A stretch of DNA of 44,915 bases from Gammaproteobacteria bacterium. GTDB taxonomy: Bacteria; Pseudomonadota; Gammaproteobacteria; UWMA-0217. The translations under genes and the position numbers were made by a program. Of this stretch, positions 1-44,915 are shown piece by piece. The DNA is taken from NCBI GenBank assembly GCA_027081275.1, contig JALWKV010000148.1:1-44915 (forward strand), in the 5' to 3' direction. The notes below the pieces were generated by a model. It searched no databases and had not been told where the DNA came from. It worked only from the letters and a program-made list of their open reading frames with translations. The number at the start of each line of letters is the position of its first letter. Position 1 is the stretch's first letter.

Positions 1-138
1 CCAGCCGTGATAGCACTTGCTTCTGTGGAATGGATTGAGCATGGGATCGGCCTGTGGTTGGACAGTGAAACGTTCGCAGCGCCGCTGGCGGATGCAACGG
101 AAAGGGTAGCGCAGGCGCATTGGTTTGGAAGGAGAAAG

Positions 139-214
<76 letters not shown>

Positions 215-298
215 ATTGGTGTTGGGCGGGCGCCCGATAGCGGGAGGGCGGAAATATGGTGCAGAAATCGGTATTTGTCCAGCCTTTTGCCCGGTTCA

Positions 299-1738
299 CT
301 ACCGACCAAACGCGAATAGCCGGCGGACTGCCCGTCTCGCCCGGAGCAATGCGCTGTCGATCCGGCTCTGTAGTCGCCGGGAGAAGGATTCGCTCCGCAG
401 CACCTTCTCCTTGACGGTCGCGAAGTCGGGGGCGGCGTTACGGCTGAAGCAGAGCGCGTTCAGTTCCGCCGCCGCCTGGGTGGCGCAGACGCTCCGTCGC
501 TCGGCCGCCCACTGCTCCAGATGGCGGCAGTCGTGTTGCCGCAGCAGCAGCCGGCGCAGCGCGTCGGGATCGGTTGTCCGGGTCAGAGCCTGGTAGTTCC
601 GCCACCACTGGAGCAGGGGGCGGACGAGCCGCGTGACGCCGAGCGCGATCAGCATGCCGATTCCGATGGCACCGACGATCAGCAGGACGCCGAGCCATGT
701 CGGGATGTTCTCGCCCCGGGGGAGCTGGTGCGTGATGCGTTCGACCCGCTGCGTCTCCGGGTCGAAGTAGCGCAGTGTGATTTTCGGCCCGTGCAGCAGG
801 TCGAAATGTCCGCGTGGCACCGGTAGCCGCCAGCGCTTGTGGCGCAGGCCGTCGGCATCGACCGTTTCGTCGAAAAGGCGGATGGCGCCCTCGCCGACGC
901 CGGTCGCCTCCGCCAGCGCTTGATGCAGCCCCCAGGGGTGGTCGTCGAGCAGGCCCGGGCCGTGCAGCGTCACTTCCCAAAACGGTTGATCGTTGACGTG
1001 CAGCGCGCGCGACGACACCGCCAGCCTGCCCACCGGCAGCGTCGGCGGCAGATAGCTCGGCAGCGGCGTCACGGCGATCTCTTGCAGCGGCAGGTGGAAG
1101 CGCCAGCGGCCGTTGCCCTTCTGCGCAATGGCCGGAGGTTCGAGCCGGTAGTGGCCCTTTACCAATGGGTAGAGCAGCCAGCGCAGGGCGACGGCTTCGC
1201 CAGCGGCGGTCGCGATCCGCTTCGACGGCAGCGCCTCGACGCGGAAATTCGGCGCTTCCCACGGCTCCGCGCTGACCTTGTTGCCCGGCGCCAGCAGCGG
1301 TGCGAGCACCGTCACGGCGAGTGGCGAGCCGACCTGGATGCTGGCCGGCAGTGGCTCGATCGACGGATCGCCGGCAATGCCGTTGCGCCGCAACGGGCGG
1401 ACGCGAACCGGTATCGGCTCCATGATGACGCCGCCGTGGGCGATGGCGTTGATGACAAGCTCGCCGCTGCGGCGGGGATAGAGCCGGATGTCCTCGCTGC
1501 TTTCGAACAGCCCGTCGTGTTCCTCCGCCGAAAAATTGCTGCGCTCGACGAAAAACCCCTTTTCCCAGTCGCGCAGGTCGGCCGGCCCCGTGCCGCTCTT
1601 GCCGCGATAGTGCAGGGTGCCTATGAATACGCGCCCGCGCTCGATCTCCTTCTGGTCCAGTTGAAGGGAGAGTTCCGCCGCGCCGACCGGCAGGCAGACG
1701 GCGAGCAGCAGTAGCGCCACGATGACTCTAGCCCGCAT
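299..1738 (-). CDS. batD: BatD-like membrane protein of the MoxR/Bat operon
   Basis: A 479-residue protein, last gene of the minus-strand moxR operon. It has a signal peptide (residues about 1-20, ending VGA-AE), a large beta-rich periplasmic region, one membrane span near residues 345-368 and a basic cytoplasmic tail. This is the BatD (oxygen tolerance, DUF-type) architecture, and its position after the two vWA proteins fits. Bat proteins are thought to act at the envelope with MoxR, but their exact role is unsettled. The ATG start at 1738 lies inside the terminal repeat of the miniature element at 1728-1911, and the first four codons (M-R-A-R) are mostly element sequence. A GTG at 1720 (codon 7) would also leave a good signal peptide and may be the ancestral start. 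The gene call is firm; the start is not. Confidence 0.88.
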   Translation of the reverse strand: MRARVIVALLLLAVCLPVGAAELSLQLDQKEIERGRVFIGTLHYRGKSGTGPADLRDWEKGFFVERSNFSAEEHDGLFESSEDIRLYPRRSGELVINAIAHGGVIMEPIPVRVRPLRRNGIAGDPSIEPLPASIQVGSPLAVTVLAPLLAPGNKVSAEPWEAPNFRVEALPSKRIATAAGEAVALRWLLYPLVKGHYRLEPPAIAQKGNGRWRFHLPLQEIAVTPLPSYLPPTLPVGRLAVSSRALHVNDQPFWEVTLHGPGLLDDHPWGLHQALAEATGVGEGAIRLFDETVDADGLRHKRWRLPVPRGHFDLLHGPKITLRYFDPETQRVERITHQLPRGENIPTWLGVLLIVGAIGIGMLIALGVTRLVRPLLQWWRNYQALTRTTDPDALRRLLLRQHDCRHLEQWAAERRSVCATQAAAELNALCFSRNAAPDFATVKEKVLRSESFSRRLQSRIDSALLRARRAVRRLFAFGR

Positions 1739-1911
1739 TTCTCACCACCGTTCGTAGCGAGACGGCACAAGGGTGCGGCATGGGTGACTTTCGCGACCGA
1801 GGAGCGCGCAGGCATAGCCGACACTATGTCGAGCACTCCGACCGAGCGAAAGCCACCCAGGGCGTGCCATTGGGCCGTCGCAGTAGAAGGGTGGTGAGAA
1901 ATGCGGGCTAG
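1728..1911. mobile_element. Miniature inverted-repeat element, copy A (184 bp)
   Basis: The ends are perfect inverted repeats of at least 22 bp beginning CTAGCCCGCATTTCTCACC on the left, with the reverse complement on the right. CTAG is present at both outer edges and may be a target duplication or part of the ends. Copy B at 37125-37308 has the same length and about a dozen differences by eye, in opposite orientation. No transposase gene fits inside, so it would need one in trans. It separates the vWA-TPR gene from batD, whose operon neighbours otherwise overlap by four bases. Confidence 0.88.
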
Positions 1912-3669
1912 CTACCACGGCCGCGCCCCCTCCAGCCGGTAGGGGCGTTCCGGCACCGCGCCGATGCCCGCCTCCAGCGGCAGCAGCCTGTTGAGCAGGC
2001 CGATACTGTCTTTCGGCTGGCGGCTGCGGTTGTTGCCGGTCCACTGTTGCCGGCTCGCCGGCGTCGACTTCGGCGCGATCCCGAGCGAGCGGGCGACGCC
2101 CTCGTGAATCAGCTGGCGCACCCGTTCGCGCCCCAGCCGACGGATGATGTCGGGGCGGTTGTTTTGCAGGTCGAGCCAGACGCCCTCGGTCATCTTCTCC
2201 AGCAGCCCTTCGGGGATGTCGCGCGCGGCGGCGAGCCGCTCGGCCTTGCGCTGGACCATTTCGAGGTGGATGCGGTACTTGCGCAGCGATTCGGCCAGAT
2301 CATTGGCGAATTCGAGATTTCGCCGCACCGGCCCGGCTGGCGCGCCGAAACGCCCGGCCTGCTCGAAGAGCACGGCGGCCTCCTCGAATTCGCCGAGCTG
2401 AAAGTGGGCATTGCCCAGGTTGAACGCGGCGCGACCGCGCGTCGCGTCATCAGGCGCGAGCCAGGCGGCGCGGGCGAAGGCTTGCCGGGCGCAGGTCCAA
2501 TCCTTTAGCCGATAGCAGGCGATGCCCTCGCCGAAGCGCGCGCGGAATCCCTTCTGCCGCGCGAACCGCTCGCGCGCCGCCGCGTAGTCGCCCTGCGCGA
2601 GCAGCTCCTCCGCCGACACCGCGGCAAGGAGCGGCTGTTGCCACAGGACGCCGCCGGAAAAGAGCATCAACGCCAGCGCCGCCGTCGTCCCGCCGCTGCC
2701 GCGCAGCGCGAGCAGCAACAGCCCGATGGCCGCCAGCAGCGGCAGCGCAAACCATTCGTTCCATAACACGCGCCCGGCATCGTCCGGATCGATGCGTGCC
2801 ACGGGCAGCGTGGCGATGGTGTCGATCTCCTGCCCCCGAAGCGATTCGGCGGGCAGATAGCGGCCACCGCCCGCGCTGGCGAGCGCTTTGAGGCTCGCCG
2901 TTTCGCGTCGCGTCAGCACCGCGCGATCCTGCTGCAACACCTCGCTTGCCAGCGCCGCCGGCAACGCCACCTTTTCCGCGCCGCCGAGCCCGACCACGGT
3001 CAGGTGGATGTCGGCGTCCGGAACGGCCTGTTCGATCGCGGCGATGGCGCTGTCGAGGGCCGCCGGTTCCATGTCGCCGTCGCTCAGCAGCAGCAGCGAA
3101 CGAAAACCCTCGTGCCTCTTCAGCGCGTCGGCGGCCAGCTCGATCGCGCCGGCCAGGTCGTTGCCGAGCGTCGGCGTGGCGAGCCTGTCCAGCCGGGAGA
3201 GGAAATGGTCGACGAGTCGCCGGTCGCTCGTCGGTGGCAGGATTTGGTGGGCGCGACCGGCATAGACGAACAGGCCGATGGCGGGGGGCTGCCGGCTCTG
3301 GTCGAGCCACTGCCGCAGGCTGTCGATGGCGGCCTGTCGCCGCGTCGGCCGGAGGTCGCTGGCCGCCATCGATGCGGAAAAGTCGATGACGACGGCGACG
3401 CTGGCGTCGGCCGGCCGAACCTCGGGCGGCGCCCAGGCCACCGTGCGCGGCCCGGCGAGCGCGACGCAGAGCAGCGCCCAGGCGAGGAAAAGCAGCCGGC
3501 GTCGCGCGCCGCCATGGTGCCGGCTCGGATCGAGGGCCCACGGCAGCAGCGCCGGCTCGATGATCCGCGCCAGCCGCTGCCGTTGCGATCGCAGCGCCAG
3601 TAGCGGCAGCGCCAGCGGCAGGGCGATGGCCCAGAGCCAGAGCGCGTCGCGCCAGTAGAGGGCGCTCAT
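1912..3669 (-). CDS. vWA domain plus TPR membrane protein (BatB/BatC fusion type)
   Basis: A 585-residue protein. Two N-terminal membrane spans (about 8-27 and 56-73) precede a von Willebrand A domain (about 90-270) with an intact metal site: DFSAS at 96-100, a later Thr in TLGND, and SDGD. Further membrane segments follow near 310-350, then TPR-like helical repeats (about 360-450) and a polar tail. BatB and BatC are separate in some bacteria and fused here. The start at 3669 was chosen because its ATG overlaps the stop of the upstream vWA gene (ATGA, 3666-3669), as elsewhere in this operon. An in-frame start at 3753 lies inside that gene. The stop TAG directly abuts the CTAG edge of miniature element A. 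Likely role: metal-dependent protein interaction at the inner membrane with MoxR. Confidence 0.87.
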   Translation of the reverse strand: MSALYWRDALWLWAIALPLALPLLALRSQRQRLARIIEPALLPWALDPSRHHGGARRRLLFLAWALLCVALAGPRTVAWAPPEVRPADASVAVVIDFSASMAASDLRPTRRQAAIDSLRQWLDQSRQPPAIGLFVYAGRAHQILPPTSDRRLVDHFLSRLDRLATPTLGNDLAGAIELAADALKRHEGFRSLLLLSDGDMEPAALDSAIAAIEQAVPDADIHLTVVGLGGAEKVALPAALASEVLQQDRAVLTRRETASLKALASAGGGRYLPAESLRGQEIDTIATLPVARIDPDDAGRVLWNEWFALPLLAAIGLLLLALRGSGGTTAALALMLFSGGVLWQQPLLAAVSAEELLAQGDYAAARERFARQKGFRARFGEGIACYRLKDWTCARQAFARAAWLAPDDATRGRAAFNLGNAHFQLGEFEEAAVLFEQAGRFGAPAGPVRRNLEFANDLAESLRKYRIHLEMVQRKAERLAAARDIPEGLLEKMTEGVWLDLQNNRPDIIRRLGRERVRQLIHEGVARSLGIAPKSTPASRQQWTGNNRSRQPKDSIGLLNRLLPLEAGIGAVPERPYRLEGARPW

Positions 3670-4706
3670 GGCGTCGCCCTCCGTCGCGCCGGCGAGCGCT
3701 GCGACAGTGCGATGGCGAGTAGCAGAAAAATCATGCCGAGGCCGACCAGCCACGGATAGAGCGGCCGCACGAGTTGGTGCGTCACCGTGGCGACGCCGCG
3801 GCGGTGGCGCTGTTCGATCTCGCGCAGCGCCGCCGCCATCGCATCGGCGTCGGTGGCGTGGAAGGCCTTGCCGCCGCCGATTTCCGCCAGCCGCTGCATC
3901 AGCGCCATATCCACCGGCTCATAGATCAGTCCGGTGCCGTTTTCGTCGGCCGAGGCGTTACCGGTCGCGCCGATGGCGATGGTATGGAGCGTAAAGCCCT
4001 TGTCGGCGAGCAGTCGCGCGCCGGCTTCCGGCGGCAGGCTGCCGAGCTGCATGCCGGCGTCGGTGACCAGCACGACGACTTTGTCGTCGCGCTTTTTTGC
4101 TCCGCGCGAAAACTTTTCCGCGATCAGTTTCAGCGCGCCGCCGGTATCGCTCAGTCGCCCGCCGAGCCCGGTGCGCAGACGGCCGACCGCATCGAGCACG
4201 ACATCGCGATCGTCCGTCAGCGGCAGCCAGATGGCCGGTGGATCGCCCAGTACCACCAGCCCCATGTTGCGACCAGAGTAGTTGGCGACGAATTCGGCGA
4301 GCAGGTTTTTCAGCATCCCCATCCGCGTCACGGGCTGGCCGGCGGCGACATAGTCGCGCAGGTTCATCGTCACCGCGGTGCCGACCAGCAGCACGATATC
4401 GACCGGTTCCGCCCGCGGCTCCTCAGCGACCGCAACGGTATCGACCATCGGCTGGGCCAGCGCGATGACGAACGCCAGCAGCGCCGAGGCGAGCAGTCCG
4501 GCGGGGAGTTGCCGTATCTTATTGCCGTCGGCCTTTTCCTCCTGCCGCGCGATATGGGCCAGCGCGGGAAAGCGTAGCCGTGGCGGCGGCAGCAGCGTTG
4601 GCCAAGCCAACCGCCCCGCGCTGCGCCGCAGCCACCAGGCGAGCAGCGGAATCAGCAGCAGCCAGAGCGGTTGCAGAAAATGGAAATGGTCGAGTGCGTC
4701 AGCCAC
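3666..4706 (-). CDS. vWA-domain membrane protein (BatA-like) with degenerate metal site
   Basis: A 346-residue protein with membrane spans near 10-28 and 68-86, a vWA-type fold at about 100-300 and a C-terminal span near 318-338. This is the BatA layout. The DxSxS metal-binding motif expected right after the first strand is replaced: the aligned stretch reads GTAVTM at 109-114, so the Asp and both Ser are absent. The later Asp of VTDAG (216) and the Thr of SDTGG (188) remain. The domain is therefore probably a scaffold that does not bind metal in the usual way, unlike its operon partner, which keeps DFSAS. It overlaps both neighbours by a few bases (4699-4706 and 3666-3669), implying coupled translation. 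Confidence 0.86.
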   Translation of the reverse strand: MADALDHFHFLQPLWLLLIPLLAWWLRRSAGRLAWPTLLPPPRLRFPALAHIARQEEKADGNKIRQLPAGLLASALLAFVIALAQPMVDTVAVAEEPRAEPVDIVLLVGTAVTMNLRDYVAAGQPVTRMGMLKNLLAEFVANYSGRNMGLVVLGDPPAIWLPLTDDRDVVLDAVGRLRTGLGGRLSDTGGALKLIAEKFSRGAKKRDDKVVVLVTDAGMQLGSLPPEAGARLLADKGFTLHTIAIGATGNASADENGTGLIYEPVDMALMQRLAEIGGGKAFHATDADAMAAALREIEQRHRRGVATVTHQLVRPLYPWLVGLGMIFLLLAIALSQRSPARRRATP

Positions 4707-5022
4707 GGAGTCTTTCGATGGTGTTCAGCAGTTCGCCGCGTTCCGGCGGGCGTCGGGAGAATCGCAGCGCGTCGAGCCCCTTGGCGACATCCCGGTTTTT
4801 CCCGGCGTGACGCGCGAGCAGGTGGGCCGCCTCGCGGGAAGTGATTCTTCCGCTACGCAGCTTCCGCTCGATTCTCGCCAGCGGATGGAAATGCCGCCAG
4901 ACGAAAAAAGTCACCGCGCCGACCGCTGCCAGCAGAAATGTGGCGGCCACAATGGTCGGCCAGCGCGACGACGTCTCCAGCGGAAGGATATCGGCGATGC
5001 CGGCAAGGTCAGCGGGCGTCAT
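4699..5022 (-). CDS. DUF4381 family small membrane protein
   Basis: A 107-residue protein with one membrane span (about 24-45) followed by a conserved-looking cytoplasmic region. That region contains WRHFHPLARIERK and a helical tail rich in Arg and Leu. Size, topology and position between the DUF58 and vWA genes match DUF4381, a regular member of MoxR operons with no assigned biochemical role. The start ATG at 5022 overlaps the stop of the DUF58 gene (ATGA, 5019-5022). The 3' end overlaps the next gene by 8 bases. The whole block thus looks like one tightly coupled transcript. Confidence 0.82.
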   Translation of the reverse strand: MTPADLAGIADILPLETSSRWPTIVAATFLLAAVGAVTFFVWRHFHPLARIERKLRSGRITSREAAHLLARHAGKNRDVAKGLDALRFSRRPPERGELLNTIERLRG

Positions 5023-5891
5023 GGCAATTCTTCATCGGTGGCAACGCTGCGGTATTCGGCCCCGGCCCGGATGCAGGCATTTTCCAGCCACTGGCCGAGC
5101 GCCTGCTGTTTTTCCGCAAGACGCCTTTCGTCCCCGGCGGCGACGCGCCACTCCCGGCGGCCCCAGCGCAGCGTGACCGCGAAGGGAAAGCGCGGCTCCC
5201 GTTCCAGCGGATCGACGATCCGCGTGACGCGGAGCCGGAAGCGCTGGCCCAGCGTCAGCAGCAGCTTTTCGTCCGCCGGCGCGAAGTCGTCGAAGTCGGA
5301 GAGGATGACGACCTCGCTGTCTTCGTCGAGACGGTGGAGCAGTTCGGATGCCGCACCGCGCCAGCCGCTGCCGGGCGCCGGTTCGCAGGGCGGAGCCGGG
5401 GCGGTGATCGGGGCGATCAGCCGGGCGAGCCCCGCCGCGCCGGCGGCTGGGGGTATCCACTGGTCGGGCTGGTCGAGCAGCAGCGCCCCCACCTCGTGAC
5501 CGGCCCGGCTGGCGCGCGCCAGTTCGGTAAGCGCAAGTCGGGCCGCCTGGGTGACCTTGAGCCGCTTGCGGCTGCCGAAGCGCATCGCGGCGCGGCGGTC
5601 GAGCAGAACGACGAAGCCGCTCCGCTGTTCGGCATGCCAGACCCGCAGCATGGTCTGGCGCGAGCGGGCCGAGGCGCGCCAGTCGATATGGCGGGTGTCG
5701 TCGCCGGGCTGGTAGGGGCGCAGGTCGGCGAGGTCGGTGCCGGAGCCGATCCCGGCGGTAATGAAGTCGCCGCTGCGCCGCCCCTGTCGCAGCCGGGCCG
5801 GCGCGGGCGGCGTCGCGCTGGCGGCGGCGATGAGCGCGGCGATCTCGTCGCCGTCGAGTAGCGGCGCTAGGGTCGATGCGACCGCCTTCAC
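5019..5891 (-). CDS. DUF58 family protein of the MoxR operon
   Basis: A 290-residue protein with the DUF58 signature YQPGDDTRHIDW at residues 60-71, followed by RASAR. A vWA-like region (VVLLDRRAAM, later VVILSDFDDF) follows. DUF58 proteins accompany MoxR ATPases and are thought to be cofactors or targets of the ATPase. I chose the GTG at 5891 because it overlaps the moxR stop as GTGA (5888-5891). The reading frame stays open upstream to 6134, but that extension is low-complexity sequence inside moxR. It has no predicted membrane span, so it is probably cytoplasmic. Confidence 0.88.
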   Translation of the reverse strand: MKAVASTLAPLLDGDEIAALIAAASATPPAPARLRQGRRSGDFITAGIGSGTDLADLRPYQPGDDTRHIDWRASARSRQTMLRVWHAEQRSGFVVLLDRRAAMRFGSRKRLKVTQAARLALTELARASRAGHEVGALLLDQPDQWIPPAAGAAGLARLIAPITAPAPPCEPAPGSGWRGAASELLHRLDEDSEVVILSDFDDFAPADEKLLLTLGQRFRLRVTRIVDPLEREPRFPFAVTLRWGRREWRVAAGDERRLAEKQQALGQWLENACIRAGAEYRSVATDEELP

Positions 5892-6850
5892 GGCGCCTCG
5901 ACGTGCTTGATCGCGGCGGCAATGACGTCGTCGGCGCTCACCCCCTGCGCCTGCGCCGAGAAGTTGAGCACCAGCCGGTGACGCAGCACGTCCGGCGCCA
6001 GCTCGATGATGTCCTCCGGCAGCACGTAGTCGCGTCCGTCGAGATAGGCGCGCGCCATCGCCGCCCGCAGCAGCGAGATCGAGCCGCGCGGCGACGCGCC
6101 CGCGGTGACGACGCCATCCCATTCGGGCCGCCACCGCGCCACGTCGCGGGTCGCGGCCACCAGCTGCACGGCATAGCGCTCCAGCCGCTCCTCGATGAAA
6201 ACGTCGTCCACCTGCCGGCGCATGACGAGAATATCGGCGGGCTTGAGCTGCGCCTCGACGATGTTTTCCACATGGCCCTCGTCGACCTGCCGGGCGCGGC
6301 GGGCGATCTCCACCTCCTCCTCCAGCGTTGGGTAGTCGAGCACGATCTTGAACAGAAAGCGGTCGAGCTGCGCCTCCGGCAACGGATAGGTGCCGGACTG
6401 CTCCAGCGGATTCTGCGTCGCCAGCACGATGAAGATGTCGGGCAGGTGGCGCGTCTCGCCGGCGACCGTGACTTGATGCTCGGCCATCGCCTCCAGCAGC
6501 GCCGACTGCACCTTCGGTGGCGCGCGGTTGATCTCGTCGGCCAGTAGGATCTCGTGGAAGATCGGCCCCGGCACGAAGCGGAACTCGCCGCTGGCCGGCT
6601 CGAAGATCTCGCTGCCGAGCAGATCGCCGGGCATCAGATCAGGCGTGAACTGGATGCGCTGGTAGGAAGCGTCGATGGCCGAGGCCAGCGCGTGGACAGC
6701 GGTCGTCTTCGCCAGCCCCGGCGGCCCCTCCAGCAACACATGACCGCCCGCCAGCACGGTGACGATCAACCGTTCGATCAACGCAGACTGGCCGACGATG
6801 ACCTTTTCGAGCTGGTTGCGCAGGGCGTCAAGGGTGTGAGTGGGGGCCAT
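5888..6850 (-). CDS. MoxR family AAA+ ATPase
   Basis: A 320-residue AAA+ protein, first gene of the minus-strand Bat operon. Visible motifs are Walker A GPPGLAKT (42-49), Walker B ILLADEINR (about 101-109), sensor ATQNP and the EAQLDRF box. MoxR ATPases act as chaperone-like machines that are thought to activate or load metal on vWA partners; the two vWA proteins and DUF58 protein downstream fit that model. Five genes follow with four- to eight-base overlaps until the miniature element. Upstream on the minus strand there is a TATATT-like -10 candidate near 6860, but no convincing -35. Family assignment is secure; the substrate is unknown. Confidence 0.94.
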   Translation of the reverse strand: MAPTHTLDALRNQLEKVIVGQSALIERLIVTVLAGGHVLLEGPPGLAKTTAVHALASAIDASYQRIQFTPDLMPGDLLGSEIFEPASGEFRFVPGPIFHEILLADEINRAPPKVQSALLEAMAEHQVTVAGETRHLPDIFIVLATQNPLEQSGTYPLPEAQLDRFLFKIVLDYPTLEEEVEIARRARQVDEGHVENIVEAQLKPADILVMRRQVDDVFIEERLERYAVQLVAATRDVARWRPEWDGVVTAGASPRGSISLLRAAMARAYLDGRDYVLPEDIIELAPDVLRHRLVLNFSAQAQGVSADDVIAAAIKHVEAP

Positions 6851-7358
6851 CCGCTCAATATATCACTCGTCTTCGGTCTGTGGGCATCTATGGCTTGCCG
6901 CCCAGCCCATTTTTGCCCCCGCCTCCCAAAGTTCTCGGCTTAGGGCCATTCATCCATGACTGGCTACCGAATCACCTGGACGGTAATCCCAATATCCAGA
7001 TTTTTCCATACTTTATCCGCCGTCAGGACCTTACGGGTAACTATTCAGCTCGTTCGGAAATAGATCCGTGACTGCTCAGATTGCCTCCGCGGATTCAACA
7101 CACATTGGCAACGGGTTGCGTGATTCTCACTGATCCCGTGGGAAATGCTGAACCATATGTGGCACGAACTATGCTAGAAAGCGGCATGTTTGTCTCAGAA
7201 CCGCGAAACGTCCAAACCAATATCGAGCCCTGATGGCCCCGGCAACCTCTCAAGCCACGGACTGCAGAGCATGGCCAATCAGGGTATCCATCCGTTGATC
7301 GTTATTCAGATGGCTTTGGCGGGGGAGGGGGCGCCGCGTCTCCGATCGTGGTGGCCAT
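6851..7358. other. Gene-poor spacer with a PIN-toxin remnant
   Basis: No intact gene is visible in these 508 bases, and base composition is more AT-rich than in the neighbours. The moxR promoter must lie near its left edge. The only recognisable content is a short minus-strand coding fragment at 6964-7047, listed separately. Confidence 0.6.
6964..7047 (-). pseudogene. C-terminal remnant of a VapC-like PIN toxin
   Basis: The minus strand is open for 27 codons between two stops and has no usable start. It ends with KVLTADKVWKN followed by LDIGITVQVIR and a TAG stop. VapC-type PIN toxins commonly end with a segment of the form vlTADraWa, then a hydrophobic strand, then vIR, so this looks like the tail of a decayed toxin. 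The rest of the toxin and its antitoxin are not visible upstream. The match rests on about 20 residues, so confidence is moderate. Confidence 0.5.
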
Positions 7359-9737
7359 TTATCCGGCGGCGACCACTTTCAGCGGCGTGGCTTCGCGCGT
7401 GAGCATGTCGCGGAATGCCTCGCCCGGCACCGGCGGGCTGAAATAGTAGCCCTGCAGCAGTTTCACGTCGCGCTGGCGCAGAAAATCGAGTTGCTGTTCG
7501 GTTTCCACCCCTTCGGCGACGATTTCCAGTCCGAGGCTGTTCGCCATGGCGATGATGGCGCTGACGAGCACCTCGTCGCTGCGGTCGAGTCCGATGTCGT
7601 TGATGAAGGCGCGGTCGATCTTCAGCAGTTGCAGCGGGAATTTCTTCAGATAGCTCAGTGACGAGTAGCCAGTGCCGAAATCGTCGAGCGCAAGCTGGAT
7701 GCCCCGCTCCTGCAGCGCGCTGAGAATGCGCAGCGGGTCGTGCGAATCCTGGATCAGCAGGCTTTCGGTGATCTCCAGCTTCAGTGCATCGGTGCCGAGC
7801 CCGCTTTTCGCCAGCGCCTCGTCGACGCCGCCGAGCAGGTTGCCGTTGCGGAACTGGCGCGACGAGACGTTGACCGAGACGAAGCGCTTTTCGCCGTCGA
7901 TGCGCGGCCATTGGGCCGCCTCCTCGCAGGCGCGATCGAGCACGTACTGGCCGATGTCCTGGATCAGACCGAGGCTCTCGGCGATAGGAATGAAGCGGTC
8001 GGGGGCGACGCGGCCCAGCTCGGCGCTGCTCCAGCGCGCCAGTGCCTCGGCGCCGACGATGGTCTGGTGCCCGTTGCGGATCTCGACGATGGGCTGGTAG
8101 ACGAGGCTGATTTCATCGTTGCTCAGCGCGCGGCTGAGATGGCTGGCGATGACCATGTGTTCCTCCGCCTCGGCGCGCATCTCCTCGGAAAAGAACTGGT
8201 AGCCGCTGCGGCCGAGCTGCTTGGCCTTGTACATTGCCGTATCGGCGCTCTGCATCAGCGCCTCGACCGTGTCGCCGTCGCCGGGGTAGATGGCGATGCC
8301 GACGCTGGTGGTGCTGTGGATGCGGCGCCCGCTGATCTCGAACAGTCGCAGAAACTCCTCCACCAGCCGCTGTGCGATCTGTTCGGCGTCGTCGGGCGAG
8401 TCGATGTCTTCCAGCAGGACGAGAAATTCGTCGCCACCGAGCCGTGCCGCGGTGTCGCTCTTGCGCAGCACCGACTGGATGCGGCTGGCCGCCTCGCGCA
8501 GCAATTCGTCGCCGGCGCCGTGGCCGAGGCTGTCGTTGATGCTCTTGAAGTTGTCGAGATCGAGAAACAGTAGTGCGAGAGGGCGGTCGTAGCGTCGGCT
8601 GCGGGTCAGCGCCTCGCCGATGTGGTCGACGATGTAGTGGCGGTTCGGCAGTCCGGTGAGCTGGTCTTCGTTGGCCTGCTGGCGCAGTTTCTGCTCGTAT
8701 TCGAGCCGTTCGGTGGTGTCGAGCGCGGTCGCCACGATGATCGGCGGTACCTCCTGGCGGGAATACTGGAAACGCACATCGACCGGATAGGTGCGACCAT
8801 CGCTGCAGACGTGTTCGCCCCGGTGGAAGACATCGTCGCGTCGTCCCTCGATCATCGGCTGCAGCAACCGGTGTACTTCCGGTTCGTCGAAGTCGGCCAG
8901 AATGTCGGGCAAGCGCAGATGAGGGATCTCCTCGGCCGAATAGCCAAGGTTGGCCAGAGCCTTGGGATTGACCTGGAGAAAACTCAGCGTCTCGGCGTCG
9001 ATGACGTAGATTTCGTTCGAGCTGTCGTTGAGAACGCGGCCGAGCCGATTGTCCAGCTGGCGTTTCTCCGCTTTCAGGTTTTCCAGCAGCGCATTGTTTT
9101 CGTGGCGCAGCCGCATCGAGTCGTGGAGGGTGTGGTGGTAGTCATGGCCGAAACGGAAGAATACCAGCAGCATCATTGATTCGAGGATGCCACTGTTGAT
9201 GAGCACGGGGTCGCCGCTGAGCATCGAGCGCGCGGCCAGCGGTACAATCAGCAGAACGGCGTAGATCATCGCCGAGACGAAGTCACGGACGGTAATCAGC
9301 GCGCCCGCGCTGATGCCGATCAGGATCGAGACGAGAAACGCCTGTGTGCCGTTGGCGCTGCCGTCCCAGAAGAGCAGGCTGATGCTGCCGAGGATGGAGG
9401 CGGTCAGCGCGATGGAGGCGCGGTAGCCCCAGAGCCAGGGCATGACGTCGGCTGGCCGGGTGGGCAGTGCCAGGTAGCGGCGCACCAGCAACAGCCGAAT
9501 GAGAACAGAGCCGCTGAGCAGGCCGAACCACAGCAGCAGATCGCCGAGCGGGCAGTGCCGGCGCATCATGAGGACGAAGATCGCGCCGGCGCCCAGTAGC
9601 GCCAGAACGCTGGAGCCGGTGCTCGCGAACAGCTTTTCGATGCGCTCCGCGGCAACCTGCTGCTCGATCTGCTTCTGCTGGCTTTCGTTTGCTGATGGTT
9701 GCTGATGGGAACTCACGGGACTTCCTGTCGTTGGCAC
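7359..9737 (-). CDS. Membrane-anchored PAS-GGDEF-EAL cyclic-di-GMP enzyme
   Basis: A 792-residue protein. About six membrane spans fill residues 40-200, then comes a short coiled linker, a PAS domain (about 230-350), GGDEF (about 355-515) and EAL (about 530-785). The GGDEF motif is intact at 434-438 and is preceded by an inhibitory-site RKSD at 425-428 with the standard five-residue spacing. The EAL motif (EAL 564-566), the DDFGTGYSS loop (685-693) and the late QGYYFSPP are also intact. It could therefore make and break cyclic di-GMP, with direction set by the sensor region; which activity dominates cannot be read from sequence. It stands alone, with its own unmarked promoter upstream of 9737. 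Confidence 0.94.
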   Translation of the reverse strand: MPTTGSPVSSHQQPSANESQQKQIEQQVAAERIEKLFASTGSSVLALLGAGAIFVLMMRRHCPLGDLLLWFGLLSGSVLIRLLLVRRYLALPTRPADVMPWLWGYRASIALTASILGSISLLFWDGSANGTQAFLVSILIGISAGALITVRDFVSAMIYAVLLIVPLAARSMLSGDPVLINSGILESMMLLVFFRFGHDYHHTLHDSMRLRHENNALLENLKAEKRQLDNRLGRVLNDSSNEIYVIDAETLSFLQVNPKALANLGYSAEEIPHLRLPDILADFDEPEVHRLLQPMIEGRRDDVFHRGEHVCSDGRTYPVDVRFQYSRQEVPPIIVATALDTTERLEYEQKLRQQANEDQLTGLPNRHYIVDHIGEALTRSRRYDRPLALLFLDLDNFKSINDSLGHGAGDELLREAASRIQSVLRKSDTAARLGGDEFLVLLEDIDSPDDAEQIAQRLVEEFLRLFEISGRRIHSTTSVGIAIYPGDGDTVEALMQSADTAMYKAKQLGRSGYQFFSEEMRAEAEEHMVIASHLSRALSNDEISLVYQPIVEIRNGHQTIVGAEALARWSSAELGRVAPDRFIPIAESLGLIQDIGQYVLDRACEEAAQWPRIDGEKRFVSVNVSSRQFRNGNLLGGVDEALAKSGLGTDALKLEITESLLIQDSHDPLRILSALQERGIQLALDDFGTGYSSLSYLKKFPLQLLKIDRAFINDIGLDRSDEVLVSAIIAMANSLGLEIVAEGVETEQQLDFLRQRDVKLLQGYYFSPPVPGEAFRDMLTREATPLKVVAAG

Positions 9738-9839
9738 GGTGTCATCGCTGTCCCTGGGCTTATCGGCAGGTGTCGGCGCGGGCTTACGCCGCTTGTCGTG
9801 TTCCCGCCCCGATTCGATCGGTAGCGCGTTGGGGTGCGG

Positions 9840-10712
9840 TCATCGGCTGTGCTGCGCCTCTCCGCCGATACCCTCGATGGTGAGGCTGGCGGCGGCCAGT
9901 TCGACGCCGTGGGCGACCGCGTCGGCCAGGGAGCGGCCACGAACGAGGCCATCGATCACTCCGGCGTTGAAGGTGTCGCCGGCGCCGATGCTGTCCACCA
10001 CCTTCGCCAGAGGCATGGCGGGGGTGTGGACGATCCTGCCGTCGCGGTCGCAATGCCAGGCGCCGGCGGCGCCCCAGGTGCAGCTGAAACGCTGCCCTGG
10101 GTGGCGGTCGTGGAGGGTTTGCAACGCGCTGGCGGCGTCGTCGTGGCCGGCTGCCTCGGCCCAGGGGCGGGAGATCATCACCAGATCGGCGCGGTCGAAC
10201 AGCGCTTCGAGCCCCTGACGCGGCTTTTCCGCCTCGATCGAGACGCGATGGCGTCGTGGCGTCGGCAGGGCGGCGAGCATCTTTTCCAGCTCCGGCACGT
10301 TGCGTCCCTCGAAATGGAGCCAGTCGAGTTCGTCGGGCAGGCCGGCCGCCAGTTCGGCCGCCGTCAGTTCCGCGAGGTTGCGATGGTGGATGATCGTGCG
10401 CGAGCCGGTCGCCGCGCTCAGTGCGATATGGGAGGTGGGGGTGCTGCCGGGGTGGCGTCGGCAGGCGCTGGTGTCGATGCCGGCGCGCCGCAGCCGCGCG
10501 AGCAGCCAGTCGCCGGCGTCGTCATCGGCGACAGTGGCCGCCAGTGCCGCCTCGTGGCCGAGCCGGCCGAGCACGATCGCGGTGTTGGCGGCATTGCCGC
10601 CGCTGCGTCGCTGCTGCTTCGTGGCGCGAAGTTCTTCGTCTTCGGCCGGATAGTGGGGGACGTGATTGACGATATCGAGCGTGACGATACCGCAGCAGAG
10701 TATCTTCGCCAT
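9840..10712 (-). CDS. PfkB family carbohydrate kinase (ketohexokinase-like)
   Basis: A 290-residue ribokinase-fold enzyme. The N-terminal region has CCGIVTLDIVN and the glycine-rich RRSGGNAANTA. The C-terminal region has the PfkB signature DSIGAGDTFNAGVI, with the catalytic Asp in GAGD. The acidic YPAEDEELRA stretch followed by GGNAAN resembles ketohexokinase-type members, so fructose or a related sugar is a reasonable but unproven substrate. The start ATG at 10712 is preceded by AAGGAA at a suitable distance; an in-frame ATG at 10739 lacks a site. It is divergent from the DUF3581 gene, sharing the roughly 95-base promoter region. Confidence 0.88.
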   Translation of the reverse strand: MAKILCCGIVTLDIVNHVPHYPAEDEELRATKQQRRSGGNAANTAIVLGRLGHEAALAATVADDDAGDWLLARLRRAGIDTSACRRHPGSTPTSHIALSAATGSRTIIHHRNLAELTAAELAAGLPDELDWLHFEGRNVPELEKMLAALPTPRRHRVSIEAEKPRQGLEALFDRADLVMISRPWAEAAGHDDAASALQTLHDRHPGQRFSCTWGAAGAWHCDRDGRIVHTPAMPLAKVVDSIGAGDTFNAGVIDGLVRGRSLADAVAHGVELAAASLTIEGIGGEAQHSR

Positions 10713-10806
10713 CGGGGCTTTCCTTCGATTCCAGGCCATTGACGTATACTACTCGGTTCAATTCAAGGCGGGTGCCGGAGCCCGGTCAATAGAACAGAGG
10801 AAGACA

Positions 10807-11529
10807 ATGCTGCTGGATCAATATTATCTTCGCGATGACGCGGGGATCGCCTTTACCCGTGAGCAGGCGAGCCGTTTCGCCAAGGAAGTGGCGGGGGATT
10901 TCAATCCGCTCCACGACGTCGCCGCCAAGCGTTTCTGCGTGCCGGGCGATCTGCTTTTTTCCGTCGTGCTGGCGGAAAAGGGGTTGCATGAAAAAATGGC
11001 GTTTCGCTTTTCGGGCATGGTGACCGATGGCGTGTCGCTTTTTCTGCGGTCGCCCGAGCCGGGCCATTGCGTGCTGGTGGATGATAACGGCAAGGAGTAT
11101 CTGCATGCCGAGTGCAGCGGAGAGCGCAGCGACAATGGCCGGTTGGTCGAGGATCTGATCGGCAAGTATGTGGAATTCTCCGGTCGCACCTTTCCGCATA
11201 TTCTCGTCCCGCTGCTGGAGAAGGAGGGGGTGATGATCAACCCGAAACGCCCGATGGTCATCTACGAGCGGATGGAGATCGCGCTGGACCGTCTCGATGT
11301 GCCATCACTGGATCTGACATTCGCCGGCGCCGATATCGAGGTCAATGGCAAGCGCGGCGAGGTGCATCTGCTGTTCGATCTCATGGCGGAAGGTGACCGG
11401 GTCGGGCGAGGCGAAAAGAAAATGCTGCTCAGCGGACTGATGCCCTACGATGCCGCCGCGGTCGATGCGCTGGTCAGCGATTTCAACGCGATCAAGGGCA
11501 GTTACGATCCGGCCAACCCGGCGCTGTGA
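10807..11529 (+). CDS. DUF3581 family protein
   Basis: A 240-residue protein beginning MLLDQYY, with the conserved N-terminal block ASRFAKEVAGDFNPLHD and KRFCVPGDLLF. This matches DUF3581, a family found mainly in gammaproteobacteria. The DFNPLHD stretch recalls the DxNxxH-type loop of hot-dog-fold hydratases, but no enzymatic activity is established and I do not infer one. A strong ribosome binding site, AGAGGAAG, precedes the ATG. The histidine phosphatase gene follows 41 bases downstream on the same strand and may be co-transcribed. Confidence 0.84.
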   Translation: MLLDQYYLRDDAGIAFTREQASRFAKEVAGDFNPLHDVAAKRFCVPGDLLFSVVLAEKGLHEKMAFRFSGMVTDGVSLFLRSPEPGHCVLVDDNGKEYLHAECSGERSDNGRLVEDLIGKYVEFSGRTFPHILVPLLEKEGVMINPKRPMVIYERMEIALDRLDVPSLDLTFAGADIEVNGKRGEVHLLFDLMAEGDRVGRGEKKMLLSGLMPYDAAAVDALVSDFNAIKGSYDPANPAL

Positions 11530-11570
11530 TCGTGTTCGGTTTCCTTGTCGGTCGATAATAAGGCTGGGCA

Positions 11571-12173
11571 ATGAAAAATCCGGAATTGATCGTCGACATC
11601 ATCCGTCACGGCGAGCCGGTGGGCGGTTCGCGCTATCGCGGAGATGGCATCGACGATCCGCTCAGCGAACGGGGCTGGGAACAGATGCGCCGGGCAATCG
11701 GTCGTCAGCGTCCGTGGCAGGCGGTCTACTCATCGCCGCTGCGCCGTTGCAGCGAATTCGCCCACTGGCTTTCCCGTGAGCATGATCTGCCCGTCACCAT
11801 CGTCGATGATTTTCGCGAAGTCGGCTTTGGCCAGTGGGAGGGAAAGACGAAGGCGGAACTGATCGAGGCGGACGCGGAAGCCTTCGAACGCTTTTATCAA
11901 GACCCGGTGAAATATCGTCCGCCCGGCGCGGAACCGCTGGATGATTTTCTCTCTCGAGTCCAGACAGGCTGGCGCAGCGTCGTGGAGAACGAGCAGCGGC
12001 AGCAGCTGCTGATCGTTGCCCACGCCGGCGTGATGCGGGCGATACTGGCGGGTGTGCTGAACCTCGATGCGGCGGCAATGTACCGGGTGGTGGTCGACAA
12101 TGCCGGCATCATGCGGATTGCGTTCCGCAAGGGCGTGCCGAATGTGGCGTGGCTGAATGGGAAAATGGATTAG
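11571..12173 (+). CDS. Histidine phosphatase family protein
   Basis: A 200-residue phosphoglycerate-mutase-fold phosphatase. The catalytic RHGE motif is at residues 12-15 (His13 is the phosphorylated residue). The SSPLRR strand follows near 54-59, the acid residue lies in FREVGFGQWEG (Glu83), and the second catalytic His is in VAHAGVMR (His151). The short single-domain form resembles alpha-ribazole phosphatase (CobC) and related enzymes. No cobalamin genes are nearby, so the substrate is open. The gene converges with fabV, and a strong hairpin lies between them at 12217-12246. Confidence 0.9.
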   Translation: MKNPELIVDIIRHGEPVGGSRYRGDGIDDPLSERGWEQMRRAIGRQRPWQAVYSSPLRRCSEFAHWLSREHDLPVTIVDDFREVGFGQWEGKTKAELIEADAEAFERFYQDPVKYRPPGAEPLDDFLSRVQTGWRSVVENEQRQQLLIVAHAGVMRAILAGVLNLDAAAMYRVVVDNAGIMRIAFRKGVPNVAWLNGKMD

Positions 12174-12216
12174 ACGTTACACCGGTTACGCGTAGCTGGA
12201 TCGGGGCGTGGCAGAG

Positions 12217-12246
12217 GCGGCAATGGCATGGCGTCGCCATTGCCGC
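12217..12246. terminator. Hairpin between convergent genes
   Basis: GCGGCAATGGC pairs perfectly with GCCATTGCCGC over 11 bp around an 8-base loop. It sits between the ends of the convergent phosphatase and fabV genes. There is no clear T-run on either side, so it may act as a bidirectional transcript end stabiliser or an unusual terminator. Confidence 0.5.
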
Positions 12247-12253
12247 GCAGTCA

Positions 12254-13447
12254 TCAGATGGCAATGAAGTCGGCCTCCACGAGCGGGCTGACATCCGCCG
12301 AATAATCGACCCCTTCGACGCCGAACCCGAACAGCTTGAGAAATTCCTTCTTGTAGCTCGCATAGTCCGTCAGCTCGAACAGGTTTTCCGTCGTCACCTG
12401 CGGCCAGATATCCCGGCAGGCCTGTTGCACGTCGTCGCGCAGTTCCCAGTCGTCGAGACGGTAGCGCTTTTCCTCGTCGATCTCGGCGCCCTCGCCGTAG
12501 AGCCCGGTGCGGAAGAGGCGGTTGATCTGTTCGATGCAGCCTTCGTGCAGCCCCTTTTCCTTCATTACCTTGAAGACGATGGAGAGATAGAGCGGCATGA
12601 CCGGGATGGCGGCGCTGGCCTGGGTGACGACGGACTTGAGCATGGCGACGTTGGCCTCGCCATCGATGTCGGCAAGTGATTCGCGCAGCGTCGCGGCGGT
12701 CTGGTCGAGGTGCTGCTTGGCCTTGCCGAGTGCGCCTTCCCAGTAGATCGGCCAGGTGATCTCGGTGCCGATGTAGCTGTAGGCCACGGTCTTGAAGCCC
12801 TCGGCCAGCACGCCGGCTTCCTTGAGCGCGTCGATCCACAGCTTCCAGTCCTCGCCGCCCATGACGGTGACGGTGCCGGCGATTTCCTCATCGGTCGCCG
12901 GTTCGACCTCGGCCTCGATGACTTCATCCCTGTTGGTGTCGATGGCGGTGGAGCGGAATGGCTTGCCGATGGGCTTCAGCGCCGAGCGGACCGTCTCGCC
13001 GCTGTCCGGCATCTTCCGCACCGGCGAGGCCAGCGAATAGACGAGCAGATCGATCTGCCCGAGATCCTCGCGGATCAGCTCGATCACCTTCTCCTTGGCG
13101 GCGTGGGAGAAGGCGTCGCCGTTGAAGCTCTTGGCGTAGAGACCGGCTTCGTGGGCCAGCTTGTCGAAGGCGGCGGCGTTGTACCAGCCAGCCGAGGCGG
13201 TGCGCTTTTCCGTCGGCGCCTTTTCGAAGAAGACGCCGATGGTGGAAGCCTCCGCGCCGAAGGCCGAGACGATCCGCGACGCCATGCCGTAGCCGCTCGA
13301 CGAACCGATGACGAGAGCGCGTTTGGGGCCGTGTTCGATCGGACCCTGCTGGCGGGTGATGTCGATCTCTTCGCGGATGTTCTGCTCGCAGCCGACGGGG
13401 TGCGCTGTGGTGCAGATGAAGCCTCGGGTCTTCGGTTCGATGATCAT
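12254..13447 (-). CDS. fabV: Enoyl-ACP reductase FabV
   Basis: A 397-residue NAD(P)H-dependent reductase that carries out the last step of each fatty acid elongation round. It has the FabV opening [20 protein letters not shown], a Rossmann loop GSSSGYG at 48-54 and the family's Tyr-x8-Lys catalytic pair at Tyr235 and Lys244, the same numbering as characterised FabV proteins. Length is typical. FabV enzymes are intrinsically insensitive to triclosan, unlike FabI; no fabI is present in this window. The gene is transcribed alone, divergent from the HhH glycosylase gene at 13546. Confidence 0.96.
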
Positions 13448-13545
13448 GGTCTGCGGTGTCCTTCAGATGATGAATGCGGTAGCGGCGAAAGATACCGCGT
13501 TTGCCCGGCTGGCGACAAACAGCCTCCCAATGGATAATTTTGCGC

Positions 13546-14214
13546 ATGACCATCACCGACAGCCTCGATCTGCTCGAAAGACTGCTGCGCCTCGATCTCG
13601 ATGTGACCGCGCGCGATCCGTGGTGGTGGCCGGAGAGCGGCAGCTTTGCGATGGTCGTCGGCGCGATCCTGACGCAGCAGACGCGCTATCAGAAGGTGGA
13701 GGCGTCGCTGGCCAACCTGCGCTCGCATGGGGAGATCACGCCCGAACGGCTGGCCGGGCTGGAGGAGGCGGCGCTGGCGCGGGCGATCCGGCCGAGTGGC
13801 TTCTATCGCACCAAGGCCGCGCGGCTGCGGCTGTTCGCCGAGGCGCTGCTGGCCGACTTTGGTGATTTCGGCCGTTTCCAGAGAGAAGTGGATCGGGACT
13901 GGTTGCTGGCGCGGAAGGGGGTCGGCAGGGAGACGGCCGACGCCATGCTCTGCTACGGCTGCCGCCGCGAGGCGATGGTGGTCGATGCCTATACCGAGCG
14001 GCTGCTGCGCGGCTTCGGGCTGACGTTCGGCGGATACGACGAGATCCAGTCCTGGCTGCTCGACGGTCTGGCGGCTCCGCGGCCGCTAAGGGAGCTAATG
14101 GGAGAGATGCCCGTCGCCCGCGTTCACGCCCTCTACCACGGCTTGATCGTCGAGTACGCCAAGCGCCATTCGCGCGGGCGGGAGGTCGATGTCACCCCGC
14201 TGTGCGTTTCCTGA
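13546..14214 (+). CDS. HhH-GPD superfamily DNA glycosylase (endonuclease III-like)
   Basis: A 222-residue base-excision glycosylase. The early block AMVVGAILTQQTRYQKVEA and the helix-hairpin-helix RKGVGRETADAML are followed by the catalytic Asp in VVDAYTERLL. In endonuclease III the hairpin has Lys at the position held by Glu in GRETA. The enzyme therefore lacks the lyase lysine and is probably monofunctional. The four-Cys iron-sulfur loop is also absent from the C-terminus. These features recall MagIII-type 3-methyladenine glycosylases. I chose ATG 13546 over the upstream TTG at 13501. The 3' end overlaps the convergent small gene by 23 bases. Confidence 0.86.
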   Translation: MTITDSLDLLERLLRLDLDVTARDPWWWPESGSFAMVVGAILTQQTRYQKVEASLANLRSHGEITPERLAGLEEAALARAIRPSGFYRTKAARLRLFAEALLADFGDFGRFQREVDRDWLLARKGVGRETADAMLCYGCRREAMVVDAYTERLLRGFGLTFGGYDEIQSWLLDGLAAPRPLRELMGEMPVARVHALYHGLIVEYAKRHSRGREVDVTPLCVS

Positions 14215-14593
14215 GCGTGGCGAGGATGACGTCGATCATCCCCTCCTCCTTCTCCTCCCGGCCGACCGGACAGGTGTAGCTGATCTGCAGCAGCGTGTCG
14301 TCGCTGCCCAGGAACCATTCCCGCCAGTAGTTGCCGTCGCCGTCTTCGTAGATCAGCTTGATGCCGCGAAAATCGCCGAGCTCGACGTCGGTCGGCCTGA
14401 TGCCCTGTTCGAGCTGTTCGCCCGCGAGAAAGAGGAGGTCGTCCCTGCTCACGGCGCTGTCGGTCGGCGGGCTGCTGATGGCCAGCTCGCCGACGCCGTC
14501 GGGATGATAGAGCGTGGCGATGGCGTCCTCGACTTCGCAGATCCAGTCGTCGGGAAGTCTGAGCTGCCAGTTGCCGTGTGCGAAGGTCTGCAT
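14192..14593 (-). CDS. Small hypothetical protein
   Basis: A 133-residue protein of unknown function starting MQTFAHGNWQL, with AGGAA six bases or less before the ATG at 14593. It is acidic, lacks a signal peptide or membrane spans, and looks like a small alpha/beta fold, with tryptophan-containing stretches LPDDWICEVED and YWREWFLGSDD. I do not recognise the family. Some small type VI secretion or DcrB/PsbP-like proteins share this size and hydropathy, but that is only a thought. The frame stays open upstream to 14815 through the hairpin array, which is unlikely to be coding. It overlaps the convergent glycosylase gene by 23 bases at its 3' end. Confidence 0.66.
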   Translation of the reverse strand: MQTFAHGNWQLRLPDDWICEVEDAIATLYHPDGVGELAISSPPTDSAVSRDDLLFLAGEQLEQGIRPTDVELGDFRGIKLIYEDGDGNYWREWFLGSDDTLLQISYTCPVGREEKEEGMIDVILATLRKRTAG

Positions 14594-14654
14594 TTCCTGT
14601 CCGGAGAGATACCGTTTCGGCGGGGCCCTCTTGCGGCGCGCCCCGAGCGTTGAG

Positions 14655-14815
14655 GAGGTTGTCGCAAAAGCGGTAGCTTTGCGGCAACCTCGCGCAGCAC
14701 AAGGATGTGCTGCCAGAAACAACGACGATAAGTCGTTGTTTCTGAGAGAACAAGGAAAAATCACGCTTTTTCCTTTTCGTGTGTCGCAAAAGTCCCGGAC
14801 GGACTTTTGCGACAC
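14655..14815. repeat. Array of five consecutive hairpins with different stems
   Basis: Five adjacent inverted repeats fill 161 bases. (1) 14655-14691: GAGGTTG arm, about 16 bp with one wobble and one bulge. (2) 14694-14713: GCAGCACA/TGTGCTGC. (3) 14714-14744: CAGAAACAACGAC, 13 bp perfect, loop GATAA. (4) 14752-14775: AAGGAAAAA/TTTTTCCTT. (5) 14781-14815: GTGTCGCAAAAGTCC, 15 bp perfect. Stems differ from one another, except that hairpins 1 and 5 share TGTCGCAAAAG or a near match. It could be a structured RNA, a nested palindrome insertion or an array of repeat-family units. Confidence 0.85.
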
Positions 14816-15104
14816 CCTCTTGAGGGGAAGGGTTGCTTTTGCGGTGCCCGGATCATAGCAGATTCGGGGTCAGGCGTTGCGGCCGACGCAGGTCCGGCGG
14901 GGCGTCGGCATGACGCGGTGTCGGTTTACAAGATACTGAAATGAAATGGTTATTCCGTGCAGAGAGGGCGGGTGCTGTTCGTGTTCCCCGCTGCCCGCAT
15001 TACTTTTTGTTTACTAGATGTAAGGCTTTTGTGACAATCCATTCATCGGTTTTCTGGCCTTGCTTGTACCATCTCCATACACCAATTCCCGCGAGATTGT
15101 AGCC

Positions 15105-15135
15105 AAAGCCCTCTCCCCGGTGGGGAGAGGGCTTT
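15105..15135. repeat. 14-bp perfect hairpin, dispersed palindrome family
   Basis: AAAGCCCTCTCCCC and GGGGAGAGGGCTTT pair perfectly around a three-base loop. The right side continues CGTGACAG. A related unit occurs at 19021-19066, where GGGGAGAGGGCTTTTGCGACAG is nearly the same. Being upstream of the phosphate permease it is more likely a dispersed repeat than its terminator, though an attenuator role is possible. Confidence 0.7.
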
Positions 15136-15214
15136 CGTGACAGTCTCCCTGTAGGGGAAACATATCGTGATCCGTCGCGGTCACCCGCATCCGATCCTTT
15201 GCCCGGAGTTACCA

Positions 15215-16774
15215 ATGGAACTCGAAAAAATCGCTGAAATCGAATACGCAACCTGGGTGGGACGCAAGGAACTGTTTCGACTAGGAACGGCGCTCCTGTT
15301 CATCATCGGCATTATGCTGTTCACCATCTCGCGCGAGGGCGCGGTCAGTCATCTGCTCGTCATCGCGGCTATGATCGGCGGCTACATGGCGCTCAATATC
15401 GGCGCCAACGACGTGGCCAACAATGTCGGCCCCGCGGTCGGGTCGCGCGCGCTGACGATGACCGGCGCGATTTTTCTGGCGATGATCTTCGAGGCGGCGG
15501 GCGCGCTGATCGCCGGCGGCGAGGTGGTCGGCACGATCAAGAAGGGGATCATCAATCCGGAACTGATCGCCAATGCCGATGTCTTCGTCTGGCTGATGAT
15601 GGCGGCGCTGCTGGCCGGCGCGCTGTGGCTCAATATCGCCACCGCCGTGGGCGCGCCGGTCTCGACCACGCATTCGATCGTCGGCGGCGTGCTCGGCGCC
15701 GGCATTGCGGCCGGCGGCTGGGAGATCGCCAACTGGGCGAAAATGGGCCAGATCGCCGCCAGCTGGGTCATATCGCCGGTACTGGGCGGAATCATCGCCG
15801 CCGCGTTCCTCTATATCATCAAGCGGACCATCACCTATCGCAAGGACAAGCTCCACCACGCCAAGCGGGTGGTGCCGATCCTGATCGGCGTCATGGCCTG
15901 GGCCTTTTCCGCCTACCTGATGCTCAAGGGGGTCAAGAAGCTGTGGAAGTTCGACGTACCGACGGCGCTGCTGGTGGGGTTGCTGGTGGCGCTGATCGTC
16001 GCCTTCGTGTCGCGCAAGATCATCATTCGGGTTGCGGAAAATCTGGAGAATTCCAAGCAGTCGATCAACCGGCTGTTCACGCTGCCGCTGATCTTTGCCG
16101 CAGCGCTGCTGAGTTTCGCCCACGGCGCCAACGACGTGGCCAACGCCGTCGGCCCGCTGGCGGCGATCAATGAAGCATTGTCCCATCACGAGGTGGCGAA
16201 AAAGGCGGCCATTCCTTTGTGGGTCATGATGGTCGGCGCGCTCGGCATCGCCATCGGGCTGGCGCTCTATGGTCCCAAGCTGATCAAGACGGTTGGCTCA
16301 GAGATCACCGAGCTGAACCAGACGCGCGCCTTCTGCGTTGCGCTCAGCGCTGCGATCACCGTCATCATCGCCACCCAGCTCGGCCTGCCGGTCAGCTCGA
16401 CGCACATCGCGGTCGGCGCGGTCTTCGGGGTCGGTTTCCTGCGCGAGTACCTGAAAGCGAGTTACGCCCGCATGGTCGAGGAGATCAAGCTGCACCACAA
16501 GGATGCCGAGCAGGGCGAGATCGAGGCCTTCCTCAACAAGTTCGAGGCGGCGTCGCTGCGCGAGAAATGCGAAATGCTGCAACAGCTGAAAAAGCACAAG
16601 GCGTCGGTCGAGCTGACCAAGAAGGAGCGCAAGTCGCTGAAACGCAAATACACGCATGAGCTGGTGAAGCGCTCCGCGCTGATGAAGATCGCGGCGGCCT
16701 GGGTGATCACGGTACCGGTCTCCGGCTTCATGGCGGCTATTCTCTACTTCACCATTCGTGGCATGATGCTGTAA
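15215..16774 (+). CDS. PiT family inorganic phosphate permease, extended form
   Basis: A 519-residue multi-span inner-membrane transporter that takes up phosphate (often as metal phosphate) with H+ or Na+. Both copies of the PiT signature are present: GANDVANNVGPAVGSRA in the first half and GANDVANAVGPLAAI in the second. SSTH motifs follow (VSTTHS, VSSTHI). Compared with short PiT proteins it has a long charged helical insert between the penultimate and last span (about 415-490, rich in Lys and Glu). I chose ATG 15215, with GGAG seven bases upstream, over an in-frame start at 15167. A Na/Pi symporter gene begins 53 bases after the stop, suggesting an operon. Confidence 0.94.
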   Translation: MELEKIAEIEYATWVGRKELFRLGTALLFIIGIMLFTISREGAVSHLLVIAAMIGGYMALNIGANDVANNVGPAVGSRALTMTGAIFLAMIFEAAGALIAGGEVVGTIKKGIINPELIANADVFVWLMMAALLAGALWLNIATAVGAPVSTTHSIVGGVLGAGIAAGGWEIANWAKMGQIAASWVISPVLGGIIAAAFLYIIKRTITYRKDKLHHAKRVVPILIGVMAWAFSAYLMLKGVKKLWKFDVPTALLVGLLVALIVAFVSRKIIIRVAENLENSKQSINRLFTLPLIFAAALLSFAHGANDVANAVGPLAAINEALSHHEVAKKAAIPLWVMMVGALGIAIGLALYGPKLIKTVGSEITELNQTRAFCVALSAAITVIIATQLGLPVSSTHIAVGAVFGVGFLREYLKASYARMVEEIKLHHKDAEQGEIEAFLNKFEAASLREKCEMLQQLKKHKASVELTKKERKSLKRKYTHELVKRSALMKIAAAWVITVPVSGFMAAILYFTIRGMML

Positions 16775-16827
16775 CGCTGCACAGATGCTTCGGCACCAGC
16801 GCCGTGCTGGTGCCGAAAGGAGACAAC

Positions 16828-18639
16828 GTGTTACGCAAGGCGCTGCTGCCGTCCATCCTGCTGGTGCTGGCCTACGGTTTCTGGGTCAGCCCCGATTTCA
16901 AGGTCATCTCCGCGGGGGTGGCCATCTTCCTGTTCGGCATGCTGTCGCTGGAACAGGGCTTTCAGGCCTTCACCGGCGGCGCGCTGGAGCGCATCCTCCA
17001 GCGCGCCACTTCCAGCCGCCTCAAGAGCCTCGGTTTCGGCGTCATCACGACGACGCTGATGCAGTCGAGCTCGCTGGTCTCGGTTATCACCATCTCCTTT
17101 CTCAGCGCCGGGCTGATCTCGCTGGCCGCGGGCATCGGCATCATCTTCGGTGCCAATCTGGGCACCACCACCGGCGCCTGGCTGATCGCCGGCTTCGGCC
17201 TCAAGGTGAAGATCTCCGCCTATGCCATGCCGATGCTGGTGTTCGGCGTCGTGCTGATCTTCCAGTCGTCGAAAAAGCTCAAGGGCATCGGCTATATCCT
17301 GGCGGGCCTCGGCTTCCTCTTTCTCGGCATCCACTACATGAAGGAGGGCTTCGAGGCGTTCAAGAACGCCATCGACCTGACCCGCTTTGCCGTCGGCGGC
17401 TATCGCGGCCTGTTCATGTTCGCCGGCATCGGCGTCGCGGCCACGGTCATCATGCAGTCGAGCCACGCCACGCTGGTGCTCATCATCACGGCGCTGGCGA
17501 CGGGGCAGATCACCTACGAGAACGCGCTGGCGCTCGCCATCGGCGCCAATGTCGGCACCACCATCACCGCCATCCTCGGCTCGCTCAGCTCCAACGAGAG
17601 CGGCAAGCGGCTGGCCGCGGCGCATCTGATCTTCAACGTCGTGACCGGGATCATCGCCATTGCGATGATCCACCATCTGGTCGACCTGGTGGACGGGCTG
17701 GCGAGGGGGCTGGGGATCGCGCCCGACGACCATACGCTCAAGCTGGCGCTGTTCCACACCATCTTCAATCTGATCGGCATCGTCGTCATGCTGCCCTTCG
17801 TCGACCCGCTGGTGCGTTTTCTGCAGCGCATCATCCCCGAGCGGCGACCGGAGGTGGACCGGCCCAAGTACCTCACCAGCGCCTCGGCCGAGTATCCCGA
17901 TACCGCGGTGGAAGCGGTGCGTCGCGAAACCTTGCGCGTCTACGAGGCGGCGATCCGCATCATCATCGACGCGCTGGGGCTGAAGTCGGCCGATATCTTC
18001 TCCAATGAGGATCTGGAAAAGGCGGTGGCCGCACGCCGCAGCGTCAGCGAATACGATGTCGACGCCGAATACGAAAAGCACATCAAGCCGCTCTACAGCG
18101 CCATCATCGCCTTCATCAGCGAAACGGCCTTTTCCCGTCGTGACGAGGAGAACTCCATTCTCGCCTGGCTGCGGGACGCCAACCGCGAGATCGTCGAGGC
18201 CGTCAAGGACACCAAGCATCTGCAGAAGAACCTGCTGCGCTACCTTGCCTCCGACAACGACGCCATTCGCGACGCCTACAACGAGATCCGCGTCAGCATC
18301 GCCGCGACGATCCGCGAGCTGGAGGCGCTGCGGCAGGAGGGCGATGACAGCGTCATCGACGCCCTCGCGCTGGATGCGGTGAAGCTTTCGGTCGACCAGA
18401 GTCAGGAGCGGATCAGCCGCCTGCTGACCGAGCTGATCGGCCGCCACGAAATCACCCCGGAGATGGGTTCCTCGCTGCTCAACGACAGCAACTATGCTTA
18501 TAACGTTTCGATCAATCTTGTGCGCGGGGCCGAAAAGCTGTTTGCCAGCGAGGATCAGACCCTCGCCCGCGCGGCCCGAACCGTCCTGCTGGACAAGGAT
18601 GAACGCAAGGCGGTCGAAGAGGAGCTGGAGGAGACATGA
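16828..18639 (+). CDS. Na/Pi cotransporter (NptA type) with PhoU-like C-terminal domain
   Basis: A 603-residue protein. The membrane half contains the duplicated Na/Pi signature: QSSSLVSVITI with GANLGTTTGA, then QSSHATLVLII with GANVGTTITA. The C-terminal half (about 350-600) is an all-helical, charged PhoU-like region. Such proteins move phosphate with sodium; bacterial members with PhoU domains may work in export as well as import. The GTG at 16828 was chosen because AAAGGAG lies about six bases upstream; an in-frame GTG at 16804 has no site. The stop overlaps the next small gene (ATGA, 18636-18639), a sign of translational coupling. Confidence 0.93.
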   Translation: MLRKALLPSILLVLAYGFWVSPDFKVISAGVAIFLFGMLSLEQGFQAFTGGALERILQRATSSRLKSLGFGVITTTLMQSSSLVSVITISFLSAGLISLAAGIGIIFGANLGTTTGAWLIAGFGLKVKISAYAMPMLVFGVVLIFQSSKKLKGIGYILAGLGFLFLGIHYMKEGFEAFKNAIDLTRFAVGGYRGLFMFAGIGVAATVIMQSSHATLVLIITALATGQITYENALALAIGANVGTTITAILGSLSSNESGKRLAAAHLIFNVVTGIIAIAMIHHLVDLVDGLARGLGIAPDDHTLKLALFHTIFNLIGIVVMLPFVDPLVRFLQRIIPERRPEVDRPKYLTSASAEYPDTAVEAVRRETLRVYEAAIRIIIDALGLKSADIFSNEDLEKAVAARRSVSEYDVDAEYEKHIKPLYSAIIAFISETAFSRRDEENSILAWLRDANREIVEAVKDTKHLQKNLLRYLASDNDAIRDAYNEIRVSIAATIRELEALRQEGDDSVIDALALDAVKLSVDQSQERISRLLTELIGRHEITPEMGSSLLNDSNYAYNVSINLVRGAEKLFASEDQTLARAARTVLLDKDERKAVEEELEET

Positions 18640-18887
18640 AGTACAAGAAGATGCTCAAGCGTCTGAAGGAGCTGCTGAGCGAAGAGGCGCAACAGAAGAA
18701 GGCGCAATGCAAGGAGCTCAAGCGCCTGCTGAAGCTGCTGAAAAAGAAGGAGAAGGCGCTGCGCGAGCGACTCGAGCACGAGACCGGCGAGAAGCAGCGC
18801 GAAAAGCTGAAGAAGCGCATCGCCGTGCTCCATGCCCAGCGCAAGAAGGGGCTGGAGGCGTTGAAGGCGATGCAACACTGCAAATAG
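18636..18887 (+). CDS. Small basic coiled-coil protein coupled to the Na/Pi symporter
   Basis: An 83-residue protein, nearly all predicted helix, very rich in Lys, Glu, Leu and Arg (for example KRLLKLLKKKEKALRERLE). It contains only two Cys, no membrane span and no signal peptide. Heptad-like Leu spacing suggests a coiled coil. The ATG overlaps the stop of the symporter gene. I do not recognise a family. Its coupling to a transporter whose C-terminus is PhoU-like suggests a partner or regulator of that helical domain, but this is inference. Confidence 0.75.
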   Translation: MKYKKMLKRLKELLSEEAQQKKAQCKELKRLLKLLKKKEKALRERLEHETGEKQREKLKKRIAVLHAQRKKGLEALKAMQHCK

Positions 18888-19180
18888 TTTGGTGGTCGCT
18901 CAGCTTCAAGGTAATTGATGCTCTGACTAAGCGGCAATATATGCTGTCGGCTCCAACGCCGAGGCACTCATCCCTCCAAACCTTCGCCATGGGAGACTTT
19001 CTTCAGGGTATCGACAAACTCCCTCTCCCTTGAGTGAGAGGGTCGGGGAGAGGGCTTTTGCGACAGCTTTTTCCAAAGGGGGATTGAGGGGGGCTCAGCA
19101 ACGGTGCTTCGTGGTGATACCGTTACTTGCATGTATGGGCGCGCGGTAGCGGGCTGAGGCGCTGAGTAGTTACGATCGTT
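18888..19180. other. Intergenic region between convergent operons
   Basis: A 293-base spacer between the plus-strand phosphate genes and the minus-strand secretion genes. It contains one palindromic repeat unit (19021-19066). No coding fragment in it is recognisable. Confidence 0.6.
19021..19066. repeat. Dispersed CCCTCTCCC/GGGAGAGGG palindrome unit
   Basis: CCCTCTC pairs with GAGAGGG, followed by GGGGAGAGGGCTTTTGCGACAG, which nearly matches the right side of the hairpin at 15105-15143. TTTTGCGACA also recurs in hairpin 5 of the array at 14781-14815, so these units share building blocks. It may end both convergent transcripts. Confidence 0.65.
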
Positions 19181-20488
19181 CTATCTCTCCTGCAGCGCGG
19201 TCTGGAAATTCTTGACGATCGGCTTGAGCAGATACTCCATGACCGTGCGCTTGCCGGTGCGAATGCTTACGTCCACTGCCATGCCCGGGGTGATCGGCAG
19301 GCGCTGGTCGCCGGCTTCCAGATAGTTCTTCCGCGCCTTGAGCTGCACGTCGAAGTAGGGCTGCTTCCTTTCGTCGAATACCGTGTCCGCGCCGACCCGC
19401 ACCACCTCGCCATCGAGCGCGCCGAATACCGATGAGTCGTAGGCCGAGACGCGGATGCGCGCCGGCTGGCCGACCTTGATGAAGCCGATGTCGGACGGCT
19501 TGACGCGGGTGCTGATCAGCAGGCTGCCGCTGACCGGCACGATTTCCATGATGGTCTCGCCCGGTTTGACGACCCCGCCGATGGTGGTGACCAGCAGGCG
19601 GTTGACGATGCCGTCGCGCGGGGCGTGCAGATTGCGGCGCAGCAGCTTGTCCTTGCTGCTCGGCAGGGTCTCCTTCAGCGCCTCGACCTTTGTTTTCAGC
19701 TCTGAATACTGCTGCCCCACCTCGGCAAGAAACTCCGCTTCCACCTGTTCGCGGGCGGCGCGCGCTTCCTCCACGGCGGCCTCGAGCCGCGCGATGGCGA
19801 GGCGGGTGGCGTCGATCTCGCCCTGCATGCGCGTGTCTTCGGCGCGGGCGTTCAGGTATTCGGCTTTGGAGCCGGCATCCTGCTCGTAGAGATCGGTTTC
19901 GATCTCGAGCCGGGCCAGCGTGATCTGCTTGCGGTTCCGCAGCGACGCCAACTGGGCGCGGGCTTCGGCGAGCTGCTTCTCGCGCTGCTCGATGACGTCG
20001 CCGGCAGTGGCCAGGCGCGCCCGTCGCGCGGTCTGGCGCGATTGCCACAGCGCCTTTTCCCGCGCGACCAGCTCCGGCGCCTGCGCCCGCAAATCGGCGG
20101 GGAAGCTCGGCTCGACGCCCTGCATCTCGGCATCGAGCCGGGTCAGCGTGGCGAGCATGCCCCAGTAGTTCTGCAGGCGCTCGCGCAACTGCGCGTCGTA
20201 GTCGACGGTGTCGAGCCGGGCCAGCAGCTCGCCCTTGCGCACCGGCTGGCCTTCCCGCACCAGCAGCTCGCGGACGATGCCGCCCTCGAGGCTCTGCACC
20301 TGCTGGATCCGGCTGGAGGGAATCACCGAGCCGCTGGCGCGTACCGATATGTCGAGCGACGCCAGGTTCATCCACGCCGTCAGGATCACCAGAAAGGCGC
20401 AGATCAGGCCGGTCAGGATCATGGCGGCCCGGCGCGGGCCGTGGTCGAGGTCGGCGTGCCGACTCAGCGAAGTCTGACGGGTACTCAT
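19181..20488 (-). CDS. Type I secretion membrane fusion protein (HlyD/LapC type)
   Basis: A 435-residue periplasmic adaptor. It has a short cytoplasmic N-terminus, one membrane span (about 21-43), a biotinyl-lipoyl half domain with the hinge SLEGGIVRELLVREGQ, a long coiled-coil hairpin (about 120-285), the second half domain and a beta-barrel region near the C-terminus. It would link the inner-membrane ABC exporter to an outer-membrane TolC-type channel. Its ATG overlaps the stop of the exporter gene (20485-20488). No TolC homologue or large adhesin substrate is in the window. Confidence 0.93.
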   Translation of the reverse strand: MSTRQTSLSRHADLDHGPRRAAMILTGLICAFLVILTAWMNLASLDISVRASGSVIPSSRIQQVQSLEGGIVRELLVREGQPVRKGELLARLDTVDYDAQLRERLQNYWGMLATLTRLDAEMQGVEPSFPADLRAQAPELVAREKALWQSRQTARRARLATAGDVIEQREKQLAEARAQLASLRNRKQITLARLEIETDLYEQDAGSKAEYLNARAEDTRMQGEIDATRLAIARLEAAVEEARAAREQVEAEFLAEVGQQYSELKTKVEALKETLPSSKDKLLRRNLHAPRDGIVNRLLVTTIGGVVKPGETIMEIVPVSGSLLISTRVKPSDIGFIKVGQPARIRVSAYDSSVFGALDGEVVRVGADTVFDERKQPYFDVQLKARKNYLEAGDQRLPITPGMAVDVSIRTGKRTVMEYLLKPIVKNFQTALQER

Positions 20489-22962
20489 GCCTGGATCGCT
20501 CCATGCTGGTTGATGTTCTGGTTGTGGCCTTCACGCGCCTGACGCAGCTTCGCGATCTTGCGCTTTGCCGCCGCGAGCCGCGCTTCACGGCTTTTGGGCG
20601 CCTTGGCGGTGGTCGTTTTCCCCTTGCGCTTTTGCTTGAGCTTCTCCTTGATCAGTCGATCCTTGCGGGCGACGGAGGCCAGCAGCCGGGCGCGTTTCTC
20701 CCGCTCGGCCTTGTCCAGCGTCTCGCTCGGGCGTGCTTTGGTGGCCGGTGGCGTTGGGGCTTCCGCTTCCGCCGCGGGGGCCTTGCGCTCGGCCACGGCC
20801 GGCTTCTGCCGGGCCGGTGTCGGCGTTGCCTGCGCCTTTGCGCCCTGGGCGGCGGCCAGACGCTCCAGCACCAGATCGCGCGGGCCGTCGGCGGTGATGC
20901 GGCCCTGATCGAAGACCACCAGCCGGTCGACCATCGGCAGCATCGCCATGCGGTGGGTGACGAGGATCAGCGTCGTCTCTTGCAGGTGGTTGCGCAGATT
21001 CTGGATCAGCTGGTTCTCGGTGCCGGGGTCGATCATGCTGCTGGGTTCGTCCATCAGCAGCAGGCGCGGCTTGCGCACCAGCGCGCGGGCGATGCCGATG
21101 GCCTGGCGCTGCCCGCCGGAGAGACGCTCGCCGCGCTCGCCCACCTGGGTGCTCAGCCCTTCCGGCAGCTGCGCCAGCGTCGGTTCGAGGCAGGCGATGT
21201 GGATGGCCTCCAGCAGCTCGGCATCGCTGATGTCGGTGGCGCCCATCAGAATGTTCTCGCGGATGTCGCCGTGGAACAGCACCACGTCCTGCGGCACGTA
21301 GCCGATCTGGCGGCGCAGGTTGTGCGGATCGACGTGGGAGACCGGGATGTTGTCGACCATCACCGTGCCCTTCTCCGGCTGGTAGAGGTTCAGCAGCAGC
21401 TTCAGCACCGTGCTCTTGCCGGAGCCGATGCGGCCGATGAAGGCCACCTTCTCGCCGGGGGTGATGCGCAGGTTCATGCCGTTGAGCAGCGGCATGCTGC
21501 CGGGGTAGGCGAAGCTGACGTCACGCAGTTCCACCTGGCCGCGGATGGCCGGCAGATGCAGCTTGCCGTCCTCGTCGTCGGTGGGGGCGTCCATGATCTG
21601 GTTGAGCGCTTCCAGCGCGATCTTCGTCTGCTGCCAGCGCACGATGATGCCGGCCAGCTGGGAGATCGGCGCGACGGCGCGGGAGGAGAGCATCGAGGCG
21701 GCGATCAGCTGGCCCAGCGTCAGCTCGTTGGCGGCGATCATCAGCGCGCCGAAGGTGACCATCAGCACCGTCGTCAGCGAGGTCAGCGAGCCGGTGATGT
21801 AGTTGCCGAGCGCGGCCAGTCCGCGCAGCCGGACCGAGTCGCCCGAAAGCTTGACGGTGAGCAGCTCCCACTTGCGCCGCGCCCAGCTCTCGGCGCCGAC
21901 GCACTTGACGGTATCGAGCCCGTTCATCACCTCGAACAGGTGGGCGGTGCGCTGCGAACTGGCCTGGGTATTCTCCTCGAGGATGCGGTTCATCGGCTTG
22001 CGCAGCAGCAGGGCGGCGCCGAGCGCGGCCGGTATCAGCAGAACCGGGATCAGCGCCAGCGGGCCGGCCACCAGCGCGATGATGGCGATGAAGAACAGCA
22101 CGAACGGCATGTCGCCGAGCACGGTGAGCGTGGTCGAGGTGAAGAAGTCGCGCACCGATTCGAAGTCGCGCACCACATTGGCGAGCACGCCGCCGGAGGC
22201 GGGGCGGCTGGCGGCCCGCAGCCGCAGCGCCTGGGAGAAGATCCGCGACGACAGCGAGATGTCGACGCGCCGCGACGCGGCATCGACCAGATGGCTGCGG
22301 GTCACCTTGATGGCGAAGTCGAACAGCACCACGATGACCGCCGCGCTGGCCAGTACCCAGAGGCTGGAGAGCGCGTTGTTCGGCACCACGCGGTCGTAGA
22401 CGGCCATGGTGAAAAAGGGGATGACGGCGCCGAACAGGTTGATCGCCACGGTGCCGAGCAGCGCCCAGGCGTAGATGCCGCGATTGGTCTTGAGCGTGTC
22501 CCAGAACCAGCGTTTCGGGTCCGGCAGATGGTAGAGCAGGCTGCGCTTGTCGAAGTAGACGATGGGGCGGACGAAATACCACTTCTCCAGCCGCTCCAGC
22601 TTGAGCTCGTCCGGCGACACCCAGGAGGTGCCGGGTATGCCGGGGTAACGGCATTCGAAATGGCCGTCCCGGTAGTCCACCAGCGTTACCGCGTGGCCGT
22701 CCTCGGCGATGCCGAGCACCGGCAGCATGGTGCGCTTGAGCGAGCGAATCGGACGGTCGCATTCGGCCACCTCCAGTCCGGCGCGGGTGGCGCACTCTTC
22801 CAGCTCGCGCTCGGTCACGCGACCGTCGGGCAGGGGCACGTTGGAGGTGATCCGGTCGGGTTCGACCGCCTTGCCGAAATAGTCGGAGAGAAATTCGAGC
22901 TGGCTCAGAATGCGGTCGCTGCTGCGATTGGCGTGGTCGAGCGCGTCGTTTTTCCTGGTCAT
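20485..22962 (-). CDS. Type I secretion ABC exporter with basic C-terminal tail
   Basis: An 825-residue ATPase/permease. An N-terminal C39-like domain (about 25-130) has no Cys at the protease position, so it should bind substrate rather than cut it. Six spans follow (about 160-440). The nucleotide-binding domain carries Walker A GRIGSGKS (510-517), signature LSGGQ (614-618), Walker B LLLMDEP (634-640) and H-loop His670. The family normally ends near residue 705-720. Here about 120 extra residues follow, first Ala/Pro-rich and then strongly Lys/Arg-rich, probably disordered or helical in the cytoplasm. The layout recalls LapB-type exporters of RTX adhesins. ATG 22962 was preferred to an in-frame GTG at 23013. 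Confidence 0.93.
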   Translation of the reverse strand: MTRKNDALDHANRSSDRILSQLEFLSDYFGKAVEPDRITSNVPLPDGRVTERELEECATRAGLEVAECDRPIRSLKRTMLPVLGIAEDGHAVTLVDYRDGHFECRYPGIPGTSWVSPDELKLERLEKWYFVRPIVYFDKRSLLYHLPDPKRWFWDTLKTNRGIYAWALLGTVAINLFGAVIPFFTMAVYDRVVPNNALSSLWVLASAAVIVVLFDFAIKVTRSHLVDAASRRVDISLSSRIFSQALRLRAASRPASGGVLANVVRDFESVRDFFTSTTLTVLGDMPFVLFFIAIIALVAGPLALIPVLLIPAALGAALLLRKPMNRILEENTQASSQRTAHLFEVMNGLDTVKCVGAESWARRKWELLTVKLSGDSVRLRGLAALGNYITGSLTSLTTVLMVTFGALMIAANELTLGQLIAASMLSSRAVAPISQLAGIIVRWQQTKIALEALNQIMDAPTDDEDGKLHLPAIRGQVELRDVSFAYPGSMPLLNGMNLRITPGEKVAFIGRIGSGKSTVLKLLLNLYQPEKGTVMVDNIPVSHVDPHNLRRQIGYVPQDVVLFHGDIRENILMGATDISDAELLEAIHIACLEPTLAQLPEGLSTQVGERGERLSGGQRQAIGIARALVRKPRLLLMDEPSSMIDPGTENQLIQNLRNHLQETTLILVTHRMAMLPMVDRLVVFDQGRITADGPRDLVLERLAAAQGAKAQATPTPARQKPAVAERKAPAAEAEAPTPPATKARPSETLDKAEREKRARLLASVARKDRLIKEKLKQKRKGKTTTAKAPKSREARLAAAKRKIAKLRQAREGHNQNINQHGAIQA

Positions 22963-23104
22963 CCTTGAATCCGTTGTTGTTGTGGGCGCGATCCATGCGC
23001 GAATGCGGGCCACTCAGGCAAACGCTTGTGGGCGAATGTCACGAGTGTGCGTCATCCGGCTGCCGGTGGCCGACGAACGGTGTCCACAAAAATTGTAGCC
23101 ATGG

Positions 23105-23120
23105 CTGTCCGGTTCCGCAG
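23105..23120 (+). promoter_or_regulatory. Candidate LexA box upstream of recA
   Basis: CTGT, eight bases, then GCAG fits the gammaproteobacterial LexA operator CTGT-N8-ACAG with one mismatch. It lies 86 bases before the recA start codon and overlaps the expected -35 region of a GATAAT box at 23137-23142. Position is right for SOS control; the imperfect right half lowers confidence. Confidence 0.42.
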
Positions 23121-23136
23121 ACGGTCGCAGATGTGG

Positions 23137-23142
23137 GATAAT
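23137..23142 (+). promoter_or_regulatory. recA: Candidate recA -10 box
   Basis: GATAAT lies 48 bases before the GTG start of recA. The matching -35 would be near 23113-23118 (TTCCGC), which is weak, as expected for a promoter overlapped by a LexA site. Confidence 0.4.
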
Positions 23143-23190
23143 CGGCGCAATTGATTCATTTATTTACACAATATCTAGCAGAGGTTGGCA

Positions 23191-24213
<1,023 letters not shown>

Positions 24214-24294
24214 TGCCACCGCAATGGCCGGCCAGGCGGGCGGAACCATTCCGCACGCGGCCAGCCGGCCAAACCGGGTGAATCAGGGATGAGA

Positions 24295-25257
24295 ATGCGG
24301 CGCAAGGCCTATCGCATCATGGAGATGCACGACGGCGACTCGAAGCTGTCGCTGGCGGTCAACTGGTTCATCATGGCGCTGATCCTGGTGAACGTGCTGG
24401 GCGTTATCCTCGAAACCGTCGATTCCCTTCATGCGCAGTGGCACGACTGGTTTCTGGCGCTGGAGGTATTTTCCGTCGCCGTATTTACCATCGAATATCT
24501 GACCCGTCTCTGGGTCTGCGTCGAGTCACACAAGTTCAGTGACGGCTGGCGTGGCCGCCTGCGTTACGCCATGACGCCGATGGCGCTGATCGACCTGATG
24601 GCGATCGCGCCATTTTTCGTGCAAATGTTTTTCCCCATCGACGCGCGCATCCTGCGCGTGTTCCGGCTGCTCAGGGTATTCAAGCTGTCGCGCCATTTCA
24701 CCATGCTCGGCGTGCTGGGCGTGGTACTGAAGCGCGAAGCCAAGACCCTGCTTTCCGCCATCTTCATCATGCTGGTGCTCGCCATCATCTCCGCCTCCGG
24801 CATCTACCTTGCCGAGCACAAGATCCAGCCCGAAGCCTTCGGCAATATACCGCGCGCCATGTGGTGGGCCGTCGTCACGCTGACCACCGTCGGCTACGGC
24901 GACGTGGTGCCACAGACGAACATCGGCCGTTTCTTTGGCGCCTTCATCACCATGATCGGTGTCGGCATGGCGGCCCTGCCGGCCGGCATCATCGCCTCCG
25001 GCTTTACCGGCGAAGTCGAACGCCGGCGCGAACGCTACGAAACCCTGGCCCGCAGCCTGCTCAAGGACGGCGTGCTCGACGAAAAGGACCGCAAGGCCCT
25101 CATCAAGGCGCGCGAAGAGTGGGGCATCGACCGGGGCGACGCCCAGCAGATCATCCGCAAGGCCATTGTCGATTCCGAAATGCTGCATGAAAGCGGTGTT
25201 ACCTGCCCGCACTGCGGCCTTCCGATCGGGAAGGAGTCGCGGGGTGGGAAACGATAG
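24295..25257 (+). CDS. Voltage-gated-type K+ channel
   Basis: A six-span ion transport protein of 320 residues. An arginine-rich S4 segment ILRVFRLLRVFKLSRH (about 119-134) precedes the pore, whose selectivity filter TTVGYGD lies near 197-203, giving K+ selectivity. The C-terminal cytoplasmic part has a helical stretch (LLKDGVLDEKDRKALIKARE, SHOCT-like in feel) and a single CPHCGLP knuckle at the very end. Only one Cys pair is present, so a complete zinc ribbon would need a second subunit. AGGGA before the ATG at 24295 favours it over the ATG at 24289. It starts 81 bases after recA, where recX would be expected. Confidence 0.9.
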   Translation: MRRKAYRIMEMHDGDSKLSLAVNWFIMALILVNVLGVILETVDSLHAQWHDWFLALEVFSVAVFTIEYLTRLWVCVESHKFSDGWRGRLRYAMTPMALIDLMAIAPFFVQMFFPIDARILRVFRLLRVFKLSRHFTMLGVLGVVLKREAKTLLSAIFIMLVLAIISASGIYLAEHKIQPEAFGNIPRAMWWAVVTLTTVGYGDVVPQTNIGRFFGAFITMIGVGMAALPAGIIASGFTGEVERRRERYETLARSLLKDGVLDEKDRKALIKAREEWGIDRGDAQQIIRKAIVDSEMLHESGVTCPHCGLPIGKESRGGKR

Positions 25258-25272
25258 CGATCTTAAAAACGG

Positions 25273-26481
25273 CTACGATGTTGCCACGCTACGCATGTAG
25301 CGGGCAAACAGCGCCGGGCTCACCGCCCGCAGCGCCTTTCGCAACGCGATCTGATCGTCATCGGGCGCCGCGCCCCGACGCTGCTGCAACCGGTGGAGTA
25401 GGCGATAGGCCTGAACGCCATCGGCTTCGGAGTCGTCGAGTTCAGCCGGCAGGCTGCGAGCGAGCGCGGGAAAACGAATCAGCAACCAGGCCGGGAAAAA
25501 CGTCGCAGGCAGGCTGCCCGGAAGATCCTGAAAATCGTCCCAGGCCTGGCGTATCGGCGCCGAGGCATATTCTTTCAGCAGCGATTCGGCCTGCTCCGGA
25601 AATCGCCAGCACAACAGTAGCGTGCTTTGCTGACCGGTGGTTTCGTCATTGAGCCGGGTGCATGCCCGGCTGTGGCGCGCCAGCAGCAGGGGATGATGCT
25701 GCCACTCCGGCGTCTGCTCGATGGCTTCCCGCACGCCGCGCCAGTCGCGCAATTGCGCCAGCGCGTGGGAAGCATGACGATCCGGGTGACGCGGGTCGAA
25801 ATCGACGCCCTCCAGCGCCTTGGCCAGACGTCGCCACAGTGGCGCAAGATAGTCGTGCACGTGATGCCGGAGCAGATCGTCCGCCAACGGGGCGATGCCG
25901 AATTGCAGCATGCCCAAGGCCCTATCGACGTCTCCAACGGGGGTATCGGCCTGCTCCAGCGCGGTAACCAGCCGCTTCAGCCCGACTCGTTCAGAATGAT
26001 TGGCGTCGATCTCGTAGAGCTGTTCAAGCCGCTGTCGTGCCGTCGTGGCGTCCCGGTTGCGCAGAGCGTCCCGCACGGCATTGGCCAGCGTGATGGCCGG
26101 CGAATCCATGAACAGATCCATTTGCGGGCGATCCTCCGCGGGCCACCAGATCAGCCCGATGGCCTGCTCCAACCGATGATCGCTGTGAATACACAGCTTG
26201 CCGCCGTGTTTTGCGCCCCACCCCGAATAGCCTTCCTGCCGCCCGACCAGCCCGAGCCGCCCTGCGTAGGCGCTGGCGTGATCGAGCAAGCGCCGGATGG
26301 CGCTGGTTTCACCCGTCAGGGCGTTGTCGAGCGTCTCCAGCTCGCCGGCGCGCCAGGCCTCGTAATCCGCATACGCAAGCAGACCCTCACGCTGCAACAG
26401 CTCCAGCGGTTCATAGCGTCCGAAATCGAGCAGCAACTCGTCCACTTGCTGTTCGATCCGGTGTGATGGCTCATTGGTCAT
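25273..26481 (-). CDS. Hypothetical helical protein
   Basis: A 402-residue soluble protein with no signal peptide or membrane span. I do not recognise a family. It is mostly predicted helix, rich in Leu, Ala, Arg and Asp, with repeated short helical units between about 120 and 330 that resemble a TPR- or HEAT-like solenoid. A conserved-looking early block reads GYSGWGAKHGGKLCIHSDHR. Codon use and GC content match the neighbours, so it is probably a resident gene. It converges with the K+ channel gene, only 15 bases apart, with no room for a separate terminator. Confidence 0.72.
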   Translation of the reverse strand: MTNEPSHRIEQQVDELLLDFGRYEPLELLQREGLLAYADYEAWRAGELETLDNALTGETSAIRRLLDHASAYAGRLGLVGRQEGYSGWGAKHGGKLCIHSDHRLEQAIGLIWWPAEDRPQMDLFMDSPAITLANAVRDALRNRDATTARQRLEQLYEIDANHSERVGLKRLVTALEQADTPVGDVDRALGMLQFGIAPLADDLLRHHVHDYLAPLWRRLAKALEGVDFDPRHPDRHASHALAQLRDWRGVREAIEQTPEWQHHPLLLARHSRACTRLNDETTGQQSTLLLCWRFPEQAESLLKEYASAPIRQAWDDFQDLPGSLPATFFPAWLLIRFPALARSLPAELDDSEADGVQAYRLLHRLQQRRGAAPDDDQIALRKALRAVSPALFARYMRSVATS

Positions 26482-26564
26482 GGCGCTGCTCCAGGTTCTG
26501 GGGGCTACGCCGTGATTCTATCCCGCCTGTGGATCGAATGATGTGGATCGTGGTCGTCCTCCAC

Positions 26565-27545
26565 TCAGCCGTCTGGCGTTGTGGCGTGAACGCAGTTGAC
26601 TGCGTGGCTCAGCGACAGCTCCATTGGTGGGTGTCGATAGGTTTTGCAAGGTTCGGCCGCTTCCGGACACCGCGTCCGGAACACGCAGCCTGATGGCGGA
26701 TCGAGCGGGGAGGGGAGGTCGTTGCCGAGTGGAGGCGTCGCTTCAAGGCGTTCCTGCTCCTCGGCCGGGTCGGCTTTGGGGATGGCCGCGAGCAGGGCGC
26801 GGGTGTAGGGGTGGCGGGGCTGGTCGAACAGCGCTGCTGCCGGGCCGGCTTCCATCAGTCTGCCCAGGTAGAGCACCATCATCCGGTCGGCGATGTGGCG
26901 GACGACGCGCAGGTCGTGGGAGATGAACAGCATGGCGAGCCGGCGCTCACGCTGGATGTCCTGCAGCAGGTTGATGATCTGCGCCTGTATCGAAACGTCG
27001 AGGGCGCTGACGGGTTCGTCGCAGATGAGGATCGACGGTTCGCAGATGAGCGCGCGGGCGATGCCGATGCGCTGGGCCTGGCCGCCGGAGAATTCGTGGG
27101 GATAGCGTGTCAGATGCCGGGGCGAGAGGGCGACGGCGTCGAGCGCGGTGTCGATGCGTCGCTGTCTTTCGCCGCGCGTCAGTTTGGGGAAGTGGTGCCG
27201 CAACGGTTCGGCAAGGATTTCCGCAATGGTCATGCGCGGGTCGAGGGCGTCGAGCGGGTCCTGAAAAACATACTGAATATGCTTGCCGATACGGCGAACG
27301 GCCCGACGATCACCGCCGTGCAACCGTTCTCCTCCGAAGCGGATTTCCCCGGCGCTGATCGGCGTCAGTCCGCAGATGGCGCGCGCCAGCGTCGATTTGC
27401 CGCAGCCGGATTCGCCCACCACCGCCAGCGTTTCACCATGATGCAGCGTCAGCGACAGGTCGTCGATCGCAGTCAGCATGCGTCTGCCCGAGACGGGGTA
27501 GCGCACCTGCAGGTTGGAGACGGAGAGGATGGCCGTGGTGTTCAA
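26565..27545 (-). CDS. oppF: Oligopeptide/dipeptide ABC transporter ATPase (OppF type)
   Basis: An ATPase of about 326 residues with Walker A GESGCGKST, Q-loop FQDPLDALDP, signature FSGGQAQRIGIARAL and Walker B LICDEPVSALD. The C-terminal oligopeptide-transporter extension carries the Cys-containing GCVFRTRCPEA. OppF pairs with OppD to power peptide import. The start is uncertain. The frame is open to ATG 27635, but that codon sits inside the upstream gene's hairpin and the next 30 codons are proline-rich with atypical third positions. I used TTG 27545, which begins the conserved domain. It is separated by 3.2 kb from oppD, normally its immediate neighbour. Confidence 0.88.
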   Translation of the reverse strand: MNTTAILSVSNLQVRYPVSGRRMLTAIDDLSLTLHHGETLAVVGESGCGKSTLARAICGLTPISAGEIRFGGERLHGGDRRAVRRIGKHIQYVFQDPLDALDPRMTIAEILAEPLRHHFPKLTRGERQRRIDTALDAVALSPRHLTRYPHEFSGGQAQRIGIARALICEPSILICDEPVSALDVSIQAQIINLLQDIQRERRLAMLFISHDLRVVRHIADRMMVLYLGRLMEAGPAAALFDQPRHPYTRALLAAIPKADPAEEQERLEATPPLGNDLPSPLDPPSGCVFRTRCPEAAEPCKTYRHPPMELSLSHAVNCVHATTPDG

Positions 27546-27625
27546 TGGGTTGCCGCGGTCGGGGCCGGAATCGAGAGGCGTTGAGCTTGAATCGGCGGCG
27601 GGTGGAATGCAAGGGGGAGGAAGAA

Positions 27626-27647
27626 CCGGGAGCATTATCGCTCCCGG
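27626..27647 (-). terminator. Hairpin after the 64-residue gene
   Basis: CCGGGAGC and GCTCCCGG form an 8-bp perfect stem around a six-base loop. On the minus strand it is followed by TTCTTCC. It lies 15 bases after the stop of the small gene at 27662 and would end that transcript before oppF. Confidence 0.6.
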
Positions 27648-27661
27648 CCCGATCTGTCGCG

Positions 27662-27856
27662 TTACTGCTTGGTAAAGGTGAATTCCTCGCCGTTGCGTTT
27701 CACCGTTACCCGGGCGCGTTCGAAAGTGTACTCCTCGCCGTCTTCCAGCTTGTGCAGGTCACCCGCGCAGCTGGCGGTGAGGTCGCGCAGCACGCCGCAG
27801 TGAACGATGCCCAGAGTGTCGTAGGTGTTTGGCGTCAGGGTAATGCTTTCGGACAT
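27662..27856 (-). CDS. Small hypothetical protein (64 residues)
   Basis: A 64-residue acidic protein with a strong ribosome binding site (AGGAG) before ATG 27856 and a hairpin after its stop, so it looks like a genuine monocistronic gene. Sequence features are a beta-rich C-terminus (EEYTFERARVTVKRNGEEF) and two Cys (20 and 30). No family is recognised. It sits between oppF and the second phosphate permease, transcribed away from the latter. Confidence 0.68.
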   Translation of the reverse strand: MSESITLTPNTYDTLGIVHCGVLRDLTASCAGDLHKLEDGEEYTFERARVTVKRNGEEFTFTKQ

Positions 27857-28103
27857 GGTTTTTCTCTCCTCGTTTTTTCACCAGTTGTTGCAAGAATAAC
27901 CATTTGTGTGTCCGTTCAGGGTGGAGCCAGTTCTTCGCCATTTCAAGAAACCCGTGGAATTTCCGCCGCTTGCGGGAAGATTTCCCCATTTGAGCAGCAT
28001 GGTTTTCGCGTGGTGGCCGGCATTGCGCCGGTCATGGACGGGAGTGTAGCGGCGGTATAGGGTTCTCTCTTTCCAATACTTGTTGCGGCCTCTGAGCGGA
28101 CCG

Positions 28104-29150
28104 ATGGATCTGGCAAACCTGCTTCTCCTCGCTGTCGTCCTTGCCGTGGTGATCTACGATTTCACCAACGGCTTTCACGATGCGGCCGACATGATCGCCA
28201 CGGCGATCGCCTCGCGCGCGATGCGGGCGTCGGTGGCGATCGGACTGGTGGGGCTGTTCACCTTCCTCGGGCCGTTTCTGGTCGGATTGGCGGTGGCCGA
28301 CACGGTCGGCACCTTCGTCGATATTTCCGCCGCGCCGCCGCATGTGGGGGAGAGCGTGGTCATCGCGGCGCTGCTCGCCGCCGTCAGCTACAACCTAGCG
28401 ACTTGGCTGCTCGGTTATCCCTCGTCGTCTTCCAATTCGCTGGCCGGTGGGCTGGTGGGCGCCGGGCTGACGGCGCTGGGTAGCGGTCACATCAACTGGG
28501 GCGTCGCTGCGTTGGCGGCGGGGGAGCTGCAAGGCCTGATGAAGGTGGTCGCCGGATTGTTCATCTCGCCACTGTTCGGCTTCGCCGTCGGTTTGCTGCT
28601 GATGCAACTGCTGCGCCGCCTGCTGCGTCGCGCGACGATGAAAGTGCGGTCGCTGTTCGTCATCTCGCAATATTTCAGCGTCGCCTGGCTGGGCTTTTCC
28701 CACGGCGCCAACGATGCGCAGAAGGGGATGGCGATCATCGGCATGATGCTGCTGGCCACCGGGCATCGCGAGCATTTCGATATTCCGGTCTGGGCGATTC
28801 TGCTCTGCGCCTCGGCGATTACGGTCGGGACGATCTTTGGCGGCTGGAGTATCGTGCGAACGCTGGGTTTTGGGCTATTTCGGGTGCGCCTGCTGCATTC
28901 GGTCGCGAGCCAGGCGGGGGCGGCGCTGGTCAATACGGTGGCGACGGCGATGGGCGCGCCCACTTCGACGACGCAGGTCGTCACGGCGACACTGCTCGGC
29001 AGTGGCGCCGCCGAAAATCCGCGCCGGGTGCGCTGGCGCACGGCCCTGGGCATTGTCGGCGGCTGGCTGCTCAACGTGCCGACGTCGATGCTGCTGGGCG
29101 GGGTCTATTGCTGGGGGTTGCTGAGGCTGCTGGAGGGAATGGCGACGTGA
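28104..29150 (+). CDS. Second PiT family phosphate permease, short form
   Basis: A 348-residue membrane protein. The two PiT signatures are IYDFTNGFHDAADMIATAI in the first half and GFSHGANDAQKGMAIIGMM in the second, followed by GAPTSTTQVV. This is the shorter bacterial/archaeal-type PiT, distinct from the 519-residue permease at 15215. ATG 28104 was chosen; an in-frame TTG lies at 28080. A DUF47 protein gene, the usual partner of such permeases, follows 320 bases downstream. An antitoxin gene lies between them on the other strand. The pair runs against the surrounding opp genes, as if inserted among them. Confidence 0.93.
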   Translation: MDLANLLLLAVVLAVVIYDFTNGFHDAADMIATAIASRAMRASVAIGLVGLFTFLGPFLVGLAVADTVGTFVDISAAPPHVGESVVIAALLAAVSYNLATWLLGYPSSSSNSLAGGLVGAGLTALGSGHINWGVAALAAGELQGLMKVVAGLFISPLFGFAVGLLLMQLLRRLLRRATMKVRSLFVISQYFSVAWLGFSHGANDAQKGMAIIGMMLLATGHREHFDIPVWAILLCASAITVGTIFGGWSIVRTLGFGLFRVRLLHSVASQAGAALVNTVATAMGAPTSTTQVVTATLLGSGAAENPRRVRWRTALGIVGGWLLNVPTSMLLGGVYCWGLLRLLEGMAT

Positions 29151-29176
29151 TCGTGCAGGTTCTGGGGGCAAAGGTG

Positions 29177-29398
29177 CTAGCCCCTTTCATGGAGTGCATC
29201 ACGATCGAACTTCCAACCCTCGGAGTTTCCCTTTCCATCCAGGGTTCTCAGCTCCTCCAGGGCCGCATGCAAATGGTGTTTTCTTGTCAGGCGTTCAAGA
29301 TCGTCGCGGATCAACTGATCCAGGCTCTTGCCCATGCGTTTGGCTATCTTGCGCGCTTCCTTGATGATGTCATCGTCAATCGAGAGAGTGACGTTCAT
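29177..29398 (-). CDS. Orphan VapB-like antitoxin
   Basis: A 73-residue protein starting MNVTLSIDDDIIKEARKIAK, the ribbon-helix-helix-like start of DUF6364/VapB-type antitoxins. A basic middle and a short C-terminal toxin-binding segment ending LHERG follow. In complete pairs the PIN toxin gene overlaps or follows the antitoxin stop. Here the ATGA at the stop leads only into the end of the phosphate permease gene, and no toxin motif is seen. It is therefore a solitary antitoxin between pit and DUF47. The frame is open upstream to 29758, but the conserved start is at 29398. Confidence 0.78.
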   Translation of the reverse strand: MNVTLSIDDDIIKEARKIAKRMGKSLDQLIRDDLERLTRKHHLHAALEELRTLDGKGNSEGWKFDRDALHERG

Positions 29399-29470
29399 AA
29401 GACCTACCCGTGTATAAGTGCTTGGTAGGTATGCTAGGGGCTGAGGTGGCTGGCTGCAACAGGTGGGAAC

Positions 29471-30094
29471 ATGAAAGGCTTTATCCAGAAATACATTCTC
29501 CCGCGCGAGGTGGATTTCAACGCCGCCCTGCGGGAGCAGGTCTGCGCAGTGCGGCAGACGGTGCTCGATCTGTGCGAGGCCTGTCTCGATGACGATCGCG
29601 CGGCGCTCAAGCGGATTGTCGAGGATGAGCGTCGTTGCCATGCGCTGAAGAATCGCAACATGCGCGAGCTGCTCGATGTCTTCATCACGCCCTACGACCG
29701 CGAGGCGATCTACCGCATCATCGACCAGCTCGACTGGGTGGCGCTGAGCGTCAAGCATCTCGGTATCGATCTGCTGGTCTATGAGGTGATCTGCTCGGAA
29801 GAGGAGAAGCCGGTGCTGACGGTGCTGCGGGAGATGGCCGATTCACTGCGCGAGGGCTTCGTCTTTCTCGGGCAGCGGCAGACGGCGGAGATCGTCCGCG
29901 TCGTCAATGAAATCTACGTGCGCTACGACCAGGTGGTGCAGCAGTGCGCGCTGGCGGCGGCGCACCATTTGAAGGAGGATGCGGTGCGTGACTATCTCGC
30001 CCGTCGCGAGATCATCGCGCAGCTCAAGGAGGTGGCGCGACGCATTCGCGTCAGCGCCAACTCTCTTGAAGATCTGGCGGTGAAGACGGTGTGA
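29471..30094 (+). CDS. DUF47 (TIGR00153, PhoU-like) phosphate transport partner
   Basis: A 207-residue all-helical cytoplasmic protein beginning MKGFIQKYILPREVDF, matching DUF47/TIGR00153 proteins. These are PhoU-like and accompany PiT permeases, probably modulating transport. The ITPYDREAIYRIIDQLD block is typical. It follows the short PiT gene on the same strand, after the inserted antitoxin. Its end lies one base from the stop of the convergent membrane-protein gene. Confidence 0.9.
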   Translation: MKGFIQKYILPREVDFNAALREQVCAVRQTVLDLCEACLDDDRAALKRIVEDERRCHALKNRNMRELLDVFITPYDREAIYRIIDQLDWVALSVKHLGIDLLVYEVICSEEEKPVLTVLREMADSLREGFVFLGQRQTAEIVRVVNEIYVRYDQVVQQCALAAAHHLKEDAVRDYLARREIIAQLKEVARRIRVSANSLEDLAVKTV

Positions 30095-30095
30095 G

Positions 30096-30653
30096 TCAGT
30101 TGTGCGCCAGCTTGCGGAACTCATGCACCGAGACGAGCACGCCAATGGCGACGATGCCGATGGCGACGGGAATCAGCACCCAGATATAGGCCTCCAGCCA
30201 CGCCACCAGCACGGTGGCCAGCGTCATGAACAGCCCCAGCACGATGAAGCGCCAGCCGATGTAGACGCCGGCGAGAAAGGTCGACAGCGACAGCGTCACC
30301 ATCAGCGTCAGCGCGGTGGCGTCGTTATTGAGACGGCCGATGTCGTGCAGCATGAACACTGTCTTGATGGCGACGAAAACCGCGCCCCAGTGCAAGACCT
30401 GCTGGCGGAGAAAGTCCATCCCGGCGATCTCGTGGCGGCGATAGCGAGACCACTCGGAGATGATCGCCGCAATGGCGAACACCGGGATCATCCACAGCCA
30501 GTAGTGGTAGCTGCGGCTGGAGGCGAAGTTGGTGTAGGCCACGCCGATGAAGCAGAGAATCAGCAGCGAGCTGAGCACCGCCTCGCGGACGAAAATGCGG
30601 TGGAACCAGCCGTCGGGGTCGTGTAGCCAGTGGGGTTTGGTTTGCGTGTTCAT
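30096..30653 (-). CDS. Hypothetical inner-membrane protein
   Basis: A 185-residue protein with about five hydrophobic spans (for example LLILCFIGVAYTNFA, YWLWMIPVFAIAAIISEW, FIVLGLFMTLATVLVAWLEA). No signal peptide or catalytic motif is seen and the family is not recognised. ATG 30653 is preceded by AGGAG eight bases upstream. The frame continues open to 31073 through oppD sequence, which is a shadow. It sits directly downstream of oppD where oppF would be expected. Confidence 0.75.
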   Translation of the reverse strand: MNTQTKPHWLHDPDGWFHRIFVREAVLSSLLILCFIGVAYTNFASSRSYHYWLWMIPVFAIAAIISEWSRYRRHEIAGMDFLRQQVLHWGAVFVAIKTVFMLHDIGRLNNDATALTLMVTLSLSTFLAGVYIGWRFIVLGLFMTLATVLVAWLEAYIWVLIPVAIGIVAIGVLVSVHEFRKLAHN

Positions 30654-30760
30654 GGTGGGCGCTCCTCGGGTCTGTGGCTGCTCTCGTGACGGCGAGCTCG
30701 ATCGGGCCGTGCCGCCAATGGAATGATTGGTCCATTGGTGCAAAACCTCAAGGAGTATTC

Positions 30761-31732
30761 TCAATCGGCCTTGCCTGCAAATGGGCAGGCGCTGCCGTGA
30801 CCCGGGCCGATGGGGCGCAGCGGCGGCTCGACCAGCGCGCAGTCGGGTTTCGCTTCCGGACAGCGCGGATGGAAGGCGCAGCCGCCGGGCAGATGGGCGG
30901 GATCGGGCGGCTGGCCTGGGATGGTGTAGAGCCGCTCTCCCGGCCCCAGCTCGCCGCCCGGCGTGGCCCGCAGCAGGCAGCGCGTGTAGGGGTGGGCAGG
31001 GTCGCGCAGGATGCGTTCGACCGGGCCGACTTCGACGATCCGTCCCGCATACATCACCGCGACGCGCTGGCACAGCCCGGCGATGAGGTTGAGGTCGTGG
31101 CTGATGATGACGAGCGCCGAATCCGTCCCGGTCAGCTCGCGCAGCAGGATGAGGATCTCGCTCTGGATGGTCACGTCAAGCGCCGTCGTCGGTTCGTCGG
31201 CGATCAGCAGCTTCGGCGCGCACAGCAGCGCCATGGCGATCATCACCCGCTGGCGCATGCCGCCCGACAGCTCGTGCGGATACTGCCGCAGCCGCCGCGC
31301 CGCATCGGGAATGCGGACGCGATCGAGCATGTCGATGGCGGCGTTGCGGGCGTCGCGGCGCGACAGTCCGCGATGCCGGCGCAGCACCTCGGTCAACTGC
31401 GTGCCGATGCGCAGGAACGGGTTCAGCGAGGTCATTGGATCCTGAAAGACCATGCCGATGCGGTCGCCGCGAATCCGGTTCAGCTCGCGCTCGCCGCAGC
31501 CGAGCAGATCGACGCCGTCGAACAGCGCTGCGCCGCTGGCCTTGCCGTTGCGCGCCAGCAGCCCCGTCACCGCATTGAAGAGCTGGCTCTTGCCGGAGCC
31601 GGATTCACCGACCACGGCCAGCCGCTCGCCGGGGGCGATGTCCAGATCGACGCCGCGCACCGCCTCGATCCGCCCCTGCTCGGTATCGAAGCGGACGCGC
31701 AGGTCGGCGATGGAGAGCAGCGGCGCGGTCAT
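30761..31732 (-). CDS. oppD: Oligopeptide/dipeptide ABC transporter ATPase (OppD type)
   Basis: A 323-residue ATPase with Walker [11 protein letters not shown]-loop [10 protein letters not shown], signature [15 protein letters not shown] and Walker [12 protein letters not shown]. The family C-terminal extension [12 protein letters not shown] completes it. It powers peptide import together with OppF. The ATG at 31732 overlaps the oppC stop (ATGA, 31729-31732). The open frame extends far upstream through oppC, but that part is not coding. The gene order oppA, oppB, oppC, oppD is kept on the minus strand, although three of the gaps hold foreign genes. Confidence 0.95.
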
Positions 31733-32595
31733 CGGTCCTTCGGGTCGAGCGCGTCGCGCAGACCGTCGCCGATGAAGTTGAGGCTGAGCAGCGTGACGGC
31801 GAGAAAGCCGGCGGGAATCAGCAGCGTCCACGGCGCCGATTCCATTGTCTCGGCCCCTTCGGAGATCAGCACGCCCCAGCTCGTCAGCGGCTCCTGCACG
31901 CCGAGGCCGAGGAAGCTGAGGAAGGATTCGAACAGGATCACCTGCGGCACGGTCAGCGTGGCGTAGACGATCACCGGCCCCAGCGTGTTGGGAATGATGT
32001 GGCGGCGGATGATGTCGAACTCGCTCGCGCCGGCCAGCCGCGCGGCGTCGATGAAGGATCGTTGGCGCAGGCTCATGGCCTGGCCGCGGACGATACGCGC
32101 CATCGTCAGCCACTCCACCGCGCCGATGGCGATGAAGATCAGCAGCAGGCTGCGACCGAAAAAGACCATCAGCAGGATGACGAAGAACATGAACGGCAGC
32201 GCATAGAGGATATCGACGAAGCGCATCATCAGCGCATCGACGCGCCCGCCGATATAGCCGGCCGTGGAGCCGTAGAGCACGCCGATCAGCAGGCTCACCA
32301 GAGTCGCCACCAGCCCCACCATCAGCGAGATGCGGCCACCTTCCAGCGTGCGGACGAAAAGGTCGCGGCCCAGCGAGTCGGTGCCGAACCAGTGGCTGGC
32401 CGCCAGCGATGGCGGCGTGGCGAGGTGATCCCAGTCGATCTCGTCGAGCGGCCACGGGCTCAGCGCCGGGCCGAGGAGACAGAGGAGCGCGATCAGCGTC
32501 AGCAGCATTGCGCCGAGCATCGCGGCGCGGTGGCGTCGCAATCGAAGCCAGGCGCGTCGGCGGCCGCTGAGCGATGGCGCTGCGCCGGTGCTCAT
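31729..32595 (-). CDS. oppC: Oligopeptide ABC transporter permease (OppC type)
   Basis: A 288-residue permease with an N-terminal span (about 27-47), a periplasmic loop containing [13 protein letters not shown] (the OppC signature), and five more spans. The cytoplasmic EAA loop lies around [21 protein letters not shown]. It forms the membrane channel with OppB. The ATG at 32595 is separated from oppB by about 970 bases, which hold miniature element C and the Uma2 gene. The 3' end overlaps oppD by four bases. Confidence 0.95.
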
Positions 32596-32683
32596 GCTTT
32601 TTTTCTTCGTTGCCGCATGGCGTGGTGGTCAGGAACGCATGCGCACTGCGCCTTGAATCCGAAATGATTGCCTCGAAGAAGTG

Positions 32684-32851
32684 CTAGCCCGCATTTCTCA
32701 CGGGATAGGCGAGCCCTCGCTTGTTCTTTGAATCCGCAAGGAATTTTCCTCAGTCGGAAATAGACGCTGTTATTCCGCTCCTTCGGAAAATCCCTCGCAA
32801 ATCCAAAGCCCTGCGTGATCATCTCGCCTCCCCGTGAGAAATGCGGGCTAG
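32684..32851. mobile_element. Miniature inverted-repeat element, copy C (168 bp, different core)
   Basis: Its ends are perfect 18-bp inverted repeats, CTAGCCCGCATTTCTCAC and its complement, identical to the ends of copy A over that length. The core is unrelated to copies A and B and contains a looser internal inverted repeat (TTGAATCCGCAAGGAATTTTC against GGAAAATCCCTCGCAAATCC). CTAG is present at both edges. It lies between oppC and the Uma2 gene, and its right edge supplies the TAG stop of that gene. Confidence 0.82.
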
Positions 32852-33417
32852 GCCCACAGATCACTCAGCGGAAATTCGATCGCGTCGAAGGGAGGCTGGC
32901 TGACGGTAGCATTGCCCTCAAGGCTATCGAGCAGCAGCCAGTGGGGAGCGTCATGGGCGGTGTCGAGGCGATAGACCTCGAGGGTCTGCAAGTCGGGGTC
33001 GATCAGCCACAGGTGAGCGACACCGGCGCTGGCATAGCGGGGCATTTTGAGGACGCGGTCGGTGCGGGCGGTAGAGGGAGAGAGGATTTCGCACACCCAG
33101 TCCGGCGCCAGTTCAAACCAGGAGGTATCAGGCAGAGCGGGCATGCGTTCGCGGCGCCAGCCGGCCAGATCGGGCACGAGCACGTCGTCGCCGAGGTGCA
33201 GTTCAGGCTCGTCGAGAATCCACCAGCCGCCGGGTCCGCCTGTGCCGTTGTCGTATGGGTTCCACAGTGTGCCGGTCAGCGCCGAGTAGGCGCGGGCGTG
33301 TTTGGGCGCCGGGCGGGGATGGGTGTGCAGCTCGCCGCCTATGATTTCGCCTACCAGGTGCTCGGGGAGGGCAAGCAGGTCATCGTAGCGAGCGGGGCAT
33401 GTGGCGGTCTGGGACAT
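32848..33417 (-). CDS. Uma2 family (DUF820) nuclease-like protein
   Basis: A 189-residue protein of the Uma2 family, which has a PD-(D/E)XK nuclease-type fold. The expected acidic and Lys residues are visible in LVPDLAGWR, VCEILSPSTARTDRVLK and PRYASAGVAHLWLIDPD. Family members are abundant in mobile and accessory DNA, but their biological role is unresolved. The stop codon TAG (32848-32850) is part of the CTAG edge of miniature element C, so the protein's end was fixed or altered by that insertion. The gene separates oppB from oppC. Confidence 0.88.
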   Translation of the reverse strand: MSQTATCPARYDDLLALPEHLVGEIIGGELHTHPRPAPKHARAYSALTGTLWNPYDNGTGGPGGWWILDEPELHLGDDVLVPDLAGWRRERMPALPDTSWFELAPDWVCEILSPSTARTDRVLKMPRYASAGVAHLWLIDPDLQTLEVYRLDTAHDAPHWLLLDSLEGNATVSQPPFDAIEFPLSDLWA

Positions 33418-33567
33418 GGTGGCGATGGGGTGATGTGGCTTGAGGGTATTCTAGCTCGGATAAATAACAATTCGCACGAGCCTTCGCTTTCTTTTCTAAT
33501 CGGAGGCGGTGTCCTCGACCTGAGTGCGCGGGCCGTGCAGGCAGAGTGGCGCGATCAGCCTTGGTGC

Positions 33568-34506
33568 TCACGATTCTCTCCCCGCCGCCGCGTGGCGAAT
33601 GCGCGGATCGATGGCCGCATAGAGCAGATCGACGACGAGGTTGAGCAGGATGATCAGCGCGCCGTAGAACACCACCACGCCCATCACCAGCGTGTAGTCG
33701 CGGTTGAGCGCGCCCTGGACGAAATGGCGGCCGATGCCGGGAATGCCGAAGATCTGCTCGATGACCACCGAGCCGGTGATGATCGCCGCGGTGGCCGGGC
33801 CGAGGTAGGAGATCACCGGCAGCAGCGTCGCCGGCGCGGCGTGGCGCAGCAGGATGCGCGGCAGCGACAGCCCCTTGGCGCGGGCGGTGCGAATCCACGG
33901 GCTTTGCAGCACCTCGATCAGGCTCGCCCGCGTCATCCGCGCGATGTAGGCGATCTGTGGCAGCGCCAGCGCCACCACCGGCAGCACGCTGTATCGCAGG
34001 CTGTCGCCCCAGCCGCCCACCGGCAGCCAGCCGAGCCAGACGCCGAAGATCAGCCCCAGCAACGGCGCCATGACGAAATTGGGAATGACGATCCCCGTCA
34101 TCGCCGTGGTCATCACCAGATAATCGCCGAGCCGGTTCTGGCGCAACGCCGCGACCGTCCCCAGCAGCAGCCCGACCAGCAGCGCCAGCCCCATCGCCAT
34201 GCCGCCGAGCTTCAGCGAGACCGGAAAGCCGGCGCGGATCAGCTCGGTGACCGTGTAGTCCTGATACTTGAACGACGGCCCGAAATCCCCCCGCAGCAGA
34301 TTGCCCAGATAGTGCAGATACTGCATCGGCAGCGGCTCGTCCAAATGGTAGGCCGCGTCGATGTTCGCCGCGATCTCCGCCGGAATCGGCCGCTCCCGGT
34401 CGAACGGCCCGCCCGGCGCCAGCCGGATCAGAAAGAACGCCAGCGTCACGATCAGCAGCAGCGTCGGAATCGCGGTGGCGAGGCGTTTGAGGGTGTAGGC
34501 GAGCAA
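33568..34506 (-). CDS. oppB: Oligopeptide ABC transporter permease (OppB type)
   Basis: A 312-residue permease beginning MLAYTLKRLATAIPTLLLIV, typical of OppB. It has six spans, and the EAA loop is around YIARMTRASLIEVLQSPW followed by RTARAKGLS. The periplasmic GGPFDRERP stretch is also family-typical. It pairs with OppC. It is separated by 0.9 kb from oppA and by nearly 1 kb from oppC, both gaps carrying accessory genes. Confidence 0.95.
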   Translation of the reverse strand: MLAYTLKRLATAIPTLLLIVTLAFFLIRLAPGGPFDRERPIPAEIAANIDAAYHLDEPLPMQYLHYLGNLLRGDFGPSFKYQDYTVTELIRAGFPVSLKLGGMAMGLALLVGLLLGTVAALRQNRLGDYLVMTTAMTGIVIPNFVMAPLLGLIFGVWLGWLPVGGWGDSLRYSVLPVVALALPQIAYIARMTRASLIEVLQSPWIRTARAKGLSLPRILLRHAAPATLLPVISYLGPATAAIITGSVVIEQIFGIPGIGRHFVQGALNRDYTLVMGVVVFYGALIILLNLVVDLLYAAIDPRIRHAAAGRES

Positions 34507-34663
34507 GAGAGGGTGTCCAGTGATGATGAGGGTGTGATTCTAGCCGAAATGGGGTGGCACAGGCGTTGTTCCGCAGGCGCTAACCATGGGTCAATCTGTG
34601 TCCATAACCGATAACGTATATCCTCATATCCAGCGTCGTATTCGGAAAAAGAGGTGGCGAACC

Positions 34664-34891
34664 ATGAGCACCGTACGTTGGTCCATTGTTGTGCCCGAGG
34701 AAACCGATCGGGCCTTGAGAACCTATCTTGCCCAGCGTGGTACCAAGAAGGGTGATATCTCGCGTTTTGTTGAGGAGGCGGTGAAGGCGCGTCTCTTCGA
34801 GCTGACGGTCGAAAGCATCAAGAAGCGCAATAGCGTCCATGAGCAGGACGAGATTATGGTCGCAATCGAAGATGTACTGGCGGATAGATAG
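34664..34891 (+). CDS. Ribbon-helix-helix antitoxin-like protein
   Basis: A 75-residue protein starting MSTVRWSIVVPEETDRALRT, a strand-helix-helix start typical of CopG/RHH antitoxins. GDISRFVEEAVKARLFE follows as the second helix and a short acidic C-terminus completes it. AGAGG precedes the ATG by about nine bases. The start of a PIN-type toxin follows six bases after its stop but is cut short (34897-34992). It lies in the gap between oppA and oppB, on the opposite strand. Confidence 0.75.
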   Translation: MSTVRWSIVVPEETDRALRTYLAQRGTKKGDISRFVEEAVKARLFELTVESIKKRNSVHEQDEIMVAIEDVLADR

Positions 34892-34896
34892 CTCCG

Positions 34897-34992
34897 GTGC
34901 GTGTTGTTCTCGATGAGTGGATTATGACTGTCGCAGATTTTTTCCCGGTCGCCGCTGGTGCGTCGAACGCACCCTATGCTGATCGCCGATGA
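34897..34992 (+). pseudogene. Truncated PIN toxin start after the antitoxin
   Basis: GTG begins a 31-codon frame reading VRVVLDEW. The first six residues match the usual PIN/VapC start (MRVVLDTN), then similarity stops and the frame ends at a TGA. The position, six bases after an RHH antitoxin, is where the toxin belongs. The second half of the frame runs through a palindromic repeat (34957-34973). I read it as the stub left after deletion or replacement of the toxin. Confidence 0.5.
34957..34980 (-). repeat. Palindromic repeat, left inverted copy
   Basis: Read on the minus strand it is CATAGGGTGCGTTCGACGCACC, with a 7-bp stem GGTGCGT/ACGCACC. A copy in the opposite direction lies at 35325-35346, so the two flank the 103-residue membrane-protein gene. 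Confidence 0.7.
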
Positions 34993-35285
34993 TTCTCGTC
35001 GTCTCCCTCTTTCCCTTTTTGCCGCAAGCGCGTTCCGACAAGCGGAGCGGCGAGCGCGATCACCGCAATGATCCCGTGGGAAACGGATCTCCCCAGCGCA
35101 TCATAGAGATGCCCGGTCGCCGCATACTCGATGGCTATTTTTCCCACCATGAACAGAAGGAGCGCAAAGGTTGCGACCAGCCAGTAGTATCGTGTCTTCT
35201 GGACGTGCCCCCAAAAGACGACTGGAACAATGATCACGGCAAACAGAATCAGGGAGAGAGAAATCGACATTGCGACAGATGACAT
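34974..35285 (-). CDS. Small hypothetical membrane protein between repeats
   Basis: A 103-residue protein with three hydrophobic spans (ISLSLILFAVIIVPVVFW, YYWLVATFALLLFMVGKIA, GIIAVIALAAPLVG) and a charged C-terminus. GGAGGAG lies ten bases before ATG 35285. No family is recognised. It is flanked by inverted copies of a palindromic repeat and is more AT-rich than the opp genes around it, suggesting a later arrival. Confidence 0.66.
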   Translation of the reverse strand: MSSVAMSISLSLILFAVIIVPVVFWGHVQKTRYYWLVATFALLLFMVGKIAIEYAATGHLYDALGRSVSHGIIAVIALAAPLVGTRLRQKGKEGDDENHRRSA

Positions 35286-35324
35286 GGCTTTGTGCTCCTC
35301 CGTTGGCGTGTCAGTGCTCAAGGA

Positions 35325-35346
35325 TGTAGGGTGCGTTCCACGCACC
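35325..35346 (+). repeat. Palindromic repeat, right inverted copy
   Basis: TGTAGGGTGCGTTCCACGCACC, nearly identical to the complement of 34957-34978. Its stem is GGTGCGT/ACGCACC around a three-base loop. Together the copies bracket the small membrane-protein gene. Confidence 0.7.
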
Positions 35347-35393
35347 GATTGCGGCTGTGAATATATCTGCGGCGATCAATATTCGTTCTGTCC

Positions 35394-36977
35394 TTACTCC
35401 TTCCACAAAAATCGGCTCGGATGCACATCCATCACATTGTCCTCCCACCCCTTGATCCTCGGGCTGACGAGATGCTGGGTCGTGTAGTAGTAGATCGGGA
35501 TCAGGGGCATGTCCCGCAGCAGGATCGCCTCGGCCTGCTGCATCAGTGCCGCGCGCTTTTTCGGATCGAGCGTGGTTTCGGCCTGCCGCATCAGCGCATC
35601 GTAGTCGGGATTGGCGTAGCCTGACGGGTTCATCTGGCCGACGTCGGACTTGAACAGGCTGAGGAAGGTGTAGGCGTCGTTGTAGTCGCCGATCCATCCG
35701 GCGCGAATGACCTGAAAATCGCGTTTCTTGCGTGAGTCGAGATAGACCTTCCACTCCTCGTTGCGTAGTCGGGTTTTCACGCCCAGCACCTTTTTCCACA
35801 TGGCGGCAACGGCGATCGCAATTTTCTTGTGGTTGTCGCTGGTGTTGTACAGCAGCTCGATGGTCAGCGGATTGCCCTTGCCGTAGCCGGCCTTTTCATA
35901 GAGTTGCCTTGCTTTCGCTTCCCTTGCCTTCTGGTCGACATCCGCCTCCGCCATTTGCTGCGCCTGATAGCCCTCGACGCCCGGCGGAACCCAGCCGAGC
36001 GCCGGTATCTCGCCGCCCTTGGTGACCTTATCCGTCAGCAATTTCCGGTCGATGGCCAGCGCCAGCGCGCGTCGCAGCTCGGCGTTGTCGCCGAATGGTT
36101 TGGCGGTGAGATTGAAGGCGAGATAGTAGGTGCCGATATAGGGTGTGCTGTGGAACGCCTTTGGCAAGTGCTTTTCGATCCACGGAATCTGCGATGACGG
36201 CACATCCTCGGTAATGTCCAGCTCGCCGGCGCGAAAACGCTTGAGTTCGGCGTTCTTGTCCTCTGTCGGCAGATAGACGATGGCATCGGTTTTCACATCT
36301 TCCGCGGCGTGGAAATGGGGATTCTTCTCCAGCCGGATATGGGACTGCGGCTGCCACTCGGCCAACCGATAGGCGCCGTTGCTGACGAGCTTGCCGGGGC
36401 GAGTCCACTGTCGTCCATACCTTTCGATGGCCTGTCGTGGCGCCGGATAGGCCATGTGGTGGGTCAGCAGGCCAAGAAAATAGGGTGTCGGCGCTGCCAG
36501 CGTGATCTTTAGCGTATGGGCATCGACGGCTTCGACGCCGAGCGCTTTCGGATCGCTGATCTTCCCCTTGCTGAAGGCTTCGGCATTGCGAATCGGCCAG
36601 AGGATGAACGCGTAGTCCGACGCCGTTTTCGGGCTCAGCGCCCGCCGAAAGGCGAATACGAAATCCTCGGCCGTGACCGGCTGACCGTCCGACCATTTGG
36701 CGTCGTCGCGCAGCGAGAAGGTATAGCTCAGTCCGTCATCACTGACTGACCACGCTTTCGCCACGCCGGGCGCCAGACTCCCATCGGCGCGCTCCGTAAC
36801 CAGTCCCTCGAACAGATCGCGCTGGATGTTGGCTTCGGGCACGCCCGATGACCTGTGGATGTCGAGTGTCTCGGGTTCGGCGCCGTTGCCACGGTGGATG
36901 ATCGAGTCAGCACTGGCGATACCGCTGCTGAAATACAGTAGCAGTGATGTGATGACTAGCCGGAGAGCCTGTTTCAT
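35394..36977 (-). CDS. oppA: Periplasmic oligopeptide-binding protein (OppA type)
   Basis: A 527-residue solute-binding protein of family 5. A signal peptide (about 1-23, ending IASA-DS) precedes the mature start HRGNGAEPETLDIHRSSG, typical of OppA/MppA. Further family blocks are WSDGQPVTAEDFVFAFRRA, LVSNGAYRLAEWQPQ and GWIGDYNDAYTFL. It captures peptides for the OppBCDF complex. It is the first opp gene on the minus strand, separated from oppB by 0.9 kb of accessory genes. A small palindrome (GATGTTCC/GGAACATC, 37041-37064) lies upstream and could be part of its control region. Confidence 0.96.
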   Translation of the reverse strand: MKQALRLVITSLLLYFSSGIASADSIIHRGNGAEPETLDIHRSSGVPEANIQRDLFEGLVTERADGSLAPGVAKAWSVSDDGLSYTFSLRDDAKWSDGQPVTAEDFVFAFRRALSPKTASDYAFILWPIRNAEAFSKGKISDPKALGVEAVDAHTLKITLAAPTPYFLGLLTHHMAYPAPRQAIERYGRQWTRPGKLVSNGAYRLAEWQPQSHIRLEKNPHFHAAEDVKTDAIVYLPTEDKNAELKRFRAGELDITEDVPSSQIPWIEKHLPKAFHSTPYIGTYYLAFNLTAKPFGDNAELRRALALAIDRKLLTDKVTKGGEIPALGWVPPGVEGYQAQQMAEADVDQKAREAKARQLYEKAGYGKGNPLTIELLYNTSDNHKKIAIAVAAMWKKVLGVKTRLRNEEWKVYLDSRKKRDFQVIRAGWIGDYNDAYTFLSLFKSDVGQMNPSGYANPDYDALMRQAETTLDPKKRAALMQQAEAILLRDMPLIPIYYYTTQHLVSPRIKGWEDNVMDVHPSRFLWKE

Positions 36978-37433
36978 CGTGACCTTTCCCTGTTGGTGTC
37001 TGTGAGTTGAAAAAGTCGGAGCAAGTCTTTGTCTTGCTGTGATGTTCCCGCATGGAGGAACATCGGAATGGTTGCTTGCAATTCAGGAGGGAGTTTACCG
37101 AAAAAGGGCGTATCGATTCTGGGGCTAGCCCGGATTTCTCACCACCCTTCTACTGCGACGTTCCAATGGCGCGCCCTGGCGGGCTTTCGCTCGGTCGGAG
37201 TGCTCGACATAGTGTCGGCTATGCCTGTGCGCGCCTCGGTCGCGAAAGTCACCTATGCCGCACCCTTGATCCGTCTCGCTACGAACGGTGGTGAGAAATC
37301 CGGGCTAGCGCCCCTTTCATTGTTTCGGAAAATGTTGCGAAAACGACACCAGTGTGCCCTTTTTCTAACAGCTGGCAGGGCCGGGTGCGGTTATCGGCTC
37401 GTTTTCGTGCGGGCTTCCGCTGCGGAAAGGGCG
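36978..37433. other. Intergenic region upstream of oppA with miniature element B
   Basis: A 456-base spacer. The oppA promoter must lie near its left end, where an 8-bp inverted repeat is seen at 37041-37064. Miniature element B fills 37125-37308. The remainder up to the end of the Na/Pi symporter gene shows no gene. Confidence 0.6.
37125..37308. mobile_element. Miniature inverted-repeat element, copy B (184 bp)
   Basis: Same length as copy A and about 93 percent identical by eye, but in the opposite orientation. Its ends are CTAGCCCGGATTTCTCACC and complement. The base change in both ends (CCGG instead of CCGC) removes the outward ATG found in copies A and C. CTAG flanks both edges. No coding capacity for a transposase. 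Confidence 0.88.
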
Positions 37434-39161
37434 TTATTCGGATGCGGATTCGATGGCGGTGGCGGGCTGTTCCTGATCCGGTGTCGTGGCGGTTCCATTC
37501 GGTGCCGCCAGCACCAGCTTCGCAATCCGTCGATAGAGTGAGTGGATGTGCTTGAAGGCTTCGATAACGTTGTTTTCCAGCCGGTAGATTTCCATGTGGT
37601 TCGGCGTGTCGACGTTGACGCGGTTGGCGAGGTGTTGCCGCGTCTGTTCGATGAGGTGGTTGAACGACGATTTGGATTCGTTCACCGCACTAGCCTTCTC
37701 CAGGTCATTGTCGACCAGGGCCTGGATGGTCTGTTCGCCCGTTTCGATCAGGGCGTCGTGCAGCATTTTCAGGTGGTTGAAGGTCTCCGGGCTGATGTGC
37801 AGGTCCTTCTGCAGGCGTTGCCGGCTGGCTTCGGTGATACTCGTTTCCACCACGTCGCCGATGTTCTCCAGATAGTTCGCGGCGCCGATGTAGCGGTAGA
37901 GCTGTTGCGGCTGCGGCTCGATCAGGTTCTGCTGCGACAGCTTGCCGAGAAAGCGGACGATGGCGTCGTGCAGCGCGTCGGCATCGTCGTCGCGCTGCTG
38001 CAGCGACCGGATTCGCTCGTGCGTGCCCATGGCGATGGCGGGGAGGCTGTCGCGGACCATGTCCAGCGTGTAGTCGCCGAGCCGCTTCAGTTCCAGCCGG
38101 GTGCGCTCCAGCGCCGTGGTCGGCTCGTTGAGGTAGTAGTCGTCGATATATTTCGGCTTGACGATTTCCGGCTCCGGCGCGGGTCGCAGCGGAATCAGCC
38201 AGTTGACGATCTTCGCCAGCGTGCCGGTGAAGCCGATGAACAGCAGCAGGTTGCCCACGTTGAACAGCGTATGGGCATTGGCGATCTGGCGTGGCGCGGC
38301 GAGATCCGAGGCGCTGTGGCCGGGGGTGAAATCGCGTACCAGGTCGGCGAACTGCGGGATGAACCACACCCACAGCAGCACGCCCAGCACATTGAACAGT
38401 AGATGGACCACCGCCGCCTGCACCGCCTCGCGCGGCTTGCCGATGGCCGACAGCAGCGCGGTGACGCAGGTGCCGATATTGGCGCCCATGATCAGCGCGA
38501 TGCCGGTCTCCAGCGTGATGAAGCCCTGGCTGGCGAGAATGATGATGATGCCGGTGGTGGCCGACGAACTCTGCACCAGCGCCGTAAACACGGCGCCGAT
38601 GAGGATGCCGGTGAGCGGATGTTCGATATTGCGCATCAGCTCGATGAACGGCTGATAGCTGCGCAGCGGCTCGGTGGCATGCGACATCAGGTTCATGCCG
38701 AGAAACAGCAGGCCCAGTCCGAGCAGCATCGTCGCCAGCTGCTTGATGCGGTGATTCTTCGCCAGCAGCTCGGTAAAGAAGCCGATGGCGACCATCACCA
38801 GCGCCGCGTCGGTGACCTTGAAGGCGATGATCTGCGCCGTCACCGTCGTGCCCACGTTGGCGCCCAGAATCATCCCGATCGACTGGCTCAGCGTCATCAG
38901 CCCGGCGGTGATGAAACTGACCACCAGCACCGTCGTCACCGAGGACGACTGGATGATGGCGGTGATGATGATGCCGGCGAGCGCCGCGGTGAAGCGGTTT
39001 GCCGTCATCATGCCCAGCAACTGCTTCATGCGCCGGCCGGCGATCAGCTTCAGCGCATCGGTCATCACCCGCATGCCATAGAGAAAGACTGCCAGGCCGC
39101 CGATCAGCGTGACCGAGATGTCGACGAAATCGGCGGTGGTCAGCGTCGTTGCCGCGCTCAT
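37434..39161 (-). CDS. Second Na/Pi cotransporter with PhoU-like C-terminus
   Basis: A 575-residue protein of the NptA/YjbB type. Duplicated signatures are QSSSVTTVLVV with GANVGTTVTA, and QSSSATTGIII with GANIGTCVTA. The C-terminal region (about 345-560) is helical and PhoU-like, and a polar tail ends the protein. It differs in detail from the symporter at 16828, so they are paralogues rather than a recent duplication. Its ATG overlaps the stop of the upstream mechanosensitive channel gene (39158-39161), implying one transcript. The frame remains open upstream to 40862, but only as a shadow of the channel gene. Confidence 0.93.
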   Translation of the reverse strand: MSAATTLTTADFVDISVTLIGGLAVFLYGMRVMTDALKLIAGRRMKQLLGMMTANRFTAALAGIIITAIIQSSSVTTVLVVSFITAGLMTLSQSIGMILGANVGTTVTAQIIAFKVTDAALVMVAIGFFTELLAKNHRIKQLATMLLGLGLLFLGMNLMSHATEPLRSYQPFIELMRNIEHPLTGILIGAVFTALVQSSSATTGIIIILASQGFITLETGIALIMGANIGTCVTALLSAIGKPREAVQAAVVHLLFNVLGVLLWVWFIPQFADLVRDFTPGHSASDLAAPRQIANAHTLFNVGNLLLFIGFTGTLAKIVNWLIPLRPAPEPEIVKPKYIDDYYLNEPTTALERTRLELKRLGDYTLDMVRDSLPAIAMGTHERIRSLQQRDDDADALHDAIVRFLGKLSQQNLIEPQPQQLYRYIGAANYLENIGDVVETSITEASRQRLQKDLHISPETFNHLKMLHDALIETGEQTIQALVDNDLEKASAVNESKSSFNHLIEQTRQHLANRVNVDTPNHMEIYRLENNVIEAFKHIHSLYRRIAKLVLAAPNGTATTPDQEQPATAIESASE

Positions 39162-42100
39162 GCCTGCGTCGGATCCCCGCCGTCCGATTCGAGCCGCAGC
39201 GGCCTGCTGGTGTCGAGGTGGACGTCCATCTGCGGAAAGGCGATGACGATGCCGGCCTCGGCGAACTTGCGGTTGACGATTTCGTTGACCTCGCTGCGGG
39301 TGCGCGAGCGGAACTCCATCGAATCGAGATAGCAGCGCATGCGCAGCAGCAATGCGCTGTCGCCGAAAGCCTCGAAGGTGATCAGCGGCTCGGGCTCGTC
39401 GAGCACGCGCGGATGCTCGGCGGCGGCCTCCTGCAGCAGTTTCAGCGCCAGCGCCACGTCGGAGCCGTAGGCGATGCCGACATCGACGTTGAAGCGGTTG
39501 ATCGGGTCGGTCAGCGTCCAGTTGAGCAGCCTGCCGGTGACGAACTCCTTGTTGGGCACCAGCAGCTCCTGCCGGTCCCAGTCGCGGATCGTCGTGGCGC
39601 GGATCTGGATGCGGGTGACGGTGCCGGTGGTGTCGCCGATCGTCACCACGTCGCCGACGCGGATCGGGCGCTCGAACAGCAGGATGATGCCGCTGACGAA
39701 ATTGGCGACGATCTCCTGCAGCCCGAAACCGAGCCCGACGCCGAGCGCCGCCACCAGCCACTGGATGCTCGACCACTGGGTGCCGATCAGCTTGAAACTG
39801 GTGATGATGCCGATGGCGACGATCAGGTACTGCGACAGCGTGGTGATGGCATAGCGGGCGCCGGGCGCGATCGGCAGGCGCTGCAGAATCAGGATCTCCA
39901 GCAGGCCGGGGATGTTCTTGGCCGCCATGATGGTGATGATGGCCACGATCACGGCGACGCCGATATCGGCCAATGTCACGGGAACCTGGGTCGAAACCCC
40001 ATCGATCACCTCGGTGGTGGTGAAGGGCAGCTTCACGCTCTCCAGGAACTGCAACGCCGGCAGCAGGTCGGACCAGATCCACCAGAAGCCGATGACGCCG
40101 GCCATGAGCAGAATGGCGCTGATGATGTGCTGCGCCTGCTCGCTGAGCTGTTCGTAGAATTCCACCGAGTCCTGCTCCTCGAGGCGGGCGATCTCGCCAT
40201 CGCTGTCGCCGTCGGTGTCGATGGCTTCCCCGGCCCGCTGGGCGCGCAGTTCCTCGCGTCGCTTGAGCGCCTCCTGCCAGGCGATGCGGCGTTTCTCCAG
40301 AAAGATCCAGCGCAGAAACAGATCCTTGGCCAGCAGCAGGAACACCAGCAGCCAGATGGTGTAGAGCAGTCGCTGCGCCAGCAGGCCGGCGGTGTAGTGG
40401 TAGCCGAGAACCGACAGCACGATCAGCGTCAGCGGCAGCAGCATCAGCAGCGGAAACCAGAAAAAACGCAGTTGCGTCAGCCAGTTGCGCGGCTTTTTCT
40501 GTTGCAGGTACTCGGTGACCGGGCTCTTGCTGTTGAGCATGCGCCAGGTAAAGAGCATCAGCGCCAGCATCATCAGCACCAGCGCGGGGCGGCCGATGGC
40601 CGGAATCAGCGGGGTGAACTCCACCTCCAGCGTGAAGGCGATCAGAAACGACAATGGCGTGATCGTGTATTTCAGCCAGTGCAGCTCGCGCCACATCTTG
40701 CGGCGGATGCTGTTCGGCCAGCGGAAATGGCGATGGGCGAGGCCGTCCTGCCGGCAGAGCTGACGGATGAATTCGACCGTGAACAGCACCGTCGACATGG
40801 TGTAGAGCCCTTCGCTCAGGGCCGTGGTGTAGGGCTCGGTGGAGGGAATGCGCCCCAGCCACCAGCCGGCCAGACCGAACAGCAGCGGCCAGCCCGCGCT
40901 GCGCCAGACGGTATAAAAGAGCGCGAGCAGCGTGTGGTAGTAGCGGTTGGTACTGAGATGGCCCGTGGTCAGGCCAATCTCGGTGATGCGCCGCGTTGCC
41001 AGGGGCTGGGTCAGCAGAATCATCAGCGCCAGCATCACCGCCGCGATCGGCGTGACCGGGTTCTGGCGGAAACCGGCCTGCACGTCATGCAGGCTGCCCT
41101 TGAGGCGGGAGGGGGAAAGCATCGAGGTGGCGGCGCGCAGTTTCTCCCCGAGGTGTCTGAAATTCACCGGCATGGTGTTGCGCATCCAGAACAACTGGCC
41201 GCGCATGAAGCTTTCGAAGCGGTCGCTGATCTGCTGGTAGCGCGTCTCGTCGTTGCTCAGCTCCAGCAACCGGCTGGAGTAGCGCTGGTAGAGGTTGGCC
41301 AGCGACTGCAGCAGCGCCCGCTGGCGCTCGATGAGACGTTCCGCCGTGGCGCGGTAGGCTTCGCGCCGATCGGGCGGCAGGGCGGCGAGGATTTCCGCCG
41401 CGGCCTGTTGCGGATCGGCCAGTCTTTCCAGTTGCTCGTCGATGTCGATCTGGCGGTCGGTCAGCTGGTTGATGATCTCTTCCTGATCGTGGATCTGGCT
41501 GATGCGCTTGATCGAGCGCACCGTCTCCAGCCGCTTGCGCAGCATGCGGCCCATGGCGTCCGACGGGCCGAAGGCGTCGAGCCGGTTGAGCACCGACTTT
41601 TCGCTCGCCTGCAGCTTCTTGATGTCGTTTTGCAGGCGCGTCAGCGTATCCAGCGCGCGGGCATCGTCCTCGAGCGTCTGTTGCAGTTCGTGGCTAAGGG
41701 CGAGATTTTTCCGCGCCAGCGTTTGCAGCGGCGCGGGCGCCTCCGCCAGCGTTTGCAGATCCTGCTCGGCCTGGCTGACCTCCTCGCTGCCGCGCTGCTG
41801 GCGCAATGCCTCGATGCGCTCGTTGAGCAGCGCCAGCTGGCCCTCGAGCCACTCCACTTCGGCATTGGCCAGTTTCGACTCCAGCTCCCGCAGCTCGGAC
41901 AGCAGCTTTTCGCTGCCCAGTTTCACCTGCAGCAGTTTCAGCTCGGACTCCCGCTGCGCCTTCTGCAGTTTCAGCGCCGCCAGCCGCGCCTCGCCGAGCG
42001 GTTGATCGCTGTCGTCCTTCGACAGGCTGTTGATCTGTTGACTCAGGGTTTCGAGCCGCTGCTCCACTTCCGCGATCTGCTCGCGCAACTCGCGCCGGGT

Positions 42101-42586
42101 ATCGTTCCAGTCGCCGAGCGCGGCATCGGCCTGATGCGCCTTGTCCTTGAGCGAAGCGAGCCGGATGGTCTGCTGCTGCGCCAGCTTCTCCAGATCCTGC
42201 AGCGTCGCCTTCTTGGGCATGCTGATGCGCAGATCGGATGGCACGCCGCCCTCGAGCCGTTTTTTCATCGCCTCGATGCGGTGTGGCGCCTCGCGGATGG
42301 TCGTTTGCAACGCATCGAGTTCGGCCTGCAACGCCTGCTGTTTCTGCCGCGCAGCGATGGCCTGCGCCCAGGCCTTGACCACCTGCTTCTTGGTGTCGTC
42401 ATCGAGCGCGGCGTTTTCCTCCGCGGCGCTCTTGCGGGCGGTGAGGTCGTCGAGCGAGGGGAGGGGCTGCGCCAGCGCGCCCCGGAGCGGCAGGAGACAG
42501 AGCAGCGCCAGCACCATTGCCGGCAGGCGGCGGGGTCGCCGACCGCCGTGGCCTGCCTTCGGGATGACGGTGGGGATGGGGGGCAT
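39158..42586 (-). CDS. Large MscS-family mechanosensitive channel (MscK/KefA-like)
   Basis: A 1142-residue envelope protein. A signal-like N-terminus (about 20-40) is followed by a long periplasmic coiled-coil region (about 40-490). Roughly ten membrane spans come next. The MscS pore and beta domain (about 920-1130) contain GLGFGLQEIVANFVSGIILL, ERPIRVGDVVTIGD and LLVPNKEFVTGRLLNW. Such giant channels open under membrane tension, and E. coli MscK also depends on K+. A K+ channel gene lies in the same block, which may be coincidence. The start at 42586 has no clear ribosome binding site; an in-frame ATG at 42517 just before the hydrophobic core is an alternative. Confidence 0.93.
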   Translation of the reverse strand: MPPIPTVIPKAGHGGRRPRRLPAMVLALLCLLPLRGALAQPLPSLDDLTARKSAAEENAALDDDTKKQVVKAWAQAIAARQKQQALQAELDALQTTIREAPHRIEAMKKRLEGGVPSDLRISMPKKATLQDLEKLAQQQTIRLASLKDKAHQADAALGDWNDTRRELREQIAEVEQRLETLSQQINSLSKDDSDQPLGEARLAALKLQKAQRESELKLLQVKLGSEKLLSELRELESKLANAEVEWLEGQLALLNERIEALRQQRGSEEVSQAEQDLQTLAEAPAPLQTLARKNLALSHELQQTLEDDARALDTLTRLQNDIKKLQASEKSVLNRLDAFGPSDAMGRMLRKRLETVRSIKRISQIHDQEEIINQLTDRQIDIDEQLERLADPQQAAAEILAALPPDRREAYRATAERLIERQRALLQSLANLYQRYSSRLLELSNDETRYQQISDRFESFMRGQLFWMRNTMPVNFRHLGEKLRAATSMLSPSRLKGSLHDVQAGFRQNPVTPIAAVMLALMILLTQPLATRRITEIGLTTGHLSTNRYYHTLLALFYTVWRSAGWPLLFGLAGWWLGRIPSTEPYTTALSEGLYTMSTVLFTVEFIRQLCRQDGLAHRHFRWPNSIRRKMWRELHWLKYTITPLSFLIAFTLEVEFTPLIPAIGRPALVLMMLALMLFTWRMLNSKSPVTEYLQQKKPRNWLTQLRFFWFPLLMLLPLTLIVLSVLGYHYTAGLLAQRLLYTIWLLVFLLLAKDLFLRWIFLEKRRIAWQEALKRREELRAQRAGEAIDTDGDSDGEIARLEEQDSVEFYEQLSEQAQHIISAILLMAGVIGFWWIWSDLLPALQFLESVKLPFTTTEVIDGVSTQVPVTLADIGVAVIVAIITIMAAKNIPGLLEILILQRLPIAPGARYAITTLSQYLIVAIGIITSFKLIGTQWSSIQWLVAALGVGLGFGLQEIVANFVSGIILLFERPIRVGDVVTIGDTTGTVTRIQIRATTIRDWDRQELLVPNKEFVTGRLLNWTLTDPINRFNVDVGIAYGSDVALALKLLQEAAAEHPRVLDEPEPLITFEAFGDSALLLRMRCYLDSMEFRSRTRSEVNEIVNRKFAEAGIVIAFPQMDVHLDTSRPLRLESDGGDPTQA

Positions 42587-42639
42587 GTCACGATCATATT
42601 TGATGGCAGGACAAAAGTTTAGCGTCAGGCCTGCAGCGT

Positions 42640-42668
42640 TTGCGGTGGCTGTGATGAGTCTCTAAAAT
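42640..42668 (+). promoter_or_regulatory. Candidate recX promoter
   Basis: TTGCGG (42640-42645) and TAAAAT (42663-42668) are spaced by 17 bases and lie just before recX. The -35 is weak. If real, it shows that recX has its own promoter after separation from recA. Confidence 0.28.
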
Positions 42669-42688
42669 CCCCGTTCCGCTTCGTCGTC

Positions 42689-43147
42689 GTGACTGGAGAC
42701 GTTGTCATCGCTCGCCCACCCCGAACCTGCCGCAACGTGGCGATGGATCTGCTCGCCCGCCGCGAGCATGCGCGTCTCGAGCTGCGGCGCAAGCTGATGC
42801 AGCGGGACTTTCCCGCCGACGAGGTCGACGCCGCGCTCGACCGGCTCGAAGCGGATGGGCTGCTCAGTGACGAGCGCTTTGCCGAGGCGTTCGTGCACCA
42901 GCGGGCGGGCAGGGGCTACGGCCCGCTGCGGATTCGTCAGGAACTGCGCGAGCGCGGCGTCGACGACGGGCTGATTTCGGCGGCGCTGGCGCCGTGGGCG
43001 GGGCAGTGGCTGGCGGTGGCGGCGCGCCAGCACGAGAAGCATTTCGGGCGACAGCCGGACAACGCGAAGGAGCGGGCGCGGCAGCAGCGCCATTTGCAGA
43101 GCCGTGGTTTCGGCTTCGACATCATCAAAGAGGTTATTTCAGAGTAG
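42689..43147 (+). CDS. recX: Regulatory protein RecX
   Basis: A 152-residue, mostly helical RecA modulator. Family blocks visible are LLARREHARLELRRKLMQRDFP, SDERFAEAFVHQRAGRGYGPLRI and a C-terminal LQSRGFGFDIIKEVI. RecX binds RecA filaments and limits their activity. It is usually just after recA and often shares its transcript; here it is 18.5 kb away but still directly before alaS, on the same strand. The GTG start at 42689 is tentative, since no clear ribosome binding site precedes it. Confidence 0.92.
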   Translation: MTGDVVIARPPRTCRNVAMDLLARREHARLELRRKLMQRDFPADEVDAALDRLEADGLLSDERFAEAFVHQRAGRGYGPLRIRQELRERGVDDGLISAALAPWAGQWLAVAARQHEKHFGRQPDNAKERARQQRHLQSRGFGFDIIKEVISE

Positions 43148-43150
43148 GCC

Positions 43151-44915
43151 ATGAAAAGCAGTGCAGAAATCAGACGCGCGTTCCTCGACTTCTTTGTCGA
43201 GCGTGGCCATACCGAGGTGCCGTCCAGCTCGCTGGTGCCGGCCAACGACCCCACGCTGATGTTCACCAACGCCGGGATGGTGCAGTTCAAGGACACCTTT
43301 CTCGGGCTGGAGGAGCGCCCCTACAAGCGGGCCTGCTCGGCGCAGCGCTGCGTGCGTGCCGGCGGCAAGCACAACGATCTGGAGAACGTCGGCTACACCG
43401 CGCGGCATCACACCTTTTTCGAGATGCTCGGCAACTTCAGCTTCGGCAACTACTTCAAGGAAGACGCCATCGCCTACGCCTGGGAGTTTCTCACCGATGT
43501 CTGCGCGCTGCCGCCGGAGAAGCTCTGGATCACCGTCTACGAGGATGACGACGAGGCGGCCGACATCTGGCTGAACAGGATCGGCGTCGATCCGGCCCGT
43601 TTCACCCGCATCGGCGACAAGCCGGGCGGCAAGCCCTTCGAGAGCGACAACTTCTGGAGCATGGGCGACACCGGTCCCTGCGGCCCCTGCACCGAGATCT
43701 TCTACGACCACGGCCCCGAGGTCGCCGGCGGCCCGCCGGGCACGCCGGAGGAGGATGGTGATCGCTATATCGAGATCTGGAATCTCGTCTTCATGGAGTA
43801 CAACCGCGACAAGACGGGCAAGATGTCGCCGCTGCCGAAGCCGTCGGTCGATACCGGCATGGGGTTGGAGCGGCTGGTCGCGGTGTTGCAGGGCGTCCAC
43901 AGCAACTACGAGATCGACCTCTTCCAGGCGCTGATCAGGGCGGCCGCCGAGGTCACCGGTGCCAACGATCTGACGCATCCGTCGCTCAAGGTCATCGCCG
44001 ACCACATCCGCTCCTGCAGCTTTCTCATCGTCGACGGCGTGCTGCCGTCCAATGAGGGGCGCGGTTACGTGCTGCGCCGCATCATCCGCCGCGCCATCCG
44101 CCACGGCCACAAGCTCGGTTGCGAAGGGCTCTTCTTCCACAAGCTGGTGCCGACGCTGGTGGAACAGATGGGCGAGGCCTATCCCGAGCTGACCGAGAAC
44201 GCCGAGCGCGTCGCCGAGGTGCTGAAGCAGGAGGAGGCGCGTTTCGCCGAGACCCTGCACAAGGGCATGGGGTTGCTGCAGGAGGCGATCGAGAAGGCGA
44301 AAGATGGCGTGCTCGATGGCGAGACCGCCTTCCGCCTCTACGACACCTACGGCTTCCCGGTCGATCTCACCTCCGATGTGGCCCGCGAGCACGGCCTGAC
44401 CGTGGACATGGAAGCCTATGAGCAGGCGATGGCGCGGCAGCGCGATCGGGCACGGGCCGCCAGCCAGTTCGACGTCGATGATCACAGCGCCGCCATTGTC
44501 GAGCTCGGTGTCGGCACTGACTTCAAGGGTTATGAAACGCTGGAAACCGCGTCGAAGGTGCAGGCGCTGGTGGCCGGCGGCAAGCCGGTCGAGGCGCTGG
44601 AGGCCGGGCAGGAGGGCGTGATTCTGCTGGAGCAGACGCCGTTCTACGCCGAGTCCGGTGGCCAGGTCGGCGACACCGGGGAGATTCGCGGCGCCGACGG
44701 CGCGCTGTTCGAGGTCAGCGACACGAAGAAGCAGGGCGATGCCTTCGCCCACATCGGCAGGGTCGTCAGCGGCCGGTTCGCCGTCGGTGACGCCGTGACC
44801 GGCAAGGTGGACGAGGCGCGTCGTCAGGCCATCGTCCTCAACCACTCCGCAACCCATCTGATGCATGCCGCGCTGCGCAGCGTGCTCGGCGAGCATGTTG
44901 AGCAGAAGGGCTCGC
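43151..44915 (+). CDS. alaS: Alanyl-tRNA synthetase, N-terminal part (runs off the window)
   Basis: 588 codons of a class II synthetase of about 870 residues. It opens [20 protein letters not shown] and has the motif-2 and active-site regions [15 protein letters not shown] and [13 protein letters not shown]. The [17 protein letters not shown] block ends the catalytic core. The editing domain begins after about residue 440, and its HxxxH zinc-type motif (HSATH) lies close to the window edge. It attaches alanine to tRNA-Ala and clears mischarged products. The ATG lies three bases after the recX stop, the usual recX-alaS arrangement. Confidence 0.98.

Follow-up and report, generated by a model that had tools for sequence, protein, structure and literature searches.

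Positions 14655-14815 of the window, by which we mean the whole analysed stretch of 44,915 nucleotides, contain five hairpins with distinct stems arranged nearly end to end. This raises the question of what kind of genetic object such a row of hairpins represents. In the preliminary description a structured RNA, a nested insertion of palindromic elements and a leader of the neighbouring 133-residue gene (14192-14593) were offered as explanations. A repeat search recovered all five inverted repeats, with arms of 14 bp (93%), 8 bp (100%), 9 bp (100%) and 15 bp (100%) and a 13-bp stem of hairpin 3 within a 21-nt match of 86%. The region was correctly described as neither a simple tandem repeat nor a CRISPR array. 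Its right end had been placed 4 bp too short, the true unit being 14655-14819. The RNA fold of the 173 nt from 14650 to 14822 has a minimum free energy of -98.8 kcal/mol versus -48.6 ± 4.4 for dinucleotide shuffles (z = -11.5), and folding of the other strand as DNA gave z = -12.4. A chance origin of the five-hairpin fold is excluded. The parts of the unit are listed below, in the orientation (plus strand) chosen so that GGA falls in the loops of hairpins 2 and 5.

14650..14654, no strand: left target-site duplication of 5 bp, TTGAG (flank comparison)
14655..14819, plus strand: whole mobile element of 165 bp, GAGGTTGTCGCAAA...TTTTGCGACACCCTC (dispersed copies, ends, covariance-model search of its own genome)
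14655..14691, plus strand: hairpin 1, the left terminal inverted repeat and its own reverse complement (fold, repeat search)
14694..14713, plus strand: hairpin 2, GCAGCACAAGGATGTGCTGC (alignment, loop counts)
14701-14706, plus strand: hexaloop of hairpin 2, AAGGAT, of the form A-N-G-G-A-N
14714..14744, plus strand: hairpin 3, 13-bp stem, loop end AA(G) (alignment)
14748..14778, plus strand: hairpin 4, 12-bp A/T-rich stem with hexaloop YCRCRY, in the window TCACGC, and one extra base in the window copy (alignment)
14781..14815, plus strand: hairpin 5, 15-bp stem including the right terminal inverted repeat, GGA loop, in the window CGGAC
14820..14824, no strand: right target-site duplication, TTGAG (flank comparison)

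The genome from which the window derives (G000, 297 contigs) was searched for further copies. At least about 40 were found by blastn, the best of them 86-96% identical over 165 bp, and a covariance-model search gave 96 matches, or about 80 once weak opposite-strand matches to the same copies were removed. The copies start with GAGG(T/G)TGTCGCAAA and finish with TTTTGCGACACCCTC; the terminal inverted repeats are GAGGNTGTCGCAAA. A perfect 5-bp duplication flanks 16 of the 25 copies with intact ends, and four more show a match at 4 of 5 positions. When the flanks of copy L011 were joined with one duplication, the product matched, at 68 of 68 positions across the junction, a repeat copy in L017 that lacks the insertion. 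This filled/empty pair is direct evidence of precise insertion. The joined flanks of L015, L016 and L019 yielded similar empty-site spans at 85-93%. A blast search for orthologous empty sites in the fetched sister-species loci returned partial synteny only; the empty-site evidence is therefore paralogous. The unit has the characteristics of a miniature inverted-repeat transposable element (MITE): terminal inverted repeats, a duplication of fixed length, a filled/empty pair, many copies, a length below 600 bp and no transposase of its own. The region in the window is one copy of a single mobile non-autonomous element. A nested insertion of palindromes is the wrong explanation, since the five hairpins move together, enclosed by a single pair of ends and a single target duplication. 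Stems scattered singly as unrelated repeats, the outcome named beforehand as refuting the preliminary description, were not seen; the entire hairpin series recurs together. Other copies of the unit lie next to unrelated genes and point either way, so a role as leader or attenuator of the neighbouring gene was rejected; the window copy stands upstream of this minus-strand gene only through insertion. On the minus strand, the frame of the 133-residue gene is open upstream across the whole element to a GTG in the right end (14192-14815, 207 codons). The protein of this gene gave no Pfam match.

Most copies are intergenic, often near gene ends, and their orientation relative to neighbouring genes, as judged with a simple longest-ORF gene caller, is random. 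In the flanks of the G000 copies the 5-bp targets tend to sit in palindromic contexts rich in C on one side and G on the other (CCC-NNNNN-GGG), which suggests a preference for pre-existing hairpin loops. A palindrome at 15103-15135, CCCTCTCCCCGGTGGGGAGAGGG, lies near the gene of a Pit phosphate transporter, and the same sequence is the insertion target of the five-hairpin copy L009. Other short palindromic families of G000 with different interiors also have GAGGNTGTCGCAAA ends (L067, L073, L076, L081, L093 and others); such interiors include CCCTCTCCC...GGGAGAGGG and GCCGGTTCAAGCGCAGCGGAACCGGC together with CCCGATCCGCTACGGCTTGATCGGG. The 14-mer end sequence GAGGNTGTCGCAAA occurs 187 times in the genome with one mismatch allowed, compared to 9 times for the reversed control.

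Among GTDB species genomes the pattern of hairpin 4 alone had at least 100 matching stretches, from Gammaproteobacteria, Zetaproteobacteria (Mariprofundus) and other proteobacterial MAGs. Cultured hosts of the core include Mariprofundus erugo and Mariprofundus sp. EBB-1. Related stretches carry the five hairpins in the same order with rewritten stems. Hairpin 1 varies among genomes with the type of end, and the remaining core was used to build the covariance model R1 from 15 diverse sequences. In a search of mostly draft MAGs, with sampling that favours members resembling these 15 seeds, R1 detected the core in 70 of 369 genomes sampled from the class (E <= 1e-4) and in 45 of 398 genomes of a phylum-wide sample (E <= 1e-6), usually in several copies each. 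Rfam 15 contains no family for the window, the element or 18 related loci: the matches at gathering score were tRNAs only, and at E <= 5 only sub-threshold chance matches, for example to microRNA models, were obtained. No open-access paper on such an element was found; ISfinder and closed papers lay outside this search, and single subfamilies may already be described. A phage or plasmid origin was rejected, as INPHARED phages and PLSDB plasmids contain no similar DNA, and a single IMG/VR match (L216) lacks the five-hairpin architecture around the pattern. In a single-contig genome (G022, locus L238, 1501-1871) three core units follow each other in direct tandem at a spacing of 124 bp, hairpin 5 bordering hairpin 2 of the next unit with no hairpin 1 between them. 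A similar tandem pair with 130-bp spacing was found at L062.

The core is combined with different ends. Ends of the type GGAANCTCTGA occur at 4-bp YTAR-like sites, CAGGYTGTTGA ends with a TTAG duplication, the window's type GAGGNTGTCGC with a 5-bp duplication and the zetaproteobacterial type GATGACTTCG with a 6-7-bp duplication. The same core has ends of at least three unrelated types, which differ in the length of the duplication (4, 5 and 6-7 bp), so different transposases move it. At locus L300 a sister species (G001) contains an IS of 1186 bp that has GGAACCTCTGATCAATT at its ends and encodes an IS5-family transposase (NF033581). This IS carries the GGAACCTCTGA ends of one element subfamily, adjoins a TTAG flank and is the autonomous partner for the GGAANCTCTGA end type. 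For the window's GAGG ends, an IS1182-like IS from another genus (G162) has ends, GAGGCTGTAGAAAAAG, that are similar, not identical. In the 297-contig assembly of G000 no transposase with PF01609, PF05598 or PF13751 and none with exact GAGG ends was found; it was possibly lost from this assembly.

Is the hairpin structure itself under selection? In a MAFFT alignment of 15 sequences double-sided changes were present in 25 of 38 base pairs, and 95.3% of the cells were paired versus 76.7% after shuffling and 42-49% with the partners slid. An alignment of 93 distinct copies to the model gave double changes in 34 of 38 pairs, with 95.8% of cells paired (73.7% shuffled, 43-55% slid). The 15-sequence result is the cleaner one because the larger alignment was fitted to the model. 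Pairing of the core hairpins 2-5 is selected while their sequence drifts. The structured RNA of the preliminary description is thereby supported at the level of covariation, the fold being kept by compensatory double changes. Stem changes among the resident G000 copies comprise 74 G-T and 76 A-C; between families the ratio is 56 to 41, an excess that is not significant (p = 0.15). As neither comparison shows a significant excess of G-T, it is not proven that RNA rather than DNA is the folded molecule. The equal decay within the genome suggests that selection acts on the jumping lineage and does not keep single insertions for a function in the host.

The loops were analyzed in a weighted alignment in which similar sequences were down-weighted (effective N ~25). 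The loop of hairpin 2 reads A (.95), N, G (.94), G (.98), A (.96), N, with both N positions almost free, and that of hairpin 5 N, N, G (.95), G (.88), A (.97), T (.75); stem positions average ~1.05 bits. GGA is located in the loop of hairpin 2 in 84 of 94 copies, of hairpin 5 in 89 and of hairpin 3 in 4, and at least 24 different hairpin 2 stems bear the motif. A model-independent count was made on 79 matches picked by the hairpin 4 pattern alone. GGA-loop hairpins were present in 50/79 and 65/79 of these; control windows next to them had 3-4/79, and the opposite strand 1/79. The loops of the core are selected. Hairpin 4 loops are YCRCRY and not GGA. This hexaloop and the AA of the hairpin 3 loop (A3 columns 114-119 and 70-71) are conserved as well; the conservation of hairpin 4 is partly built into the search pattern, and copies found without the pattern also have YCRCRY.

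Loops of this kind are known ligands of CsrA. The SELEX consensus of CsrA is RUACARGGAUGU, presented in a hexaloop, and the repeat of CsrB is CAGGA(U/A/C)G (PMC7652899); ANGGAN in hairpin loops is the CsrA/RsmA motif (PMC3791407). Manual comparison of hairpin 2 of the window, GCACAAGGATGTGC, with the SELEX consensus gave agreement at 11 of 12 positions. We therefore favour, with a probability of about one half, the reading that this mobile, structurally conserved MITE carries an RNA domain predicted from its loops to bind CsrA. The terminal repeats within hairpins 1 and 5 are the recognition sites of DDE transposases acting in trans, of the IS5 family for one end type and probably IS1182-like for the window's GAGG ends. 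The ends, the duplications, the empty site and the matching IS show that the unit is cut and pasted into intergenic DNA with duplication of 4-7 bp. Read-through from a neighbouring promoter in the sense direction would yield an RNA that presents ANGGAN-type loops on hairpins 2 and 5, and each transcript could capture one CsrA dimer, like a two-site mini-CsrB. Since the decay of resident copies seems to favour neither strand, selection probably acts on copies that still jump, and most likely the loops would help the element to spread or to be tolerated rather than regulate each host locus.

Several observations weigh against binding of CsrA. The random insertion orientation counts against it. 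The gene csrA is present in 62 of 70 element-bearing and 251 of 299 other genomes, which is no clear difference, and in one genus (g126, two MAGs, 95% and 55% complete) no csrA was detected even at E <= 1 and the GGA loops are kept. These loops are counter-evidence, and co-occurrence with csrA is uninformative to mildly unfavourable. No sigma-70-like promoter or terminator was found in or near the element. The linear spacing of the two GGA loops, ~95 nt, exceeds the bridging range of 10-63 nt (PMC7652899) unless hairpins 3-4 shorten it. The conserved loops of hairpins 3 and 4 have no explanation in CsrA binding.

Of the alternatives, a role of the hairpins as DNA survives best, and we regard it as doubtful. 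To excise or integrate the element, the transposase would require the folded single strand, exposed at replication forks or as cruciforms; the loops with GGA and YCRCRY would be contact points for this enzyme or for a host ssDNA-binding factor. The DNA stems of the other strand are equally strong, insertions show no orientation bias, resident copies decay without strand preference and the terminal repeats lie within hairpins 1 and 5, all of which a DNA role would account for. It does not fit the constancy of core and loops across unrelated ends and duplication lengths, hence different transposases, and ordinary IS5 and IS1182 elements require their terminal repeats only. Moreover, the loop motif is confined to one strand and corresponds to a known RNA ligand.

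Alternatively, the core of a selfish MITE might bind another GGA-loop factor, such as the ribosome via its anti-Shine-Dalgarno sequence, Hfq or an unknown protein. The GGA loops kept in the genus without detectable csrA and the conserved YCRCRY and AA of hairpins 4 and 3 argue for such a factor; we nevertheless judge it unlikely, as a loop of six bases with A in position 1 and no constraint on positions 2 and 6 is a specific fit to ANGGAN. Least probable is a portable device that terminates transcription, insulates or stabilises RNA and so lets the host tolerate the insertions, an idea put forward for REP and ERIC elements: it would suit stems that are strong in both directions and intergenic sites close to gene ends, but no terminator-like site was found and neither conserved loops nor a particular stem order would be needed.

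Returning to CsrA, a wider version of the favoured reading is offered tentatively. Unrelated transposon ends may have acquired a selfish, widely shared RNA domain that captures CsrA and dispersed it in the form of MITEs among Gamma- and Zetaproteobacteria, its tens of scattered copies forming a mobile and evolvable CsrA sponge. Such a sponge would link transposon load to the regulation of carbon storage and lifestyle of the host. Should the loops bind CsrA, a global post-transcriptional regulator would be open to exploitation by non-coding mobile DNA. Plasmids tap into such regulation through RsmA homologues of their own (PMC9928087).

Among known systems, CsrB, CsrC, RsmX, RsmY and RsmZ resemble the element in their row of hairpins with ANGGAN/CAGGAUG loops (PMC7652899), whereas the element has only two GGA loops, neither promoter nor terminator, and dispersed mobile copies. 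No Rfam Csr/Rsm family matched it at gathering score or at E <= 5. REP/BIME, ERIC, RUP and Correia sequences are likewise dispersed intergenic palindromic repeats, some of them mobilised in trans; the element differs by its five distinct hairpins in fixed order and its DDE-type ends and duplications. The movement of REP elements depends on RAYT (HUH) enzymes and leaves no duplications of 4-7 bp. Assignment to REP/REPIN, which are single short palindromes with a GTAG-like tetranucleotide and no duplication, was rejected in view of the five hairpins, terminal repeats and 5-bp duplications. The IS5-family IS at L300 (1186 bp) matches the ends of one subfamily, but the element has no transposase and shares only ~11-17 terminal bases with it. 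The closest relatives are MITEs, i.e. non-autonomous derivatives of DDE IS such as TIMEs or the Nezha type. Like these the element is short and geneless, has terminal repeats, duplications and a high copy number, and is matched by a full-length IS in a relative. Unlike them, it has an interior made of a series of hairpins with covarying pairing in many genera, and this interior occurs with unrelated ends. The inside of a MITE is generally considered to have no function. In this element compensatory mutations have preserved it in many genera and with different transposase ends, which implies a selected function inside a non-autonomous element. The family, absent from Rfam 15 and annotatable at once with R1, also provides an unusually clean data set on what selects the interior of a MITE.
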